Source of the DNA: Chitinophagales bacterium
GTDB taxonomy: Bacteria > Bacteroidota > Bacteroidia > Chitinophagales > UBA10324
DNA length: 64,000 nucleotides
Reading direction: 5' to 3'
Assembly (NCBI GenBank): GCA_025056305.1
Contig: JANWWJ010000022.1
Span: 124,001-188,000, forward strand
Positions 1 to 64,000 of the stretch are shown piece by piece. Numbering within the stretch: position 1 is the first letter of the stretch; the number at the start of each line of letters is the position of its first letter. The translations under genes were made by a program, and so were the position numbers. The notes under the pieces are model-generated. The model searched no databases. It was not told the DNA's origin and saw only the letters and a program-made list of their open reading frames with translations.

Positions 1-2
1 GC

Positions 3-209
3 AACGTACGCTTCGTCTTTTGCAACATGGAATTGGCAACCAACAATTACACGTTGATTCACAGCGATGCCCGTGGTGAGTTGTACGACCCCCGTTGGCG
101 TTTCCGCATATATCGTGCTTTTCGGGAAAGCAGTGATTATTACAACCTAGACGAAACCCGTTTTCGGCCTGTATTCGGCAGCCAGGTGGACAAGCTGTTT
201 GAACGTTAA
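3..209 (+). CDS. 3' end of an unidentified gene (partial)
   Basis: The reading frame is open from the left edge (position 3) to a TAA at 207-209, giving about 68 residues of what must be the C-terminus of a longer protein. An ATG at 27 lies inside the frame, but since the frame is open to the edge it is probably internal. The tail is rich in Arg, Tyr and Phe (RWRFRIYRAF, then SSDYYNLDETRFRP) and ends in LFER. It has no membrane segment and no motif I recognise. The GT2 gene follows on the same strand after 41 bases, separated by a promoter-like sequence. Function unknown; the coding call rests on the open frame and protein-like composition. Confidence 0.55.
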   Translation, partial: NVRFVFCNMELATNNYTLIHSDARGELYDPRWRFRIYRAFRESSDYYNLDETRFRPVFGSQVDKLFER

Positions 210-212
210 CCC

Positions 213-240
213 TTGAGGGCCGACGCTTCGTCTATCTTTG
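213..240 (+). promoter_or_regulatory. Candidate Bacteroidota promoter for the GT2 gene
   Basis: TATCTTTG at 233-240 matches the -7 consensus TAnnTTTG exactly, and TTG at 213-215 lies 17 bases upstream as a possible -33 element. The GT2 start codon is at 251. The spacing is slightly shorter than the usual 19-21, so the -33 part is less certain than the -7 part. Confidence 0.4.
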
Positions 241-250
241 GCGGCTTCCT

Positions 251-1303
251 ATGGAACTTTCCGTTCCCTCTGTAGCTGTAGTCATTTTGTGTTGGCGTGG
301 CAAGACGCATCTGCAGCAGTTTCTGCCCTCTGTCGTCCAGCACACCCCTCATTACGCTCAAATCATTGTCGTTGATAATGCCTCTGATGACGGTACCGCA
401 GAATTTATCCGAAAGACCTATCCACAACTTACCTTTCTACAGCTTTCGCATAACCATGGGTATGCCGGCGGGTATAATGAAGTGATCAAACAGCTCTCGC
501 AAGACATCATCGTTCTGCTCAATCAGGACGTTGAGGTCACTGCCCATTGGCTGGAACCTATTCTAAAAATTTTTGCTGAGCAGCCCAAGGTAGGCGCCGT
601 TCAGCCGCGAATCCGTTCCTATACGCAAAAGGAATATTTCGAATACGCCGGTGCTGCCGGTGGCTGGATCGATTGTTTTGGCTACACCTTTTGCCGCGGC
701 CGATTGTTTGATGTGCTCGAGAAAGACCAAAACCAATACGCCGTGCCCACCGAAATTTTTTGGGCCTCCGGGGCCTGTATGGCCGTGCGCCGGCATTTGT
801 ACGTATCGCTCGGTGGCCTGGATCCCTACTTTTTTGCCCACATGGAAGAAATTGATTTGTGCTGGCGCCTCAAAAACCAAGGACACCAGGTGTGGTATTG
901 CCCCGACAGTGTGGTATATCACGTGGGTGGCAGTGCTTTACCCCAAGGCCATCCCTTGAAAACATATTTAAATTACCGTAATAATTTGCTGATGCTTGCC
1001 AAAAACCTGCCGCTGCGTCAGGCGTGCTGGATCATTCCGGCGCGCATGGCCCTGGACGGCATTTCGGCTATTCGGTCGGTTTTGCGAGGCTATCCGCGCG
1101 ATGTGCTGGCAATTGTCCGTGCCCATGGGCATTTTCTGTATCGATGGCCTACGCTAAAGGCAACTGGACCCCGGCGAAACTTTTTTTCACACACCGCCGT
1201 TTACGCAGGCTCTCTGGTTTGGTCTTTCTTCATATTAAAGAAAAAGTATTTTTCTCAGCTGCGCCCTTCTTGCTCGACCAGCAACTCAACCGCAAGCTCA
1301 TAA
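251..1303 (+). CDS. Family 2 glycosyltransferase
   Basis: A 350-residue inverting glycosyltransferase with a GT-A fold. The N-terminus carries the nucleotide-sugar binding pattern (VVILCW, then VVDNASDDGT around residues 35-50), followed by LNQDVEV, which occupies the metal-binding DxD position. Further on is the acceptor/catalytic segment HMEEIDLCWRLKNQG and the HVGG turn near residue 225. This is the layout of rhamnosyl- and related transferases that build O-antigen or other surface glycans in the cytoplasm. The sugar and acceptor cannot be read from the sequence. Its 3' end overlaps the convergent aroQ gene by 49 bases. The ATG at 251 sits 11 bases after a -7 element. Family assignment is firm, specificity unknown. 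Confidence 0.9.
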   Translation: MELSVPSVAVVILCWRGKTHLQQFLPSVVQHTPHYAQIIVVDNASDDGTAEFIRKTYPQLTFLQLSHNHGYAGGYNEVIKQLSQDIIVLLNQDVEVTAHWLEPILKIFAEQPKVGAVQPRIRSYTQKEYFEYAGAAGGWIDCFGYTFCRGRLFDVLEKDQNQYAVPTEIFWASGACMAVRRHLYVSLGGLDPYFFAHMEEIDLCWRLKNQGHQVWYCPDSVVYHVGGSALPQGHPLKTYLNYRNNLLMLAKNLPLRQACWIIPARMALDGISAIRSVLRGYPRDVLAIVRAHGHFLYRWPTLKATGPRRNFFSHTAVYAGSLVWSFFILKKKYFSQLRPSCSTSNSTASS

Positions 1304-1686
1304 CCGGCCAAACCGATCCCTGAAATCGTGCCGGCACACTTTCCCTCCAGCAACGAATGCCTGCGATAAGGCTCGCGTGCCCATGGATTAGTGATGTGAA
1401 CTTCAATTACCGGCAACTTGATGGCGGCCACCGCATCGGCCAGCGCTACCGACGTGTGTGTGAACCCACCCGGATTGAGCACAACGGCATCCACCTCCTG
1501 CTGGGCCGCATGCAACCGATTGATGAGGGCTCCTTCCTCATTACTTTGAAAATACAGGATCTGATGCTCTACAAATCTGCTGCGCAACTCTTCCACATAA
1601 TCCTCAAATCGCTGACTGCCATAAAGCTGTGGCTCCCGCTGGCCCAACAGGTTGAGATTAGGACCGTTGATGATGAGGATTTTCAC
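1255..1686 (-). CDS. aroQ: 3-dehydroquinate dehydratase, type II
   Basis: A 143-residue cytoplasmic enzyme that dehydrates 3-dehydroquinate to 3-dehydroshikimate, step three of the shikimate pathway. The N-terminal signature NGPNLNLLGQREP is intact, with the lid arginine and the catalytic tyrosine in QLYGS about five residues later. QSNEEGALI matches the substrate-binding QSN(x)EG motif, and EVHITNPWAREPYR carries the catalytic histidine. Length is typical of the dodecameric type II class. It stands alone, with no other aro gene beside it. Its last 49 bases overlap the convergent glycosyltransferase gene. Confidence 0.95.
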   Translation of the reverse strand: MKILIINGPNLNLLGQREPQLYGSQRFEDYVEELRSRFVEHQILYFQSNEEGALINRLHAAQQEVDAVVLNPGGFTHTSVALADAVAAIKLPVIEVHITNPWAREPYRRHSLLEGKCAGTISGIGLAGYELAVELLVEQEGRS

Positions 1687-1786
1687 GTATTAGCAAATCA
1701 GAAAAACAGACAATGCGGCGTTGCAAGTTAGCAAAAACCATTTCCACAGGGTCAGCAACCTCGGGGGCGTAGTTCATCTTTATCTC

Positions 1787-2704
1787 ATGGACTGGCACAG
1801 CACCATCAAGGGGTTTCAAACCTATCTAATGCTGGAACGGTCTTTAGCCGAGCATACGCGCAATGGCTACCTACACGACGTTCGCCTCTTGCAGGAGTTT
1901 TTGCAACACCACGGCCTGGTTCAATCACCAGCCCAGGTGACCACTGAGCACTTACAGAGCTTTCTTGCCGAACTAAGCCGTCGTGGTCTGAGTGCGGCAT
2001 CACAAGCCCGCATCCGCTCCGGCATCCGATCTTTCTATCGCTACCTGGTTGCAGAAAACCTTACCCAGCACGACCCTGCCGAATTGCTGGAAGGTCCGCG
2101 CCTTCGGCGCAAACTGCCCGAGGTGCTGCACATCGATGAAATCAATCGAATGCTGGCATGCATCGACCACAGCCGACCGGATGGCCTGCGCAACCGCGCT
2201 ATCGTCGAAGTATTGTACGGTTGCGGTTTGCGCGTCAGCGAGTTAACCCACCTTCAGTATCGCAATTTGTTTCTCGAAGTCGGTTTTTTGCGAATAACAG
2301 GGAAGGGCAACAAAGAACGCTTGGTTCCCATAGGCCAATCAGCAATTCAACACCTGAATCATTACCTGCATCACGTACGCAGCCGCATTAAGGCAGTCAG
2401 CGGACACGAAGAATTTGTTTTTCTCAATCAGCGAGGCCGCCACCTGTCGCGCATGTATGTGTTCATGGTCATCAAAGAATTGGCAGCGAAAGCGGGTATC
2501 CGAAAAAAAATAAGTCCCCATACACTACGCCACTCCTTCGCCACGCACCTGGTGGAAGGAGGGGCCGACCTGCGCGCTGTCCAGCAAATGTTGGGCCATG
2601 CCAGCATCACCACTACAGAAATTTACACTCATTTAAACCGGGAATATCTGCGGGAAACGCTGTTGCGCTGCCATCCGCTGTATCAGCAGGCAGCGCACTT
2701 ATGA
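1787..2704 (+). CDS. xerD: Tyrosine recombinase XerD/XerC-type
   Basis: A 305-residue site-specific recombinase, most likely the chromosome-dimer resolvase acting at dif with a second Xer protein and FtsK. The N-terminal SAM-like core-binding domain (residues 1-90; LAEHTRNGYLHDVRLL) precedes the catalytic domain. That domain shows the catalytic Arg in GCGLRVSEL, the Lys in GKGNKERLVP, the HxLR motif in SPHTLRHSFATHL, the second His in LGHASITTTEIY and the nucleophilic Tyr in IYTH. I chose the ATG at 1787 because family members begin close to this point; a longer frame from 1721 adds 22 unconserved residues. There are no transposon ends around it, which favours a housekeeping Xer over an element integrase. 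XerC versus XerD cannot be settled by eye. Confidence 0.88.
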   Translation: MDWHSTIKGFQTYLMLERSLAEHTRNGYLHDVRLLQEFLQHHGLVQSPAQVTTEHLQSFLAELSRRGLSAASQARIRSGIRSFYRYLVAENLTQHDPAELLEGPRLRRKLPEVLHIDEINRMLACIDHSRPDGLRNRAIVEVLYGCGLRVSELTHLQYRNLFLEVGFLRITGKGNKERLVPIGQSAIQHLNHYLHHVRSRIKAVSGHEEFVFLNQRGRHLSRMYVFMVIKELAAKAGIRKKISPHTLRHSFATHLVEGGADLRAVQQMLGHASITTTEIYTHLNREYLRETLLRCHPLYQQAAHL

Positions 2705-2740
2705 AGCGGATGGCTTGGTACCGGGATCTCTACCTATAGG

Positions 2741-2755
2741 TCCCTAACTTAGGGA
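2741..2755. promoter_or_regulatory. 15-bp palindrome just before the TMTC-like gene
   Basis: TCCCTAACTTAGGGA is a perfect 7+7 palindrome around a central C, ending three bases before the ATG at 2759. It could be an operator or affect translation initiation, but with only 54 bases between genes chance is also possible. Confidence 0.25.
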
Positions 2756-2758
2756 AGC

Positions 2759-4612
2759 ATGTCATCGGCCCGCCAGCAAAAGGAACTGCCGCGTTGGTGC
2801 TGCCGTGCAGTCGAATTCGTGCAAAGCCGTGCTGCAGATGTGCTGGTTTTTGCGGCAGCCATCCTTTTGTATGCCAATACCGTGAACCATGGATTCGTAT
2901 TGGACGACGGTTTGGTATTGGAAAAAAACAAATATGTTCAGCGCGGCCTTGCGGGTATTCCTGACCTTCTTCGACACGACAGTTTTCACGGCTCCATCGG
3001 TACCAGCGAATTCCTGTCCGGAGGCCGTTATCGCCCGCTGTCGCTTATGCTCTTTGCCCTCGAGGTGGAATTGTTTGGCATGCGGGCAGAGGTTCATCAT
3101 CTGTTTCACATCCTGTGGTATGGTGTGGTATGCACGATGGTTTTGTTTTGGCTGCGTCAATTTGTATTTCCCACCCGCCATGGTTGGGCCATAGCCGCTG
3201 CCCTTCTGTTTGTCGTTCATCCGGTACACACGGAGGTAGTCGCTAACATCAAAAGCCGCGACGAATTGCTGTCTTTGTTTTTTCTGTTGGCATGTCTGAT
3301 GCAATTGGACGGTGAGGTTACCAACGGCCGCTGGCCGGTCATTTCGGGTTTGTGGTTTTTCCTGGCCCTGTTGTCTAAGGAAAACGGGTTGATCTTTACC
3401 ATCCTGATTCCCCTGTGGTTATTGTGGGTGAGAAAAATTCCTCCGAAGCACTCTCTGCTCTACGCCACGGGATTTTGGCTGATCGCTGTTTTTTATCTGC
3501 TGCTGCGAAATTCGGCTACCCCCCTGCGTACGCCACCCGTAACGGAGGTGATGGATCATCCTTATTTGCTCGCCACCGCTGAGCAGAAGTTAGCTACTAT
3601 AGCCGTCGTTTTTCTAACCTATTTGAAACTGTTGTTTTTCCCACATCCGTTGACATACGATTACTCGTATCATCAAATACCATATGCAAATTTTCACCAA
3701 CCCTTAGTATGGGTCTCGGTGGCGGTTCATCTTCTGATTGTTGCTGTGGCGTTCGGCTGCCGCACTCGTTATCCGGTTTTCAGCTGGTGTATCGTTTTCT
3801 ACCTCATGACTTTGCTACTGGTTTCCAATTTGTTTTTCAATGTAGGCACTCCTTTAGCTGAGCGATTTTTGTTTCAGGCCTCATTGCCTTTTATTGCCGC
3901 CGTCAGCTGGATCACCTCTGAATTTCTGTCACGTCTGCCTGTTGAAAAACGCATAGGGCATCAAGCAGCTCTATTGTTATTGATGACGCTTTTGGTATTG
4001 TGCAGCTTCGTTACCGTCAAACGAAGTGCTGTATGGAAAGACAACCGCACGTTGCTGCTACATGATGTACACATCTCGTCTCAAAGTGGACGGGCCAACA
4101 CATATGCGGGCATAGCCTTAATTGCCGCGGGCGACAGCGCGCAGGCTGCCGATAAAAACAATTATTACCTGCAAGCGGTAGCTTACCTGAAGCGGGCTCT
4201 GGCCATTCAACCAACTTACCTACCCGCCCTACTCAATCTGGGGGTGGCCTATAGCCGTTTAGATAGCCTGCCCCAGGCCGCGCATTTCTGGCTGCAAGCC
4301 CGACAGCTTAGCCCGGAAAACAAAACATTAAAAAAATACTTTACCTATTTGTTTGCCAAAAGTTTTCAGCTTGGCATTGATGCCGGCATCCGCAAGCAAT
4401 ACGATTCGGCAGTGCTGTATCTCACCCTGGCTGTGGCGGCCGACAGCACCCATGCCGAGGCGTGGTACAACCTGGGTGGGGCACAATTTGAAACGGGTCG
4501 ATTTGGCGATGCATTAAACAGTTTTGAACGTTGCCTTGCCTTACAACCCGCTCACCAAGCCGCACAGCGCGGAAAAAAAGCCGCGCAATACTACCTGGAG
4601 CAGGCACGCTGA
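2759..4612 (+). CDS. TMTC-like membrane protein with C-terminal TPRs (GT-C type)
   Basis: A 617-residue polytopic inner-membrane protein. After a first membrane helix (about residues 22-40) comes a periplasmic loop with NHGFVLDDG, the acidic pair found at the same place in eukaryotic TMTC O-mannosyltransferases. HPVHTEVVANIKSRDELL, SKENGL and AERFLFQASLPF also match TMTC/DUF1736 landmarks. About ten hydrophobic helices fill residues 80-425. The last 190 residues hold TPR-like units (AYLKRALAIQPTYLPALLNLGVAY; AEAWYNLGGAQFETGRFGDALNSFERCLALQP). I infer a polyprenyl-phosphate-sugar-dependent transferase acting on periplasmic proteins or glycans, with TPRs binding the acceptor; this is not proven. 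A paralogue lies at 55533-57617. Its 3' end comes 25 bases before the pyk start. Confidence 0.8.
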   Translation: MSSARQQKELPRWCCRAVEFVQSRAADVLVFAAAILLYANTVNHGFVLDDGLVLEKNKYVQRGLAGIPDLLRHDSFHGSIGTSEFLSGGRYRPLSLMLFALEVELFGMRAEVHHLFHILWYGVVCTMVLFWLRQFVFPTRHGWAIAAALLFVVHPVHTEVVANIKSRDELLSLFFLLACLMQLDGEVTNGRWPVISGLWFFLALLSKENGLIFTILIPLWLLWVRKIPPKHSLLYATGFWLIAVFYLLLRNSATPLRTPPVTEVMDHPYLLATAEQKLATIAVVFLTYLKLLFFPHPLTYDYSYHQIPYANFHQPLVWVSVAVHLLIVAVAFGCRTRYPVFSWCIVFYLMTLLLVSNLFFNVGTPLAERFLFQASLPFIAAVSWITSEFLSRLPVEKRIGHQAALLLLMTLLVLCSFVTVKRSAVWKDNRTLLLHDVHISSQSGRANTYAGIALIAAGDSAQAADKNNYYLQAVAYLKRALAIQPTYLPALLNLGVAYSRLDSLPQAAHFWLQARQLSPENKTLKKYFTYLFAKSFQLGIDAGIRKQYDSAVLYLTLAVAADSTHAEAWYNLGGAQFETGRFGDALNSFERCLALQPAHQAAQRGKKAAQYYLEQAR

Positions 4613-4637
4613 AGCGATTTCTATTTTTGCCGCCTCT

Positions 4638-6071
4638 ATGCTTGTTTCCGGAAACCGAACCAAGATCGTCGCCACCATTGGCCCTGCCTCACGTACCGAA
4701 CAACACATCAACGAAATGATTCGCGCCGGCATGGACGTGGCGCGCATCAACTTTTCACACAGCTCTCTTGCTGAACATCAACAAACCATTGATTTCGTTC
4801 GAGCTGCCAATGCCCGTTTGGGCACCCATGTCTGCCTTATCGGAGACCTTCAAGGTCCAAAGCTGCGGATCGGACTCGTCCGCAACGGACAGATCGTTTT
4901 GGAAGCCGGCAAACACATCTGGATTAACGAAAAGGAAGGCATAAGCTCCGCAGAAGAACTCTTTGTAAATTTTCCTAATCTGACCGCAGACGTTCAACCC
5001 GGCCATCGCGTGCTGTTGGACGATGGCCGCCTGCAGCTGCAGGTCTTGAGCCGCCACGGCCACCGGCTGGAAGCCCTGGTGTTGCACGGCGGGCCCCTGA
5101 CTTCCCGTAAAGGCATCAACTTTCCGGAAAGCAAACTCTCGGTGCCGGCCTTGTCGGAAAAAGACAAACATGACCTGATGTTCGCCATGGCAAACCAGTT
5201 GGAATGGATTGCCCTTTCTTTTGTCCGCAACGCCTATGATGTCCTGCAACTGAAAAAACATTTGCAAAACCATAATTGCCGCTCGAAAGTCATTGCTAAA
5301 ATTGAAAAGCCGGAAGCCGTTAAAAACATAGCGGAAATCATTCAAGCAGCCGACGCCATAATGGTTGCCCGGGGTGATCTGGGTGTAGAAATGGATTTGG
5401 CCGTCGTACCGGTCTTGCAGAAATCCATCGTGCAGCAATGCATTCAACAGGCCAAGCCGGTCATAATTGCCACCCAGATGATGGAAAGCATGATCACCAA
5501 TCCTGCGCCAACACGAGCCGAAGCAAACGACGTCACCAATGCAGTACTCGACGGTGCAGATGCCGTCATGCTGAGTGCCGAGACCTCCAGTGGTGCCTTT
5601 CCCGTTGAGGCCGTGCGCATCATGCGCAAGATCATTGAGGTGGCCGAAACGATGGATACCGTTTACAGCAAAAAGAAAAACACCAATCCTGCCTCACCTA
5701 CTTACGTCAGTGACGAAGTTTGCCGGCAGGCCTGCATCATAGCCGACGTACTGAAGGCGAAGGCCATTGTCAGCACCACCCATTCCGGATATACCGCCTT
5801 TCAGCTCTCCAGCTTTCGCCCCCGTACACCCATATTTATTTTTACCGATAATAAATTGCTTTTATATATGCTCAATCTCTTATGGGGCGTTCGGGCTTTT
5901 TATTACGATCGCTTCACTTCAACGGATGACACCATCCACGATGTCAATACCATTCTGCGCGAATTGGGATTTGTGAAGCCTAAAGACCTGGTCATCAACA
6001 CGGCCAGTATGCCGCTGCATGCGCGAAGCCGAACCAATACCATCAAGGTCAGCCGCATCGAAGAGCGTTAA
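4638..6071 (+). CDS. pyk: Pyruvate kinase
   Basis: A 477-residue glycolytic enzyme converting phosphoenolpyruvate and ADP to pyruvate and ATP. The N-terminus has the classic KIVATIGPAS and ARINFSHSS (ATP/K+ site). The B-domain spans roughly residues 70-165. VIAKIEKPEAV, MVARGDLGVEM and KPVIIATQMMESM form the Mg2+ and PEP site, with the catalytic Lys in AKIEKPE. DGADAVMLSAETSSGAFPVEAV closes the barrel, and the C-terminal regulatory domain is present. I chose the ATG at 4638; the frame extends upstream to 4524, but that part overlaps the TPR gene and is not pyruvate-kinase-like. Its TAA shares the TTAA at 6068-6071 with the stop of the convergent heptose gene. Confidence 0.96.
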   Translation: MLVSGNRTKIVATIGPASRTEQHINEMIRAGMDVARINFSHSSLAEHQQTIDFVRAANARLGTHVCLIGDLQGPKLRIGLVRNGQIVLEAGKHIWINEKEGISSAEELFVNFPNLTADVQPGHRVLLDDGRLQLQVLSRHGHRLEALVLHGGPLTSRKGINFPESKLSVPALSEKDKHDLMFAMANQLEWIALSFVRNAYDVLQLKKHLQNHNCRSKVIAKIEKPEAVKNIAEIIQAADAIMVARGDLGVEMDLAVVPVLQKSIVQQCIQQAKPVIIATQMMESMITNPAPTRAEANDVTNAVLDGADAVMLSAETSSGAFPVEAVRIMRKIIEVAETMDTVYSKKKNTNPASPTYVSDEVCRQACIIADVLKAKAIVSTTHSGYTAFQLSSFRPRTPIFIFTDNKLLLYMLNLLWGVRAFYYDRFTSTDDTIHDVNTILRELGFVKPKDLVINTASMPLHARSRTNTIKVSRIEER

Positions 6072-7321
6072 TGCTTGCTACCAAATAGCCAAACCGCAGC
6101 AGCTAAGTTTTCTGCCGTAAAGTCAGCCAGCTCAGGTTGGCGTACATGCCGTGGCGCCAAAAACACTGTGATCATGCCCAGACGCTTTCCAAACTCCAGG
6201 TCGGTTAGAGCATCGCCGATGACTACGGAGCGACGAAAATCGATTTCTGGAAAATCCGCTTTGGCCTGAATGGCCATGCCGGTAGCCGGTTTTCGCAACA
6301 CCGGATTTGGAGAGGCCAGCTCGGGCGCCACATAAACTGCATCGATTCGCCCTCCGTTCAAACGAACCTGCTCTTTCATGTAATTATGGATGGCGTCCAC
6401 ATCTTCCATCCGCATGATTCCTTTGCCCACACCCTGCTGATTGGTGACGATGATGATGCGGCCGAAAAGGCGCGCCAAGCGGGCCAGTGCTTCGGGCACT
6501 TCGGGGAGAAACAAAAATTCCTGCACCGACCGGATGTAGTCATTATCTTTTTTTTGATTGATCACTCCGTCTCGGTCTAGAAAAAGGGTCCATGAGGCAT
6601 CGGGAAATAATACCGGATTGCGAGGCTGCACGTGATCGGGCAGCTCTTTACGCGCCCGAAAAAAATCATCCGGAACCCCGATGTCGATAAAATAGGCATC
6701 ATAACCAAAGCCATAAAACTTTCTATGCCGATAATGTGTCTGCAATACATCCTGCTCTAACGAAAAGGCCTCAGGCCATACCAAGTCCTCAAAAAGGCTT
6801 CGCTTCACATAATACACTCCGCCGTTAATTGTTCCTTTTTCATAGTAGTTTTTTTCATGAAAGCTGACGATGCGTCCGTCGGTTTCGGTCTGGACTACAC
6901 CATAGCGCGTGAGGCGCTTCATGGGTTTGAGCGCCAAAGCCAATTCGGCATCAAAGGATCGGCTGCGCCAAACCAGGTCGCGCAGGGGCACACAAAAAAT
7001 CGTATCGCCGTTTAACACGATGTACTCTTCCGCAGCGGATTGCTTAATCGCCTTGCGCAGACCTCCGCCGGTACCCAAAGGAGTTTGCTCAACGACGTAC
7101 CGGATGGGTATGCCTTGATACTGATTTCCAAAATATTCCTGAATAGCCTCATGACGGTAACCACATGCCACCCACAGGCAGGTTACACCGTTGCTTACGG
7201 CATAATGAAAAACATATTCCAAAAAAGGGATGCCCCCGATGCGCGCCATCGGCTTCGGAACGTCAGCCACCAGGGGCCGCAACCGGGTACCTAGTCCTCC
7301 CGCCAATACGATGGCATCCAT
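6068..7321 (-). CDS. hddC-gmhB: Fused heptose-1-phosphate guanylyltransferase and heptose-bisphosphate phosphatase
   Basis: A 417-residue two-domain protein. Residues 1-230 are a sugar-phosphate nucleotidyltransferase: AGGLGTRLRPLVADVPKPMA is the signature, followed by GTGGGLRKA and VLNGDTIF with the metal-binding Asp. Residues 235-417 are a HAD-family histidinol-phosphatase/GmhB-type domain: LFLDRDGVINQ (nucleophile and acid-base Asp), IIIVTNQQGVGKG, the Lys in LRKPATGM, and VIGDALTDLEFG. In the GDP-heptose pathway GmhB removes the 7-phosphate/1-phosphate intermediate step and HddC transfers GMP. Joining them puts two steps on one chain. It begins with a TAATG overlap with gmhA, so expression is probably coupled. 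Separate genes are the textbook arrangement. ADP- versus GDP-sugar use is inferred from the adjacent hddA. Confidence 0.9.
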   Translation of the reverse strand: MDAIVLAGGLGTRLRPLVADVPKPMARIGGIPFLEYVFHYAVSNGVTCLWVACGYRHEAIQEYFGNQYQGIPIRYVVEQTPLGTGGGLRKAIKQSAAEEYIVLNGDTIFCVPLRDLVWRSRSFDAELALALKPMKRLTRYGVVQTETDGRIVSFHEKNYYEKGTINGGVYYVKRSLFEDLVWPEAFSLEQDVLQTHYRHRKFYGFGYDAYFIDIGVPDDFFRARKELPDHVQPRNPVLFPDASWTLFLDRDGVINQKKDNDYIRSVQEFLFLPEVPEALARLARLFGRIIIVTNQQGVGKGIMRMEDVDAIHNYMKEQVRLNGGRIDAVYVAPELASPNPVLRKPATGMAIQAKADFPEIDFRRSVVIGDALTDLEFGKRLGMITVFLAPRHVRQPELADFTAENLAAAVWLFGSKH

Positions 7322-7911
7322 TACCGGCCGGCAGCAAAGAGTTCAGCCTCCACCAGTTGGCATATGATGTGCCCCATAAGCATGTGCACCTCCTGAATTC
7401 GGGGGGTATCAGTGGAGGGAACATTGAGCAAAATGTCGCACAGGGAGGCCATCCTGCCTCCGGTGGCTCCGGTCATGCCTACGGTGAGCAGCCCCAGGCG
7501 ACGCGCCTCTTCCAAAGCACGAATCACGTTTGCCGAATTACCAGAGGTAGAAAGAGCGATGAGGACATCACCGCTTCGCCCCCGGGCCTTAACCAGTCGG
7601 GAAAAAACCTGGTCGTAGCCGTAATCGTTACCTACTGCTGTCAGGTAGGATGTGTTCACGTGCAAGGCCTCAGCATCCAGAGGGTCACGATCGCTGTAGA
7701 AACGTCCGCTGAGTTCCGCTGCCAGATGCTGGGCATCGGCAGCGCTACCGCCGTTGCCGCAAAACAAAACCTTACCTCCCTTTCGGTAGCAATGTACGAT
7801 GGCCTCCGCCACCTGACGCACCCGATCCAGCAATGAGGCATCAGCAAGTACCTGCTGCTTGACCAAAACCGACGATTCAAAAATTTTCCTGATCTGACCG
7901 GAATCCATCAT
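7321..7911 (-). CDS. gmhA: Sedoheptulose 7-phosphate isomerase
   Basis: A 196-residue SIS-domain enzyme that isomerises sedoheptulose 7-phosphate to D-glycero-D-manno-heptose 7-phosphate, the committed step to activated heptose. Visible motifs are FCGNGGSAADAQHLAAELSGRF (phosphosugar binding and the conserved DAQH), YDQVFSRLVKA, and LIALSTSGNSANVI. HMLMGHIICQLVEAEL carries the C-terminal metal/active-site residues. Length is normal for GmhA. The gene sits 8 bases after hddA and overlaps the fused hddC-gmhB start by one base (TAATG), so the three form one translationally linked unit. A cytoplasmic tetramer is expected from the family. Confidence 0.95.
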   Translation of the reverse strand: MMDSGQIRKIFESSVLVKQQVLADASLLDRVRQVAEAIVHCYRKGGKVLFCGNGGSAADAQHLAAELSGRFYSDRDPLDAEALHVNTSYLTAVGNDYGYDQVFSRLVKARGRSGDVLIALSTSGNSANVIRALEEARRLGLLTVGMTGATGGRMASLCDILLNVPSTDTPRIQEVHMLMGHIICQLVEAELFAAGR

Positions 7912-7919
7912 AAAAATGT

Positions 7920-8945
7920 TTATTTAATTATCCAGGAGACGACGCCGTGTTTGGTAAACTGAAAACGCCGGAACTCACCGCCAAATTCTTTCAGTCGTTC
8001 CAACACTGCATAGCGCGTAAAGCCCGGACACCAGAAAAACATAAAGCCACCGCCCCCAGCGCCGGAAATCTTTCCCCCCGACGCACCGGCCTGCAGGGCT
8101 GCTTCGTAGATTTCATCAATGAGTGGATTGGAAATCCCTTCAGCCGTCTGTTTTTTGAATTGCCATCCATAATTCAAAAGTGTGCCGATTTCATCTAAAC
8201 GGCCCTGCAAGATGGCTTCTTTCATCAACACAGCCTGTTCTTTAAGCCGATGCATGGCTTCTATCGACTGTTCTTTCTGGGCTTTAACATTCCCTGCCTG
8301 CTGTTCAATAATGCGGGAACTGAGCCGGCTGGTGCCCGTATAGTATAACAGCAGGCAATGCTGCATTTCATTAAGATAATTTTCTTTAATGCGTAACGGA
8401 TTGACAATTACCTTGTCGTTGCCGTAAAATTCCATGAAATTGAAACCGCCAAAGGCGGCTGCATATTGGTCTTGTTTGCCTCCGGCCTGCGCTAAATCGA
8501 TGCGTTCGATTTCATAGGCCAGGTGGGCCAGCTCATATTCACCTAACGGAAGAGCTAACCATTCGGCAAAAGCCTGCAGTACAGCAACCACCAGCGATGA
8601 CGAGGTGCCCAAACCGCTGCCCGCGGGCGCATCTACGTAAGTCGAAAGCCGAAAGCTCAACGGCCGACGCACAAAATCGCGCACAATACGGTTGTAAATG
8701 CCGCACAACAGGTTTAGCTCACCTTCCGTAGGGAGCTGATCGGCACTGGCAAAACTTATCTGTTGCTTTTGGTCTATCGAATGAAAAACGATGCGTCCAT
8801 CGTCGGTAGGCTCTATGGTAGCGTAGGCATAAAGCGAAATGGTAGCGTTGAGGATGGCGCCGCCGTAAAGGTCAGAATACGGACTGACGTCGGTACCTCC
8901 ACCGGCCAATCCCAAACGTAAGGGTGATCTGCTGCGGATAAACAT
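7920..8945 (-). CDS. hddA: D-glycero-alpha-D-manno-heptose 7-phosphate kinase
   Basis: A 341-residue GHMP-superfamily kinase that phosphorylates C1 of heptose 7-phosphate in the GDP-heptose branch. The N-terminus reads RSRSPLRLGLAGGGTDVSPY, typical of HddA and related sugar kinases. The ATP-binding motif PAGSGLGTSSSLVVAVL lies near residue 105, and GGKISGAGGGGFMFFW near residue 290 is GHMP motif 3. ERIDLAQAGGKQDQYAAAFGG is also family-typical. The close L-fucose kinase family shares the N-terminal motif, but the neighbours gmhA and hddC-gmhB point clearly to heptose. It is the first gene of the heptose trio, with 49 bases separating it from the phosphoesterase upstream. Confidence 0.92.
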   Translation of the reverse strand: MFIRSRSPLRLGLAGGGTDVSPYSDLYGGAILNATISLYAYATIEPTDDGRIVFHSIDQKQQISFASADQLPTEGELNLLCGIYNRIVRDFVRRPLSFRLSTYVDAPAGSGLGTSSSLVVAVLQAFAEWLALPLGEYELAHLAYEIERIDLAQAGGKQDQYAAAFGGFNFMEFYGNDKVIVNPLRIKENYLNEMQHCLLLYYTGTSRLSSRIIEQQAGNVKAQKEQSIEAMHRLKEQAVLMKEAILQGRLDEIGTLLNYGWQFKKQTAEGISNPLIDEIYEAALQAGASGGKISGAGGGGFMFFWCPGFTRYAVLERLKEFGGEFRRFQFTKHGVVSWIIK

Positions 8946-8994
8946 CGGTTCAAATCAGTGGGCTAAAGTAAGAAGGGCTTCATAGTTGCATGAG

Positions 8995-9492
8995 TCAGCG
9001 TTCCGATCGGGGGCCTAATTCCACCACCTCCATGCCGACAATACGCCCTTGATCTAAGGTCAGCCGCACCGCTGTACGCACCTGATGCAAACCTACCCGA
9101 CCCGCGGCCCCCGGATTGATGCACCACATACCATGGAGTTGTGGGTCACGTACAATTTTCAATATATGTGAGTGGCCACATATAAACAGATGAGGCCGCA
9201 ACGAGATCAGTCGTTCTGCTACACCCGAGGCATAATGGCCCGGATAGCCTCCGATATGCCTCATATACACCCTGAGCCCTTCGGATTCAAAGTGCAGTTC
9301 TTCCGGAAATTGTTTTCTGATGGCTGCGTCATCGATGTTGCCATGAACGCCACGCACTACTTTTCCTTGAGGCAGTTGACTTTCCACCCCGGGCCCCCAA
9401 TCGCCGGCATGCCAAATTTCGTTGCAGTCCTGCATCCAGGAGATATCGCCCAAAAAGCCGTGTGTGTCCGACAGAACAGCAATACGCCGCAT
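8995..9492 (-). CDS. Metallophosphoesterase, YfcE/MJ0936 family
   Basis: A 165-residue small calcineurin-like phosphodiesterase. The metal ligands are in the usual order: SDTHGFLGD at the N-terminus, HAGDWG, GNIDD, and FICGHSHIL with the C-terminal His pair. It lacks extra domains, as in YfcE-like enzymes that cleave bis-p-nitrophenyl phosphate in vitro; the natural substrate is usually unknown. It lies 4 bases after miaA in the same operon-like run, and nothing here indicates a link to either tRNA modification or heptose. Family is clear, function open. Confidence 0.88.
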   Translation of the reverse strand: MRRIAVLSDTHGFLGDISWMQDCNEIWHAGDWGPGVESQLPQGKVVRGVHGNIDDAAIRKQFPEELHFESEGLRVYMRHIGGYPGHYASGVAERLISLRPHLFICGHSHILKIVRDPQLHGMWCINPGAAGRVGLHQVRTAVRLTLDQGRIVGMEVVELGPRSER

Positions 9493-9496
9493 GGAT

Positions 9497-10423
9497 TCAT
9501 TTGCCTGTTGTTAAATGATGGACTGCCGTTTGAATCAGTGCATCGTCGTCAGGACCAATATACCGGACATCGGGTTCGGCCCGAAGCCAAGTGAGCTGTC
9601 TACGGGCGTACTGCCAAGTCTTTATGCGTATGGTTTCGACAGCCTTTTCCCAAGTGCAGCCTCCTTCCAGATACTGAAACAACTGGGGATAACCCACGGT
9701 GCGCAGGGCATTTAAATGCCGATAGGGGTACAAGGCTCGGGCTTCTTCCAGCCATCCCTGCTCCAACATTTGATCAATACGTTGATTTATTTTTTTTCTT
9801 AATACATCAGCAGAAAGTCTTATGGCAAACTTCATTATGCTGAAGGGTCTGGGTTTAGGCTGTCCTCGAAGAAAGGAAGAATAGGGTCGGCCGCTTGCAT
9901 AACAGACGGCCAAGGCGCGCAACAGCCGGCGCGGATTGCACAAATCCACCTTTTTGTAATAATCGGGATCGAGCTTCCTTAGTTCTTGCTGCAGCCAGGC
10001 AAGGCCTCGCTCCTGATAGGTATTTTGCAACTGTTGCGTCACAACTGACGATACGGAGGGTAGTGGATCGAGGCCACGGGTGACGGCACGAATAAACAAA
10101 CCCGAACCGCCCACAAGTATTACCACTCGATGCTGCGCAAACAGTTGGTCTAACAGCGCCAATGCATCGCGTTCGTAAGCGCCTGCACTATACGACTCAT
10201 GAATGGAAATGTGGGCGATGAAATGATGCGGTACCTCACGCAACTGCTCCGGATCTGGGCGCCCTACCCCTATGCGTAGCTCTCGGTAAAATTGTCGGGC
10301 GTCGGCAGAGAGGATCTCGGTTTGAAAATATTTGGCCAGGCGAATACTCAGAATTGTTTTACCGGACGCCGTAGGCCCTGTCACCACCACCAAAATCGGT
10401 TTCAACGTTCGGTGCGATTTCAA
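9497..10423 (-). CDS. miaA: tRNA dimethylallyltransferase
   Basis: A 308-residue enzyme that adds the dimethylallyl group to A37 of tRNAs reading UNN codons. The P-loop GPTASGKTILSIRLA is at residues 15-30. SADARQFYRELRIGVGRP corresponds to the conserved substrate motif (usually DSRQVYR), and VGGSGLFIRAV and TWQYARRQLTWLR match the family. The C-terminus RRQLTWLRAEPDVRYI is the usual tRNA-contact end. It overlaps the upstream acidic-tail gene by four bases (ATGA). With tRNA-Met and cca upstream it forms a small tRNA-maturation group. Confidence 0.94.
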   Translation of the reverse strand: MKSHRTLKPILVVVTGPTASGKTILSIRLAKYFQTEILSADARQFYRELRIGVGRPDPEQLREVPHHFIAHISIHESYSAGAYERDALALLDQLFAQHRVVILVGGSGLFIRAVTRGLDPLPSVSSVVTQQLQNTYQERGLAWLQQELRKLDPDYYKKVDLCNPRRLLRALAVCYASGRPYSSFLRGQPKPRPFSIMKFAIRLSADVLRKKINQRIDQMLEQGWLEEARALYPYRHLNALRTVGYPQLFQYLEGGCTWEKAVETIRIKTWQYARRQLTWLRAEPDVRYIGPDDDALIQTAVHHLTTGK

Positions 10424-11136
10424 CGAAAATCATCTTCAAAATCGTCTTCATTCAAGTCATCATCAAACGAATCATCAAAAAATTCTTCGTCCAGGCCAAG
10501 GTCAGCACTTCCTTCCTCTTCTTCTGGTTCTTCCATGGCGTCGCCTTCCATGAGATCGCCCGAGGGAAGTTCGTCGGCTTCTTCCTCCAGCATTATTTCT
10601 TCTTCAAAATCATCCGGACCTTCATAATCGGCATCCTCGACTTCCTCATCTTCCTCCTCTTCTTTTTGATTCCCTTTAGTGCTCGGAGCTGGCCCCGCCG
10701 GAATGCCGGCAACTGCCGGTTCCTCCTTACGAAATGGAGAAGCTCCATTGGAACGGACCAATACCGGATAGCTCACGTCCGAACGTACGGCATCGCTAAT
10801 GCTGTACAGTTCGATAAGCAACTGCTCCGATGTATCGTTAATTTCAAAGATGAAACGCTGATGCGGATCGAAGATAAACTTGATCAGCGGCTGAGCGCCC
10901 AAAACGCCCTGTGCGCCGCTGCCTCCTGCAGGCAGGGATCCTGTCAAGGGCAAATGATGCACCTTGTGCCAGGCATCGTTTCCGGTGTAGAGCTCAGCAG
11001 CAAGTTGGGGTGCCAAACCAAAGCTGCTGCGAACACTTTCCACAAACTTTTGCAACGTTTGCGAAGAAAGAATTTCAACTTCACGGTAAATCGTATCATC
11101 TTCCTCGTACATAATTCGAAAGCGCAGCACCGACAT
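10420..11136 (-). CDS. Conserved protein with a long acidic tail (TnpR/pRiA4b ORF-3-like)
   Basis: A 238-residue protein of two parts. Residues 1-135 (FRIMYEEDDTIYREVEI, then LAAELYTGNDAWHKV and LIKFIFDPHQRFIFEI) resemble the IS1096 TnpR / plasmid pRiA4b ORF-3-like fold seen in many Bacteroidota genomes. Residues 160-238 are almost continuous Glu and Asp (KEEEEDEEVEDADYEG, then FDDSFDDDLNEDDFEDDF) and are probably disordered. It has no signal peptide. Despite the family name there is no transposase or IS end nearby, so I read it as a cellular gene. The 4-base overlap with miaA suggests coupled translation. Function unknown; an acidic tail could mimic nucleic acid or bind basic proteins. Confidence 0.8.
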   Translation of the reverse strand: MSVLRFRIMYEEDDTIYREVEILSSQTLQKFVESVRSSFGLAPQLAAELYTGNDAWHKVHHLPLTGSLPAGGSGAQGVLGAQPLIKFIFDPHQRFIFEINDTSEQLLIELYSISDAVRSDVSYPVLVRSNGASPFRKEEPAVAGIPAGPAPSTKGNQKEEEEDEEVEDADYEGPDDFEEEIMLEEEADELPSGDLMEGDAMEEPEEEEGSADLGLDEEFFDDSFDDDLNEDDFEDDFR

Positions 11137-11208
11137 AAGCTTTGAGATTTTTACCGTTGCCCTCGGGCAAAGAAACTCAATTCAGTGAAACGAGCAAGCT
11201 TTCCCTTT

Positions 11209-12648
11209 CTAATTTTTTGTTACCGGTTCCCATCCCAATTCTGCAGCCTTCTGCAGCATGAATGCATAAGCATCTTCAAATGTGTTGTTGATCTTTCCTT
11301 CCAAAATGGCTTCCCGAATGGCTTCTTTAATTATGCCGATTTCGCGTCCGGGCGGCTTGCCAAAGGTTTTCATGATCACCTCACCACTGACCGGCGGCTG
11401 CCAATTGCGGATTCGGTCACGCTCTTCTACCTCAGCCAGCTTACGCCGCACAAGCTGAAAATTTTCCAAATATTTTTTAACCTTTTTTTCATTCTTGCTC
11501 GTTATGTCGCTTTCACACAATATGAGCAAGTCTTCCAAATCATTACCGGCATCAAACAACAACCGCCGCATGGCTGAATCAGTGACTTCTTCCTTGCTCA
11601 AGGCGATGGGCCGCAAATGAAGCAACACCATCTTTTGCACAAACTTCAGCGGTTCATTCAGCGGCAAATGCAGGCGGCGGAAGATGGCTTCAACTTTTCG
11701 TGCGCCCACCACTTCATGGCCGTGAAAGGTCCATCCTTTTCCTTTCTCAAAACGCTTGGTGTCGTATTTGCCCACATCGTGGAGTAAGGCGGCCCACCGC
11801 AACCACAGATGATCGCTGCGCCGAGCAACCTGATCAAGTACCTGCAACGTATGGTAGAAGTTGTCTTTATGGCCCTTGCCTTCAATATGTTCCACCCCAT
11901 AGAGTAATGCCAGCTCCGGCAAGACTTCCTGCAACAATCCGGTTTTAAAGAGAAGATCAAAAGCTATTGAGGGTTTTGGAGCCATCAGCATTTTGTTCAA
12001 CTCATCGGTAATGCGCTCCACCGAAACGATCCGGATACGCTCGGCATTGTTGCGCATTGCTTGCCGAACCTCAACCAGAGGAGTAAAATCGAGTTGTGCT
12101 GCAAAGCGCGCTGCGCGCAACATGCGCAGCGGATCGTCCGCAAAAGTGATGTCGGGGTCTAAGGGCGTGCGCAACAGCCGCCGTTCCAAATCGCCCAAGC
12201 CGTCAAAGGCGTCCAGCACCATGCCGTAATCATCGGCATTAAGACTGATGGCCAAAGCATTGATGGTGAAATCACGACGGGCAAGGTCATCCATGAGGGT
12301 GCCGGCCTGAACTTCAGGTTTGCGCGAGGCTGGGCGATAGGACTCGCGGCGTGCCCCGACAAACTCCACGATAAAATCATGGTACTGGAGGCGTGCTGTA
12401 CCGAAGTTTTTGTATGTCACTACAGAGACGCCCAGGCGCTTCCCAACGGCTTCGGCCAACTGTGGACCATCGCCTACTACGGTAAAGTCAATGTCTTTGC
12501 TTTCACGCTGCAACAGCTTGTCGCGTACATGGCCTCCAACCAGATAAACGGGTGCTTGGAGCTTAGCTGCTTCGGCAGCTACTGCCTCATACAGTTGCTG
12601 CTCTTCATCACTGACGGAAACAGGCTTGTAATATTTTCGAATAAGCAT
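11209..12648 (-). CDS. cca: CCA tRNA nucleotidyltransferase with HD domain
   Basis: A 479-residue class II nucleotidyltransferase that adds or repairs the 3' CCA of tRNA. The catalytic head holds YLVGGHVRDKLL and KDIDFTVVG (the DxD metal site), then RRDFTINALAI and DPLRMLRAARF, the usual signatures. An HD phosphohydrolase-like domain follows (WLRWAALLHDVGKYDT around residue 285), as in many bacterial CCA enzymes. The gene starts 49 bases downstream of tRNA-Met on the same strand. Because both tRNAs in this window encode their CCA, repair or a subset of CCA-less tRNAs is the likely need. Poly(A) polymerases share the head domain, but the HD architecture and context favour Cca. Confidence 0.92.
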   Translation of the reverse strand: MLIRKYYKPVSVSDEEQQLYEAVAAEAAKLQAPVYLVGGHVRDKLLQRESKDIDFTVVGDGPQLAEAVGKRLGVSVVTYKNFGTARLQYHDFIVEFVGARRESYRPASRKPEVQAGTLMDDLARRDFTINALAISLNADDYGMVLDAFDGLGDLERRLLRTPLDPDITFADDPLRMLRAARFAAQLDFTPLVEVRQAMRNNAERIRIVSVERITDELNKMLMAPKPSIAFDLLFKTGLLQEVLPELALLYGVEHIEGKGHKDNFYHTLQVLDQVARRSDHLWLRWAALLHDVGKYDTKRFEKGKGWTFHGHEVVGARKVEAIFRRLHLPLNEPLKFVQKMVLLHLRPIALSKEEVTDSAMRRLLFDAGNDLEDLLILCESDITSKNEKKVKKYLENFQLVRRKLAEVEERDRIRNWQPPVSGEVIMKTFGKPPGREIGIIKEAIREAILEGKINNTFEDAYAFMLQKAAELGWEPVTKN

Positions 12649-12697
12649 GGACCGCTGCAGGCTGCGGCAACGGACGGAAGCGGCCTCATCAGCTTAG

Positions 12698-12774
12698 TGG
12701 TAGCGAGGGAGAGACTTGAACTCTCGACCTCGGCATTATGAGTGCCGCGCTCTAGCCAGCTGAGCTACCTCGCC
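12698..12774 (-). tRNA. tRNA-Met (CAT), elongator type
   Basis: Read on the minus strand from 12774, the sequence folds as a full cloverleaf. The acceptor stem is GGCGAGG with CCTCGCT (a G-U first pair), the D-arm is GCTC/GAGC, and the anticodon stem is CGGCA/TGCCG around the loop CTCATAA. The T-arm is GAGAG/CTCTC with TTCAAGT, and the gene ends in A plus an encoded CCA. The G1-U72 pair and lack of three G-C anticodon-stem pairs argue against initiator tRNA. A lysidine-modified Ile tRNA shares the CAT anticodon and is the main alternative. Confidence 0.92.
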
Positions 12775-12832
12775 TCAATCGATGTGATGTTGTGTTTTAA
12801 GGCAACCCTCCCGTCGGTGCCGTATCCGGGTG

Positions 12833-12840
12833 CAAATATA
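12833..12840 (-). promoter_or_regulatory. Candidate -7 element upstream of tRNA-Met
   Basis: On the minus strand this reads TATATTTG, an exact TAnnTTTG match, 58 bases before the tRNA. No TTG is found at the right distance upstream, where the sequence is GC-rich, so support is partial. Confidence 0.3.
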
Positions 12841-12894
12841 GGGCGCAGCACCGGGCACTTCCTCTTATCTATGGCTAACTTCGCCGCCACCTGC

Positions 12895-14088
12895 ATGCAC
12901 TTCCTGTCTCATCGCATCCAGCAGCTGGCGGAATCAGAAACGCTGCAGACGGCCCGGCTTAGTCGTGAATTACGTGCCCAGGGTTTCGACATTATCGATT
13001 TAAGCTTGGGCGAACCTGATTTTCCTACGCCTGCCCACATTTGCGAAGCGGCCAAGCGCGCCATCGACGAAGGGTACACGCATTATCCCCCCGTGGCAGG
13101 CTATGCGGAATTACGTCAAGCCATTAGTGAAAAATTCAAAAGAGATAATGGTCTGGATTTTTCTCCCGATCAAATTGTAGTTTCTACCGGTGCCAAACAA
13201 GCATTGGCCAACATCATGTTAGTACTGATCAATGAAGGGGATGAAGTGATTTTGCCGGCCCCTTATTGGGTTAGCTACCGCGAAATGGTTAAGCTGGCTC
13301 AAGGCACCATGGTCACCATCCCTACCGAAGTGAACAACAACTTCAAGATTACTCCAGAACAGTTGGAACAGGCTATTACGGCGCGAACCAAAGTTTTTTG
13401 CTTTTCTTCTCCGTGCAATCCGACAGGGAGTGTATATAGCCGTGAGGAACTGGCCACCTTAGCTGAGGTGTTTGCCCGGTATCCTCATGTGTTCATCATC
13501 AGCGATGAGATTTACGAATACATTTCTTTCACAGGCACTCATTACAGCATAGCTCAGTTTGAACAACTACAAGATCGTGTGGTAGTCGTTAATGGCGTCT
13601 CGAAAGCATATGCGATGACCGGTTGGCGTTTGGGTTACATCGGCGCTCCTTTATGGCTGGCCCGCGCCTGCGACAAAATGCAAGGTCAAATCACTTCCGG
13701 CGCAAACACTATTGCGCAGCGAGCCGCCCTTGCAGCGCTCACCGGCGATCAGACCGAGACCCGCCAGATGTGCGAAGCTTTTCGCCGCAGGCGCGACCTG
13801 ATCATTTCCTTGTTGCGCAACATTCCTGGTGTCATCCCCAACCAACCCGAAGGAGCCTTCTATGTGTTTCCCGACATCAGCTATTACATCGGAAAGCGCT
13901 ATGACCACTGGCACATTACGACAGCCGATGTGCTGGCTGATTACCTGATCCGCCAAGCACAGGTGGCTGTAGTCACCGGAAAAGCGTTTGGCAACGATCA
14001 TTGCATCCGGATCAGCTACGCAGCATCGGAAGATAAGATTCGCCTAGGCATACAGCGCATGGCCGATGCGCTGGCTCGCTTGCATTAA
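12895..14088 (+). CDS. aspC: Class I aminotransferase, aspartate aminotransferase type
   Basis: A 397-residue PLP enzyme. The N-terminal LSLGEPDFPTP and HYPPVAGYAELRQAI match the AspB/AAT I-beta group. STGAKQALANI is the PLP phosphate region and SPCNPTGSVYSREEL a substrate/cofactor motif. SDEIYEYI follows, and the PLP Schiff-base Lys is in NGVSKAYAMTGWRLGYI. The carboxylate-binding Arg is in IRISYAAS near the end. The expected reaction is transamination between aspartate (or another amino acid) and 2-oxoglutarate. I took the ATG at 12895; an in-frame ATG at 12871 is possible, while anything further upstream enters the tRNA region. The heptokinase gene follows 14 bases later. Confidence 0.9.
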   Translation: MHFLSHRIQQLAESETLQTARLSRELRAQGFDIIDLSLGEPDFPTPAHICEAAKRAIDEGYTHYPPVAGYAELRQAISEKFKRDNGLDFSPDQIVVSTGAKQALANIMLVLINEGDEVILPAPYWVSYREMVKLAQGTMVTIPTEVNNNFKITPEQLEQAITARTKVFCFSSPCNPTGSVYSREELATLAEVFARYPHVFIISDEIYEYISFTGTHYSIAQFEQLQDRVVVVNGVSKAYAMTGWRLGYIGAPLWLARACDKMQGQITSGANTIAQRAALAALTGDQTETRQMCEAFRRRRDLIISLLRNIPGVIPNQPEGAFYVFPDISYYIGKRYDHWHITTADVLADYLIRQAQVAVVTGKAFGNDHCIRISYAASEDKIRLGIQRMADALARLH

Positions 14089-14102
14089 AAAATCAAAAGC
14101 CG

Positions 14103-15095
14103 GTGGAGCTCCAAAACCTCAAGAAACAATTCCGGCACCAACGCATAGCCGTAGTGGGTGATGTAATGCTCGATCGGTACTTAATCGGTACGGTAGACCG
14201 CATTTCGCCGGAAGCGCCGGTACCTGTCTTACATGTAGAAAAAATCACCGAGCACGCCGGTGGAGCAGCTAATGTGGCGGTGAACCTGCATTCATTGGGA
14301 GCACGCGTATGGCTTGGCGGCATGGTGGGCCCCGACGAGGCAGCCGCAAAACTGTATCGGCTGCTGCGCAATCATGGCATCAAAGATTTGTTTTTGTTTA
14401 CCAATCCGGAATACACTACGGCCATCAAAACGCGCCTCATGGCCCGAAACCACCAAATGCTCCGCTACGACCAGGAAACCACCAAAAGCCCCTCGGCGAA
14501 GCTGGAGCAACAATTGTTACAGAAACTGTTTAAATCCCTGGAGAGCTTCCAACCCCAGGCACTCATCATTCAGGATTATAACAAAGGGTTGCTTACCAAA
14601 ACCATCATCGAACGCATTATTGATTTTTGCAGGAAAAAGGGCATTTTGAGTGCTGTCGATCCAAAGCGTAAAAACTTTTTTGCATATAAAAAAGTAGATG
14701 TATTTAAACCCAATTTACGGGAAGTGCGCGAAGCCCTCACCTTGGAAGATGTCCCCCTCACCCACGACGGGTTGCTCATGATCCACCGCCAGCTGCGGCG
14801 TCGACTGCAGCACCGCATCACTTTGTTGACGCTAGCCGAACGAGGCCTCTTTTATGCCGATGGGCGTCAGGCAGCCTGGGCAGCTGCGCACCCCCGTGAC
14901 GTGGCAGACGTATCCGGTGCCGGCGATACCGTCATTGCGGTAGCGACCCTGGCATTGAGCACGGGCTTATTGCTGGACCAGGCAGCGCAGCTCGCCAACC
15001 TATGTGGAGGGTTGGTCTGCGAACATGCCGGCGTCGTGCCCATCACCTGGCCCATGCTGGAACGCGCCTGGAAAAGCGAGATCGATTATGGCTAA
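14103..15095 (+). CDS. hldA: D-glycero-beta-D-manno-heptose 7-phosphate kinase (RfaE domain I)
   Basis: A 330-residue PfkB/ribokinase-family kinase. VVGDVMLDRYLIGTVDRISPEAP at the N-terminus is the hallmark of the RfaE/HldE kinase domain. GGAANVAVNLHSLGA is PfkB signature 1, and ADVSGAGDTVIAVATLAL contains the catalytic Asp of signature 2. The protein stops there: the cytidylyltransferase-like domain of bifunctional HldE is absent, so the adenylyl step must be on another gene. It starts with GTG; the next ATG falls within the conserved motif. Its last eight bases overlap the start of the glycosyltransferase fusion. It uses the beta anomer, in contrast to HddA at 7920-8945. Confidence 0.88.
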   Translation: MELQNLKKQFRHQRIAVVGDVMLDRYLIGTVDRISPEAPVPVLHVEKITEHAGGAANVAVNLHSLGARVWLGGMVGPDEAAAKLYRLLRNHGIKDLFLFTNPEYTTAIKTRLMARNHQMLRYDQETTKSPSAKLEQQLLQKLFKSLESFQPQALIIQDYNKGLLTKTIIERIIDFCRKKGILSAVDPKRKNFFAYKKVDVFKPNLREVREALTLEDVPLTHDGLLMIHRQLRRRLQHRITLLTLAERGLFYADGRQAAWAAAHPRDVADVSGAGDTVIAVATLALSTGLLLDQAAQLANLCGGLVCEHAGVVPITWPMLERAWKSEIDYG

Positions 15096-17925
15096 AGAAA
15101 AAAAAGCGGCCTCAGCCCCCCCATTGCGCAAGCTAAGCCTCATCATCCCCTGCTATAATGAGGCCCTTCGCTTCAGCCGTTTGGAACAAGAGCTGCAGCA
15201 GTTTGCCGCCAAAGCCCCCTTTGACTTTGAAATCATTTTGGTCAACGACGGCAGCACGGATCGCACCGCTCAGTGCGTTGCTGAAAGTGCCTGGTTGCAA
15301 CAGCTTCAACAACAAGGGCGATTTATTTATATCGAACTGGACCACAATCAGGGAAAAGGTGCTGCTTTGAAATTAGGAGCAGCAAAAGCCTCGGGCAGTC
15401 ATCTGCTCACTTTGGATGCCGATATGGCGGCATCGCCGCTTACCTTGCTGCACTGGCTGGAGCATTATCCCCAATGTTTTGAAAAACCACAAATCCTGAT
15501 TGGCTCTCGTGAGCATCCGCTTTCGCAGGTCACCGACAGTACGGGCCGTCGTTTGGCCGGTCGCATTTTCAATCTATTCATCCGCCTGATCGCTGCTTTA
15601 CCCCTGCGCGACACCCAATGTGGTTTCAAGCTTTATCCGGCCGCCATAGGGCAATTCCTCTTTCGCCGACTGTATAACTGCGGCTGGGCACACGACATTG
15701 AATTGTTGCTGCGTGCTCGTCAATACGGCTTCGCCATTCACGAACTACCCCTGCACTGGCAAGCTGTTCCGGGCAGTAAGATCGTCGTCTGGCGCCACAT
15801 GATCCCCATGTTTTGGGCGTTGCTGACCATCACTTTACGCCTCCGTTGGGAATATTTTGTGACAGAGCCTCTGCAGGTGCTGCGGCGCCAGTCTTTCCCC
15901 GAATTTGCACAGCCGCAACAAGCTCCCTTCAGGCTGGCCTTTTTTTCCTTAAGCGCCTTTTTGCTGTTTTTAATGGCTGCCCTCAGCTTTGATTACGGAA
16001 TTACGGGCGATGACCTTGATCAGAAAATCTACGGCGAAGCCGTTCTGGATTTTTACACCACGTGGGGTCGCGATACTTCTTGCCTGCATGTTAAAGTGGG
16101 TAACAAAGACAACCTTTATTTATATGGCGGCTTATTTAATATGATTTCTGCTGCTGCCAACCGCTACATCGGCGGTTTGGATGAATACGACATGCGGCAC
16201 CTGATCAATTCCATAAGTGGCTGGGCGGCTATCGTTTTCACCGGCTTGCTGGCGCATCGTCTCGGAGGGTGGCTGGCTGCCGTGCTGGCGTTGGTGTTGC
16301 TTGCTTCATGGCCCCAATTCTTCGGCCACTCCATGAACAACCCCAAGGACATCCCATTTGCCCTTGGCTATGTATGGTCTATTTATTACTTGGTAAAAAT
16401 GGTAGCTGAAGTGCCCCGCGTAACGCTCCGCACATGGATGATGCTCACCCTGGCAATTGCCTTCACCATAAACATCCGTGTTGGTGGGCTCGTGTTGCTG
16501 GGCATGTTGCTCGCCTTTGCCGGCGGAGCTTATGTACTCATGCCGGAAGTGCGCCGGGCTTTTTATACCGAAAAGAGCTATATACCCTTCCTGAGAAATC
16601 TGCTCGTTGTAATGATCGTTGCCTATTTCGGTGGACTGTTATTCTGGCCTTATGGTTTGCTGAATCCCTTCAGCCATCCCTTCATTGCCTTACGTGAGAT
16701 GACTAATTTCAGCATGGGCATCCGCGTGTTGTTTGAAGGCCGGCATCTCATGAGCGACGAGATCCCGTGGTATTACATACCTAAATGGATTGGCATCACA
16801 ACACCCCTGGTGGTTTTGTTTGGTTTTGCGTTATCTCCTCTGCTGTTGTTGCGTCGCACTCAGGCCAGGCCGTTGCTCGTGCTGGTGGCTTTTGCTTTGA
16901 TTTTTCCTTGGGCCTATACCGTTTATAAAAGCTCGGCTTTATATGATGGACTGCGTCAAATGCTGTTTTTATTACCACTGATTGCCGTTTTTGCTGCGCT
17001 TTCCTGGCAATGGCTCTGGAATGCTGCCCGCAGGCCAGCACTTCGCTTCGCCGCCATTCTTGGTTTTTCGGTTGGCCTGTTTTTGCCCCTGCGCTTCTGT
17101 GTAGCCAATCATCCAAATCAATATGTGTATTTCAATGAACTGATCGGAGGCATTCGTGGCGCATATGGTCGCTACGATACTGATTATTATATGAACAGCA
17201 TCCGCAAAACCTCTGAATGGTTGCGTCACAGCTCCTATTTTCAGCAAGCCTCGGCTCAGCGCAAGCTCCTGATTGCCACCAACGCCGTTGATCCGGTCAA
17301 TTGGTACTTCCGAAACGACACCGACAAGGTTCATATCGTATTCACCAAATGGCATGCCCCTGGCAACCCCAAAACTCGCGGTGCCCGTGACTGGGATGTA
17401 GGCATCTATTTTTCCCGCGACGTAGATGCTTCCCAACTTAAAAGTGGCGCCTGGCCGTCGCGCAAGGCAGTGTATTTAAATACTGCCGATGGCGTACCGC
17501 TCTCGGCAGTGATTGAACGCGGAGGAAAGTCGGATCTACTCGGCTACCAGGCCATGCAGCGGAATGATTGGACGGAGGCCCTCCGCTATTTGGAACAGGC
17601 CCTTGAGGAAAACCCACAAAACGAAGATGCGGCCCTCTGGCTTGCACAAACCTACTTGCACATGGGCCGCTTTGCAGAGGCCCTTCGCACCGCACAGCAT
17701 TACTTAAGTCTTTTTCCCACTTCGCCTCACGGACTCATCACTGCCGGTTCTGCTGCCGCCTCTGCCGGCAACACACAACAAGCTATTGCCTATCTTCAAA
17801 AAGCCACCATGTTGAGTCCGTATAATCCACAGCCTTATTATTTACTTGCTCTGATCTACCAACAAGCCGGTGATGCGCAGGCCGCACAACGCTTCATGAG
17901 TCGTTACCGACAATTGAGTCGGTGA
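15088..17925 (+). CDS. GT2 glycosyltransferase / GT-C membrane / TPR fusion protein
   Basis: A 945-residue three-part protein. Residues 15-245 are a GT2 domain of the dolichyl/polyprenyl-phosphate sugar synthase type (LSLIIPCYNEALRF, LVNDGSTDRTAQ, TLDADMAASPLTLL with the DxD, and DTQCGFKLYPA). From about 290 a polytopic membrane part begins (about eleven helices). Its first periplasmic loop holds DYGITGDDLDQKIYGE, which has the acidic motif expected in a GT-C/PMT enzyme. Residues 810-945 are TPRs (YLEQALEENPQNEDAALWLAQTYL and later units). I infer that one protein makes a lipid-linked sugar and transfers it across the membrane. The ATG at 15088 overlaps the hldA stop by eight bases; the longer frame from 15004 is not conserved. 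Confidence 0.85.
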   Translation: MAKEKKAASAPPLRKLSLIIPCYNEALRFSRLEQELQQFAAKAPFDFEIILVNDGSTDRTAQCVAESAWLQQLQQQGRFIYIELDHNQGKGAALKLGAAKASGSHLLTLDADMAASPLTLLHWLEHYPQCFEKPQILIGSREHPLSQVTDSTGRRLAGRIFNLFIRLIAALPLRDTQCGFKLYPAAIGQFLFRRLYNCGWAHDIELLLRARQYGFAIHELPLHWQAVPGSKIVVWRHMIPMFWALLTITLRLRWEYFVTEPLQVLRRQSFPEFAQPQQAPFRLAFFSLSAFLLFLMAALSFDYGITGDDLDQKIYGEAVLDFYTTWGRDTSCLHVKVGNKDNLYLYGGLFNMISAAANRYIGGLDEYDMRHLINSISGWAAIVFTGLLAHRLGGWLAAVLALVLLASWPQFFGHSMNNPKDIPFALGYVWSIYYLVKMVAEVPRVTLRTWMMLTLAIAFTINIRVGGLVLLGMLLAFAGGAYVLMPEVRRAFYTEKSYIPFLRNLLVVMIVAYFGGLLFWPYGLLNPFSHPFIALREMTNFSMGIRVLFEGRHLMSDEIPWYYIPKWIGITTPLVVLFGFALSPLLLLRRTQARPLLVLVAFALIFPWAYTVYKSSALYDGLRQMLFLLPLIAVFAALSWQWLWNAARRPALRFAAILGFSVGLFLPLRFCVANHPNQYVYFNELIGGIRGAYGRYDTDYYMNSIRKTSEWLRHSSYFQQASAQRKLLIATNAVDPVNWYFRNDTDKVHIVFTKWHAPGNPKTRGARDWDVGIYFSRDVDASQLKSGAWPSRKAVYLNTADGVPLSAVIERGGKSDLLGYQAMQRNDWTEALRYLEQALEENPQNEDAALWLAQTYLHMGRFAEALRTAQHYLSLFPTSPHGLITAGSAAASAGNTQQAIAYLQKATMLSPYNPQPYYLLALIYQQAGDAQAAQRFMSRYRQLSR

Positions 17926-17944
17926 TTTCCAGGCTTTACTTTTG
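17914..17944 (+). promoter_or_regulatory. Bacteroidota-type promoter for the cyanophycinase-like gene
   Basis: TTG at 17914-17916 and TACTTTTG at 17937-17944 are separated by 20 bases, a full match to TTG-N19/21-TAnnTTTG. The -33 part overlaps the stop of the preceding gene and the ATG at 17960 follows after 15 bases, giving a very short leader. Confidence 0.5.
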
Positions 17945-17959
17945 GAGCCAAATTTCAGC

Positions 17960-18997
17960 ATGATGTCCTTACGTTTTTGTGCTTTAAGCATTGTCGTAAG
18001 CGTGCTCGCCTGTAGCAAACCCGAGATAACCCTTGAACAAGCGGACGCCCTGCCCGAAACGGCTGCGAAGCTGGTAACGTACCTTACCGGCGACGCGACC
18101 GACGTCACCACTACCACCCAGCCCGGCTTCTGCCTGATGGGTGGAGGTGCAGATGTAGATGAAGCATTTGAATGGATGATCAGCCGAAGCGGGGGAGGTG
18201 ATTTTGTGGTCATCCGCGCTACTGGTGCTGATGGCTACAACAACTATATCTATTACGATTTGGGGGGAGTGAATTCCGTCGAAACCATCATCATTGATAC
18301 TAAATCCAAAGCCAAACGTCAAGACGTGTACAACAAGATCGTTGCTGCTGAAGCACTTTTCATTGCTGGAGGCGATCAGTGGGACTATGTCAACAAATGG
18401 CGCAACACATTAACAGAAGATGCTATAAACTATTTAATTAATGTAAAAAAAGTACCTGTTGGTGGGACGAGTGCGGGATGCGCTATACTGGGTGAGGTTT
18501 ACTTTACCGCCAAATACGGCACTGTCACATCGCAACAGGCCATGAACAACCCTTACCGCACGGAGGTAACCCTGGGCAAAAGCGATTTCATCAGCATTCC
18601 CTTTCTTGCGCAGACCATTACCGACACACATTACGACAACCCCGATCGCCGTGGTCGCCACGTTACCTTTATGGCCCGCATGGTTGAAGATTGGAACATG
18701 AATGCCCGCGGTATTGGCTGCGAAGAACACACCGCTGTATGCATTGACGAAAACGGTATAGCCAAAGTGTACGGAAGCGGTACGGCCCATTTCCTCAAAA
18801 AGACCAATCTGGGCCCGGAAACATGCGATCCTAATGTGAAGCTGACCTGGAATCGCAACCAGCAGGCCGTAACTGCCTACCTCATTACTGGCACGCCGTC
18901 CGGCAATGGCTCTTTTAATTTGACCAACTGGACAAATTATTCCGGCGGCACCAGTTATTACTACTACGTCAATAACGGCACGTTTGGGGTCAACTGA
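17960..18997 (+). CDS. Cyanophycinase-like serine peptidase, lipoprotein
   Basis: A 345-residue peptidase of family S51. The N-terminus is a lipoprotein signal (hydrophobic run, then VSVLAC with Cys about residue 18), so it is membrane-anchored outside the cytoplasm. The catalytic set of CphB can be placed: the Ser in GGTSAGCAILG, a His in ITDTHYDNPDRRGRH, and a Glu in GCEEHTAVCID. FCLMGGGADVDEAF at the start of the domain is also typical. The tail after residue 300 is rich in Tyr, Asn and Gly and has no equivalent in CphB. Cyanophycinases release beta-Asp-Arg from cyanophycin; an exported relative more likely cleaves Asp-peptides from outside. I chose ATG 17960, with 17963 also possible. DUF2461 follows after 8 bases. 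Confidence 0.85.
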   Translation: MMSLRFCALSIVVSVLACSKPEITLEQADALPETAAKLVTYLTGDATDVTTTTQPGFCLMGGGADVDEAFEWMISRSGGGDFVVIRATGADGYNNYIYYDLGGVNSVETIIIDTKSKAKRQDVYNKIVAAEALFIAGGDQWDYVNKWRNTLTEDAINYLINVKKVPVGGTSAGCAILGEVYFTAKYGTVTSQQAMNNPYRTEVTLGKSDFISIPFLAQTITDTHYDNPDRRGRHVTFMARMVEDWNMNARGIGCEEHTAVCIDENGIAKVYGSGTAHFLKKTNLGPETCDPNVKLTWNRNQQAVTAYLITGTPSGNGSFNLTNWTNYSGGTSYYYYVNNGTFGVN

Positions 18998-19005
18998 GCT
19001 TCAGC

Positions 19006-19701
19006 ATGGCAGGCTTGCCGGTTGACACCCTGCGCTTTCTAGCTCAACTAAAAAAACACAATAACCGCAGTTGGTTTGAAGCAAATCGTCATCGGTACGA
19101 ACGCATTCGAAACGAGGCTTTAGCTTTTACCACAGCCTTGCTTCAGCGCATAAGGCAATTTGACCCTTCAGTGGCCCACACCCCTGCTGAAGCTTGCTTG
19201 TTTCGCATCTATCGCGACCTACGCTTTACCAAAGACAAGTCCCCTTTTAAAACGCACATCGGTATTGCCATCTCTGCGCACGGAAAAAATTTTGCCGGTG
19301 CCGGATACTACCTTCACCTGGAACCCGGCAACTGCTTTGCTGCCGGCGGCTGTTGGATGCCCGACTCCCGTCAGTTGTATTTGATTCGTCAAGAGATTGA
19401 TTACAACTACCCTGCGTTTTTGAAAATCATCCAAGCCCCTGCATTTCGTAGGTATTTCCAAGGGCTCGATGAAGACTTGAAGCTCACAAGACCCCCCCGG
19501 GGTTATGCCGCCGATCATCCGGCCATTGAATGGCTAAAACTCAAGAGTTTTACCTGCAGCACCCCGATTCCGCAACACGTGATTGCTACTCCTCAACTGT
19601 TGTCCCGGCTGGAACGCATTTTTAAAGCCATGAATCCGTTTATTCAGTTTTTAAACACCGCCCTATCGGATGCAGAATCCGACAAAATTTCTTTTTTTTA
19701 A
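19006..19701 (+). CDS. DUF2461 family protein
   Basis: A 231-residue cytoplasmic protein of the DUF2461 (TIGR02453) family. Recognisable segments are LKKHNNRSWFEANRHRYE at the N-terminus, FRIYRDLRFTKDKSPFKTHIG around residues 68-87, GYYLHLEPGNCFAAGGCWMP, and RPPRGYAADHPAIEWLKLKSF. The family occurs widely in bacteria and fungi and has no established biochemical role. The gene starts eight bases after the cyanophycinase-like gene and probably shares its transcript. Nothing in it points to a link with peptidase function. Confidence 0.88.
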   Translation: MAGLPVDTLRFLAQLKKHNNRSWFEANRHRYERIRNEALAFTTALLQRIRQFDPSVAHTPAEACLFRIYRDLRFTKDKSPFKTHIGIAISAHGKNFAGAGYYLHLEPGNCFAAGGCWMPDSRQLYLIRQEIDYNYPAFLKIIQAPAFRRYFQGLDEDLKLTRPPRGYAADHPAIEWLKLKSFTCSTPIPQHVIATPQLLSRLERIFKAMNPFIQFLNTALSDAESDKISFF

Positions 19702-19808
19702 TATGTTATCTGCCACTATTACAGGGGTTATGACTCAAATCAGGAACTTTTGACAGAAACGAGGGCCTGGTATCCGTTTTGTGTTTTTCTAGGCAAAAAC
19801 CAAAAGCC

Positions 19809-20243
19809 ATGTTACTCAAAAAATTCAGCGAAAGCGCTCTGTCGCCCTTTGAAGCCTGGGTAAATGACCTGTTCAGCAACGATTTTGGCTTCACACTGCG
19901 TCCGCTGTTCTCGGCACGGATTCCGGCAGTCAACGTCGTAGAAAAAGACGACTACTACCGGATGGACTTTGCTGTGCCGGGATTCAGCAAGGGGGACTTC
20001 AACATCAAGGTGGACGGCAACGTGTTGACCGTGTCGGGTGAACGCAAGAGCGAAAACTCCAAAGAAGAAGAAAACTTTACGATGAAGGAGTTTTCGTGCA
20101 CCAGCTTCACCCGAAGCTTTACGTTGCCCGACACAGTTCAGACCGATAAAATTTCGGCTGAATACAGCGATGGTGTTCTGAAAGTCACCCTGCCTAAAAC
20201 GCCGGAAGCCAAGCCTAAAGCCATCGAAATCAAGGTGGCCTAA
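19809..20243 (+). CDS. Small heat-shock protein, Hsp20/alpha-crystallin
   Basis: A 144-residue ATP-independent chaperone that holds unfolding proteins for refolding. The alpha-crystallin domain spans about residues 38-142: YRMDFAVPGFSKGDFNIKVDGN, then VLTVSGERK and SFTLPDTVQTDKISAEYSDGVLKVTLPK (the GVLxVxxPK closing strand). The usual IxI C-terminal motif appears as AIEIKV. I chose ATG 19809; a GTG frame from 19779 adds ten residues. Upstream, TTTTG at 19748-19752 and a loose TATCCGTTTTG at 19771-19781 could be a promoter. No CIRCE element is visible. A strong terminator at 20266-20297 makes this a monocistronic unit or the end of one. Confidence 0.93.
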   Translation: MLLKKFSESALSPFEAWVNDLFSNDFGFTLRPLFSARIPAVNVVEKDDYYRMDFAVPGFSKGDFNIKVDGNVLTVSGERKSENSKEEENFTMKEFSCTSFTRSFTLPDTVQTDKISAEYSDGVLKVTLPKTPEAKPKAIEIKVA

Positions 20244-20265
20244 TCACACCAGGCTGCAAGCACGG

Positions 20266-20297
20266 AGCCAGATGGCCATGGCCATCTGGCTTTTTTT
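20266..20297 (+). terminator. Rho-independent terminator after hsp20
   Basis: A perfect 26-base palindrome from AGCCAGATGGCC to its complement (13 bp stem if fully extruded) is followed directly by a run of seven T. It lies 23 bases after the hsp20 stop. It is the clearest intrinsic terminator in the window. Confidence 0.9.
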
Positions 20298-20479
20298 ATA
20301 CATATTTTTTAAAATATATTTTTTGATGCTTACCGTTTCGGTTGACTATTCTTGAAACAAACATCGCTTTTAAAATCACTGCTGGCGTTAAGCACCTATG
20401 GCATTTTTTCATAAGCCGCGCGGCCCCACGAGCTTTGTAACCGCACCCCCTGTGCCTGTTGCAGCAAACCCGTCCCCTA

Positions 20480-20510
20480 TTGGCTGCCAGCACCGACCGG
20501 CTTATCTTTA
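20480..20510 (+). promoter_or_regulatory. Candidate promoter for the DUF2851 gene
   Basis: TTG at 20480-20482, 20 bases, then TATCTTTA at 20503-20510, which matches TAnnTTTG in all but the last base. The start codon is at 20557, giving a leader of about 40 bases. Confidence 0.4.
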
Positions 20511-20556
20511 GGGAAGAAAGTACGCACGGCGTAAGCTGTATAAAAATATTTTTTAT

Positions 20557-21825
20557 ATGAGCGAGGCTTTTCTACATTATCTATGGCGCTTGAGGCTGCC
20601 AGGCATCCCTAATCCAACCACCACCGACGGTCGTGTAGTTCAGATCTTGCACATCGGGCATTGGAATCAAAACGAAGGTCCTGATTTCCTGAATGCCCGC
20701 CTGCGTATCGGCCCCCTGGAATGGGCTGGAAATGTTGAAATTCACGTGCGCAGCAGTCAGTGGCAAGCCCATGGTCATGATAACCACCCTGCCTATCGCA
20801 ATGTCATTCTTCATGTAGTCTATGAAGACGATGCCCCGCTGGCTCCCCACCTCGCCGTAGCCACGATAGAATTGCGTCATCAACTGCCTTCGCATTTCTA
20901 TCAACGTTACCAGCAGTTGCAAAGCAGTACAAAGTGGGTCCCCTGCGCCTCATCGTTGAACCATATTGTTGAACCTCTGCGTACCTCTTGGCTCCAACGC
21001 GTGGTAGTGGAACGCCTTGAAGCACGACTTCAGCCTATAAAAGAATCATTGCAGCTAAACCGCAACGACTGGCAGGAAACCTTTTATCAGATGTTGGCAG
21101 GTGCCTTGGGTGCTCCTGTCAACACAGAACCCATGCGTCAGTTGGCGCAAAGGGTACCCTTGAAGATGCTTGCCCGACATTTGGGGCAACCCGTCCAAAT
21201 TGAAGCGATGTTGTTCGGAACCGCAGGCCTATTACCTCGCCGCAGCTCTGATGAATACACAAGTCTGCTGCAACAAGAGTTCAAGCACTTGCAGAAAAAA
21301 TACGGCCTTCCTAGCCTTCCCCCGGCTTCGTGGCGCTTTTTCCGCCTGAGGCCGGCTGCTTTTCCTACTCTTCGCATCGCCCAACTGGCATCGCTCTTTC
21401 AGCAGCAACCGGCTTTGTGGTCGTTGGTGCTGGATGCCACTACCGTAATGCAGCTCAAAGAATTGCTCAAAACCTCTGTGGCCGGCTACTGGCAAATGCA
21501 TTACCGATTTGGGACGATTTCAGCACCCTGTGCTAAAACGTTGGGCGATGAAACCTTAAACTTGTTGCTGATTAACTGCATCATTCCCATGTTGTTCTTA
21601 TATGGAAAAACCCATGGCAATGAAGCATGGTGCCAGCGTGCACTAAGTTTTCTCGAACAGCTTCCCGCCGAAAACAACACTATCGTGCGTCGCTGGAGGC
21701 AACTCGGCATAACCCCTCATTCCGCTGCCGATTCCCAGGCGCTGATGTATTTGAAACATTCCTATTGCGATCAGCGCCGCTGCTTGTTTTGCGCCTGGGG
21801 CAGCTTTATCATTCAAGGTAAGTAA
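20557..21825 (+). CDS. DUF2851 family protein
   Basis: A 422-residue protein of the Bacteroidota DUF2851 family. The N-terminus (AFLHYLWRLR), HWNQNEGPDFLNARLRIGPLEWAGNVEIHVRSSQW, and HDNHPAYRNVILHVVYEDD form the well-conserved first domain, whose GPDFxxA and GxVEIH elements look nuclease-like to my eye. QMLAGALGAPVNTEPMRQLA and RPAAFPTLRIAQLA follow, and the end has a paired-cysteine segment, CDQRRCLFCAWG. No signal peptide. Family role is not established; a nucleic-acid function is my guess from the first domain only. It converges with the rhodanese gene, which ends at the next base. Confidence 0.88.
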   Translation: MSEAFLHYLWRLRLPGIPNPTTTDGRVVQILHIGHWNQNEGPDFLNARLRIGPLEWAGNVEIHVRSSQWQAHGHDNHPAYRNVILHVVYEDDAPLAPHLAVATIELRHQLPSHFYQRYQQLQSSTKWVPCASSLNHIVEPLRTSWLQRVVVERLEARLQPIKESLQLNRNDWQETFYQMLAGALGAPVNTEPMRQLAQRVPLKMLARHLGQPVQIEAMLFGTAGLLPRRSSDEYTSLLQQEFKHLQKKYGLPSLPPASWRFFRLRPAAFPTLRIAQLASLFQQQPALWSLVLDATTVMQLKELLKTSVAGYWQMHYRFGTISAPCAKTLGDETLNLLLINCIIPMLFLYGKTHGNEAWCQRALSFLEQLPAENNTIVRRWRQLGITPHSAADSQALMYLKHSYCDQRRCLFCAWGSFIIQGK

Positions 21826-22332
21826 TCAATAAACTTTTTCACCGCGCTGCAGCCATATTCCCCACACGCGATCGTAGGCATGCACCCGTTGGGTTTTTTC
21901 GCCTGCAGCATTCACTATCGGAAGCTGCTGGTTCACCCATTCAAAGATGCCTCCGTGCAAATTGTACACTTGAGTAAAACCTGATTGAATAAGTTTTTCT
22001 GCGATACGTTCACTGCGATAACCCACCGAGCAATAGACCACAATCGGTCGTGCCCTTGAAAGCTGTTGAACCACATGGGGCTGAAAACTCTTGTAACCTA
22101 CATGCAAAGCCCCTGCTATGTGACTTATTTCATATTCCTCTTTTTCTCTTGCATCTAGAAATACCACATCACCGCGGCGGGCTGCCTCTTGCACCGAAAT
22201 TAGGGGCACCGAGTGGCTTAGCAATTGATCTAATACTTTAGCGAAAGCAGGATTACTGATCTGCGCAAGGGCCCCTGAACCACCAATTCCTGCTAAAAGT
22301 GCGGCAATCAGAACGCTTAACGGCCGCTTCAC
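21826..22332 (-). CDS. Exported rhodanese-domain protein
   Basis: A 168-residue single-domain rhodanese with an N-terminal signal peptide (KRPLSVLIAALLAGIGGSGALAQ), so it acts in the periplasm. The domain runs from about residue 45 to 150: VFLDAREKEEYEISHIAGALHVG is the conserved first half, and VVYCSVGYRSERIA holds the active-site Cys loop. FTQVYNLHGGIFEWVN closes the fold. Such proteins carry persulfide sulfur or transfer it to thiols or cyanide; the true acceptor is unknown. It starts only 12 bases after tRNA-Ala and may be transcribed with it. It abuts the convergent DUF2851 gene without a gap. Confidence 0.88.
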   Translation of the reverse strand: MKRPLSVLIAALLAGIGGSGALAQISNPAFAKVLDQLLSHSVPLISVQEAARRGDVVFLDAREKEEYEISHIAGALHVGYKSFQPHVVQQLSRARPIVVYCSVGYRSERIAEKLIQSGFTQVYNLHGGIFEWVNQQLPIVNAAGEKTQRVHAYDRVWGIWLQRGEKVY

Positions 22333-22344
22333 TTATCTCTGCTG

Positions 22345-22421
<77 letters not shown>

Positions 22422-22451
22422 GATGATGCTGTACGTAATCGTATAGCGTTG

Positions 22452-22459
22452 CAAAGATA
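22452..22459 (-). promoter_or_regulatory. -7 element upstream of tRNA-Ala
   Basis: Minus-strand TATCTTTG is an exact TAnnTTTG match, 30 bases before the mature tRNA. It lies just beyond the lpxB stop. No good -33 TTG is seen. Confidence 0.4.
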
Positions 22460-22461
22460 CG

Positions 22462-23559
22462 CTACGCTTTTCTACTCGGACAGTGCAGCACATATTGTGC
22501 CGCCAGATGCGATGCTCCAGGCCCGCCCAACAACTGCCTGAGTTCCATGTAACCTGCTTTAATGCCATCTCGATAAGCCTCATCATCCAACAACCGGTTC
22601 AATTCTTCGGCAATTACAGGTGCCCTAACCTGGTGTTGAACAAGCTCTCTCAACAAGGGCCGATTCACAATCAGATTCACCAGCGAGATATAGGGGACCC
22701 GCACCAGCCGTCGTGCAATCTGATAACTGAGCTCGCTGCCACGGTAACAAACTACTTGCGGCACCCCCAACAAGGCTGTCTCTAAGGTAGCCGTTCCGGA
22801 GGTGACTACCGCTGCGCTTGCACGGCGCAACAGCTCGTGCGTACGGTTCAACCAAAGCTGCACCTGAGGATATGCATGAAGCCACCGGTGATAAAAGTCT
22901 TGGCCAACCGAGCTCAATCCCGCCACTGCAATTTCAACACCTTTGATGCCGGCTGCTGCCTTCAACATAGTAGGTAACATAGCGGCCACCTCTTGCCGCC
23001 GACTTCCGGGCAATAAAGCCACCAACCTCGGCTGCCTATTCCTGTCGTGCGTTTCTTGACCCAGAATATCCAACAACGGATGACCTACATAAATTGCTTC
23101 TACTCCGTGTTGCCGGAAAAAAGCAGGCTCAAAAGGCAGAATGACCAATAGACAGTCCACATATTTTCGGATCAGGCGCACGCGTGCGGCATGCCATGCC
23201 CATAACTGCGGCGCAATGTAATAGACCACCTTCAGCCCCCGTTGATGCGCCCAGCGCGCCAGCCGTAGATTGAAACCGGGATAGTCAATCAAGACCAAGA
23301 CATCGGGTTGCCACTGCGTGATATCAGATTGGGTTTGCCTGAGCGCTCTGACGATGCGCGGCAAGTGACGCAGCACTTCCCAAAACCCCATAAACGCCGT
23401 TTGGCGATAATGCAGCAGCAACTCCATGCCCGCAGCGGCCATCCGATCGCCTCCGATACCGCGCACCCGAACGTCTTGCTGTTGCCGCAGGGCAAGGATC
23501 AGGCTCGCCCCATGCAGATCGCCCGACGCTTCGCCAGCCACCAGGTAAATTCGCATCAA
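22462..23559 (-). CDS. lpxB: Lipid-A-disaccharide synthase
   Basis: A 365-residue GT19 enzyme that joins UDP-2,3-diacylglucosamine and lipid X to form the lipid A disaccharide at the inner face of the cytoplasmic membrane. The N-terminus YLVAGEASGDLHGASLI is the family signature. FMGFWEVLRHLP, DYPGFNLRLARWA, YYIAPQLWAWHAARV and YVGHPLLD follow in order. Near the C-terminus are VTSGTATLETALLGVPQVVCYR and VPYISLVNLIVNRPLLREL, which bind the nucleotide. It overlaps the small membrane-protein gene by four bases (ATGA), so these are coupled. No other lpx gene is in the window. Confidence 0.95.
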   Translation of the reverse strand: MMRIYLVAGEASGDLHGASLILALRQQQDVRVRGIGGDRMAAAGMELLLHYRQTAFMGFWEVLRHLPRIVRALRQTQSDITQWQPDVLVLIDYPGFNLRLARWAHQRGLKVVYYIAPQLWAWHAARVRLIRKYVDCLLVILPFEPAFFRQHGVEAIYVGHPLLDILGQETHDRNRQPRLVALLPGSRRQEVAAMLPTMLKAAAGIKGVEIAVAGLSSVGQDFYHRWLHAYPQVQLWLNRTHELLRRASAAVVTSGTATLETALLGVPQVVCYRGSELSYQIARRLVRVPYISLVNLIVNRPLLRELVQHQVRAPVIAEELNRLLDDEAYRDGIKAGYMELRQLLGGPGASHLAAQYVLHCPSRKA

Positions 23560-23864
23560 AAAAATTTAAATATGATTATCAGCAGTGCATAAAACAGGGT
23601 TGCTCCCAAAATGCCCCGCATCGTTTCATAGCAGTTTTCCGACATGAAATAAATAAACACGGGCAGGTTGGCCACTAGCGCGACGCTGAGTGCTGCAGCC
23701 ATGTTGCCGCTGCTGAACAAAAAATCCCAATACTGGCGCAGAGTGAGCTGATCGTAAAAGCCAAACAGGTAAAACAACAGCCATCCCGCCATCGGGAATA
23801 CCAGTCCCAGAAAGGCCCCGAAGTGGCGGTTATTGCGTGGTCCGCGTCGTTTTGGGTAAACCAT
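23556..23864 (-). CDS. Small three-helix membrane protein between surE and lpxB
   Basis: A 102-residue protein with a basic N-terminus (YPKRRGPRNNRHFGAF), then three hydrophobic stretches at about residues 18-36, 55-75 and 83-101. The last ends in LLIIIFKFF at the very C-terminus. I do not recognise a named domain; proteins of this look occur next to lpxB in other Bacteroidota. It overlaps the end of surE by 35 bases in another frame and the start of lpxB by four, which supports real translation. An envelope role linked to lipid A is plausible from position alone. Confidence 0.75.
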   Translation of the reverse strand: MVYPKRRGPRNNRHFGAFLGLVFPMAGWLLFYLFGFYDQLTLRQYWDFLFSSGNMAAALSVALVANLPVFIYFMSENCYETMRGILGATLFYALLIIIFKFF

Positions 23865-24654
23865 CCAGTTTCCAGTTGCTGGCCAAATATGCTATGGCAT
23901 GATGGGCGGTAAGATCGTATTGCACCGGCACCACGGAAGCATAACCATGCTGCAGAGCCCACTCATCGGTGTCATCGCCTGGATCGTAGTTGACAAACCG
24001 GCCGGTAAGCCAGTAATACTTTTTGCCGCGCGGATCGATACGTTCTGCGAACTCTTCTTCCCACCGCGCCACCGCTTGCCGACAGATACGAATGCCCTGA
24101 AAACGTGAGAGCGGCACATTCGGTATGTTCACATTGAGCAGAATGTGTTCGGGTAAGCCATGCTGCAACACTTGTTTTGCCAGCAGGTAGGCCACGCGCC
24201 GCGCCAACGTCAAGTCGGCCTGAAAAGAATAATCGAGATGAGAAAACCCAATAGCGGGAATGCCCTCAATGGCTGCTTCCATAGCTGCCGATATCGTCCC
24301 TGAATAGATCACATTGATCGAAGAATTGGTGCCGTGGTTAATGCCGCTGACACACAGATCCGGCTTGCGCGGCAAAATCTTGTCCACCGCTAACTTAACG
24401 CAATCCACCGGCGTACCGCTGCACTGATAGGCTTCGATGTTTCCGAATAAATCGACAGGTTCTAATCGCAAGGGACTGGCGATGGTGATGGCATGCCCCA
24501 TGCCGGACTGCGGACTGTCGGGCGCCACTACCACCACCTCACCTAATTGATGCATCTCTTCGGCCAGCGCCCGAATGCCTGGAGCTGTTATGCCATCATC
24601 GTTGGTGACCAAGATCAAAGGCTTGCGCCGCTGCGTCACCTTTTTTCGTCTCAT
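23830..24654 (-). CDS. surE: 5'/3'-nucleotidase SurE
   Basis: A 274-residue nucleoside monophosphatase active on 5'- and 3'-nucleotides, often needed for stationary-phase survival. The metal and phosphate site is seen in LILVTNDDGITAPGIRAL, VVVAPDSPQSGMGHAIT, YQCSGTPVDCVKLA, and VSGINHGTNSSINVIYSGTISAAMEA, all in family order. The ATG at 24654 gives MRRKK before the domain; a GTG at 24639 would remove five residues and leave a more usual leader after the -7 element at 24659-24666. Its 3' end is overlapped by the small membrane-protein gene. Confidence 0.94.
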   Translation of the reverse strand: MRRKKVTQRRKPLILVTNDDGITAPGIRALAEEMHQLGEVVVVAPDSPQSGMGHAITIASPLRLEPVDLFGNIEAYQCSGTPVDCVKLAVDKILPRKPDLCVSGINHGTNSSINVIYSGTISAAMEAAIEGIPAIGFSHLDYSFQADLTLARRVAYLLAKQVLQHGLPEHILLNVNIPNVPLSRFQGIRICRQAVARWEEEFAERIDPRGKKYYWLTGRFVNYDPGDDTDEWALQHGYASVVPVQYDLTAHHAIAYLASNWKLDGLPKTTRTTQ

Positions 24655-24658
24655 GAAG

Positions 24659-24666
24659 CAAATGTA
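24659..24666 (-). promoter_or_regulatory. -7-like element at the surE start
   Basis: Minus-strand TACATTTG is an exact TAnnTTTG match but ends only four bases before the surE ATG. Either the message is nearly leaderless, translation starts at the GTG 15 bases further in, or the match is accidental. Confidence 0.25.
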
Positions 24667-24704
24667 GGTGCAGCTTTTGCTTTAGCTTACGGACCGATAG
24701 CGGC

Positions 24705-25151
24705 TTACAGCCACACCCCTTTGGCCCGTAATGTTATGAGTGGTGATGGCTGCGCGGCAGGTTCTGGCTGTTGTTCGCCCTGCACGATGTTGCGCCCCAG
24801 CTGACGCTGTTCCTGCACCGTCGTGGTGTCGTAAAGAACGTAACCAAATACGAAAGCACGGCGTCCTGCACTGTTTTTGGGTACCGTAAAAGCGGAATTC
24901 CAATCCACAAACACTTCACGCCCTTGTTCGTCGGCCAGACGGAGCCAACAGCCTTCGGCCTGACACACCGACTGAACCCGACCCACCACTACAAGGGCGA
25001 CGGAATCAAGAGGCTCTGAACGATCCCACAAGGCAGACAAAGGAACAGCAGATGCCGTATCGAACGCTTGGCCGTAAAAAGTCGGCGTCGGGTTCCGTGA
25101 GCACGCCCCCGCCGCCAGCAGAAGCAACAGGACAAATATTCGGAAAATCAT
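24705..25151 (-). CDS. DUF4920 lipoprotein
   Basis: A 148-residue exported protein with a lipoprotein signal (FVLLLLLAAGAC, Cys at residue 17). The mature part starts with a short linker and then the DUF4920 pattern: FYGQAFDTASAVPLSAL, ALVVVGRVQSVCQAEGCWLRLADEQG, VFVDWNSAFTVPKNSAGRRAFVFG. The two Cys in VCQAEGCW are the family's conserved feature and may bind metal or form a disulfide; this is not established. Its start overlaps the lon stop by four bases. The C-terminus is Gln/Pro rich and variable. Confidence 0.85.
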   Translation of the reverse strand: MIFRIFVLLLLLAAGACSRNPTPTFYGQAFDTASAVPLSALWDRSEPLDSVALVVVGRVQSVCQAEGCWLRLADEQGREVFVDWNSAFTVPKNSAGRRAFVFGYVLYDTTTVQEQRQLGRNIVQGEQQPEPAAQPSPLITLRAKGVWL

Positions 25152-27583
25152 GAACTGATAGCTTTTACCGTTTTGCTTGCTCTTTTCTTCTTCTTGGCTT
25201 TCACTGGCATCAAGGCCTGGCGCAACACTTCATCCATCGTATCTACGTAAATGAATTTCAGATCTCGGATAAATTCAGGATTGATTTCGCTGACATCTTT
25301 TTCGTTAAGCCGAGGCAACATCACCTCTTTCATGCCGACACGCCGTGCCGCCAGCACTTTTTCTTTGATGCCGCCCACCGGCAACACCCGACCCCGCAAA
25401 GTGATTTCGCCAGTCATAGCTAGACGGTCTTTCACCTTGCGTCCCGACAAGGCCGAAGCCATAGCCACCAACATGGTAATGCCTGCCGAAGGGCCATCTT
25501 TAGGTATCGCTCCTTCGGGTACATGCACATGAATGTCTTTCTTATCCAAATCATCTACGTTGATGCCCAACAAGTCTGCATGCGCTTTGATATAGGTAAG
25601 TGCAGTGGTGGCCGATTCCTTCATAACGTCGCCCAGGTTGCCGGTCAGCTTCAGGTTACCTTTTCCTTTGCTGATGACGGTTTCGACAAAAAGTATTTCA
25701 CCGCCAACCGAGGTCCATGCCAAGCCAATGGCAACTCCCGGCGGATTTTCCGTGCAATACAATTCACGGTCATATCGTTTGATGCCTAAAAAAGTTTTGA
25801 GGTCTGCCTCACTGAGTTCAGGATTTCGCTTTTCGTTGAAAGCCACTTGCTTGGCCACATGCCGCATGATGGCGGCAAGTTTGCGGTCCAGCTCGCGTAC
25901 GCCCGACTCACGTGTATAATCTTCTATAATGCGTTCCATGAGCTGCGGGCTTATCACCACATCACGTGGCTTGAGTCCATGTTCTTTGATCTGTTTGGGC
26001 AACAGATGATGCAGCCCGATATGCACTTTTTCCTCTAAGCTATATCCGTTGATTTCGATGATCTCCATACGATCGCGCAAAGCCGGCTGAATGGTGGTCA
26101 GCGTATTGGCAGTGGCGATAAACAACACTTTGCTCAAGTCGTACTCTACTTCAAGGTAGTTGTCAAAGAAAGTACTGTTCTGCTCAGGATCCAGTACTTC
26201 AAGCAATGCCGAAGAGGGGTCGCCGCGAAAATCTACCCCCACTTTGTCTATTTCATCCAGCACAAAAACGGGATTGCTGGATTGTGCTTTCCGGATGGAT
26301 TGTATGATGCGGCCTGGCATAGCACCAATGTATGTTTTGCGATGGCCTCGTATTTCGGCTTCATCGTGCAGGCCGCCTAACGACATGCGCACGTACTTGC
26401 GCCCCAGCGCCTTTGCTATGGATTTTCCTAAAGAAGTTTTCCCTACCCCGGGGGGGCCAACAAAACATAAGATAGGCGACTTCAGATCGCCTTTAAGTTT
26501 GAGTACGGCCAGGTATTCCAAAATCCGATCCTTAACTTTTTCAAGACCGTAGTGATCCTGATCCAGAATTTTCCGTGCGCGTTTCAGGTCAAAGCGGTCT
26601 TTAGTAAAAACGCCCCACGGCAAGCTCAGCAACACCTCCAAATAGTTTTGCACCACCGCATATTCCGGCGACATGGGGTTGCTGCGTTCTAACTTCTGCA
26701 ATTCCTTCTCAAAATGCTCTTTGACCTGCTGGTTCCATTTCTTCTTGGCAGCCCGCTCGCGAAGCTCCTGCACTTCTTTTTCTACCGGATTGGTTTGACC
26801 CAGCTCTTCCTGGATCGTCTTCAGCTGCTGTTGCAGGAAATAATCTTTTTGCTGCTTTTCGATATCGCTTCGCACCTTGCTTTGAATCTCATTCTTCAAT
26901 TCCAGCATCTGCACCTCAGCCTCCAGCAAGGAAAGCACCTTCTGTGCCCGGTCTTTTAGCGAGCCAATCTCCAGAACTTTCTGTTTTTCAGCGACCGGAG
27001 CTGACAGGTTGTTCACCACAAAGTGCATGAGAAATTCTGCCGACTCGATATTGCGCAACATGATGCCGGCTTCAGAAGGCAATTGCGGCGAAAGTTGAAT
27101 GGCCTTGGCTGCCAGCTCCCGTATGCTCAGGATGATGGCATCGTACTGCTTGTCGTTTTGCGGCTCATCATCGGCCAAAATCTGCACGGTAGCGCGCAGA
27201 TAAGGTTCGGTATGAATGAATTTTTTGATTTCGAAACGACTGCGCCCCTGCAGGATGGCTGTAGTGCTGCCATCGGGCATACGTAAAATCTTGAGCACAT
27301 GGGCAACCGTGCCTACACGAAACAAATCGTCAGGTGAAGGATCATCAACCCCTGCACTGACCTGTGCCACTACGCCAATGAGCTTGTCGCTGCCATGTGC
27401 CTCTTTTAGCGCCTGAATCGATTTTTCCCTGCCCACCGTGATCGGAATGATAATGGAAGGGAACAACACTGTGTTGCGTACCGGCAACACCGGTAATTCG
27501 CGTTCCCGAACTTCTTCCTTAACCTTTTCCTGTTCATTCACGGCAATGAAGGGTAAAAATTCTACTTCCTCGGTCATAAACAT
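25148..27583 (-). CDS. lon: ATP-dependent protease Lon
   Basis: An 811-residue LonA protease of the cytoplasm that degrades damaged and selected regulatory proteins. The N-terminal substrate domain opens with [19 protein letters not shown]. The AAA+ module has Walker [14 protein letters not shown] and Walker [11 protein letters not shown], with the [12 protein letters not shown] segment and sensor residues following. The protease domain shows the Ser in [11 protein letters not shown] and the Lys in [12 protein letters not shown], the Lon Ser-Lys dyad. The frame extends to a GTG at 27604, but ATG 27583 (or 27577) is more likely. Part of a DUF4920/surE/lpxB run. I found no clear heat-shock operator upstream. 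Confidence 0.97.
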
Positions 27584-27827
27584 TGTTTTTGGAGCGGCAG
27601 GCACGAATTCTGCCGCCGTACTCTTCTGAACTCAAAAATCTCACCTTTTGCTTTTTGAAGATCAGGCAGTGCCATTTCTGTCATATCAGACACAGACCAA
27701 TGTCATTTCGTTCGATGCCGATCAACTGAATGGAAACTTTGTCACTTGCCATGCACAGGCTTGGCCATAATTGGATATGATCTTTCAAAAGCTAAAAACC
27801 ATGAGAAGCCACCCTATGTTGAAAAGT

Positions 27828-27835
27828 TAATTTTG
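27828..27835 (+). promoter_or_regulatory. -7 element upstream of the ABC exporter
   Basis: TAATTTTG is an exact TAnnTTTG match, 17 bases before the ATG at 27853, in a 269-base divergent region shared with lon. A matching TTG at -33 is not visible. The rest of this intergenic region shows no other motif I recognise. Confidence 0.35.
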
Positions 27836-27852
27836 AACGTTTAAGCTAGCGA

Positions 27853-29703
27853 ATGGGATCAGAAAACAACGAGCAAAAGGCAGCACTTACCCTCTCCAAC
27901 CTGCGTCAGGCCCGTTACCTCTTGCATTATTTGAAACCTCATGCATGGAAGTTTTTGCTGGCATTAGGCTGCATTATGCTTTCGGCTTTTTCTACCAGCT
28001 TATTTCCTTTTTTGCTCGGAAAGATGATTGATGCGGCAATGCCCGGAGCCGCGACCCCTGCGCAGCTCTCGCCATGGAACATACCTCTGGGCCAATGGAT
28101 TCGGACTGTGTCCTGGAGCCTAAATACGATTTTGCTGCTGGTATTTGTTCAGTTATCGTTGCAGACCCTATTCTCGTACGGCCGCATCTATCTGCTCACA
28201 GAAGTTGGTGAAAAGGTAGTAGCCCGGTTGCGTACCGATGTTTATGCCTGCATCTTGAGCAAGCCTATGTCCTTTTTTGCCGAGCGGCGCGTAGGCGAAT
28301 TGACCAGCCGTTTGGCAGCTGATCTATCGTTGATCCAGGATACCGTTTCATTTACGCTGGCGGAATTACTGCGTGGTGTGTTCACTTTAGTCATAGGCCT
28401 GGTCTTCATTTTCATCATCAGCTTCAAGCTGGCACTGGTCATGCTTTCCGTGGTGCCACTGTTAGCGGTGTTGGCTGTTGTGTTTGGCTTGCGCATCAGG
28501 AGGATGGCCCGAAAAGTTCAAGATCACCTGGCCGACAGCAACACCATTGTGCAGGAGACGCTCAGCGGTATTGCCGTCGTAAAGTCGTTTACCGGTGAGC
28601 GCGCAGCCATACGTCGCTATCGACAAAGCATTTTAAGGGCGGCCGTTACCGCAATAAACAATGCCCGGTTCCGGGGTGCCTTTGTTTCGTTTATGATTTT
28701 CAGTGTCTTCGGTACCATAGCCGTAGTCATTTGGTACGGAGTCAACCTCATTCAACAAGGAGAACTCTCCATAGGCCTTTTAATCATGTTTGTGATTTTT
28801 TCTGTATTTGTCGGGGGCACTTTTGCCGGCTTTGCCGAAATGTTCAGTCAGTTGCAAAAGACCTTAGGGGCGACTCAACAAGTGCGCCATTTGTTGTTCA
28901 GTGGCGGTGAAATAGAACTCAGCGAGCCAGATGAATCGGTGCAGCCTTCATGGAAATTAAAGGGAGCCGTCCGTTTTGACAACGTCAGCTTTACTTACCC
29001 CTCCAGGCCCGAGGTTCCGGTTTTACGTCACATCAGCTTTGAGCTCAGGCCCGGAGAGCGGGTTGCCTTGGTGGGGCCCAGCGGTGCAGGTAAAAGCACG
29101 ATTGCAGCACTATTGCTGCGTTTCTACGACCCTGACAGCGGCACCATTATTTTCGACGGTCGCAATGCCCGAACCTTTCCCTTGCATCAGCTCCGGCGCC
29201 AGATCGCATTAGTGCCTCAGGATGTTATTCTGTTTGGCGGAACTATCTATGAAAATATTGCCATGGGTAATGAACAGGCCACAGCCCAACAGATAGAAGA
29301 GGCTGCACGCTTCGCTCATGCGCATGAGTTTATCGAACGCTTCCCTCAAGGCTATCAGACGGTGGTGGGCGAACGTGGCATGAAGCTCAGCGGTGGGCAG
29401 CGGCAACGCATAGCCATTGCCCGGGCAATCCTCAAAGATCCCGTCATCTTGATCTTGGATGAAGCTACCAGCTCCTTAGACAGTGAAAGCGAATGGCTGG
29501 TCCAAGAGGCCTTAGAGCGCCTGATGCAAAACCGTACTTCGCTCGTGATTGCACATCGATTGAGTACCGTCCGTCATGCCAACCGCATCCTTGTGTTAGA
29601 CAAAGGGATGCTTGTGGAAGCCGGAACCCATGAAGAGCTCATGAGCTTACCCCACGGCTTGTATCGCAGAATGGTAGAGATACAAGCCGAGGAAGTGGGA
29701 TAA
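27853..29703 (+). CDS. ABC exporter, MsbA/multidrug type (fused TMD-NBD)
   Basis: A 616-residue half-transporter that should work as a homodimer. Six membrane helices lie in residues 30-335 (LLALGCIMLSAFSTSLFPFLLG first), including the coupling segment MSFFAERRVGELTSRLAADL. The nucleotide-binding domain from about 365 has FTYPSRPEVPVL, Walker A GPSGAGKST, the Q-loop LVPQDVILFGG, the signature LSGGQRQRIAIARAI, Walker B ILILDEATSSLD and the H-loop VIAHRLSTV. This subfamily includes MsbA (lipid A flipping) and drug or peptide exporters. With lpxB nearby MsbA is attractive, but the sequence alone does not decide the substrate. Confidence 0.92.
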   Translation: MGSENNEQKAALTLSNLRQARYLLHYLKPHAWKFLLALGCIMLSAFSTSLFPFLLGKMIDAAMPGAATPAQLSPWNIPLGQWIRTVSWSLNTILLLVFVQLSLQTLFSYGRIYLLTEVGEKVVARLRTDVYACILSKPMSFFAERRVGELTSRLAADLSLIQDTVSFTLAELLRGVFTLVIGLVFIFIISFKLALVMLSVVPLLAVLAVVFGLRIRRMARKVQDHLADSNTIVQETLSGIAVVKSFTGERAAIRRYRQSILRAAVTAINNARFRGAFVSFMIFSVFGTIAVVIWYGVNLIQQGELSIGLLIMFVIFSVFVGGTFAGFAEMFSQLQKTLGATQQVRHLLFSGGEIELSEPDESVQPSWKLKGAVRFDNVSFTYPSRPEVPVLRHISFELRPGERVALVGPSGAGKSTIAALLLRFYDPDSGTIIFDGRNARTFPLHQLRRQIALVPQDVILFGGTIYENIAMGNEQATAQQIEEAARFAHAHEFIERFPQGYQTVVGERGMKLSGGQRQRIAIARAILKDPVILILDEATSSLDSESEWLVQEALERLMQNRTSLVIAHRLSTVRHANRILVLDKGMLVEAGTHEELMSLPHGLYRRMVEIQAEEVG

Positions 29704-29740
29704 AGGGAAATGCCTGCACTTATAAAAGAATCCTAAGTTT

Positions 29741-32356
29741 TTACGCCTCTACCTTACTTTCGGTGGGGTTATAAAACACCGCACTGTCGCCGATCCAATC
29801 CACGCGGATGGCGTGGTTGCTTCGCAGTTCTCCGGCTAAAATTTTACGCGACAGCACGTTGACAATTTCTTTCTGGATCACCCGCTTGAGGGGCCGTGCG
29901 CCGTATTGCGGGTCAAAACCTCGTTCGGCTAACTGTTCCACCAGCTCTTCGGTGAACTCAACGTGAATGTTGTTTTGCGCCAGCATTGACGCCAGGTGCT
30001 TGAGTTGCAACCGAACGATCTGACGGATTTCGGCCGGCATCAGCGGGCTGAACAAGATGATGTCGTCAATGCGGTTCAAAAACTCAGGGCGCACCATTTG
30101 TTTTAGTTGCTCCATGACTTCGATGCGAGTGCGCTCCATGACGGCTTCTTTATTACGCTCGGTAACCCCTTCAAAGTTTTGCTGAATGATTTGGGAACCG
30201 ACGTTGGAAGTCATGATGATGATTGTGTTTTTGAAATTGACGACACGACCCTTGTTGTCTGTCAGGCGGCCGTCATCCAACACCTGAAGCAGGATATTAA
30301 AGACGTCGGGATGCGCTTTCTCAAACTCGTCGAGCAGGATAACTGAGTAAGGCTTGCGGCGTACGGCTTCGGTTAGTTGTCCGCCTTCGTCGTAACCGAC
30401 ATAACCTGGCGGTGCACCGATAAGCCGCGAGACACTGTGGCGCTCTTGGTATTCACTCATGTCAATGCGCACCATCTGAGTTTCGTCGTTAAACATCACT
30501 TCTGCCAGGGCCTTGGCCAGTTCGGTTTTCCCGACACCGGTAGTACCGAGGAAGACGAAAGACCCTATGGGACGTCGCGGATCGCTTAGGCCTGCACGGT
30601 TGCGGCGGATGGCATCGGCCACGGCCGCAATCGCTTCGTCTTGACCGATCACCCGTTTATGGAGTTCTTCTTCCAAATGCAGCAGTTTCTCCCGCTCGCT
30701 CTGCAACATGCGGGCTACCGGGATACCGGTCCATTTGGCGACGATCTCGGCGATGTCTTCGGCATCTACTTCTTCCTTGAGCAAACGGGAACCATCGCGG
30801 TTGTCGGCCAGTTGCTGCTCGAGCTCTTTGAGACGCAGTTCGGCTTCTCGAATTCTTCCATAACGCAGTTCAGCCACTCGCCCGTAGTCCCCCTGCCGCT
30901 CGGCCTGCTCGGCTTCCAGTTTGTATTGCTCAATCAAGCGCTTGGTTTCCTGAACCTTTTCGGCATGTTCCTTTTCTTTCTGCCAGCGCGCACGGAAAGC
31001 ATCGCGTTCACGACTTAGCTCTTCAATTTGACGGTTAAGCTCTTCCAGCTTTTTGACATCATTTTCTCGTTTGATGGCTTCCCGCTCAATCTCCAATTGC
31101 CGGATGCGGCGCTCAATCTCATCCAAGGCTTCCGGCACAGAATCCATCTGCAGGCGCAGCTTTGCCGCTGCCTCATCGATCAAGTCTATGGCTTTGTCGG
31201 GCAGGAAGCGATCGCTAATGTAGCGATGCGACAATTCCACGGCTGCGATGATGGCTTCGTCTTTAATGCGCACCTTGTGGTGTGTTTCGTATCGCTCCTT
31301 GAGCCCACGCAGGATAGAGATTGCGTCTTCCACTGACGGCTCGTCGATCATCACTTTCTGAAAGCGGCGCTCTAACGCTTTATCTTTTTCAAAATATTTC
31401 TGGTATTCGTTGAGTGTGGTAGCGCCGATGGTGCGTAGTTCTCCGCGGGCTAAGGCCGGCTTAAGGATGTTGGCAGCATCCATAGCTCCTTCGGTAGCTC
31501 CGGCGCCCACCAACGTATGGATTTCGTCGATGAACAGGATGTATTGACCATCCGACTCAGTGATTTCTTTGATGACGGCTTTAAGGCGTTCTTCAAATTC
31601 GCCGCGGTATTTAGCACCTGCCAGCAAAGCCCCCGTATCCAAGGCAAAGATGACCTTGGTCTTGAGGTTTTCCGGTACATCGCCATTTACGATTCGATGG
31701 GCTATACCTTCCGCAATGGCCGTTTTGCCTACCCCCGGCTCTCCGACCAGCACGGGGTTGTTTTTGGTGCGTCGCGATAGGATGTGTAGCACACGGCGGA
31801 TTTCTTCGTCACGACCAATTACAGGATCGAGCTTGCCGGCTAATGCCATTTCGTTGAGGTTGCGCGCATATTTGCTGAGCGCATGGTAGGTGCTTTCAGC
31901 ACTTTGATCGGTAACCCTTCGGCCTTTGCGCAGATCGGCAATAGCCAGTTTCAGCTCTCGTTCGCCGGCACCGGCATCTTTGAGCAGGCGAGCCACTTCA
32001 TCGCTGCCCGTTGCCAAAGCCAGCAATAAGTGTTCTAAGGAAACGAAATCATCCTTGAACTCAGTAAGATAGTTCTGGGCTTTAATCAAAGCCTGCTGGG
32101 CGGCTTGTGTCAGATATTGCTGGGTGGCATTGCTCACTCGGGGCAGCTTGTCGATGAGCTTATCCACTTCGCGTTCGACCAGGGCCGTATTGATGCCGGC
32201 TTTTTTCATGATGTAGGAAAGAACGTTCTCATCGACCAGCATCATGCCCTTAAGCAAATGGGAAGTGTCAATCTGTTGATGCTGATTGCTCATAGCCAAT
32301 TCCTGAGCCTTCTGGATGGCTTCCTGACTCTTGATGGTAAACTTGTTTAGATTCAT
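29741..32356 (-). CDS. clpB: ATP-dependent disaggregase ClpB
   Basis: An 871-residue Hsp100 chaperone that, with DnaK, pulls proteins out of aggregates. The N-terminal Clp repeat domain ([20 protein letters not shown]) is followed by NBD1 with [13 protein letters not shown] and the pore-loop segment [14 protein letters not shown] long coiled-coil middle domain unique to ClpB spans about residues 405-525. NBD2 carries [14 protein letters not shown] and ends with the sensor-2 [15 protein letters not shown]. The coiled-coil and lack of an IGF loop exclude ClpA. I moved the start to ATG 32356, which gives the usual N-terminus. The last gene of a heme/DUF2520 run, with 115 bases separating it from DUF2520. 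Confidence 0.96.
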
Positions 32357-32471
32357 AACATAGATAAAGTAACAAACGACCAGCCAGAGCAAAAGCTGTT
32401 GTCAGATAGGCAGTTAGTAAAGATCAATTATGCCATTTTTTCCGAAGCGGAAGGGGCCTGATGTCAGGGTT

Positions 32472-33254
32472 TCAGGTCCTGGCATGTTGCATGCGCTCGA
32501 TGGAATGACTGAGTTGTTCGTACAAGGAACTAAAGCCGTCCATGTTGCGCAAAAATTCGATATGACGGGCTATGGTCTGAACGTCGCCCCGAATGGCAGG
32601 TCCTGTCTGCACATTCAGCGGAGGATGGTTTTGGATTTTGCGAACGGTTTCGTGGATAAGTGGTTTTAGGATTTCAAACGACAAGCCATGGCTTTCCAAA
32701 ATGCGCTGAGCAATGGCAAACAGGTGATTGGTGAAGTTGTTGGCAAAGACAGCAGCAACGTGTATTGCCAGGCGTTGCTGATCGTTGATCCGAACTACTT
32801 TACGCGTCAGGCAGGAGGCCAATGTGCGAAGCCGCTCATAGGTGTACTCATCTGAGCCATTAATGCAAAAGGGGATGCTGGAGAAATCGACCGATATGTT
32901 TCGCGATAAAGTCTGTAAGGGATAAAAGATTCCATAACGGCGGCTCACGGGTTGCAACACGTCCATTGGTACGGTACCTGAGGTGTGGGCAACGATTTTT
33001 TCCGGCAAGCGCAAGCGGGTCACGACCTCGCTGATGGCATCGTCTTTGACACTGATCAAATAGATTTCGGATTCCTGGTTAATGTCTTCGAGCCTGTCGG
33101 TGTATGGCACATCCAGCAACGTGCCGATCCATCGAGCGGCAGGCAAATGACGGCTGAATACCTGCACGATGCGCTGGCCGGCATTATGCAGATGCCAGGC
33201 CAGATGATAACCGACGTTGCCTGCACCTACAATGGTAACCGCTACCGGCTGCAT
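32472..33254 (-). CDS. Rossmann-like / DUF2520 oxidoreductase-like protein
   Basis: A 260-residue protein of two domains. Residues 1-120 are a Rossmann fold with VTIVGAGNVGYHLAWHLHNAG (GxGxxG, NAD(P)-binding) and the IYLISVKDDAISEV strand, resembling F420-dependent NADP reductase and pyrroline-5-carboxylate reductase. Residues 125-250 are the DUF2520 helical domain (FYPLQTLSRNISVDFSSIPFCI; HVAAVFANNFTNHLFAIA). The family's reaction is not known. I chose ATG 33254 just before the Rossmann strand; a longer frame to 33293 exists. It follows ccmF by 39 bases, with no evident link to heme maturation. Confidence 0.85.
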   Translation of the reverse strand: MQPVAVTIVGAGNVGYHLAWHLHNAGQRIVQVFSRHLPAARWIGTLLDVPYTDRLEDINQESEIYLISVKDDAISEVVTRLRLPEKIVAHTSGTVPMDVLQPVSRRYGIFYPLQTLSRNISVDFSSIPFCINGSDEYTYERLRTLASCLTRKVVRINDQQRLAIHVAAVFANNFTNHLFAIAQRILESHGLSFEILKPLIHETVRKIQNHPPLNVQTGPAIRGDVQTIARHIEFLRNMDGFSSLYEQLSHSIERMQHART

Positions 33255-33293
33255 GTACACAGTTTTGAAGGCACGAAAATAGCCAAGTAGCAT

Positions 33294-35699
33294 CTAGGTA
33301 GTCGCCAAACGATGCCGTTGCACTAAAGCCATGATGAAACCTAAAACAGTAAAAATTGTCCCTAACCAAACCAAATTGATATAGGGAAATATGATGGCTG
33401 TAAGGACGATGAAGTCCTGTTCCGGTTCAGTTTCTTCGATGGCAAGAATGAGTTTTTGCTCGACTGGCAGGATGCGCGCCAGCCGAATCGTAAGCCCCAG
33501 TTCAGGCAAATGCTCATCGAGGTGAAAAACCCTCAGATCGCGAATCAGATGAATCGGTCGGGCCTGAAAGATTCGTCCATCGTTCATGCGGATGGTCAGC
33601 ACGACTTCCACTGGTAAGTCATCGGGCTGCCAGTTTTGACCCTGCCGGGCTTGGGCCTTGCCTAATGACTCGACGACTATCACCGAACGCTGCAAACGAA
33701 TAGTGTCGCCAAGGGCAACGGTATGTTCAGTAAAATCCGGTTCGCCGCGCTCCATGGGTTTGCTCTTGTCCGGCACCGACGTAACATGGGTGTACAAGTC
33801 TTTGTGCCAATAGTGCCGCGTGTCAGGATTGGCAATTAAGCCCATTCGGGGGTTAATCTGTGCATTGGGCAATAACAGGAATTTCTCGCGCAACAGGCCG
33901 GTAGCTGTATCAAAGCGCTCCCATAGAACTTTGTAATAGTAATTGGGTGGTGCTGCCGAATCGCCGAGGTAGGTGACCGTATATTCTCGCATGGTCACCG
34001 GCATGTTCTTCAGCAGCAATACGTTGGTGCGGTTTTGTTCTTCGGTAAATCCGGCACCCAGAGGCATGCCGTTGTTGATGGAAATGACTTCTTTTTTTGC
34101 TGAGGAAATCAAAATGCCTAATAAGAGCAGGGCAAAGCCGAAATGAGCTACCGCACCACCGCTCACCCGAATTCGGCCCTTCAAACTGCGCCCCAGCAGG
34201 TAGCCACTTACCAAAATTCCAAACAGCGATGCAAACAGCAACAGCCACCCGGCTGCATTAGAAAAACGAAAGTGCCATTCCAACAATACCATCAGGATGA
34301 ATGAGACAGCGGCAAACGCTGCTGTTTGTCTGCCAAATTTTTTCACGTCAGACGTGCGATAGCGCAGCAGCAAGCCCGATGCAGACAGCAACAACACAAC
34401 AATCGCTATGGGTAATTGCCACTTGTTGTAGTGCTCAATAGGATCGGCAGGTGGGGCCCAGTTGGTTCCGAACAGCTTGTTCCAAACAGGAATCGAAGTG
34501 CTGAAAGTTATCTGAATACTCGACAACAAAAGGACAAGGGTACCGACGAAGATCCAGAACTCTCGGCTGAATGCCTCTTCCTCTTTGGCAATGCTGGGAA
34601 TTTTTTTCCAATACAAAACCAATAACATCAATGCCGGCAGGGACAACGCACCCATATATACCAGCAACTGCCCACTCATGCCCAGATCGGTAAAGGCATG
34701 GACTGAGGTGTCGCCCAGAATGCCGCTTCGGGTCAAGAAGGTGGAATAAAGAATGAAGATGAACGTCAGCAGATAAAACAAGAACGTCATTCGCAAGGAT
34801 CGGCCGGTGTGGACATAAACCACGTTGGTGTGAATTCCTGCTATCAACAGCAGCCAGGGCACCAGTGAGGCGTTTTCTACGGGGTCCCAGGCCCAATAGC
34901 CTCCAAAGGTGAGCGACTCATAGGCCCAGGCACCTCCCATCATAATGCCGGAGCCGAGGGCAGCCGCTGCAAACAGCGCCCAAGGCAATACCGGACGAGC
35001 CCACGCCGTGAATTTGCGGCTTAACAGCCCGTGTGCCGCATAAGCAAAAGGAATCAAGGTGGCGGCAAAACCCAAAAACAACACCGGCGGGTGAATCACC
35101 ATCCAGTAATTCTGAAGCAAAGGATTCAAACCGTTTCCATCTTCAATGAAACTCAGATAATCGGCACGTTGAAAAATCGGTGCATCTTGCATCTCATGAC
35201 GCAACAATGCAAAAGGGGTACTGCCGATCTTATAGTCAAATACATAGATGCCGAGCAACATGGAAGACAAGAAGAACTGCACCACTGATACGACAGCCAT
35301 CACGCCGGCAAAGGCAGGAGGCCGCCGCCATAACATGACCAGACCAAGCACCGCATTCCAGAACATCCACAACAAGAAGCTTCCCTCCTGTCCTTCCCAA
35401 AAGCACGAAAGCAAGTATTCTTTAGGCAGTTCGCGGCTGCTGTGAGCCCATGCATAATAGTACTCAAACCAATGGTTCTGAATGATCAAAAACAACAATG
35501 CAGCGATGGCAACCACAGCCCCCACATGAATGACGAACGCCAGGGTGGCTGTGCGAAGCCATCCAGCCTGATCCACTTTTCCATACTGACCTACGCCAAA
35601 GGCAATGGCAGCTGCTGCTGAGAACATCAATGAAGCAAATACGGCCAGTTGCCCGAGCTGTCCGGCCCAGAGGTGCTCCCCAATGTACTGGACGTCCAT
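33294..35699 (-). CDS. ccmF: Cytochrome c maturation heme lyase CcmF
   Basis: An 801-residue polytopic membrane protein of the CcmF/CcsA heme-handling family, which moves heme from CcmE onto apocytochrome c in the periplasm. The hallmark WWD-type motif GGYWAWDPVENASLVPWLLL sits near residue 270, and conserved periplasmic histidines occur nearby (WMVIHPPVLFLGF; AGIHTNVVYVHTG). About 15 helices are visible, with a large soluble part at residues 560-760 and a final helix, as in System I CcmF. It starts with a TGATG overlap with the ccmE stop, confirming the pair. CcmA-D, G and H are not in this window. Confidence 0.92.
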   Translation of the reverse strand: MDVQYIGEHLWAGQLGQLAVFASLMFSAAAAIAFGVGQYGKVDQAGWLRTATLAFVIHVGAVVAIAALLFLIIQNHWFEYYYAWAHSSRELPKEYLLSCFWEGQEGSFLLWMFWNAVLGLVMLWRRPPAFAGVMAVVSVVQFFLSSMLLGIYVFDYKIGSTPFALLRHEMQDAPIFQRADYLSFIEDGNGLNPLLQNYWMVIHPPVLFLGFAATLIPFAYAAHGLLSRKFTAWARPVLPWALFAAAALGSGIMMGGAWAYESLTFGGYWAWDPVENASLVPWLLLIAGIHTNVVYVHTGRSLRMTFLFYLLTFIFILYSTFLTRSGILGDTSVHAFTDLGMSGQLLVYMGALSLPALMLLVLYWKKIPSIAKEEEAFSREFWIFVGTLVLLLSSIQITFSTSIPVWNKLFGTNWAPPADPIEHYNKWQLPIAIVVLLLSASGLLLRYRTSDVKKFGRQTAAFAAVSFILMVLLEWHFRFSNAAGWLLLFASLFGILVSGYLLGRSLKGRIRVSGGAVAHFGFALLLLGILISSAKKEVISINNGMPLGAGFTEEQNRTNVLLLKNMPVTMREYTVTYLGDSAAPPNYYYKVLWERFDTATGLLREKFLLLPNAQINPRMGLIANPDTRHYWHKDLYTHVTSVPDKSKPMERGEPDFTEHTVALGDTIRLQRSVIVVESLGKAQARQGQNWQPDDLPVEVVLTIRMNDGRIFQARPIHLIRDLRVFHLDEHLPELGLTIRLARILPVEQKLILAIEETEPEQDFIVLTAIIFPYINLVWLGTIFTVLGFIMALVQRHRLATT

Positions 35700-36103
35700 C
35701 AGCTTGTAGGCCCTTGTTGTGATAACACCAACTCATGGTCGGTGTATTTTGATGGGCACTTCATCAAAATACTCTTGGCCACGAAATCATCCCCTTGCAT
35801 ACGGCCGGTGACCACCAACTGCTCACTGCGCTCAAAGTCGCGTGGTTTGCTGTTGTATAGAATCACTTTACGTATGGTGCTGTCTTTATCACGCATGTAG
35901 AAGGTGAAGTAGTTTGGATCTTTGATCGGATCGTAATACATCTCTTTTTCAGTAACCAAGTAACCGACGATTTGAACGTCTTTGTTCGGCATTTGCATAG
36001 CACGCTCAAACGTTTCATAACTGCTGTAGTCGCCTGCCACGGAAATGATGAACCCAATGGCCACTGCGATGATGACAAGGCCAACGATGTGGATTTTTTT
36101 CAT
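35699..36103 (-). CDS. ccmE: Heme chaperone CcmE, CxxxY variant
   Basis: A 134-residue membrane-anchored periplasmic OB-fold protein that carries heme covalently between CcmC and CcmF. One N-terminal helix (IVGLVIIAVAIGFIIS) is followed by the beta-barrel (VQIVGYLVTEKEMYYDP; FTFYMRDKD; ERSEQLVVTGRMQGDDFVAKSILM). The heme-attachment site reads CPSKY where the E. coli type reads HDENY: the heme-binding His is a Cys and the Tyr is kept. This CxxxY form is known from Desulfovibrio and archaea. I chose ATG 36103; the frame runs to 36175 but those residues are not signal-like. Divergent from the arginase gene. Confidence 0.88.
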   Translation of the reverse strand: MKKIHIVGLVIIAVAIGFIISVAGDYSSYETFERAMQMPNKDVQIVGYLVTEKEMYYDPIKDPNYFTFYMRDKDSTIRKVILYNSKPRDFERSEQLVVTGRMQGDDFVAKSILMKCPSKYTDHELVLSQQGPTS

Positions 36104-36180
36104 GCAGACAAAGGCGTAAGGCAAAGTTACGTCGTAGCGGTAAAGGCGCTGAGCGCAGGCGTTTAGCTTTGCCATCAGCT

Positions 36181-37233
36181 ATGGCTGTTTCTGATACCCC
36201 CTTTGATCCGAACGATGCTGCTGCAGCAAACGGCATCTTTGGCTTGCCGCACCAGCCGGAAGAAGCGCGCGTAATCATCCTGCCCGTTCCTTGGGAAGTT
36301 ACCGTGAGCTACCGAACCGGAACGGCACAGGCAGCACAGGCTATCCTGCGCGCTTCGGTCCAAGTGGATTTATATGATGCCGATTTTCCGGACGCCTGGA
36401 AAAAGGGCTTCTTTATGCTGCCGCCAGACAAAAAAATTGCTCGCAAGGGTCAAGACTTGCGCAAGCTGGCCGAAAACCATCTAAATCACTTGCTTTCGGG
36501 CAAGAAAACAAATGCAAAGCATTTAAAAAAAATAAATGAAGGATGCAGGTGGCTCAATGATAGAGTGCGCCAAGAAGTAAGCCACTGGCTCGATCAAGGC
36601 AAACGCGTGGTGTTGCTGGGCGGCGATCATTCCACCCCCCTTGGTTATTTGCAGGCTCTTGCCCAACGCCATACACAATTCGGCATTCTGCATCTGGATG
36701 CCCATTGTGACTTGCGAAAAGATTACGAAGGTTTCACGTACTCACATGCCAGTATCATGCATCAAGCGCTCCTTATGCCTCAGATATCGCGGTTGGTGCA
36801 GGTAGGCATCCGCGATTACTGCGAAGCGGAATGGCAGCGCATTCAAAAAAGCAATGGGCGCATCGTCGCTTTTTTAGACCGCGACCTAAAACGCCAACAA
36901 TTTGCAGGCACTTCATGGCTGTCGCAATGCGCCCAAATCGTGGACGCGCTTCCGGAAAAAGTTTACCTTTCTTTTGATGTGGACGTTCTTGCACCGCATT
37001 TATGCCCCAACACCGGCACCCCAGTGCCCGGTGGGCTGGAATTTGAGCAAACACTGACGTTGCTGTTGCACGTCGTGCATTCGGGTCGTCACATCGTGGG
37101 CTGCGATCTTACGGAAGTATCGGTTGGTAACAGTAAGAAAACCGTTTCAGATGCATGGGACGCCATCGTGGGAGCGCGCTTGCTGTACAGGCTTGCCTGT
37201 CTGATGGCCGAAACCGCACCTACTGCCGGATAA
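36181..37233 (+). CDS. Arginase/agmatinase/formimidoylglutamase family enzyme
   Basis: A 350-residue ureohydrolase-fold enzyme. The binuclear Mn2+ site is complete: LLGGDHSTPLGY, LHLDAHCDLRKDYEGF, and SFDVDVLAPHLCPNTGTPVPGGL. CDLTEVS and the final helix are also typical. It belongs to the long Bacteroidota branch, with an insertion of about 40 Lys-rich residues (105-145) between the first and second strands. These proteins are variously annotated agmatinase or formimidoylglutamase, and substrate is not decided by motifs. There is no his-degradation or polyamine gene beside it. I chose ATG 36181; a TTG at 36169 is possible. Its last 14 bases overlap the convergent esterase-like gene. Confidence 0.85.
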   Translation: MAVSDTPFDPNDAAAANGIFGLPHQPEEARVIILPVPWEVTVSYRTGTAQAAQAILRASVQVDLYDADFPDAWKKGFFMLPPDKKIARKGQDLRKLAENHLNHLLSGKKTNAKHLKKINEGCRWLNDRVRQEVSHWLDQGKRVVLLGGDHSTPLGYLQALAQRHTQFGILHLDAHCDLRKDYEGFTYSHASIMHQALLMPQISRLVQVGIRDYCEAEWQRIQKSNGRIVAFLDRDLKRQQFAGTSWLSQCAQIVDALPEKVYLSFDVDVLAPHLCPNTGTPVPGGLEFEQTLTLLLHVVHSGRHIVGCDLTEVSVGNSKKTVSDAWDAIVGARLLYRLACLMAETAPTAG

Positions 37234-39418
37234 GAGGCTGAGTGAGCCTGAAGCTTTCAGAGGTGACGACCAACAGATAACTGCCTGGAGGCCAGCCCGA
37301 CGCATCAAAGCTAAAGAGGCTGCCCTCGGTGATTTGACTTACGTGGTGTTCTGCCAACAGCGCACCGGTGAGTGCATACACCTGTAGCTTCAACTGGCTG
37401 GCCGCGGGAAGACATATCGTAAACCGGCCGTCAGAAGGGTTTGGATAAACAGTCAGAGAGGGCCTCCCGGAATCAGTGAGCGCCTGGATGCGGCTGAAGG
37501 GTGTCGTCTGAACGCGAATGATGTTTCCTTCTGGATATATTTTGACTTTTTTAATGGTCAGAGGCTTTGGTACACCGTTGGCATATTTCTGCTTGATGGT
37601 TCCGATTTTGATTGTATCACCGTTGTGGATGTTGCACCAGTAGAGCGTGGTTTTTTTAGGAAATCCTTTAAAGTGTTGCGTTCGCTGCAAGGTAATGTCC
37701 ACTCGGGCAAAAGTCGGTAGTGCCGCCGGAATAAGGGAATTATCCAAGAGGGTATCGGCTTCGATCCAAACGAAAGCTTGCCAAAAGCTTGCCGAATCGA
37801 TCACCGAAGAGGGATTGAACTGATAAAAGCCGTGCAGGGTGCCGATGTCGTCACCACTATAATACGGTGGTTGGGGATTGGGAATGCTTCCGGGATTTCC
37901 ATCCAGTTCTCCGTTGCTGAATGCCGGATAGGATGACTTGACGGTGAGCGGACTAAGGCGGCTGAGCTTTAAGGTAGACCACATTGCGTTTTCTCCGTCA
38001 TGATCCCGCAAATCCCAATACCAATAGCCGCCAATATTCAAGCTTTGGACGGTTTGGTACAAATGAACTTTCTCTTCCCAACAAGTCAGCTCATCGCTTT
38101 TTCCATTGATCGCGTGAATAACCGGCACAGGTTTGTACTTGATATAATCCAGCATGTGGTTGGTGTTGGTCAGGTCATAGACACGGAAAAATTCGCCGGG
38201 ATGATTAGGCTTGGGGATGTCGGTAGACAGATTAACCGAATCCTCGTTTCCCCAAAGGCGACGAACTTCACTGCGGGCACTCTTACCTTCATTGAATTTG
38301 CAGTCCGGGTTGCTGTCATCGGGAGCATTGAGGTTGTACTTGGCCATAGAAATAACAGCGCCGACATAACGCTCCGGCCTGAGGGTGGCTAGCAAGAGCG
38401 CTGCTCCGCAACCCATGGATACTCCGTTTAGATACATGCGATTGGTGTCTATGGCTCCTGGCCAGTTGGAAATGATCCACCGCAAAGTCCATTCTACACG
38501 GTGAAAGGTGTATGCTTTAATAATCCCTGAGGTTGGAGGGAGTGTAGCAGAGTTTAAATTGTAGATGTCCACTGCTTCATGGTAACCCAACCAACGGGTG
38601 TTGGCCCCCTCAGGATTAAGTTTAAAAGCGGGAATCCAGTCGTCCAACGTTACTTTCCAACAGTCCCCCAAATTGGCTGAAATGGCAGCATTGACAAAAT
38701 CACCATTGCCACCATGGAATTTGATATACATCGGCAACGATCCAGACGTTCCTTTTTTGATGATGCCGAAATGAAAGGCCAAACAACCCTCGTTGGCCAT
38801 GGCTGGATAAGTGCCCACGCCCACTTTACCACCGTAATGAACATATATCTCCATAGAATCGTTTTTACCGCCGGCCTTGATTTTTTTCACGAAGTAGGCC
38901 TTGATGGGATCGAGCTGCTGATAGACAGGAGTCACCGTGGCATTGCTACCTGCCGTCACCGACCAGTTCGGAGCTTTAGAACCATAATCACACCGCACGG
39001 CGAAATAGGCCGGAGCATTTGCCTGGGTACAGTTCATCACGAAAAATCCCTGCGTGGAATCCAGAACCTGTTTCGGCGCATCGTTGATTACAAAATATTC
39101 TTTCAGCGTAGGGATGCGCAATGCGTAGGTAAGCCGGAAATTGAAAGCAGAATTGTAAGGCACTCTCCCCAGGTAAACAGATTGGGAGAAGTTGGTGTTG
39201 GTAATGGGTTCACTGTTGGTGTAAACGTAATAAAAGCCTGAGTCCACCCCCGGTATATTGGTCCATGTAATAAAGATTTGCCCATTGCGGTATGCAGCTG
39301 AGATATTGGTGACGGTTTGAGCAGCCAAACTGCCCGCATATGCGAGCCAAGCTTGCCACACCCAAAATTTGAAAAGACAAGCAAAGAATGTTTTATACAT
39401 CATCGTAGAAATTCTCAT
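37220..39418 (-). CDS. Secreted esterase-like protein with T9SS sorting domain (copy 1)
   Basis: A 732-residue exported protein. A signal peptide (ending AGSLAAQ) is followed by an Fn3-like domain (ISAAYRNGQIFITWTNIPGVDSGFYYVYT), a second N-terminal domain to about residue 190, and an alpha/beta-hydrolase-like core. The core has a nucleophile elbow GVSMGCG (Ser 334), a likely Asp in INGKSDELTCWEE, and a likely His in WDLRDHDGENAMW. Between them lies DDSNPDCKFNEGKSARSEVRRLWGNED, also strongly kept in copy 2. The last 70 residues (LTVYPNPSDGRFTI, then SGWPPGSYLLVV) are a T9SS type A sorting domain, sending it to the cell surface. Substrate unknown; PHB-depolymerase-like esterases are the nearest fold I can suggest. 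I chose ATG 39418, with 39403 possible. Confidence 0.82.
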   Translation of the reverse strand: MRISTMMYKTFFACLFKFWVWQAWLAYAGSLAAQTVTNISAAYRNGQIFITWTNIPGVDSGFYYVYTNSEPITNTNFSQSVYLGRVPYNSAFNFRLTYALRIPTLKEYFVINDAPKQVLDSTQGFFVMNCTQANAPAYFAVRCDYGSKAPNWSVTAGSNATVTPVYQQLDPIKAYFVKKIKAGGKNDSMEIYVHYGGKVGVGTYPAMANEGCLAFHFGIIKKGTSGSLPMYIKFHGGNGDFVNAAISANLGDCWKVTLDDWIPAFKLNPEGANTRWLGYHEAVDIYNLNSATLPPTSGIIKAYTFHRVEWTLRWIISNWPGAIDTNRMYLNGVSMGCGAALLLATLRPERYVGAVISMAKYNLNAPDDSNPDCKFNEGKSARSEVRRLWGNEDSVNLSTDIPKPNHPGEFFRVYDLTNTNHMLDYIKYKPVPVIHAINGKSDELTCWEEKVHLYQTVQSLNIGGYWYWDLRDHDGENAMWSTLKLSRLSPLTVKSSYPAFSNGELDGNPGSIPNPQPPYYSGDDIGTLHGFYQFNPSSVIDSASFWQAFVWIEADTLLDNSLIPAALPTFARVDITLQRTQHFKGFPKKTTLYWCNIHNGDTIKIGTIKQKYANGVPKPLTIKKVKIYPEGNIIRVQTTPFSRIQALTDSGRPSLTVYPNPSDGRFTICLPAASQLKLQVYALTGALLAEHHVSQITEGSLFSFDASGWPPGSYLLVVTSESFRLTQPLIRQ

Positions 39419-39432
39419 ATGGCCAGTCCTAT

Positions 39433-41613
39433 TTATTGAATCAGACACCATCTGACGACATATTGATCGGTCACCTGAAGGCGCACGAAATAAATGCCTG
39501 TCGGCAAATGCATGCCTGAAAAAGAAAAAGCCGTTTCCAGACCGTTTCCAGCTAAAGATTGTACTTGAAGCGTGCGCCCATAGCCATCCAGCAAATACAA
39601 GAGACCCGTGGAGTGTTCAGGAATCAAAACCGTGCCCTTAATGAGATGACGCGCAGGCGAGCCATGAAGCTGCAAACCGATCGTTTTACTACTTGAAAGC
39701 TGCAGGCGCTGATATTGACCTTTACAAAGTTTGACGGTGAGCACGCTTTTTCCGGTGTCAATGCGAACAGCGGGTATAGTGATAGGCAAAGGCCCTTTGG
39801 TGTCGTACTGTATGGTGACCGATCCACTTTGGGAACCCGTAGGATAGGTATTAGTCCAGCACAGTTCAGTTCCCGGTGTAAAGCCTTTGAACTTTTGCGG
39901 CCGCCTTATGGTGACATCCGCAATAAAATGATCGGGCATAACTGAAGGATATTTCCCACCGGAGAGCAAGGTCTGTTGGAAGGCAAATAATTGAATCTGC
40001 CACATGGTGTCGCTGTCTATGATGCTGCTTTCAACCCAGTCCACATTTCCGTTAATAGCTCCTACCGGATCTCCATCATAATATGGAGGCAATGGGTTAT
40101 ACGTGTCGCCGGGGTTTCCGTTACACGTACAATAGCTAAAGGCGGGAAAACTCCTGTTGCGGGCGTAGCGAAGCATGGCTTTGAGGTTGAGAGGCTTCCA
40201 TTCTTTTTGCCCTCCGCCGTGGCTGCGCAGGTCCCACAGGTAAAGGCCTCCGATGCGGTATTGACTGGATGCCTCATAAACCCCGATTTTTTCTTCCCAG
40301 CAGGTATTGTCGTCTTCTTTACCGTTCAAAGCCTGCGTAAAGGTTAAGCCTTCGCGTTGCAGCGCAGCCATCATGTAGCCGACATTGGTAAAGTCATAGA
40401 TGCGCAGGTTGTTGCCTGGATTGTTCGGGTCGGGCAAGTCCGTGAATAGGTTTGTCTGATCTTCATGCCCCCATAAAACGCGGGTTTCTGTACGTGCCAA
40501 GCCTCCTTCATTGTATTTGCAATCGGGATTACTGTCGTCGGCGGCAGCCATGTTTAGTTTGCCGTCGGTAGCCCCGCCGCAAGCATATGCTGTGGGATAG
40601 GCCAACAATTGCGACCATACGCCTGCCGTTCCCTGCGAGCTGCCCACCAGATAAAGGCGGTTGGTGTCGATGGCGTTGGGCCAACGGCTCAGAATCCAAT
40701 TCAGCTCCCACCGGATCCGACGCACGGTGTAAGCTTTGATCACCCCGCTTACGGGGGGAGCATCTTGCGGTGAGGCTTTATACACATCGAAATTTTCATG
40801 ATGCCCAAGCCATCGGGTATTGAAACCGTTGGCCGAAAAGTTGAAATTGGGAATCCAGTCGTCAAAAGAGATTTTCCATGAGCTATCGATGACTACGCCT
40901 ATAGCATTGCTGATGAAGTTGCCATTACCGCCGTGAAACTTTAGAAAGCCGGCATTCTTGCCGTTGATCGGCCCGCTTTTTATAATGCCGAAGTGAAAGG
41001 CCAAGCATCCCTCATTGCTCATTTCCGGGTAATAAGTGTTGGCCCACTTGCCCCCGTAGTGGAGGTACACATCCATCCGTTCACCATTGTTGCTTCCTGG
41101 AAAATCCACGTTGCTTTCCTGAAGGTAGGCTTTGACGGGAGCCACTTTTTGAACCACGCCAAAGCCTGCCTCCAAAGAGTTGGCACCGGGAATCACCATC
41201 CAATTCGGCGACGTATTCCCATAATCACAGCGAACGGCGAAGTAGGTGATCTGATTGTTTTGCGTACAGGTGTAAACGAATACATTTTGATCCAGACGTA
41301 CCATCTGTCGCGGTTCATCGTTGATAACCAGCCTTCGAGGCTTGTTGTCGGCCGCAGCTTGCATGAATCTTATGTCCAGGGAGAAATTGTAGGGCACCCG
41401 ACCCAAATAAGTACTGCTTTGAATGTTTGCCGCAGTTATGGGATGGGCATTGGCATAAACATAATAGAAGCCACTGTCCACTCCGGGAATATTGTTCCAG
41501 ACAATAAAGATTTGGCCGTGTCGGTATTCAGCTTTCAAACCCGTAACTACTTGTGCCTGCGCTGAGAGGACCCAACCCCAAAGACACGAGAGCAAGAGCT
41601 GGCAAATACGCAT
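39433..41613 (-). CDS. Secreted esterase-like protein with T9SS-type tail (copy 2)
   Basis: A 726-residue tandem paralogue of the gene at 37220-39418, with the same order of parts. These are a signal peptide (CLWGWVLSAQAQ), Fn3-like domain (LKAEYRHGQIFIVWNNIPGVDSGFYYVYA), and a hydrolase core with elbow GSSQGTAG (Ser 326), ALNGKEDDNTCWEE and WDLRSHGGGQKEW. The motif DDSNPDCKYNEGGLARTETRVLWGHED aligns without gaps to copy 1. The tail (LLYLLDGYGRTLQVQ, then MHLPTGIYFVRLQV) is a T9SS-like domain, though the usual YPNP start is missing. The elbow's middle residues differ, so activities may have diverged. Copy 1 starts 14 bases later, so the pair is one operon. I moved the start to ATG 41613. Confidence 0.82.
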   Translation of the reverse strand: MRICQLLLSCLWGWVLSAQAQVVTGLKAEYRHGQIFIVWNNIPGVDSGFYYVYANAHPITAANIQSSTYLGRVPYNFSLDIRFMQAAADNKPRRLVINDEPRQMVRLDQNVFVYTCTQNNQITYFAVRCDYGNTSPNWMVIPGANSLEAGFGVVQKVAPVKAYLQESNVDFPGSNNGERMDVYLHYGGKWANTYYPEMSNEGCLAFHFGIIKSGPINGKNAGFLKFHGGNGNFISNAIGVVIDSSWKISFDDWIPNFNFSANGFNTRWLGHHENFDVYKASPQDAPPVSGVIKAYTVRRIRWELNWILSRWPNAIDTNRLYLVGSSQGTAGVWSQLLAYPTAYACGGATDGKLNMAAADDSNPDCKYNEGGLARTETRVLWGHEDQTNLFTDLPDPNNPGNNLRIYDFTNVGYMMAALQREGLTFTQALNGKEDDNTCWEEKIGVYEASSQYRIGGLYLWDLRSHGGGQKEWKPLNLKAMLRYARNRSFPAFSYCTCNGNPGDTYNPLPPYYDGDPVGAINGNVDWVESSIIDSDTMWQIQLFAFQQTLLSGGKYPSVMPDHFIADVTIRRPQKFKGFTPGTELCWTNTYPTGSQSGSVTIQYDTKGPLPITIPAVRIDTGKSVLTVKLCKGQYQRLQLSSSKTIGLQLHGSPARHLIKGTVLIPEHSTGLLYLLDGYGRTLQVQSLAGNGLETAFSFSGMHLPTGIYFVRLQVTDQYVVRWCLIQ

Positions 41614-41694
41614 TTCAGGGTGAAAATTAGCACCTGTACAAGACAGAACGTAAGGCCTATGCACAACGAGCTATCGAAGTGTGTCTTGCTGCAG

Positions 41695-42291
41695 TCAGAT
41701 GAGGTGCTTATTACAAAACTGTTGCCATGGATAACCCCAGTCAGTCAACTCTTCAAGCAGTCGGCCCACAGGCAATCCCATTACGTTGTAAAAGCACCCT
41801 CGAATGCCCTGCACACCGATGTAACCGATGAACTCCTGAATGCCATAGGCCCCTGCCTTGTCAAAAGGCCGATAGGTTTGCACATAATGACGAATGAGTT
41901 CAAGGGGCAGGGGGCGAAACTTTACTGCTGTGGTTTCTGAAAACGTATGCATTTTTTCTTTATGCATCAAAGTGACACCTGTAACTACGAAATGTTCTGT
42001 TCCCGACAATGCTTGCAACATGGCTATGGCTTCCTGCTCGCCCTGCGGCTTACCCAAAACCTGTTCCTGCAGGATTACGCAGGTATCAGCGGCCACCAGC
42101 AGCTCATCCGCAGCCAGCTGCCCCACCAACGATAATGCTTTTTTGTGCGACAGGAAGGGGGCCACTTCTGCAGCGGCCAAATGCCCGGGATAATGTTCCT
42201 TCACCTCAGGCACGACAACACGAAACTTCAGACCGACGGCTTCCAAAAGCTGCCTGCGTCGCGGCGAAGCTGATGCCAGCACCAGTTGCAT
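41695..42291 (-). CDS. maf: Maf-family nucleotide pyrophosphatase
   Basis: A 198-residue house-cleaning enzyme that hydrolyses non-canonical or modified nucleoside triphosphates (dTTP/UTP or m7GTP types are known). The N-terminus QLVLASASPRRRQLLEAVGL is the Maf signature. ADTCVILQEQVLGKP contains the catalytic Asp, and KAGAYGIQEFIGYIGVQGIRGCFYNVMGLPV is the conserved second half. ATG 42291 places the signature at the very N-terminus; a longer frame to 42351 is unlikely. Divergent from mqnD with 71 bases between. Confidence 0.93.
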   Translation of the reverse strand: MQLVLASASPRRRQLLEAVGLKFRVVVPEVKEHYPGHLAAAEVAPFLSHKKALSLVGQLAADELLVAADTCVILQEQVLGKPQGEQEAIAMLQALSGTEHFVVTGVTLMHKEKMHTFSETTAVKFRPLPLELIRHYVQTYRPFDKAGAYGIQEFIGYIGVQGIRGCFYNVMGLPVGRLLEELTDWGYPWQQFCNKHLI

Positions 42292-42296
42292 GCGCG

Positions 42297-42328
42297 AAAA
42301 GCTACATGCTTTTCCCCGCACACAAAAA
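42297..42328 (-). promoter_or_regulatory. Candidate promoter for maf
   Basis: On the minus strand TTTTTG (42323-42328), 18 bases, then TAGCTTTT (42297-42304), one mismatch from TAnnTTTG. Spacing equals that of the rpoD promoter candidate. The -7 element ends five bases before the ATG, implying an almost leaderless message. Confidence 0.3.
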
Positions 42329-42362
42329 CAGCGCCTCTGAGGCAACGGCATATTTTTAACCT

Positions 42363-43202
42363 GTGAAACTTAGCATAGCCCTCTCCCCATGCCCCAACGA
42401 CACATTTGTCTTCTATGCACTGGTTCATAAAAAGGTTCGGTCCCCATTTGCCTGGAAACTGACACTCACCGATATCGAATCGTTGAATGAGTTAGCTCTC
42501 CATGAAGCTACTGACCTGTGCAAGATCAGTCTGGCTTTATATCCCCAAATTGCCCATAAATATTGGTTGCTGAACAGCGGTGGCGCCTTGGGCTATGGCT
42601 GCGGTCCTGTTTTGGTATGCCGCCCTCACTTCAAAGAACAATCACCCGAATTTCCCCGTGTAGCCGTGCCGGGCGAGCATACGACGGCCTGTTTTCTCCT
42701 CAGGTTATTTTTCCCTCACTACCGGCACTGGCTTTGTTTACCGTACAACCAGATTATTGCAGCAGTACAAAACGGAACTGCCGATTTAGGTTTGCTGATT
42801 CACGAAAGCCGCTTCACCTATTATAAGGCCGGCTTGGAACTCCTCGCCGACCTGGGCGCCATGTGGGAAGCACAGTATAATTTACCCGTGCCTTTGGGCG
42901 GCATTGCGGCTCGCAGAAGCTTACCTGAGCCGGTACTCAAGAATGTGGAAGACGATATTCGCCAAAGCCTGTACTACGCATACGCACATCCCGAAGAGAC
43001 TATGGCATTTGTACGACAACACGCGCAAGAACTCAGCGACGATGTGTTGAACCAACATATAAAACTTTTTGTAAACCACTATACCTTTGATCTGGGCCCG
43101 CAAGGGCGAGCAGCGATTCTGCGCCTGTTCCATTTGGGCAGCACGGGCCTTGCTGAGCGAGTCTTTTTCCTTACCAGTTTCACTACCCACCCTCCATGCT
43201 AA
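42363..43202 (+). CDS. mqnD: 1,4-dihydroxy-6-naphthoate synthase
   Basis: A 279-residue enzyme of the futalosine menaquinone pathway, converting cyclic dehypoxanthine futalosine to 1,4-dihydroxy-6-naphthoate. The periplasmic-binding-protein-like fold starts with SIALSPCPNDTFVFYALV, which is family-diagnostic. SLALYPQIAHKYWLLNSGGALGYGCGPVLV, GEHTTACFLLRLFF, LGLLIHESRFTYY and NLPVPLGGIAARRSL follow, and the His in LIHE is the proposed catalytic base. Start is GTG at 42363. The GT2 gene overlaps its end by seven bases. This implies menaquinone synthesis by the futalosine route; other mqn genes are not here. Confidence 0.93.
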   Translation: MKLSIALSPCPNDTFVFYALVHKKVRSPFAWKLTLTDIESLNELALHEATDLCKISLALYPQIAHKYWLLNSGGALGYGCGPVLVCRPHFKEQSPEFPRVAVPGEHTTACFLLRLFFPHYRHWLCLPYNQIIAAVQNGTADLGLLIHESRFTYYKAGLELLADLGAMWEAQYNLPVPLGGIAARRSLPEPVLKNVEDDIRQSLYYAYAHPEETMAFVRQHAQELSDDVLNQHIKLFVNHYTFDLGPQGRAAILRLFHLGSTGLAERVFFLTSFTTHPPC

Positions 43203-43948
43203 ACGGCAAGAAGATCGTAGTGGTGCTGCCGGCCTACAATGCCGAGCATACCCTTGAAGCCACGTACCGGGAAATACCGTTCCCTTTGGTTGACGACGTC
43301 GTATTAGTCGATGACCACAGCAGCGATGCCACCGTGACGCTGGCCCGTAAGCTGGGCATCCGCCATATTTTGGTACACGACCACAACCGCGGTTACGGCG
43401 CAAACCAAAAGACCTGCTACAAAAAAGCACTGGAACTTCAGGCGGACATCATTATCATGTTGCATCCCGACTACCAATACACCCCCCGCCTGATTCCTGC
43501 TATGGCGGCCCTGATTGCCGAAGGCCTTTACCATGTAGTGCTGGGTTCTCGAATCTTGGGTACCGGCGCACTAAAAGGCGGCATGCCCCTCTATAAATAC
43601 GTCTTCAACCGACTGTTAACGTTTATCCAAAATCTGCTGTTGCAACAAAAGCTTTCTGAATACCACACGGGTTACCGGGCCTTTTCTCGTGAGGCATTGA
43701 CCAGCATCAACTTGGAAGCCAATAGCGATGACTTCGTCTTTGACAACCAAATGCTTTCGCAACTGTTCATGGCTGGGTTTGAAGTTGCAGAAATCACCTG
43801 TCCGACCCGTTATTTTCCCCAAGCAAGCACTATCAGCTGGAAAAGAAGCTTTGTGTACGGCATTGGTGTGCTGTGGGTAAGCATTCGTCATTTTTTACAT
43901 CGGCATCGGATATGGCGCTGGCATCTATATAACCCACCCACCACTTAA
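43196..43948 (+). CDS. Family 2 glycosyltransferase, polyprenyl-phosphate sugar synthase-like
   Basis: A 250-residue GT-A enzyme: VVVLPAYNAEHTLEATYREIP, VLVDDHSSDATVTLARKLG, then LHPDYQYTPRLIPAM in the DxD position and EYHTGYRAFSREAL after it. It has no clear membrane helix except weak hydrophobicity near the C-terminus. This pattern is like dolichyl/polyprenyl-phosphate mannose or glucose synthases and many uncharacterised surface-glycan GTs. It overlaps mqnD by seven bases, so is probably on the same mRNA, without a metabolic link I can see. Its TAA shares a TTAA with the stop of the convergent permease gene. Confidence 0.88.
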   Translation: MLNGKKIVVVLPAYNAEHTLEATYREIPFPLVDDVVLVDDHSSDATVTLARKLGIRHILVHDHNRGYGANQKTCYKKALELQADIIIMLHPDYQYTPRLIPAMAALIAEGLYHVVLGSRILGTGALKGGMPLYKYVFNRLLTFIQNLLLQQKLSEYHTGYRAFSREALTSINLEANSDDFVFDNQMLSQLFMAGFEVAEITCPTRYFPQASTISWKRSFVYGIGVLWVSIRHFLHRHRIWRWHLYNPPTT

Positions 43949-45438
43949 GCACGCAGCAACGGAATGGCCTTCGCCATTTTGCGCCACCAACGTTGGTATG
44001 CTTCCAGTTGCAGTACCGCGGAATCCCGATTTGCCGTGTACATCAAAAACAAAGCCAGCGGCATGACCAAAAAGGAGGAAAACCACATACCCGCCACCGG
44101 AGTCAATACGCCCTCGCGAGCCATTTTTTCACCGGCAACGGAAAGGATGTAGTACATGATGAAGAAAAAGACAGAGGCTACAAACGGCAAACCAAAACCT
44201 CCTTTTCGAATAATCGCTCCCAACGGAGCTCCGATCAGAAATAACAACAGGCAAGCAAAAGAAAGAGTGAACTTGCGTTGCCGCTCATTCTGATAGCGAC
44301 GCAGCAACTCTGCCTTGCCTTCCTGCGCTCGCGCCATGTAATCGTAATACCCTTTCAGATTGCGCGCAGTAGCCAAAGCTTTCATGACTACCGCCAACGT
44401 ATCCGCCGCGGGCTTGAGCTGTGCTCCACGGGTTCCTGGTCGATTTTGTTGCCGCAAACTGTCTAAATTGATTCGCGAAAAAGCTAAATACGGGCGGGCA
44501 AATTGACGAGCTTCCATGACGTCTGATTGAAGTTCTAACTGCATCGTGTCAATGGATGCCGAGAGCTGGCGCAGATTCTGCATTTGATAGCTTTCTCTGA
44601 AAAGCCGGGTGTCGGTACGGGTAAGGGTAAAATCAGACAAGTCAAAAACCTTACGCCACGTCGCAAAACTGAGGCGCACGTGTTCGTTTTCGCGGGTGGG
44701 GCGCGTTGTAGCCGTCAGCTCACGATACTGGTAGCCGTCGTACAACTCAAGTACGAGAAATCGCCCATCGGCTGTGGTGTACATCTTGCCCCTTTGCGCT
44801 ACCACCACCGACTCATTGGCCTTGCCCTGCGTATGGTCATAAATCAAAACATCGCTAATGTTTCCTCCCTCCTCGTCTTTGCTACCTATACGTATGCTAA
44901 ACCCTTCAATTTCTTTGTAGAACACGCCTGGCTTCAGGTTAAAGGCCGGTCGTTGCCGGGCGATGTCGTAGTAGAGTGCTCCAAACCGTAAATAAGCAGC
45001 CGGTACCACATAGTTGGCAAATGCCAAAGCACCTGCACTGATCAGTACCGACAAAAGCAACAGCGGGCGAAGTACGCGCCACAGGGAAATGCCCGAGGTT
45101 TTTAGGGCCGGCAGTTCTTGATTTTCGGCCAAAGAGCCCACCGTCATCATCGACGCCAGCAAGGTCGCTAAAGGCAAGGCCAACGGTACCATGGTGGCAG
45201 CGGTAGCGTACACCAAAAATTCTCCCACCACCCACCAAGGCAAGCCCTTACCGGCCAGGTCTTCAACATACTTCCATAAAAACTGCATGATCAAAACAAA
45301 CAATGTGAGCAGAAAAGTGATTACAAACGGCCCTATGAACAGACTCAAAACATAGCGGTCGGTCAGACGTAAACCCAAACGCCAGGGCAAGCTGCTACCT
45401 TTAAGCCCGCTTAGGAAGTGTATTGTCTTGCGCCGCAC
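43945..45438 (-). CDS. LptF/LptG family LPS-export permease
   Basis: A 497-residue membrane subunit of the LptB2FG transporter that extracts LPS from the inner membrane. Three helices lie near the N-terminus (LFIGPFVITFLLTLFVLIMQFL; WWVVGEFLVYATAATMVPLALPLATLLASMMTVG, with LAENQELPALKTSGISLWRVL as the coupling segment). A large periplasmic part covers residues 145-385, and three helices follow (FLIGAPLGAIIRKGGFGLPF). F versus G is not certain. The start is a GTG at 45438, since no ATG occurs before the first helix. This start overlaps that of the divergent 205-codon gene. Confidence 0.9.
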   Translation of the reverse strand: MRRKTIHFLSGLKGSSLPWRLGLRLTDRYVLSLFIGPFVITFLLTLFVLIMQFLWKYVEDLAGKGLPWWVVGEFLVYATAATMVPLALPLATLLASMMTVGSLAENQELPALKTSGISLWRVLRPLLLLSVLISAGALAFANYVVPAAYLRFGALYYDIARQRPAFNLKPGVFYKEIEGFSIRIGSKDEEGGNISDVLIYDHTQGKANESVVVAQRGKMYTTADGRFLVLELYDGYQYRELTATTRPTRENEHVRLSFATWRKVFDLSDFTLTRTDTRLFRESYQMQNLRQLSASIDTMQLELQSDVMEARQFARPYLAFSRINLDSLRQQNRPGTRGAQLKPAADTLAVVMKALATARNLKGYYDYMARAQEGKAELLRRYQNERQRKFTLSFACLLLFLIGAPLGAIIRKGGFGLPFVASVFFFIMYYILSVAGEKMAREGVLTPVAGMWFSSFLVMPLALFLMYTANRDSAVLQLEAYQRWWRKMAKAIPLLRA

Positions 45439-46045
45439 AAATCCAAAACTATCCCTTTCTGCTCAGCAGATTACCCTGCTTCGTTCACGCCGCATCTTTC
45501 GGGTGAAACGGCAGGTCACCGAAAAGCTTCTCGTTTGTTTGCAAGATACGCGTGATCTGTTGCTGACGGCCCTGAAGCAAACAACCTATCCGTGGCCCGA
45601 AGGCATGGACCTGAACTACGGAAAGATCTCCAAAGGGGAAAACTATCAGGGTTTTCCTTACATGATTTTGGATTTTCCACGGCTTTTCCGTCACGATCGA
45701 TGGTTTGCCTACCGCACCATGATCTGGTGGGGACATCATGTAGCTTTTACCTTTTTGCTGAAAGGACCGGAAGCCGAACGCGCCTTGCGGCAGCTTCAGC
45801 GCCTGCCGCCAGCACAGTGGTTGCTTACTGATTACGTTTGCATCAGTGAAGATCCGTGGCAGCATCATTTCAAGCCCGGCTATGTTCAGCGCCTACGCGA
45901 GCTGAATTCACGAGACCTCAGCCGGCGGGTAGCTCCGCTGCCCTATCTGAAACTGATGCGCCGCCGTTCCCTTAACCACCTGGAACGACTGCCTGACGAC
46001 GCTGTCGCAACCTGGCAACATTATATGCAGCGTCTATTGTTATAA
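45428..46045 (+). CDS. Conserved Bacteroidota protein of unknown function
   Basis: A 205-residue cytoplasmic protein without signal or membrane helices. The best-looking conserved segment is LNYGKISKGENYQGFPYMILDFPRLF followed by RTMIWWGHHVAFTFLLKG, which I recall from unnamed Bacteroidota proteins but cannot assign to a family with a function. The frame starts with TTG at 45428, overlapping the divergent lptF-like start by 11 bases; GTG at 45503 is the alternative and would avoid the overlap. Its stop overlaps the stop region of the START-like gene (46040). Confidence 0.72.
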   Translation: MRRTNPKLSLSAQQITLLRSRRIFRVKRQVTEKLLVCLQDTRDLLLTALKQTTYPWPEGMDLNYGKISKGENYQGFPYMILDFPRLFRHDRWFAYRTMIWWGHHVAFTFLLKGPEAERALRQLQRLPPAQWLLTDYVCISEDPWQHHFKPGYVQRLRELNSRDLSRRVAPLPYLKLMRRRSLNHLERLPDDAVATWQHYMQRLLL

Positions 46046-46426
46046 AACGCCTAACCGTTTTTTTAACTGATGAACCTGCTGGTCCCATAACATTTCGGCA
46101 TCGTGTTGTTCAGATGGATTTGCAAAATCTGTAATGATCAATACCGTGTCGTTGGTAATGTCGGTAATATCGATGCGAAATTCAAAATACTCATCCGGCG
46201 GCGCATTGGACCATTGAAATCGGATGAAGTGCTCCTCCTCTTGTGCAATTACCCGCGCCGATTGCTTTTCACTTTCCCAAGTGAAGAAAAACTCTTTGCC
46301 CCGCTGATCGACTTCGTTGGCAAACCACTCAGCCAAACCAGAAGGCGTGCTCAACATCTCCCACAGAATAGCAGGGGAAGACTTGATTACATACTCTCGG
46401 GTGAATTTTCGGTTGCCGCTGGACAT
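46040..46426 (-). CDS. START-like domain protein
   Basis: A 128-residue single-domain protein of the SRPBCC/START-like superfamily, Bacteroidota subgroup. FTREYVIKSSPAILWEMLSTPSGLAEWFANEV is the typical helix-grip N-terminus, and EFRIDITDITNDTVLIITDFA the last strands. The C-terminal helix is WDQQVHQLKKRLGVL. Such proteins bind hydrophobic ligands in a central cavity; ligand and role here are unknown. It is divergent from rpoD. Confidence 0.87.
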   Translation of the reverse strand: MSSGNRKFTREYVIKSSPAILWEMLSTPSGLAEWFANEVDQRGKEFFFTWESEKQSARVIAQEEEHFIRFQWSNAPPDEYFEFRIDITDITNDTVLIITDFANPSEQHDAEMLWDQQVHQLKKRLGVL

Positions 46427-46536
46427 TGTAAAGAATCAGGCGTGACAGTAAATGTACTCAGGGCTGTAAATAAAACAAGTTTCTGGCCGATCGCCTAATG
46501 CATTTTCATACCCTGCTGGCCGCTTCTGGCAGAAAA

Positions 46537-46567
46537 TTTTGCTTCGAAGCACAACTTTTTATATTTG
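46537..46567 (+). promoter_or_regulatory. Bacteroidota promoter for rpoD
   Basis: TTTTG at 46537-46541, 18 bases, then TATATTTG at 46560-46567: both elements match the Bacteroidota sigma consensus exactly. The start codon follows after 41 bases (46609) or 47 bases (46615). The leader has no Shine-Dalgarno sequence, as is usual in this phylum. Confidence 0.65.
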
Positions 46568-46608
46568 CTTGTCCAACTTAAAACACCCCTAACCCACTTA
46601 ACCCCTCC

Positions 46609-47484
46609 ATGCCTATGCGTCAGTTAAAGATTACCAAATCCATTACCAATCGCGAGTCACAGTCCCTTGAAAAGTACTTACAGGAAATCGGAAAGGTTGA
46701 TCTGCTCACGCCAGAAGAAGAAGTAGAACTGGCAAAAAAGATCAAGCAAGGTGACCAACAGGCGTTGGAAAAACTGACCAAAGCCAATTTGCGCTTTGTG
46801 GTCTCGGTGGCCAAGCAATATCAAAACCAGGGCTTGTCACTCAGCGATCTCATCAATGAGGGAAATTTGGGTTTAATCAAGGCCGCCCAGCGCTTCGATG
46901 AAACACGCGGCTTCAAGTTTATCTCCTATGCCGTATGGTGGATTCGCCAGTCCATTCTTCAGGCATTGGCCGAGCAGAGCCGAATTGTTCGCTTGCCGTT
47001 AAACAAGGTTGGGTCGCTCAACAAAATCAACAAAGCCTTTTCTGCCTTGGAACAGGAATTTGAACGCGAGCCCTCTCCCGATGAGCTGGCCGCAGTACTG
47101 GACATTCCGACGGAAGAAGTAGAAACCACCTTAGGCATTGCAGCACGTCACGTAAGCGTAGATGCTCCTTTTGCCGAAGGGGAAGACAATTCGTTGTTGG
47201 ATGTTTTAGAAAACCCCAACAGCCAGCCCACCGACCAGCACGTCGTTTACAACGATTCGCTGCGGCGGGAAATTGAGCGTTCCCTGAACACGCTGACCGA
47301 ACGCCAACGCGATGTCATAAAACTTTACTTCGGAATCGGCGTGGAACATCCCATGTCGTTGGAAGATATCGGCGAACGCTTTGCCCTAACCCGAGAACGC
47401 GTGCGCCAAATAAAAGATAAAGCCATTAACAAGCTGCGCACGGCCTCCCGAAGTCGCCTTTTGCGCAGCTATTTGGGACAATAA
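46609..47484 (+). CDS. rpoD: Primary RNA polymerase sigma factor
   Basis: A 291-residue sigma-70 of the short Bacteroidota type lacking region 1.1. [26 protein letters not shown] opens the protein, region 2 has [56 protein letters not shown], region 3 follows, and region 4 ends with [28 protein letters not shown], the -33-binding helix-turn-helix. It is the housekeeping factor that should read the TTG/TAnnTTTG promoters listed here. Translation may start at 46609 or at 46615 (MRQLKITK, the usual family N-terminus). Confidence 0.96.
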
Positions 47485-47496
47485 CGGAGTTTGTCG

Positions 47497-48504
47497 TTAC
47501 CTCAACTGCTGTTGGGGCCAGTAAAGGCCGTGGGTGCCGTGCACGGCATACCAACTGAACCAAAAAGAAAAATAGCCAGGCAGCGGATCTTTTTGCTGAC
47601 TTAAGGTAGCGCGAGGCATGTAATCAGTTACGTACACGGTCAAGGGCCCGCGGGACGTATTCACTTCCGCTCGGCCTTGTTCCACAAGTGTCTTCCAATG
47701 AAATGCCACAGTGAGGGTATCGAGAGCAACCACATACATCATGTCTTTGTTGGAAAACAAAGGGAACATCCGCGAAACCGGGAAAAACAGTTCTTCGGTG
47801 CGATCGTATGCAGCATAAGGATTTTGCATATAATTCCGGTCGTATCCTGTCTGGAAACTTAAGACCTGAGCCTGCGGATGATGCCGCAGCACTTCTTCAA
47901 AAGCAACGATCATGCTGTTGACCAAAGCAAGTCGCTTGCCAACGTAATCCCCAACCACACATACTCCGCTAGCCTGCAGCCACAACGATTCTGTTTCTTC
48001 GTCAAACATCAGTAAGTTGGATTCATACAAAAGGCCGCTCACACCAAACAACAGCGTGTCGGATCCGAGCACTCTGCTAAATGTGATGGCTGAACCACAC
48101 AACGGACAAAAGGTGACAGCTACCGGAACACCGCCAACGACGTCGTTGACGATCTCGTGCCAATTCAGAATCCGTAACGGATAAAAGCGTGTGACTTCGT
48201 TGATCTGTACCAAAATGCCAAAATCCATAGGCTGCAATACATCAGCCGCTTGCGCCACGCTGATAAATTCAGGATAGTCAATAGCCGGAATATCGTTTTT
48301 GCGTGGGCCGCCCGGCAGAATTTGAGCGGTATCGATCAGAGCCTGTTGCCAATTGGTATGCAGTTCTTTGTCGGAAAAGCGCTTTAAAATGTTTTCCTCC
48401 TCAGTAGCGGCATCTTCGGATTTTTTCCCCGAGCACCCGCCAAGCATACCCGCCAAAACCCACAGGCCGATGAACCGGCACATCATAGGCGCAGTCCAGC
48501 TCAT
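47497..48504 (-). CDS. DUF3179 lipoprotein
   Basis: A 335-residue exported protein with a lipoprotein signal (WVLAGMLGGC). The mature part has the DUF3179 hallmarks: RFYPLRILNWHEIVNDVVGGVPVAVTFCPLCGSAITFSR, SGLLYESNLLMFD, and LWLQASGVCVVGDYVG. The CPLCGS pair might bind a metal, but function is unknown. The ATG at 48504 overlaps the preceding TPR gene (ATGA); a second ATG at 48486 gives a shorter signal peptide. It converges with rpoD, with 12 bases between the stops. Confidence 0.87.
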   Translation of the reverse strand: MSWTAPMMCRFIGLWVLAGMLGGCSGKKSEDAATEEENILKRFSDKELHTNWQQALIDTAQILPGGPRKNDIPAIDYPEFISVAQAADVLQPMDFGILVQINEVTRFYPLRILNWHEIVNDVVGGVPVAVTFCPLCGSAITFSRVLGSDTLLFGVSGLLYESNLLMFDEETESLWLQASGVCVVGDYVGKRLALVNSMIVAFEEVLRHHPQAQVLSFQTGYDRNYMQNPYAAYDRTEELFFPVSRMFPLFSNKDMMYVVALDTLTVAFHWKTLVEQGRAEVNTSRGPLTVYVTDYMPRATLSQQKDPLPGYFSFWFSWYAVHGTHGLYWPQQQLR

Positions 48505-49211
48505 GAATTATGTTCGGCATTTTCGAGCCGACCGATGTACTTGTCCATTTCCCGCCCTTCGGTGGTGTTGGGAAACTTATTCTTGATTTCCTGATAGATC
48601 AACAAAGCTTCCTCATGCCGGTTCAGGCGCTCTAACAAAAGGCCCGCCCGCTTGAGATAAACAGGCGTGACCACATCGTTTTCCTTATGGTAGGCGGCTT
48701 TTTTGTAAAATGAGATAGCTTGTTCAAACTGGCCGAGCTCCGAATAAGCATCGCCCAGGGCACCGTATGCCATGGCCGTAACGATCTTATCGCGACCCTT
48801 GAATTTCTTCAAGTGCTCGATTGCGAATTCAAAAGAATCAAGGCGCAAATAACAGATGCCTGCGTAGTAATGGGCCAGGTTGGCGGCGTCCGTCCAGCGA
48901 TAATCGCTGATGATCTGCAAGAAGCCGGGGTAGTTGCCGTCACCGTACAAAGCGCGACGCAACGAGTCTTGCCCAAACCATTGCTGCGCCATGAACATTT
49001 GGTTGTTGGCTTCGTCGTTGCGCGGCGCCAGATAAAATCGGCTAAAGGCCACATAGAGCACCACCAGCCCTACAATTCCCCCCACGATATAGGTAAGAAT
49101 TTTCCGGTTCGCATTCACCCACGATTCAAAGTCCGACAGCCGCTCTTCCAAACTGGGTGCGGGAGGAGCTGCTGGCGCACCACCGGCCGTGCTGCTTTTC
49201 TGTTCACTCAT
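48501..49211 (-). CDS. Membrane-anchored TPR protein (YfgM/BamD-like architecture)
   Basis: A 236-residue protein. A Pro/Ala-rich cytoplasmic N-terminus (residues 1-40) precedes one membrane helix (ILTYIVGGIVGLVVLYVAF), after which the rest is periplasmic TPRs: ANLAHYYAGICYLRLDSFEFAIEHLKKF, AMAYGALGDAYSELGQFEQAISFYKKA, and RAGLLLERLNRHEEALLIYQEIKNKFP. The layout is that of YfgM, which associates with SecYEG and periplasmic chaperones; orthology is not proven. It lies between pdhA and the DUF3179 gene on the same strand, overlapping the latter by four bases. Confidence 0.85.
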   Translation of the reverse strand: MSEQKSSTAGGAPAAPPAPSLEERLSDFESWVNANRKILTYIVGGIVGLVVLYVAFSRFYLAPRNDEANNQMFMAQQWFGQDSLRRALYGDGNYPGFLQIISDYRWTDAANLAHYYAGICYLRLDSFEFAIEHLKKFKGRDKIVTAMAYGALGDAYSELGQFEQAISFYKKAAYHKENDVVTPVYLKRAGLLLERLNRHEEALLIYQEIKNKFPNTTEGREMDKYIGRLENAEHNS

Positions 49212-49265
49212 AGCTGGTCTGCCTCAGATTTTTTAGTAGAAATTTTTTAATGTGATTTTGGCTGC

Positions 49266-50330
49266 TCACCACTCTTCACGAAGAAACGGATAATCCGCTT
49301 GAACGTAATTGTCCTTGTATAATTCTTCCGGGTCGGGGAAAGGTGATGCTTCTGCAAAAGCTACGGCTTCATCAATTTCTTCCATTATTTGCTGGTTAAT
49401 GGCTTCCACTTCTGCCAGATTAACCAGCTTGCGGTTCAGCATATACGCCAAAAGCGTTTCAATCGGGTCCCTGGCTTTGTGTGCTTCCAGCTCGTCCTTG
49501 GTCCGATACTTGGCCGGATCGCTCATGCTATGCCCTTTGTACCGATACGTTTTTATTTCTAAAAAATAGGGGCCTTTGCCCTCACGGCAATGCGCTGCTG
49601 CTTCGGCTATGGCCCGATGCACCTCTTCACAGCTATGCCCATCCACAGCGCGTGCCGGCATGTCATAAGCACATCCAAGCCGGTATATGTCAGTAACGTT
49701 ACTGGACCGCTGTACAGAAGTGCCCATCGCATATAAGTTGTTTTCACAAATAAAAACCACAGGCAGTTTCCACATCATGGCCATGTTAAACGTTTCATGG
49801 AGGGCCCCCTGCCGGGCAGCACCATCACCGAAATAACAAGCACAAACGTTGTCGGTACCCCTGTATTTTTCCGCAAATGCAATACCTGCCCCTAAAGGTA
49901 TCTGGGCGCCTACAATGCCATGGCCTCCAAAAAAATTTTTCTCTTTAGAGAAAAAATGCATAGAACCGCCCTTGCCTTTAGAACAGCCGTCCACCTTGCC
50001 AAACAGTTCGGCCATGCATTCACGCGCTGACATACCCCGTGCCAGGGCCAACCCATGGTCGCGATAGGCCGTGATGACGGGGTCAGAGGGCCGAAGTGCC
50101 GTTACCGAACCCGCCGCTACTGCTTCTTGGCCGATATATAAGTGACAAAAGCCCCGGATTTTTTGCTGACTGTACAACATGCCGGCCCGTTCTTCAAAAC
50201 GCCGGATGCGCAGCATCGTTTCATACCAAAACAAGTAGGTAGCTTTATCAAATTCCGGTGTTGGCCGGGCTGCTAGGGCGACCTCCTGTCCGTTATTATC
50301 TGGGGCTTTCTTTACTTTTGAACGTGCCAC
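49266..50330 (-). CDS. pdhA: Pyruvate dehydrogenase E1 component, alpha subunit
   Basis: A 354-residue thiamine-diphosphate subunit of the pyruvate dehydrogenase complex. LFWYETMLRIRRFEERAGMLYSQQ is the usual opening, GKGGSMHFFSKEKNFFGGHGIVGAQIPLGAG follows, and ACYFGDGAARQGALHETFNMAMMWKLPVVFICENN is the GDG-NN thiamine motif. YRYKGHSMSDPAKYRTKDE is the phosphorylation-loop equivalent. A short Lys-rich extension precedes the domain. PdhB is not adjacent. The ATG at 50330 lies close to the divergent recF gene, so the two probably share or interleave their control region. Confidence 0.94.
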   Translation of the reverse strand: MARSKVKKAPDNNGQEVALAARPTPEFDKATYLFWYETMLRIRRFEERAGMLYSQQKIRGFCHLYIGQEAVAAGSVTALRPSDPVITAYRDHGLALARGMSARECMAELFGKVDGCSKGKGGSMHFFSKEKNFFGGHGIVGAQIPLGAGIAFAEKYRGTDNVCACYFGDGAARQGALHETFNMAMMWKLPVVFICENNLYAMGTSVQRSSNVTDIYRLGCAYDMPARAVDGHSCEEVHRAIAEAAAHCREGKGPYFLEIKTYRYKGHSMSDPAKYRTKDELEAHKARDPIETLLAYMLNRKLVNLAEVEAINQQIMEEIDEAVAFAEASPFPDPEELYKDNYVQADYPFLREEW

Positions 50331-51457
50331 AGCTGCCTGCTTCTGGGGCGAAGTTAAACGAAATCAGCCAAGAGATTCTGAGGGGACCTACCCTTTGCTC
50401 GCTAAGGCTATATTCTTTTCGCTGTTTCAAAAATGCTTCTTTTGATTTTGTGCCGGGCCTCAATTTGATCTACGGCCCGAACGCCACAGGAAAAACCAGT
50501 ATTCTGGAAGCAATTCATTTTTTGTGCATCGGCAAAAGTTTTCTGTCCGGCTCCGATCGCCAGGTTGTGCTCCATCATGCGCCGAGCATGAGGCTCCAGG
50601 GTTTCTTTCAACCGCAGGCCGAGGTAGGGCTTACCTGGAGCTCCGATGAGGGCAAACGCATATACGTCAACGGGGTTTTGCAACCGCGCTTGACCGACCA
50701 CGTGGGTCGATTCACGGTCGTGGTCGCCTCACCTTCAGACCATCTGCTGGTGGATGAGTCGGGTCATGACCGACGCCGCTTCATGGATCTGACGTTGGCT
50801 CAAACTTCCCCCGGCTATTTAGAGGCATTGTTGCAGTATAACCGGCTATTGCAGCAGCGCAACGCTTTGTTACGCCAATTGGAACCAACAAAACCCGATC
50901 TGCTTTTGCTTCAAACCGTCGATGAGCAATTAAACCAACCGGCTCATGTGTTGTGGGAACATCGCTCGCGGCTGGCCGAAAAGCTGGCTGAAGGGGTAAT
51001 CGAATTTTTTCATGAATTGAGTGGAGGAAAAGAGCTTGTTACCGTGCAGTATCAAACCTGTGCAGCAAAACAACCGTTAAGCCAGGTGCTGGCCGGGCGC
51101 CGGCACTACGACCTGCAACTGAAGCACACCACCGCAGGCATGCACCGCGATGATCTACAGTTTCTGCTTAATGGACAACCCATCCGACATTACGGCTCTC
51201 AGGGGCAAAAAAAATCGTTCACCCTTGCCTTGCGGCTGGCACAACATGCCTTCCTGACGCAAAACAACCGTCAAGCACCTTTGCTGCTCGTGGATGATTA
51301 TGCCGACCGTCTAGACAGCAGCCGTCGTCACGCTTTTCTGCGCTTGCTTAAACAGGGCAATTTTCCTCAAGTGTTACTAACCCACACCGACCCGCACGAT
51401 TGCATCGTCGCTGAAACGATCGACAACCTCATTGAACTGCCTTCACCTTCTGGCTAA
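50318..51457 (+). CDS. recF: DNA replication/repair protein RecF
   Basis: An SMC-like ATPase that helps load RecA at single-strand gaps. LRLYSFRCFKNASFDFVPGLNLIYGPNATGKTSILEAIHFL holds the Walker A; YGSQGQKKSFTLALRLAQ is the ABC-type signature; LLLVDDYADRLDSSRRHAFL is Walker B with the D-loop. The start is unclear: no ATG lies before the domain in frame. TTG at 50318 and GTG at 50324 are the closest usual alternatives; a GTG at 50258 would enter pdhA. I give 50318 as a compromise (about 379 residues, near the family size). Confidence 0.88.
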   Translation: MNVPQLPASGAKLNEISQEILRGPTLCSLRLYSFRCFKNASFDFVPGLNLIYGPNATGKTSILEAIHFLCIGKSFLSGSDRQVVLHHAPSMRLQGFFQPQAEVGLTWSSDEGKRIYVNGVLQPRLTDHVGRFTVVVASPSDHLLVDESGHDRRRFMDLTLAQTSPGYLEALLQYNRLLQQRNALLRQLEPTKPDLLLLQTVDEQLNQPAHVLWEHRSRLAEKLAEGVIEFFHELSGGKELVTVQYQTCAAKQPLSQVLAGRRHYDLQLKHTTAGMHRDDLQFLLNGQPIRHYGSQGQKKSFTLALRLAQHAFLTQNNRQAPLLLVDDYADRLDSSRRHAFLRLLKQGNFPQVLLTHTDPHDCIVAETIDNLIELPSPSG

Positions 51458-51462
51458 GGGTT

Positions 51463-53313
51463 TTAGGGCCATCGCATTACTTTACACACATGCCTGGTGC
51501 CAGCAACCGTTGCCTGCAGCAAGTACATTCCCTCCGCTATAGAAGCACCATGCAAGGTCCAACGATTTACGCCGGCAGGCAAGAAGCCCTCGGCAATCAG
51601 CTGTTTTTCGGCTCCGGCAAGATCACATAAAGCAAGCCGTGCCGGTAATGCCTGCGGTACGTACACTTCAACGGTGGCCAACTCAGTAAAAGGATTGGGG
51701 CTGATGTGAAGTCGTATCTCCTGCGGACGAAATACGGGTTCTGCCTGCGTAGCCACATCAACAACGATGTAATCCGCTTTTATGGCCGTGTCGGTACAAC
51801 CGGTGCTGCCTTGGGTGATCAGCTTTACAGTATAAACCCCCGGTGCAGTGTACACGTGCGTCGGGAATTGACTGGTTGACGTAGCACCATCACCAAAGTC
51901 CCAAAGCCATGAATGAGCTACCGGCACTGTGCTGTCCATAAAGGCCACCTGCAAAGGAGCTAAGCCATAAGTCACATCAGCACGAAAGGAGGCGGTACAG
52001 CAATTCTTGCCTTGTTTTTTCAATTTGATTTCAACGGCAACGGCATTATCATCGTAATCGCTTTCTAAGATGGATTTTGTGGGATTGGTCACCGATACGA
52101 TGTAGTAGGTGCCGTTGCACAGACTGTCGAAATAAATTTCCTGTCCTTCAATATATTGATGGTATGCATCATATTTCCCGACATAAATACCCTGGTCGTA
52201 ATCACAGCCGGTATGCAGACCCAGGCCGAAGTTGGGTAGGTTGTTTTTATCGCGCACTATTCCGTTTTTATCCACGCAATACTGATTGCTCGACGAACAA
52301 TTCCCCAAGTTTACCAGACAAAAACTCACTTTTTCGCTTTGGGCCACTATAGGCCAGGTGGCTGGATTGGAATCCGGCCCCCGGATGCGAATGGAATTAT
52401 GCGTCCAGTCGTCCACATGAATGTGGCCATGGGTGGGGTGATAGGTCATGGTACCAGCAGGCAGACTATAGCTGGTCATGGCTGCATCGCTTTTGTGGTA
52501 AATGACCTGAATTACCTTTTCCTTAGGCCACTTTCCGTCGGGACAGGGAGCAGCACAATCGGCCGGTATTGAATCACAATAGCACTCCCCTGTGCCGTGT
52601 ACTTCCAGGGGACCATAACCAATGTTTGGCGTTGCCACCCCCAAACGGATAAAACCGACTTTTTCCGTCCAATTTTGGGAGATGTAATTGGCCGAATTGA
52701 TCATATTAGGTAATAAGTCACATTCGTTGGTACCGTCAGGGCATTGGCAGGCAGCAGCGTTGCCCACTTTGCAATCCCCTTCCGTGTGGGTTGGAGGCGG
52801 GTCGTTGTCGAAAGTGAGGGATACCCAAAGCAGTTTTCCTGTGTCCTGTGGCATTTCATCGATTACAACCAGGTACCAAATTCCGTTAGGATTCTGTCCG
52901 TTGTTAAGCAGGTTGAGGGATTCATTCGGATAAAAGGTTCCATAAAAAGGCGCGACGCCGTCGGCCAATTCCCCATCCGTTGCATTTTCGGCTACACAGG
53001 TTTCATAGTAGTTGTTTTGCGATCCACCGTAATTATTGGCAATGTTGATCACCGTGTTGTCCGGGCTTTGCAGTAGGACATCAAGGTCGCCCACGTATGA
53101 ATGTTCGATGTGAAAACAAACTTTAACCAGTCCGAAGCTTGTTGAGTCAATAACAGGTGGCAAGCCACTGACTTCTATTGGAAAGAAATTCTGGATGTTG
53201 ACCTCTTTAATGGAACCACCAATGGAGTTTGTGAACGTTTGAGCTGAAGCCAAAAACAAGCTTCCCCCTGTGCTGAAAAACCAACATAGCAGTTTTTTAA
53301 TTGCAGAAGACAT
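51463..53313 (-). CDS. Secreted P-domain / lysyl-oxidase-like / PKD protein with T9SS tail
   Basis: A 616-residue exported protein. After the signal peptide (GGSLFLASAQ) comes a proprotein-convertase P domain (residues 25-170: HSYVGDLDVLLQSPDNT, NPNGIWYLVVIDE). Residues 200-430 look like a lysyl oxidase domain: MTYHPTHGHIHVDDW supplies the copper-binding His cluster, and GKYDAYHQYIEGQEIYFDSLCNGTYYIV with ILESDYDDNAV matches the region holding the cofactor Tyr. A PKD domain follows (LWDFGDGATSTSQFPTHVYTAPG), then a T9SS type A tail (LHISPNPFTELATVEVY). Many Cys residues suggest disulfides. I infer a surface or secreted copper amine oxidase-like protein; activity is unproven. It converges with recF, five bases apart. 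Confidence 0.83.
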   Translation of the reverse strand: MSSAIKKLLCWFFSTGGSLFLASAQTFTNSIGGSIKEVNIQNFFPIEVSGLPPVIDSTSFGLVKVCFHIEHSYVGDLDVLLQSPDNTVINIANNYGGSQNNYYETCVAENATDGELADGVAPFYGTFYPNESLNLLNNGQNPNGIWYLVVIDEMPQDTGKLLWVSLTFDNDPPPTHTEGDCKVGNAAACQCPDGTNECDLLPNMINSANYISQNWTEKVGFIRLGVATPNIGYGPLEVHGTGECYCDSIPADCAAPCPDGKWPKEKVIQVIYHKSDAAMTSYSLPAGTMTYHPTHGHIHVDDWTHNSIRIRGPDSNPATWPIVAQSEKVSFCLVNLGNCSSSNQYCVDKNGIVRDKNNLPNFGLGLHTGCDYDQGIYVGKYDAYHQYIEGQEIYFDSLCNGTYYIVSVTNPTKSILESDYDDNAVAVEIKLKKQGKNCCTASFRADVTYGLAPLQVAFMDSTVPVAHSWLWDFGDGATSTSQFPTHVYTAPGVYTVKLITQGSTGCTDTAIKADYIVVDVATQAEPVFRPQEIRLHISPNPFTELATVEVYVPQALPARLALCDLAGAEKQLIAEGFLPAGVNRWTLHGASIAEGMYLLQATVAGTRHVCKVMRWP

Positions 53314-53380
53314 TGGGGGGACTAAAGCTAAAGGTACCGACTTTTCTTACTTTTCCTGACAACCATTTCAAAAACAAGAT

Positions 53381-54298
53381 ATGCCGTTTGCTTTAGCAGT
53401 CCATGGCGGGGCAGGTGTATTACCCCGCTCTGAGATGACCGATGAGCTCAGGCGCCAGTACGAGCAGGGATTGCTCCTTGCCCTTCAGCAGGGGTTTTCC
53501 GCCTTGACGCAAGGAGCCGACGCCGTCAGTGCTGTGGTTTTGGCCGTAAGTATTTTGGAGGACTATCCCCTCTTCAATGCCGGACGGGGTTCGGTTTTCA
53601 ATCACCAGGGACAACATGAAATGGATGCTTCGGTCATGGACGGCCGCACGTTGGCAGCCGGAGCGGTGTGCGCCGTGTCGCGGATAAGAAATCCGGTACA
53701 ATTGGCGCACCTGGTGTTGCAGCGATCGCAACACGTGATGCTGTGCGGAGCCGGAGCCGAACAATTCGCCGTAGAGCAGGGCATGAAACTGGTAACTCCC
53801 GATTATTTTTTTACCGAACGACGCTACGAACAATTTTTACAGGCCCGACGTCGGCAGGCCATGCAGTTGGATGATGGCGCCACGATTCCTTTGGGCACCG
53901 TAGGCGCCGTAGCCTGCGATCCACACGGCAACGTGGCGGCTGCTACCTCTACAGGTGGACTTAACAATAAGCGTTACGGCCGGGTCGGCGACAGCCCGAT
54001 TATCGGCGCAGGTACATATGCAGACAATCGCACGTGTGCGGTTTCATGCACCGGTCATGGCGAATTCTTCATACGCCACGTCGCCGCCTTTGACGTACAC
54101 TGCCTGATGGCCTATAAAGGCATGTCGGTGAATGCTGCGGCCCACTGCGTAATTATGGAAAAACTAAAACCTGCAGGAGGAGAAGGCGGACTGATTGCTG
54201 TTGACCCTAACGGCACCATAGCCATGATTTTCAATGGGCAGGGCATGTATCGGGCTGCCCAGGTGGCCGGAGGTGATCCGCTCGTTGCTATATACTAA
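53381..54298 (+). CDS. Isoaspartyl peptidase / plant-type L-asparaginase
   Basis: A 305-residue Ntn-hydrolase that self-cleaves into alpha and beta subunits and hydrolyses beta-aspartyl dipeptides or asparagine. ALAVHGGAGVLPRSEM is the N-terminal motif, FNAGRGSVFNHQGQHEMDASVMDG the conserved centre, and the cleavage and nucleophile site is the Thr of IPLGTVGAVACDPHGNVAAATSTGG. SPIIGAGTYADNRTCAVSCTGHGE binds the substrate. No signal peptide, so cytoplasmic. It repairs or recycles isoaspartyl peptides from aged proteins. It stands alone between the T9SS gene and a 283-base gap. Confidence 0.93.
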   Translation: MPFALAVHGGAGVLPRSEMTDELRRQYEQGLLLALQQGFSALTQGADAVSAVVLAVSILEDYPLFNAGRGSVFNHQGQHEMDASVMDGRTLAAGAVCAVSRIRNPVQLAHLVLQRSQHVMLCGAGAEQFAVEQGMKLVTPDYFFTERRYEQFLQARRRQAMQLDDGATIPLGTVGAVACDPHGNVAAATSTGGLNNKRYGRVGDSPIIGAGTYADNRTCAVSCTGHGEFFIRHVAAFDVHCLMAYKGMSVNAAAHCVIMEKLKPAGGEGGLIAVDPNGTIAMIFNGQGMYRAAQVAGGDPLVAIY

Positions 54299-54581
54299 CG
54301 CATGAGAAACGTAGAACTTACAGCTTCTTTGCACGGGCAGGAAAACATATTAAATTGAAAATTTTTTATAATAATATTCGTTAATGCTTTTCTACGACAG
54401 CATCAACGACAGCATGCCTAACAGGGTCAAAACTAAACTCAGCCGTTGCAACAAGATTGCCCACCGCAGTGCTTGGGATTGTGTAATGGCCATCATTGGC
54501 TTTTTCCGCGCATACGCACGTCTGTAACTTTCGGTTTCAGCAAAACCGCAAAAAAGCTTTGCACACTGTTAATTTTGCGTT
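54299..54581. other. 283-base intergenic region
   Basis: This gap has an AT-rich part around 54340-54385 and no coding frame I trust; a 38-codon minus-strand frame near 54390-54497 looks random. TAATTTTG at 54570-54577 matches the -7 consensus, but only four bases before the next ATG. No terminator hairpin is visible after the peptidase gene. Confidence 0.5.
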
Positions 54582-54980
54582 ATGCGTTGGGTCCTTCTTC
54601 TGTTTTCATTCATCGTTTTCGTCCCCCAAGGAAATGCTCAAACCAGCCTTAAGCAGGCCGTAGATGATTTTCACTACACTCTGGCATTCACATATCATCC
54701 TATGGCTGACGACAGCAATTATCAACCCATCCGCAACCGCAGTGCTGAGTTGTTGGAAAAAGCTCGGTTGATTGAAAAAGCGATGTATGGTGAGGCTTCT
54801 CTACCTGAGGAAATCGAGTCCAAAATAGACGTGCTCGTGTCTTCATGCGCAGCATTACACGATGTCATTCAGCAGGGAGCTACCGATACGGCTATTTTTA
54901 GTCGGTTATCCCGTATCCACGATTTGTTTCACGATGTCGAGCATGCAGTGATTGAATGGGAGCAAGCCCAAAAGCGTTAG
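54582..54980 (+). CDS. Small exported helical protein of unknown function
   Basis: A 132-residue protein with a clear signal peptide (MRWVLLLFSFIVFVPQGNAQ). The mature part is predicted helical (LKQAVDDFHYTLAFTYHPMADDSNYQPIRNRSAELLEKARLIEK, then EIESKIDVLVSSCAALHDVIQQGA and IHDLFHDVEHAVIEW). Its four-helix look, with His residues in the last helices, recalls heme- or metal-binding cytochrome c'-type bundles, but no CxxCH is present and I do not assign it. The last four bases overlap the convergent gene's stop. Confidence 0.7.
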   Translation: MRWVLLLFSFIVFVPQGNAQTSLKQAVDDFHYTLAFTYHPMADDSNYQPIRNRSAELLEKARLIEKAMYGEASLPEEIESKIDVLVSSCAALHDVIQQGATDTAIFSRLSRIHDLFHDVEHAVIEWEQAQKR

Positions 54981-55465
54981 GGTGCAAGAGTTTGCTTCAG
55001 ATAGCGATTCCAGGGTGATTCGCTCAACGGTATAAGAAAGCGGGTGGTGAAGGTCTGCCAGTCTGTTAGCCAGGTGTTAAAGACCTGAGGCTCTTCGGGA
55101 AATTCATGATGCATCAGGCGGCCGGGCAATCGCTGATAATCCTCCACAACTATTTCCCCACCAACGTACAAGGCGATTAGGCGGCGATTCAAAAAGTCAA
55201 CCCCGTAGCGTTTACCCAGTTGTTGGAGCATTCGGACGGAAGCGTCGATGGAACAACCGCTGACGGCATTAACCGATTCATCTGCGACCAAAACCACAAG
55301 TCGATGGTGCAACACAAATGCATCGGCACGCAACAATTGGCCATGCGCCCTCCACTGGCGGCAAAACTGCTTGAGTTCTTGCTCTATTTCCTTTACTTCT
55401 TGATCAGAAAGTTGACGATCACTCAGATAAACCCACACGCGGGCATTCGGCGCATATTGGTTCAT
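54977..55465 (-). CDS. Conserved Bacteroidota protein (often mis-named ABC transporter ATPase)
   Basis: A 162-residue cytoplasmic protein. MNQYAPNARVWVYLSDRQLSDQEV begins it, followed by LLRADAFVLHHRLVVLVADESVNAVSGCSIDASVRMLQQLG and VDFLNRRLIALYV. I recall this family from Bacteroidota databases under the label 'ABC transporter ATPase', yet it has no Walker A or signature motif, so the name should not be used. Function unknown. I chose ATG 55465; the frame reaches 55534, where it would overlap the next gene. Confidence 0.82.
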   Translation of the reverse strand: MNQYAPNARVWVYLSDRQLSDQEVKEIEQELKQFCRQWRAHGQLLRADAFVLHHRLVVLVADESVNAVSGCSIDASVRMLQQLGKRYGVDFLNRRLIALYVGGEIVVEDYQRLPGRLMHHEFPEEPQVFNTWLTDWQTFTTRFLIPLSESPWNRYLKQTLAP

Positions 55466-55532
55466 GCTGCGAAAGTAAAACACTCCAAAAGGTGAAAAAG
55501 CCAAACCGTAGCTGTAAACTTGCTGCCAGTCC

Positions 55533-57617
55533 ATGCCAGCACAAGCAAAGAAAAAGGCGGCTGCTGCACAGGGCCAGGCTCCTACCTCTTACGAAACGGC
55601 TCGCCTTACACGATTCCTTCCGCTTTTTTGTGGCCTGCTGGCCGCCCTGTTGTATGTCAACACATTGGGCCATGAATTTACCGTCGACGATGCCACGGTG
55701 ATCACCAAAAACAAGATCACTACAAAAGGTCTTGCAGCCATTCCTGAAATTCTAACCACGCCCTACCGAGCTGGCTTTCACGACAGGAAAGAAAGCCTCT
55801 ATCGTCCCCTCCCCTTGATGGTTTTCGCTGCGCTTTATGAAATAGCCGGAAGCCGTCCCTGGTTGTATCATATGACAAATGTTTTGATTTATGGTGTGAC
55901 GGCAGGCCTTGCGGCATATTTAATGGTGCTATTGTTTACTGCACAGCCGCCCTGGGTGTTGGGTGTAATGAGCCTGTGGTTTGCCGTCCATCCTATTCAT
56001 ACCGAAGTGGTGGCCAACGTCAAAAGCCTGGATGAACTACTGGCAGCCCTCATGATCGTTTTGGCGCTTTGGGCTTCCTTGCGCTACCTGAAGCAACCGG
56101 CAGTTATGTGGTTGCTGCTGACGGCAACCTGCTTCTTTCTGGCATTGATGAGCAAAGAGTCGGCAGTGGCTGGTCTGTTGTTGGTGCCCTTGACCTGGTA
56201 TTATTTCCGCGTGCCCTCGCGCCGCGCCTACGTGCTTGTAGCCCTCTGGATGGCCGGCAGCCTGCTGCTGTACCTGCTGCTGCGTTATCAGGCCTTGGGG
56301 GCTCTAGTCAATTTTGAAAAAATAGAACCCATCAACAATTCGTTGGCCGCTGCCGGCGACCGTTACGATCAACGTCTGGCAACAGCTCTATACATTATTG
56401 GGCTATATATAAAACTTTTGTTTATACCTCATCCCCTCAGCTACGATTATTCCTACAACAGTATCCCCCTGAAAGACTTCGGCGACCCGGCCGTGTGGTT
56501 GATCCTTTTGTTGTCCCTCGGATTGGCCTACGTCATGTTGCGGGGGTTACAACGCAAGAAGGCTTATACCTACGGCATCTGGTTTTTTGCCCTAACGCTG
56601 GCACCAGTGGCCAACATTTTTTTGATGATCGAGTCTACCATGGCTGAGCGGTTTTTGTTTTTGCCTTCCCTCGGCTTTTGTATGACCATACCCCTGGTTC
56701 TGGTTCGGAAAAATCCGAGCCAACACCTAAGTCGCGGCTTTGCTGCTATATTACCGCCAGCATGGTATCGGCTATTTCTGCCCTTTTTTCTTGTGCTGAG
56801 CCTAAAAACCATTGACCGCAATCGCGACTGGAAAGACAATTACACCCTGCTACAGCATGATGTGCAAACCAACCCCAACAGCGCCCGTATTCGATATGCC
56901 TTGGGTAGTACCATAATTTTTGAGAAAGCCCTGCCCGAAGCCGACGACCAACGCCGCCGGCAGTGGCTACAGGAAGGCATTGCGCACCTTCAAGCAGGCC
57001 TGGAAATCCTCAACTACTATGGCGAAGCATGGTTTAATCTGGGATTTGCTTATAATGAATTAGATGAATACGAAAAAGCCATTGCCTGTTTTGAACGCGC
57101 CCGCATGCACATGCAAAAACTTTCTGCTGTTCATTGGGTTCAAATGGGCCTTGCATATGGAGAAAGTGGTCGATATAAAGAAGCATATGCCGCCCTACAT
57201 CAAGCCTTGGCGTTGAACGATACAGCCTTCGATGCATACAACAATATGGGTTTGTTTTTCTCAAGGCAGGGCAAGCAAGACAGCGCCTTGCATTATTTAC
57301 ACCGGGCCCTGCAACTCAGGCCGATAAACAGCAAAGCCTTGTATAACATGGGGAATGTGTTTGCGGCTTTAGGCGATTACCCACAAGCGATCGCTTACTA
57401 CCGCAAAGCTTTACACTACGAACCTCAATTTGTCGATGCCCTAACTAACATGGGAAACTGCTATGCCGTACAGCAGCAATACGATTCTGCTCTGGTCATC
57501 TATCATCGAGCATTAGCCATCGATCCCCACCACCACAACCTGCGCAGCAACCTCAGCCTTACTTACCGCCTGAAAGGCGACACGGCCGCAGCCCGCAAGT
57601 TCGGACTACGGCCGTGA
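55533..57617 (+). CDS. TMTC-like membrane protein with C-terminal TPRs (second copy)
   Basis: A 694-residue paralogue of the protein at 2759-4612. The same marks occur in the same order: LGHEFTVDDATVITKNKITTKGLAAIPEIL (acidic pair in the first loop), HPIHTEVVANVKSLDELLAAL, MSKESAVAGLLL, IPHPLSYDYSYNSIP, and MAERFLFLPSLGF. About ten to eleven helices are seen up to residue 425. The TPR part is longer than in copy 1, with at least six units (AWFNLGFAYNELDEYEKAIACFERA; KALYNMGNVFAALGDYPQAIAYYRKAL). A GT-C type sugar transferase to periplasmic acceptors is inferred by analogy with animal TMTCs. The Lys/Ala-rich N-terminus is cytoplasmic. Confidence 0.8.
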   Translation: MPAQAKKKAAAAQGQAPTSYETARLTRFLPLFCGLLAALLYVNTLGHEFTVDDATVITKNKITTKGLAAIPEILTTPYRAGFHDRKESLYRPLPLMVFAALYEIAGSRPWLYHMTNVLIYGVTAGLAAYLMVLLFTAQPPWVLGVMSLWFAVHPIHTEVVANVKSLDELLAALMIVLALWASLRYLKQPAVMWLLLTATCFFLALMSKESAVAGLLLVPLTWYYFRVPSRRAYVLVALWMAGSLLLYLLLRYQALGALVNFEKIEPINNSLAAAGDRYDQRLATALYIIGLYIKLLFIPHPLSYDYSYNSIPLKDFGDPAVWLILLLSLGLAYVMLRGLQRKKAYTYGIWFFALTLAPVANIFLMIESTMAERFLFLPSLGFCMTIPLVLVRKNPSQHLSRGFAAILPPAWYRLFLPFFLVLSLKTIDRNRDWKDNYTLLQHDVQTNPNSARIRYALGSTIIFEKALPEADDQRRRQWLQEGIAHLQAGLEILNYYGEAWFNLGFAYNELDEYEKAIACFERARMHMQKLSAVHWVQMGLAYGESGRYKEAYAALHQALALNDTAFDAYNNMGLFFSRQGKQDSALHYLHRALQLRPINSKALYNMGNVFAALGDYPQAIAYYRKALHYEPQFVDALTNMGNCYAVQQQYDSALVIYHRALAIDPHHHNLRSNLSLTYRLKGDTAAARKFGLRP

Positions 57618-57638
57618 CGCACAACTGGAGTGTGCCGA

Positions 57639-58478
57639 TTATTTCTGTTCCATCAACTTGAAGAACTCATCAAGCTGCGGTAACATGATGATTTTAATGC
57701 GTCGGTTCTTTTGCCTGCCCTCAGGCGTGTCGTTGCTGGCAATCGGAATGTATTCGCCTCGCCCACAGGGGATCATTCGCGCTGGATCGACTTTATATTG
57801 TTCCTGTAAGGCTCGAGCTATTGAGGTGGCACGCATCACGCTTAAATCCCAGTTGTCACGCAGGCATTCCGTGCGGATGGGCTTATTGTCCGTATGCCCT
57901 TCAATCATGAACTTGAGGTTAGGCTGCCCATTAACCACGGCTGCAATTTTTTCCAAAACTTCACGCGCACTGCTGGTGATTTGATAACTGCCGCTTCGGA
58001 ACAGCAGCTTATCGGAGATGGAAATCATTACAGCACTACCTTCCACTTTCACTTCGATATCTTGGTCATTTACATCTTTCAACGCACCTTTTAGGTTCAT
58101 CGTCAAGGCAAGCAACAGCGAGTCTTTCTTGGCTATTTGCGCTTGCAATCCCTTGATGAAGGCATCCTTGATACCTAATTGCTGCAATGACTGATTGATG
58201 CTTTCAGCCTGCTGCTTGGTGATTACCGACAGATCCGCCAGTTGCGCTGTAAGCAGGTTGCTGGTAGCACGCAGCTGGGCATTCTCTTCTTCCAACTGCG
58301 CCACCCTTCGCCTATTGGCGTCCTTTTCACTCAAGCACGTACGCAACTGATCTTCGACTAAATAATAGTTGCGCTGCAATGAGTCATATCGCGCCAAGGC
58401 GGCTTTGTATTTCTTTGTAGATACGCAAGAACTAAGCGCAACCATCAACAGCAAGGGAACAACAATCGTTTTTGCCAT
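57639..58478 (-). CDS. OmpA-family lipoprotein (peptidoglycan-binding)
   Basis: A 279-residue lipoprotein (signal ending LMVALSSC, Cys 18). Residues 25-130 are a coiled coil (YDSLQRNYYLVEDQLRTCLSEK; VAQLEEENAQLRATSNLLTAQLA). The OmpA/MotB-like domain is in residues 150-270: SAVMISISDKLLFRSGSYQITSSAREVLEKIAAVV, FMIEGHTDNKPI, WDLSVMRATSIARALQEQ, and GRGEYIPIASNDTPEGRQKNRRIKI, which hold the peptidoglycan (diaminopimelate) ligands. It anchors the outer membrane or bridges to the wall. I chose ATG 58478. A promoter candidate lies 35 bases upstream. Confidence 0.9.
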   Translation of the reverse strand: MAKTIVVPLLLMVALSSCVSTKKYKAALARYDSLQRNYYLVEDQLRTCLSEKDANRRRVAQLEEENAQLRATSNLLTAQLADLSVITKQQAESINQSLQQLGIKDAFIKGLQAQIAKKDSLLLALTMNLKGALKDVNDQDIEVKVEGSAVMISISDKLLFRSGSYQITSSAREVLEKIAAVVNGQPNLKFMIEGHTDNKPIRTECLRDNWDLSVMRATSIARALQEQYKVDPARMIPCGRGEYIPIASNDTPEGRQKNRRIKIIMLPQLDEFFKLMEQK

Positions 58479-58513
58479 ATGGATTGTTTTTGAGGTTTTT
58501 TCAGAAGTGGCGC

Positions 58514-58521
58514 CAAAGTTA
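58514..58521 (-). promoter_or_regulatory. -7 element upstream of the OmpA-family gene
   Basis: Minus-strand TAACTTTG is an exact TAnnTTTG match 35 bases before the ATG at 58478. The -33 position holds a T-run rather than TTG, so support is partial. Confidence 0.4.
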
Positions 58522-58594
58522 AACATTGCCTGTTGCGAAAAAAAAATTCAATGGCCTAGCTTCGGTTAGGAAATTGTTGTTTTGCCTCCAGCGC

Positions 58595-60241
58595 ATGGAA
58601 CATATACGCGCCCAAATTGTAGATGTGGTGCACCGCCGTATTTACCCTGGTTGCGTGACGATTGAGGGCGGAAGCATTTCAAGCATCACGCAAGAAGCCG
58701 GCGATGGACTGCCCTATTTGCTTCCTGGATTTGTGGATGCACACGTACACGTTGAAAGCTCCATGTTGGTGCCAGCCGCTTTTGCGCAGCAGGCCGTCGT
58801 GCACGGAACCGTAGCATGTGTTTCAGACCCTCATGAAATCGCCAACGTGTTGGGATTGGATGGCATTGAATACATGCTGGGCAATGCTGCCCGTCAAGCC
58901 TTCCATTTTTGCTTCGGTGCACCCAGTTGTGTTCCTGCTACGGCTTTTGAGACGGCGGGTGCCGAACTCAACAGCGGTCAGGTGGCAGCTTTATTGCAAA
59001 GGCCCGACATCGGCTACCTGAGCGAAATGATGAATTTCCCCGGCGTGCTCCACAACGATGACGAAGTATATCGAAAAATTGCTGCGGCCCGTGCTGTGGG
59101 CAAACCCATAGACGGACATGCACCTGGCCTTACCGGTTCCGAGGCCATCAACTACATCAAGGCTAATGGTCGGTTTGGCCCTGACCCGGTCATCACCACC
59201 GATCATGAATGTTTCAGCTATGAGGAGGCCCTGTGGAAGCTGCAGCACGGTATGCACATCCTCATCCGTGAAGGCAGTGCAGCAAAAAATTTCGATGCGC
59301 TGATCCCGCTGCTGAGTCAATATCCCGACCGCGTCATGTTCTGCAGCGACGATAAGCATCCCGACGATTTGCTTAAAAGTCACATCAACGATTTGGTGCG
59401 TCGGGCCGTAGAATACGGTATTCCGTTGTGGCATGTCCTGCAGGCTGCTTGTGTCAATCCGGTTCGCCATTACAAACTTTCGTGCGGATTGTTGCAGCCC
59501 GGTGATTCGGCTGATTTTGTCCTGGTGAACAACTTGAACGATTTCACCCCATTAGCCACCTATGTTCGAGGCGTTTGTGTCGCCCGTGAAGGCACCGCGT
59601 TGCTCCCATATTCACCAGCATCAGTGATGAATGTTTTTCGTTGCCATTTCAAAAAGCCTGAAGACTTTGCCGTACCGTGCAGCGGTAGTCGCTTACGCGT
59701 TATTGAAGTATTAGACGGTCAACTCATCACCCGAAGCGGCTACGCAGACCCTTGCTGTGTCGCTGATAAAGCTGTAAGTAATCAGGAAACAGATCTCTTG
59801 AAGCTTACGGTGGTGAACCGGTATTTCGAGGCTCGCCCCGCTGTAGCCTTTGTACGTGGTTTTGGCCTACGCGATGCAGCTCTGGCCAGCAGTGTGGCGC
59901 ACGACTCACACAACATTGTTGCCGTTGGCACAGACGATGATTTGCTTTGTCATGCCGTGAATGCAGTCATAGCGCAAAAAGGGGGCCTGGCTGCCGTCAC
60001 GCCCAATGCTGAGGCTGTACTCCCCCTGCCGGTAGCCGGCTTGATGACCACGGAATCGTGCCCTGCAGCTGCTGCTCAATACGAATGGCTGAACCGCATT
60101 GCCCACGCTGCAGGATGCCGCCTCCGTGCTCCGTTCATGAGCTTATCGTTCTTGGCGCTGCTGGTCATTCCTGAACTCAAGCTGAGCGACCGCGGTCTGT
60201 TTGATGGCCGCACCTTTCAATTTACATCGTTGTTTTTTTAA
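58595..60241 (+). CDS. ade: Adenine deaminase
   Basis: A 548-residue amidohydrolase converting adenine to hypoxanthine and ammonia in purine salvage. The metal site is seen in LLPGFVDAHVHVESSMLVPAAFAQ, followed by CVSDPHEIANVLGLDG, GAPSCVPATAFETAG and IDGHAPGLTGSEAINYIKAN. TTDHECFSYEEAL and MFCSDDKHPDDLL supply further ligands. The C-terminal cap has HDSHNIVAVGTDDDLL and VLPLPVAGLMT. This set is diagnostic of bacterial Ade rather than adenosine deaminase. I chose ATG 58595, close to the first beta strand; the frame upstream to 58526 overlaps the OmpA-family upstream region and is unlikely. Confidence 0.95.
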   Translation: MEHIRAQIVDVVHRRIYPGCVTIEGGSISSITQEAGDGLPYLLPGFVDAHVHVESSMLVPAAFAQQAVVHGTVACVSDPHEIANVLGLDGIEYMLGNAARQAFHFCFGAPSCVPATAFETAGAELNSGQVAALLQRPDIGYLSEMMNFPGVLHNDDEVYRKIAAARAVGKPIDGHAPGLTGSEAINYIKANGRFGPDPVITTDHECFSYEEALWKLQHGMHILIREGSAAKNFDALIPLLSQYPDRVMFCSDDKHPDDLLKSHINDLVRRAVEYGIPLWHVLQAACVNPVRHYKLSCGLLQPGDSADFVLVNNLNDFTPLATYVRGVCVAREGTALLPYSPASVMNVFRCHFKKPEDFAVPCSGSRLRVIEVLDGQLITRSGYADPCCVADKAVSNQETDLLKLTVVNRYFEARPAVAFVRGFGLRDAALASSVAHDSHNIVAVGTDDDLLCHAVNAVIAQKGGLAAVTPNAEAVLPLPVAGLMTTESCPAAAAQYEWLNRIAHAAGCRLRAPFMSLSFLALLVIPELKLSDRGLFDGRTFQFTSLFF

Positions 60242-60278
60242 TAAAAACTTGCTTCCGTTTGTTTGGCTTCGCCTTGGT

Positions 60279-61649
60279 TTAAGAGCCATGCAGCTCTTCA
60301 CGTCGAAGACCGTATTTCTCCATCTTACTGTATAAATGGCTGCGCTGCATATCAATTTCGTCGGCAGTCTTAGATACATTCCAGTTATTCACCCGCAGCT
60401 TGTATTCAATAAACCGCTTTTCCATTTCGTCTCGAAAGTCGGCAAACTTGTCGAAGCGATTAAACAATGCCTCCAACGGATCTTTGGTCACGTTGGCTAC
60501 GGCATAGGCCAGCACATCTTCTTCCGTGATCTTGCTGTCGCACAGTATGACCAGCCGCTCTATAACGTTGTGCAACTCCCTGATGTTACCGGTCCAGTGA
60601 ATATTGGTTAGCACCTCCATGGCTTTAGGGGTGATGGTCTTACGCGGAAGACCATACTCTTCACAGATTTCTTGCATGAAGCGTTCTGCCAGAATAGGAA
60701 TGTCTTCTTTTCGTTCATTCAGTGTCGGTACGTGAATGATGATTACGCTTAAACGGTGGTACAGGTCGAGCCGGAAATTTCCCCGATCGGCCTCACGCAA
60801 CAAGTCTTTGTTGGTGGCCGCAATCACTCGCACATCCACAGGAATATCTTTATCGCCGCCCACTCGGGTAATCTTGTTTTCTTGCAAGGCCCGCAACACT
60901 TTCGCCTGGGCACTCAAGCTCATGTCGCCTACTTCATCCAAAAACAAGGTTCCGCCGTTGGCTTGTTCAAACTTGCCAATTCGTTGTTTGATTGCCGAGG
61001 TGAAGGCCCCTTTTTCGTGACCAAACAATTCGCTTTCGATGAGCTCACTGGGGATGGCTGCACAATTGACCTCCACCAGGGGCCCCTTTGCACGAGCACT
61101 TTTTTCATGAATCCAGCGGGCCACCAGTTCCTTGCCTGTTCCATTTTCACCGGTGATCAACACACGGGCATCTGTGGGCGCTACCTTTTCAATTTTTTCT
61201 CGAATCCGTTGAATGGCCGGTGACTTGCCCAACATCTCCCGCGTACCGCTGACTTTCCGTTTTAATACCCGCGTTTCCCGAACCAGCGTCACTTTATCTA
61301 AAGCATTACGCAGGCTGATCAGCAGCCGGTTCAGGTCCATGGGCTTGGCTATAAAATCATAAGCTCCTTTTTTGACGGCCTCTACCGCGGTGTCTATGGT
61401 ACCATGCCCAGAGATGATCAGTACCGGAAGGTCGCTGTTGATTTCCATAATCTTTGCCAGCACCTCCAGCCCATCCATCTTGGGCATCTTGATGTCTAAC
61501 AATACGGCATCGAAAGATTTTTCCTTAATCAATTCCAGCCCTTCCAGCCCGTCGGCAGCTTCCTCCACTTTGTAGCCTTCATATTCGAGGATTTCCCGCA
61601 GCATCCGCCGGATGCTCTTCTCGTCATCTATAATCAAGATGGTAGCCAT
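60279..61649 (-). CDS. Sigma-54-dependent response regulator, NtrC family
   Basis: A 456-residue two-component activator. The receiver (residues 1-120) has IIDDEKSIRR, the phosphoacceptor Asp in VLLDIKMPKMDG, the Thr/Ser in LIISGHGTID and the Lys in DFIAKPMD. The AAA+ domain (about 143-370) carries Walker A GENGTGKELVARW, the sigma-54-contact loop as GAFTSA instead of GAFTGA, and Walker B GGTLFLDEVGDM. The Fis-type HTH is at the C-terminus (NWNVSKTADEIDMQRSHLYSKMEKYG). No histidine kinase gene is adjacent. The start is ATG 61649, 22 bases after a -7 element. Confidence 0.93.
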   Translation of the reverse strand: MATILIIDDEKSIRRMLREILEYEGYKVEEAADGLEGLELIKEKSFDAVLLDIKMPKMDGLEVLAKIMEINSDLPVLIISGHGTIDTAVEAVKKGAYDFIAKPMDLNRLLISLRNALDKVTLVRETRVLKRKVSGTREMLGKSPAIQRIREKIEKVAPTDARVLITGENGTGKELVARWIHEKSARAKGPLVEVNCAAIPSELIESELFGHEKGAFTSAIKQRIGKFEQANGGTLFLDEVGDMSLSAQAKVLRALQENKITRVGGDKDIPVDVRVIAATNKDLLREADRGNFRLDLYHRLSVIIIHVPTLNERKEDIPILAERFMQEICEEYGLPRKTITPKAMEVLTNIHWTGNIRELHNVIERLVILCDSKITEEDVLAYAVANVTKDPLEALFNRFDKFADFRDEMEKRFIEYKLRVNNWNVSKTADEIDMQRSHLYSKMEKYGLRREELHGS

Positions 61650-61671
61650 TTACATTTTTGGTTGACAAAAA

Positions 61672-61679
61672 CAAAGGTA
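61672..61679 (-). promoter_or_regulatory. -7 element upstream of the NtrC-type regulator
   Basis: Minus-strand TACCTTTG is an exact TAnnTTTG match 22 bases before the ATG at 61649. No TTG at the -33 distance. Confidence 0.38.
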
Positions 61680-61729
61680 GAAATTCCCGCAAGGCAGCCG
61701 CGAGCACCCCACGCACTACAGCATACTGC

Positions 61730-62782
61730 TCAAGGCCTGCTGACCATCAGCTTGCCTCCGTATCGACCGCTCTGATGGGTGAAGCTAATCAGGTAGCAAC
61801 CTTCGGGCCACAGCGCCACCGGTAGCAAGGTACGACCTGATGCCTCACGATTCCACCAAACTCGACCCGTGGCATCGTGCACCGTCAACATTCCGAACTG
61901 CTCAGGCAAATGGATGAAAACCCACTGGGCCGCGGGATTGGGCCATATCGTTAGTTCCGGATGATTTACCTCAGCTATTCCGATGCTATGAAATACAGTG
62001 TCCTTATAGATGACTTGGGTGACAACCGGAAAGCCGCCCACCATCTGAGCATTGACCTGCACCACCGGAAGGCCTTGACCCGGGGCCAACCATTTGTACT
62101 CAATCGTTTGCAGGTCAAACCGACTTCCGAGCTGCAGGGTGTCAACGAAAATCGAATCGCTTTCGGTAACTATTGACTTGATGCGCAGACATTCGAACAT
62201 ACCGATAGGTGTCAAAACTGTGCCCCAACCATCCACCGTGTTTACGCGTTTGCGGTTTTGAGCGAAATAAAACACTCCAGGCAGCGAAAATTCCAAAAAG
62301 GCTTGAGATGAATCTTGTTTTCCATAATGCAAAGGCAGGTGATAAACTACATCTTTCGAACCATACACCATAGGGATGGGAATGCCCAAAAGCTCAGCGG
62401 CATATCCGTCTATCTGCAATTTGGATGAGGTGAGGGTATAAACGGTATATGCCCCTTCCAAGCCCAAATTTTCCAGGAATGCGGCAGCGGGTCCGCGGTT
62501 GGCCATATCAGAAAACAAAAAGAAAAACTGAAAGGCACCCGACAGATCGCTGATGGCCTTAAAGGTATCCCCCACGGAAAACAGAGGTGTCAAGCCGCTG
62601 AAATCCCAGAAAAATCCAGCTCCCGTCAGCTCAAGATCGGTTTGAAAACCGACGGCATAAGTAAGGATGTAGGTATCGTCCACTTCAGGCAGATCCGATT
62701 GCGTGATGGTGATTTGACCATGCGAAAACATGGCCCACTGCAACACGACAGAAACCGCTACAAATCGGAAGAACAATTTCAT
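61730..62782 (-). CDS. Secreted protein with T9SS sorting domain, unknown function
   Basis: A 350-residue exported protein. The signal peptide ends in MFSHGQ. The body is beta-rich with no domain I can name; FFWDFSGLTP near residue 60 and WGTVLTPIGMFECLRIKSIV near 205 recall uncharacterised Bacteroidota surface proteins. The last 80 residues (LTIWPNPAAQWVFIHLPEQ, then ALWPEGCYLISFTHQSGRYGGKLMVSR) are a T9SS type A sorting domain, so it is placed on the cell surface or released. It overlaps the upstream YwqK-like gene by four bases (ATGA), making them one unit. Confidence 0.82.
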   Translation of the reverse strand: MKLFFRFVAVSVVLQWAMFSHGQITITQSDLPEVDDTYILTYAVGFQTDLELTGAGFFWDFSGLTPLFSVGDTFKAISDLSGAFQFFFLFSDMANRGPAAAFLENLGLEGAYTVYTLTSSKLQIDGYAAELLGIPIPMVYGSKDVVYHLPLHYGKQDSSQAFLEFSLPGVFYFAQNRKRVNTVDGWGTVLTPIGMFECLRIKSIVTESDSIFVDTLQLGSRFDLQTIEYKWLAPGQGLPVVQVNAQMVGGFPVVTQVIYKDTVFHSIGIAEVNHPELTIWPNPAAQWVFIHLPEQFGMLTVHDATGRVWWNREASGRTLLPVALWPEGCYLISFTHQSGRYGGKLMVSRP

Positions 62783-63573
62783 TTTTTTATGATGTTTTGT
62801 TTTAACAACTTGCCGGTGGCATCGTAAGTTTCGGTTCGGATGAGTTCGCCGTCGGCGTTAAAATACTTCCAGAGGCCGGTTTTCTTCCCCCGAACGAAAT
62901 TTCCTGAGGCAGTCAGCCGCCCCGCTTCATCGAAATAACGCCACGAGCCATCTTCTAATCCGTCGACATAAAAACCTTCTTCCTGAACTTTTCCGTTCTC
63001 AAAAAATTTCCGAAACGGTCCGGTGATGTTTCCTTGCACGTAGGTATATTCCACATAAACGGCTCCGCTGGGATAAGCCCATCGGTTGATGCTATCGCGC
63101 AACCCATGTTTGAAAAAGCCTTCTTCCTGCACCTTTCCGTCTTCCGAAAAGAGCATACGTCGGCCGTGCAATTGCCCTTCGCGATAATGTTCTTCTTTGA
63201 GCAGGCGCCCATTACGTCCGTATTCACGCAAGAGGCCATGAAGCTGACCGTAGCGGTACGACACTTCGCGACGTAAGGTGCCGTTGGGTTCTATAAACAG
63301 GCTCACGCCGTGCGGCATGTCTTGATGAAACTCTTCCAAGCTGTTCAAAACACCGTTTTCATAATAGGTACGCCAAACACCAGTTTTTTTTCCATCCAAA
63401 AGCACACCGGTACGATAAAGCCGCCCCGAAGGAAAATACAAGGTCATGAGCTCACGATTCACCTGATGTGGGTCTCGTTGCCGCACCGTGTCGTACTCCA
63501 AAACGATTTGCGCATTTAACAAAGAGATGGTGCTTAGACTAAGGGCCAATAACAACAAGCCTTGCGCTTTCAT
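62779..63573 (-). CDS. Exported YwqK/MORN-like repeat protein
   Basis: A 264-residue protein with signal peptide (LLLLALSLSTISLLNAQ) and about eight repeats of the YxNGxxxxxxxYxxGxxxGxxxxY type from residue 50 on: TYYENGVLNSLEEFHQDMPHG, LREYGRNGRLLKEEHYREGQLHG, FENGKVQEEGFYVDGLEDG and KYFNADGELIRTETYDATGK. Two copies of GKVQEEGF also show as near-repeats in the DNA. These repeats form beta-hairpin stacks. The family name 'YwqK antitoxin' should not be read as proof of a toxin-antitoxin role; no toxin is next to it. Surface location fits the T9SS neighbour. Confidence 0.85.
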   Translation of the reverse strand: MKAQGLLLLALSLSTISLLNAQIVLEYDTVRQRDPHQVNRELMTLYFPSGRLYRTGVLLDGKKTGVWRTYYENGVLNSLEEFHQDMPHGVSLFIEPNGTLRREVSYRYGQLHGLLREYGRNGRLLKEEHYREGQLHGRRMLFSEDGKVQEEGFFKHGLRDSINRWAYPSGAVYVEYTYVQGNITGPFRKFFENGKVQEEGFYVDGLEDGSWRYFDEAGRLTASGNFVRGKKTGLWKYFNADGELIRTETYDATGKLLKQNIIKK

Positions 63574-63579
63574 CAGCGG

Positions 63580-63999
63580 TTACCAACTGTACCCAACATT
63601 CAAAAATACTGCCGCAGTACCCGTTTTGGCCGGAAGCAAGAAAGCAAGCAAATTGCCAGTCGCCGCTCTTATGCCAAAGGACTTAACCCGTACGGCAACG
63701 TCAGCGCCCAGGGAAAAACCGGAAATACCTCCCAAGGTTTGTATGGCAGCGAGCGTAACCTTACGGCCATGCCAGGCAGGCCGCACCATCAGCTCGGGCT
63801 TTCGTGCCGGAAATAACTCATACCATGCCGCAGCCGTAATAGACCATTTCGGGCCGACGGGGGCGCACATCGCCACAGCCCATCGGGCAGGAAGCAGCAC
63901 GGTAGCAGAACCTTCTGTTTTCTGAGCGCCGGTATGGTTGAGCAAGCTATCCAGGGAATAACTTAAAAATGCATTGCTATGGTCAGGGCTGAAAAGGTT
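63580..63999 (-). CDS. C-terminal part of an outer-membrane barrel-like protein (partial)
   Basis: The frame is open from the right edge (codon 63997-63999) to a stop at 63580, about 139 residues. Alternating polar and hydrophobic stretches (ATVLLPARWAVAMCAPV, WSITAAAWYELFP, VTLAAIQTLGGISGFSLGADVAVRV) and the final VFLNVGYSW, ending in an aromatic residue, fit the last strands of an outer-membrane beta-barrel, perhaps of the DUF5723 kind. The true start is beyond the window. It is the first gene of the YwqK/T9SS run, six bases before the YwqK-like gene. Confidence 0.65.
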   Translation of the reverse strand, partial: NLFSPDHSNAFLSYSLDSLLNHTGAQKTEGSATVLLPARWAVAMCAPVGPKWSITAAAWYELFPARKPELMVRPAWHGRKVTLAAIQTLGGISGFSLGADVAVRVKSFGIRAATGNLLAFLLPAKTGTAAVFLNVGYSW

Positions 64000-64000
64000 G

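Follow-up and report, generated by a model that had tools for sequence, protein, structure and literature searches.

Does a single bacterial gene encode both the enzyme that makes a lipid-linked sugar and the enzyme that uses it and, if it does, is the physical link between the two of any value? This question is raised by an open reading frame in a 64,000-nt stretch of DNA from a Chitinophagales bacterium (assembly GCA_025056305.1, contig JANWWJ010000022.1, positions 124,001-188,000 of the forward strand), which we refer to as the window. The frame starts with an ATG at 15088, closes with a stop codon that ends at 17925 and contains no internal stops. A preliminary description of the locus had proposed an N-terminal GT2 domain, a GT-C membrane transferase in the middle and C-terminal TPRs, and had suggested a heptose as a candidate sugar.

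Domain architecture of the fusion protein

This analysis confirmed that the 945-aa protein begins with a GT2 domain of the polyprenyl-phosphate-sugar synthase kind, continues with a GT-C membrane transferase and ends in TPRs, and the proposed arrangement on one reading frame is upheld by both Pfam and fold matches (Table 1). The AlphaFold2 model of the full-length fusion is confident (mean pLDDT 87.2, pTM 0.85, alignment of 15 sequences). As for the two transferase families, Pfam recovered the GT2 domain (Glycos_transf_2, PF00535, at aa 17-127, E 2e-20) but not the GT-C part, for which PMT_2 (PF13231, aa 375-510) reached 22.2 bits against a curated cut-off of 26.1; the GT-C assignment therefore relies on the fold.

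Table 1. Features of the fusion gene and its upstream neighbour in the window
Feature	Position in window	Strand	Basis and remarks
PfkB-family kinase, RfaE-domain-I-like	14103..15095	+	PF00294, 5.4e-36; stop overlaps ATG of the fusion by 8 bases
CDS, GT2 synthase domain, GT-C transferase and TPRs	15088..17925	+	945 aa; ORF reading, Pfam, predicted model, fold matches
GT2 domain, DPMS/ArnC/GtrB-like polyprenyl-phosphate-sugar synthase, aa 11-254	15118..15849	+	PF00535; structure and profile matches
DXD motif, D110-A-D112	15415..15423	+	Motif reading; invariance in alignment
GT-C membrane and extracytoplasmic domain, aa 274-813	15907..17526	+	Fold matches
GDDLDQ in first extracytoplasmic loop, aa 307-312, D308 invariant	16006..16023	+	Alignment of 96 rows
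NPKD motif (N418, K420, D421)	16339..16350	+	N418 and D421 in 96/96 rows, K420 in 95/96
TPR region, aa 815-944, probably periplasmic	17530..17919	+	Pfam TPR families; helix pairs in model

The N-terminal domain has a GT-A fold, and its homology to known synthases extends past the nucleotide-binding half. In the model, aa 11-254 match the dolichyl-phosphate-mannose synthase PfDPMS (5mlz; Z 23.8 over 227 residues) and ArnC (9bhe; Z 22.2, 26% identity in structural alignment). A profile built from eight intact GT2 domains matched GtrB (9-188), ArnC (12-196) and DPMS (13-181) in alignments that span the acceptor half, whereas the remaining GT2 structures among the matches listed were aligned over the first 110-150 positions of the profile only. 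The GT2 motifs of the fusion are intact (NDGST at aa 53-57, DAD at aa 110-112), with D110 and D112 unchanged in all eight aligned intact domains. The domain presumably also resembles eukaryotic ALG5 (DTQCGFK signature).

The membrane and extracytoplasmic part, aa 274-813 of the model, has a GT-C fold, with Z scores of 24-27 against AglB (3waj; 26.8), ALG12 (9s6t; 26.4), OST, ArnT (5f15; 24.8, 12% identity in structural alignment) and Pmt4 (9i5l; 24.3). D308, the first aspartate of GDDLDQ, is present in all 96 GT-C homologues aligned, and from the predicted fold it follows that this residue would occupy the catalytic-loop position. Together with N418, D421, R464, W520, Y563 and R623, it is unchanged in 96/96 rows, including 13 rows in which the fused N-terminal domain is decayed. 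The TPRs begin at about aa 818 (TPR_19 at aa 822-879, E 1.4e-20, Pfam), and the ArnT-like fold of the model places them probably on the periplasmic side.

Distribution of the fusion

When genomes were surveyed for the same fusion, it was found full-length in 10 of the 11 genomes of the bacterium's own family (f1) and in 15 of 198 genomes of the order (even draw). A search of 60 genomes, 16 of them from family f1, found the fusion in 13 of these 16, one truncated by a contig end. A GT-C relative at E <= 1e-40 occurs in 74 of the 198 evenly drawn genomes of the order, and 3 of 296 genomes of the phylum contain a relative this close, the source genome counted, so that such relatives are mostly limited to the order.

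The preliminary description had itself considered that GT2 and GT-C might be separate genes in all close relatives, joined here by a sequencing error. The opposite pattern was found: close relatives are fused, and split genes are confined to relatives at a greater distance. A sequencing error that joined two genes is ruled out by the full-length presence of the fusion in many independent genomes. At one locus, L024, a single in-frame TAA separates the GT2 and GT-C parts, and this locus was scored as split. No report of a GT2/GT-C/TPR fusion was found in the literature searched, whose coverage leaves out most subscription papers, so that this is not proof of absence. The domain fusion is real, conserved and so far unreported in the literature searched; its parts and the suggested chemistry are already known.

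A putative bifunctional glycosyltransferase

Based on these features, we consider it likely that the protein is a bifunctional glycosyltransferase with its TPRs in the periplasm, which would carry out two steps of a three-step extracytoplasmic pathway for a lipid-linked sugar. The family of the cytoplasmic GT2 domain and its intact motifs indicate that this domain would load undecaprenyl phosphate (Und-P) with a sugar taken from a nucleotide donor, which is most likely a UDP-hexose. A flippase other than GtrA would then move the Und-P-sugar to the periplasmic face; a search for GtrA (PF04138) gave no match in the source genome, and the control search was positive in 7 of 14 genomes. Finally, the GT-C domain, as its fold and invariant residues indicate, would pass the sugar to a periplasmic acceptor, and the TPRs may grip this acceptor or a partner protein, with a protein acceptor slightly preferred. 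The fold and motifs of both domains, the conserved fusion and the occurrence of the same pair as adjacent genes suggest such a pathway, as do the invariant GT-C residues, the other associations of the GT-C with synthase genes in relatives and the methyltransferase neighbour, all described below. With the maker and the user of the lipid-linked sugar on one polypeptide, the pairing of synthase and GT-C, which usually has to be deduced, would be set by the gene.

Several known systems share part of this layout. ArnC (GT2) and ArnT (GT-C) are separate proteins, and ArnT is not known to have TPRs; the folds of both domains match these two enzymes, at identities of only 26% (9bhe) and 12% (5f15) in structural alignments. 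In three-component extracytoplasmic glycosylation systems of the GtrA/GtrB/Gtr type, the synthase, the flippase and the GT-C are each a component of their own (PMC11127046). The fusion resembles these systems in combining a polyprenyl-phosphate-sugar synthase with a GT-C that acts in the periplasm, and differs from them in having both on one polypeptide and no GtrA found in the genome (PMC11127046). In the human O-mannosyltransferases TMTC1-4, TPRs likewise come after a GT-C membrane part and are located in the lumen of the ER, the counterpart of the periplasm (PMC7801869). Unlike the fusion, TMTC1-4 have no N-terminal synthase domain. The TMTC donor, Dol-P-Man, is made elsewhere. The TMTC-specific domain DUF1736 does not figure among the 25 Pfam families listed out of 36. 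The protein described here would be a bacterial GT-C and TPR enzyme with a layout as in the human TMTC proteins. Ppm1 of M. tuberculosis is a polyprenyl-phosphate-mannose synthase fused to a membrane protein with six membrane segments, which in other species is the product of a neighbouring gene; as in our family, the two parts are joined in certain species only (PMC3485146). Unlike in the fusion, the membrane partner of Ppm1 is not a GT-C. This partner is the apolipoprotein N-acyltransferase (Lnt). As for the acceptor, much of the Bacteroidota O-glycosylation pathway is uncharacterised (PMC12871550), which makes this pathway a possible home for it.

Four arrangements among relatives

The best 80 of 440 relatives from named genomes were retained; they are Bacteroidota by title, with two named only 'uncultured bacterium'. 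Class A comprises intact GT2 and GT-C fusions, as judged by ORF and domain (34 of the best 80 loci). Motifs were read in 32 of these 34, and L049 and L105, which are truncated by contig ends, were classed by BLAST alone. In class B (13 loci), a GT2 gene lies beside a GT-C gene, with spacings that range from a 111-base overlap to a 15-base gap, and L033 too has the same pair as neighbouring genes. Class C (21 loci) has a GT-C without a GT2 of this type alongside; several GT-C-only loci contain an epimerase gene and a PgfS-like GT2 gene 1.2-1.9 kb upstream. Class D (12 loci) is fused, with a decayed N-terminal domain; motifs were read in 11 of the 12, L117 being truncated at its N-terminus.

This natural series of fused, split, decayed and replaced synthases lets the need for physical coupling be tested. 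A simple explanation would be a plain linear join of neighbouring genes, which brings no mechanistic gain and leaves both halves functioning as if alone. The occurrence of the same two domains as adjacent, often overlapping genes in class B agrees with such a join, but the fusion is retained across several families and even in lineages with a dead synthase, which suggests that the link is of some value; we therefore regard the plain join as possible but rather doubtful. The fusion is nevertheless not essential to the GT-C, since in the decayed and GT-C-only lineages the GT-C manages without the fused synthase.

Decay of the N-terminal domain

Among the class D members are the two Saprospira grandis strains and Aureispira CCB-QB1, in which the GT2 homology is plain and ADGS or WSRK stands in place of the DAD stretch. 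Homology of the N-terminal domain to intact GT2 domains is clear at L112 (54 bits), L099 (42), L113 (38), L087 (36) and L117 (28) and weak at L097 (20) and L094 (15), and the scores of L090 (5) and L067 (4) are not significant alone. These last four loci were placed in class D by position, L090 and L067 also by their tree clade with L087, L112 and L117, and the motif columns of strongly diverged rows depend on the alignment. In a tree of 96 GT-C domains, 13 rows have a decayed fused N-terminal domain, and starred branches indicate at least three decay changes; the tree is of a quick type, and the placement of several deep rows, which have long branches, is unsure. S. grandis and Aureispira CCB-QB1 take different positions within an otherwise intact Saprospiraceae clade (99, starred).

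Comparison of the two S. grandis strains gave a dN/dS of 0.18 for the decayed domain (29 synonymous and 21 non-synonymous changes) vs 0.055 for the GT-C. Going by these substitutions, constraint on the domain is relaxed, yet the domain is retained. The values for L067/L090 (0.21) and L094/L097 (0.17) come from pairs with synonymous sites near or past saturation. For the predicted S. grandis fold, the 50 matches listed were GT-C and TPR structures only, and a further structure search returned ArnC and GtrB at E of about 3e-5 to 7e-5, after OST, TPR and ArnT rows. Because the alignment used for the model contained intact relatives, the retained GT-A fold is not independent evidence. Repeated loss of the active site in a synthase domain that is still kept is an unusual feature of this family.

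A separate GtrB/ArnC-like synthase gene (311-322 aa, same strand, within 531 bases) accompanies 5 of the 12 class D loci vs none of the 34 class A loci, as counted with a GtrB-like profile that was built from four of these five neighbours, with L067 as the sole independent find. At L094, L099 and L117, the upstream flank does not extend far enough to exclude such a neighbour, none was found at either S. grandis locus or at L113, and at L097 the GtrB-like gene lies solely on the opposite strand, 2.8 kb off. Fisher p values calculated for the loci take no account of their relatedness and serve as illustration only. Elsewhere in its genome, S. grandis encodes a free-standing GT2 whose motifs are intact (72-73 bits). 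The decay pattern fits an in-trans replacement of the dead synthase, and it also fits a gradual loss, in which a domain at the beginning of a membrane protein is hard to remove.

One explanation would be that the GT2 domain serves the GT-C as a platform for docking or stabilisation, besides or in place of being a synthase, and that its catalysis is dispensable. The 13 decayed rows, the purifying selection in S. grandis and the predicted fold of the decayed domain, which still resembles ArnC and GtrB (intact relatives being part of the model alignment), would agree with this. However, the window's protein and its close relatives have intact catalytic motifs, and evolution of the decayed domain is faster than that of the GT-C, and we judge this explanation improbable. 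That the domain might have a second, non-catalytic role is a reading that we consider unlikely on balance but worth stating: three or more lineages, of which two fall within the intact Saprospiraceae fusion clade, lost the active site and kept the fusion, under purifying selection where two near strains could be compared, with a different synthase gene beside the domain in some of them and, in S. grandis, a synthase of the same type elsewhere in the genome. If true, the fused domain would be a docking platform, which takes the synthase or its lipid-linked product and passes it to the GT-C, and a channelled lipid-sugar pathway would be organised around a pseudoenzyme. For the window's protein, a bifunctional glycosyltransferase with an active synthase remains the preferred reading.

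Neighbouring genes

The gene upstream of the fusion had suggested a heptose as the sugar. In the corresponding reading, the GT2 domain would load ADP-heptose, supplied by way of the neighbouring kinase, onto Und-P, for the LPS core or another acceptor. The kinase stop and the fusion ATG overlap by 8 bases (ATGGCTAA), and the kinase is related to RfaE domain I (TIGR02198, 315.3 bits), under the equivalog cut-off of 345. Since the source genome also contains rfaE2 (TIGR02199, 197 bits) and a gmhA-like gene at 7348-7803 of the window (205 bits, cut-off 209), an ADP-heptose route is plausible there. The link to the fusion is weak, however: a kinase homologue was found in the flanks of 7 of the best 80 loci, all within the clade of the window's protein, and 5 of the 7 have it about 3 kb off, with other genes between. 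As the kinase is near the fusion in this clade only, the overlap reflects local synteny and is not evidence for the donor, and the heptose reading appears highly improbable.

A second neighbour, a methyltransferase of about 240 aa (Methyltransf_23), follows the pattern of intact synthases. It lies directly downstream of the fusion at 22 of 31 class A loci, a count that drops three loci with less than 700 bases downstream, takes in the weak matches at L065 and L095 (61-62 bits) and leaves out L039 (138-base overlap, 50 allowed) and L103 (1.6 kb away). At 10 of the 13 class B loci, it is divergent and upstream of the GT2 gene. It is directly downstream at none of 20 class C and none of 12 class D loci; it was not found at any of the 21 class C loci, and the sole class D match (L069, 80 bits, 1.07 kb downstream) was not counted. 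Neither the source genome nor that of a genus mate gave a match at 1e-10, and the methyltransferase is therefore dispensable in the source genome. Its position in the majority of relatives whose synthase is intact points to a probable role in the same pathway, in which it may methylate the sugar. In S. grandis, a homologue overlaps the free-standing GT2 of the same type, so that, taken together with classes A and B, the methyltransferase accompanies an intact GT2 in three different arrangements.

Possible ADP-heptose genes in the genome of the window

Roughly 6.3 kb separate the RfaE-like kinase gene from the gmhA-like gene, which scores 205 bits against TIGR00441, where the cut-off is 209. 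Since rfaE2 is also present in this genome, on a different contig, an ADP-heptose route is plausible there.

Gene arrangements at related loci

In L024, the GT2 and GT-C parts share a frame that one TAA interrupts, and the two ORFs are 3 bases apart; this stop codon may reflect either a natural split or a sequencing error. At L117, where the fused N-terminal domain is classed as decayed, a further GT-C-like ORF of 451 aa follows immediately 3′ of the fusion, after 82 bases. Saprospira grandis (L123) carries, distant from its decayed fusion, a methyltransferase ORF that shares 28 bases with a free-standing GT2 ORF; the latter has the motifs DAD and DSQCG.

The genes upstream of the GT-C-only gene of L074 are two that encode a split transketolase, two for methyltransferases and one of 643 aa, in which a nucleotide-sugar epimerase/dehydratase is joined to a PgfS-like GT2. 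This 643-aa gene was found again in L073, L080, and L096, where the upstream set is present in part.

Coordinates of the genes and gene sets
Locus	Positions	Strand	Feature
Window	7348-7803	-	gmhA-like gene
L024	1453-4260		GT2 and GT-C parts
L074	4734-9862		split transketolase pair, epimerase/dehydratase-GT2 gene, two methyltransferases
L123	1474-2978		methyltransferase/GT2 pair

Follow-up and report, generated by a model that had tools for sequence, protein, structure and literature searches.

Two adjacent genes in a Chitinophagales genome, which appear to encode secreted hydrolases, raise the questions of which enzyme class they belong to, whether they represent a new family and what they might act on. 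Both genes (termed A and B) lie within the window, i.e. the whole stretch of 64,000 nucleotides that was analysed. In our reading, to which we assign a probability of roughly 0.78, A and B are members of a paralogous Sec- and T9SS-exported serine hydrolase family with a PF00756/esterase D-type core, and are predicted esterases. The architecture that reads best is an Fn3-like N-terminal domain, an esterase core, a C-terminal beta-sandwich and, in most members, a T9SS tail.

Gene layout, domains and export signals

A and B are arranged head-to-tail on the minus strand, with B upstream of A and 14 bases between them, and share 42% identity across 727 residues. Their extents were set by taking the first plausible ATG as the start; for B, the frame continues without a stop beyond its ATG as far as a GTG at 41664. 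Each has a 1:1 ortholog in a sister species of the same genus (73% identical for B), where the B-A gene order is retained. The surroundings comprise CcmE/CcmF-like, arginase-family, Maf, menaquinone-biosynthesis, GT2 and LptF/G genes, and no glycan-degradation locus was seen among these housekeeping neighbours in the window. The features of both genes are as follows.

39433..41613, minus strand: gene B, secreted alpha/beta-hydrolase (726 aa from ATG at 41613)
41554..41613, minus strand: B signal peptide (MRICQLLLSCLWGWVLSAQA), identified by eye
41149..41547, minus strand: B N-terminal all-beta (Fn3-like) domain, nearly all strand in the model
40153..41133, minus strand: B alpha/beta-hydrolase core
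40921..40935, minus strand: B HGGNG, oxyanion-hole-type motif immediately past a core strand
40636..40638, minus strand: B Ser343, predicted nucleophile (GSSQG)
40459..40539, minus strand: B DDSNPDC...LWGHED block, between core strands 6 and 7
40312..40314, minus strand: B Asp451, predicted catalytic acid
40219..40221, minus strand: B His482, predicted catalytic base
39718..40152, minus strand: B C-terminal beta-sandwich (D-x-T-x-RR-x-Q-x-F motif)
39436..39711, minus strand: B T9SS-type sorting tail, degenerate
37220..39418, minus strand: gene A, secreted alpha/beta-hydrolase (732 aa from ATG at 39418)
38918..39313, minus strand: A N-terminal all-beta domain (alignment to B)
37934..38902, minus strand: A alpha/beta-hydrolase core (alignment to B; TIGR01840 E 3.7e-4, under cut-off)
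38417..38419, minus strand: A Ser345, predicted nucleophile (GVSMG; family alignment)
38240..38320, minus strand: A DDSNPDC...LWGNED block (family alignment)
38093..38095, minus strand: A Asp453, predicted catalytic acid (family alignment)
38000..38002, minus strand: A His484, predicted catalytic base (family alignment)
37505..37933, minus strand: A C-terminal beta-sandwich (alignment to B)
37226..37450, minus strand: A T9SS type A sorting tail (TIGR04183 35.6 bits against a cut-off of 23; PF18962 31.9 bits, also above cut-off)

This layout agrees with the first-pass annotation of the locus, which had described two neighbouring genes sharing a signal peptide, an Fn3-like domain, a hydrolase-like core and a T9SS-type tail. 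The start of A is also a plausible signal peptide by eye, and the Fn3-like N-terminus corresponds to an all-beta domain in the model of B. In Pfam, siblings matched the PF18370 beta-sheet domain below threshold in this region and nothing above it. The sorting tail is clear in A and weak in B, where the tail alone scored 16.3 bits (cut-off 23); the tail of the B ortholog in the sister species scored 30 bits. The genome encodes a full-length SprA (2499.8 bits) and ~119 T9SS type A tails above cut-off. Together, the tails and SprA point to surface export, as had been proposed. With ~119 tails counted in this genome alone, its small size (2.4 Mb) gives the impression of a T9SS-heavy proteome. One paralog (L042, G000 C38:57370-59235) and its ortholog (L051) both end after the C-terminal sandwich, with no T9SS tail in either, and their export route or fate may differ.

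Conservation and predicted fold of the catalytic core

To score conservation, 66 family members drawn from eight genomes were aligned, and nine distant relatives were checked separately. We number residues by the full ORFs, in which the serines previously given as Ser334 and Ser326 are Ser345 (A) and Ser343 (B). The Ser, Asp and His proposed as the catalytic triad are present in both proteins and were invariant in 66/66 members and 9/9 distant relatives. The core has 15 invariant columns in the 66-member alignment, and the family-wide invariants (B numbering) include GQxF near the N-terminus, Ser343, GKxD with Asp451, Trp456, Asp478 and His482. As Asp478 is kept in only three of the nine distant relatives, compared to all nine for Ser, Asp451 and His, it lies outside the triad. 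In these relatives the oxyanion loop and the nucleophile elbow have their textbook form, with motifs of the HGGGG and GHSMG type, respectively. GxSxG is not strict within the family, the final Gly being absent in 18/66 members. The variable elbow positions change freely across the family, and the elbow differences between A and B, previously taken as a sign of different substrates, therefore say little about substrate.

The DDSNPDC block, once thought to be the most conserved segment, proved to be clade-specific. It is strong in the clade containing A and B (n = 15), altered in a second (n = 24) and deleted in a third (n = 27), and was rejected as a whole-family hallmark because one of the three clades (27/66 homologs) lacks it. 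The A/B clade has invariant cysteines of its own at positions 220, 382 and 455. Two others, Cys602 and Cys647 in the C-terminal sandwich, co-occur in 13/15 clade members and are both gone in A and its ortholog; that they are present or lost together suggests a putative disulfide.

Structure prediction and a Foldseek search, which were among the checks put forward with the original claims, were run on B. The AlphaFold model of the B core had a mean pLDDT of 94.0 and a pTM of 0.93. In this model Ser343 (model Ser311) sits directly past strand 300-310, Asp451 (model Asp419) three residues past strand 410-416 and His482 (model His450) directly past strand 442-449. The predicted order thus matches the canonical alpha/beta-hydrolase arrangement, with the triad placed after strands 5, 7 and 8. 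VIA-align ranked S-formylglutathione hydrolase/esterase D types first, with a Z of 22.3 for both 3i6y (257 residues aligned, 3.3 A) and 7yvt (S-formylglutathione hydrolase), followed by Ag85 and S9 enzymes at ~19. The model therefore predicts an esterase D/Ag85-type alpha/beta-hydrolase fold for the core, in keeping with the esterase-like serine hydrolase first proposed. The C-terminal domain was predicted as a beta-sandwich (pLDDT 90.6). Its matches, to the beta-sandwich portions of CBMs and glycoside hydrolases, were weak (Z ≤6.6), and no Foldseek E value fell under 0.001.

The S9 prolyl oligopeptidase family shares this catalytic-domain fold, and A and B could in principle be secreted S9-type serine peptidases, which use the same core to cut peptide bonds. 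The top Foldseek rows for B were DPP4-like and other S9 enzymes, albeit at a low TM of 0.25-0.30. PF00326 (S9) was matched by 7/64 members (best 1.4e-5); two siblings other than this best one reached 16.5-17.5 bits against 22.6. However, esterase D types scored higher and spanned nearly the whole target, the B model lacks a beta-propeller, and neither A nor B gave a Pfam match to PF00326, whereas the commonest Pfam family among the siblings was PF00756 (Esterase; 32/64 cores, best 5.8e-8). We consider a peptidase role improbable, though the best placed of the competing explanations.

Sequence profiles pointed to esterases as well. Against solved structures, the family profile was nearest to the acetylxylan esterase 5x6s (9.3e-7); its other matches included LC-Est1 (3wyd, 9.9e-6), the esterase 3doh (8.6e-5), which we take to be Thermotoga maritima EstA, the S-formylglutathione hydrolase 3fcx, the PHB depolymerase-family esterase 8daj and the feruloyl esterase 7xrt. 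All of these matches centre on the nucleophile elbow. The PF00756 gathering cut-off (22 bits) was exceeded by six of the 14 paralogs in the genome and by one other sequence (L098); in the genome scan A reached 12.1 bits and B was not among the matches listed. Half of the 64 cores match this model and those seven sequences pass its cut-off, so we take the catalytic domain to be a divergent esterase of the PF00756 type. The earlier suggestion of an undescribed family consequently stands in part. No Pfam or NCBIfam model spans the full-length proteins and we found no description of the family in open-licence papers, but the term fits the whole architecture only, as the fold and chemistry are already known.

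Size, age and range of the paralog set

The novelty of this family lies in how large and how old its paralog set is, and in how narrowly that set is distributed. The genome (2.41 Mb, 99.5% complete) carries 14 full-length copies, including A and B, and the sister species also has 14. Across the host family, matches were found in 8/16 genomes and 5/8 genera, with 6 to 14 per genome, some of which are fragments in broken assemblies. No copies were found in six genomes (93-100% complete) of one genus of the host family (g6). Outside the host family, single and more distant copies occurred in 8/150 genomes of another family of the same order and in one genome of another family of the class, and in a phylum sample of 395 genomes our genome was the sole match; these large scans scored 3 to 9 candidates per genome and may miss copies. 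A contig scan for relatives gave three matches, all Bacteroidota MAGs and two named Chitinophagales.

In the family tree, each of the 14 copies pairs with one copy from the sister species, with a support of 100 throughout. The two genes are adjacent in both species, as the idea of a tandem duplication would have it, but they are not sisters: B falls outside a group in which A clusters with copies located on other contigs and in other genera (SH-aLRT 92 in a quick tree). We thus rejected the idea that the two genes arose by a recent duplication in tandem. Across the ortholog pairs dN was 0.08-0.19, highest in A, and dS was 2.5-3.4 in three pairs and saturated beyond estimation in the other eleven, which indicates purifying selection.

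Tandem arrangements of other members were also observed. Outside the window, four more members lie head to tail with long tails on another contig of the same genome (L044, C41, 36000-52000), with a triosephosphate isomerase-like ORF upstream (by eye). In the matching array of the sister species (L053), one copy carries MopE motifs (PF11617), Ig_7 (PF19081) and a T9SS tail. Three A/B-clade members occur in tandem in another genus (L060, G007 C12:75000-85000); one of these had an in-frame TAA in one aligned stretch, yet an open frame of 732 aa in another search.

Candidate substrates and relation to known esterases

Acting as esterases, the proteins would be exported by Sec and T9SS to the cell surface or medium, where Ser343/345 would attack the ester with His482/484 as base and Asp451/453 as acid, the HGG loop being the likely oxyanion hole. 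An acyl-enzyme would form and then be released by water. The DDSNPDC block lies in a segment that links core strands 6 and 7; this segment, and perhaps the C-terminal sandwich, probably shapes the binding site. As the segment differs between clades, substrates probably vary among the 14 paralogs.

An ester polymer or glycan ester outside the cell, as first proposed, is a possible substrate. Plant hemicellulose would be one target, with A and B removing its side groups as CE1-like feruloyl or acetylxylan esterases. Such enzymes (5x6s, 7xrt, 5vol) are among the best matches, with 5x6s the nearest solved sequence and a VIA-align Z of 18.6 for 5vol, but the sequence alignment is limited to the elbow. 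Searches of the near-complete genome found neither GH10 nor GH43, both of which gave matches in control genomes. This argues against xylan esters, which are an unlikely substrate, and a role on xylan side chains was disfavoured; nor do the neighbours of A and B form a glycan-degradation locus. We regard CE1-like activity as slightly less probable than a peptidase role. Depolymerisation of PHB or another polyester appears equally doubtful. Many members matched the extracellular PHA-depolymerase type 1 model NF050058 (56/64, best 3.7e-12) or the PHB esterase model TIGR01840 (31/64, best 1e-9), but the similarity is weak and confined mainly to the nucleophile elbow, and A and B scored far under the curated cut-offs (A, 20 bits against 107.85 for TIGR01840 and 17.3 against 150 for NF050058; B, 13.5 against 150). 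That the proteins are non-enzymatic surface proteins retaining the fold for binding or adhesion, as the large paralog set and the Ig-like and MopE-type tails of several siblings might suggest, is very improbable given a triad invariant in 75/75 sequences despite identities to B as low as 26%.

Returning to the secreted esterase reading, the retention of 14 old paralogs in a 2.4 Mb genome and in its sister species probably reflects commitment to an extracellular ester-rich food or matrix. More tentatively, the lineage might feed on something other than hemicellulose, whether a polyester, an acylated exopolysaccharide, a lipid or a peptide, by means of a conserved set of ~14 substrate-diverged surface esterases; we think this possible, with the odds against it. 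If true, these esterases would form a toolkit distinct from the SusC/SusD systems usual for glycans. The family also offers a compact source of candidate secreted esterases, in three clades that differ between core strands 6 and 7.

Among known systems, Thermotoga maritima EstA (3doh/3doi) and LC-Est1 (3wyd) are profile matches of the family. To our knowledge, neither has a C-terminal sandwich with the D-x-T-x-RR-x-Q-x-F motif or a T9SS tail. As far as it is cited in PMC10189120, the 2009 work on EstA provides a precedent for a beta domain beside such a core. The closest relationship in fold is with S-formylglutathione hydrolase/esterase D (PF00756; 3i6y, 7yvt, 3fcx), with which the family has its core (aligned over ~257 residues) and the order of nucleophile, acid and base in common. 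Sequence identity is 11-13%, however, and whilst esterase D chains are ~280 residues long, the A/B proteins also have a signal peptide, additional beta domains on either side of the core and a T9SS tail.
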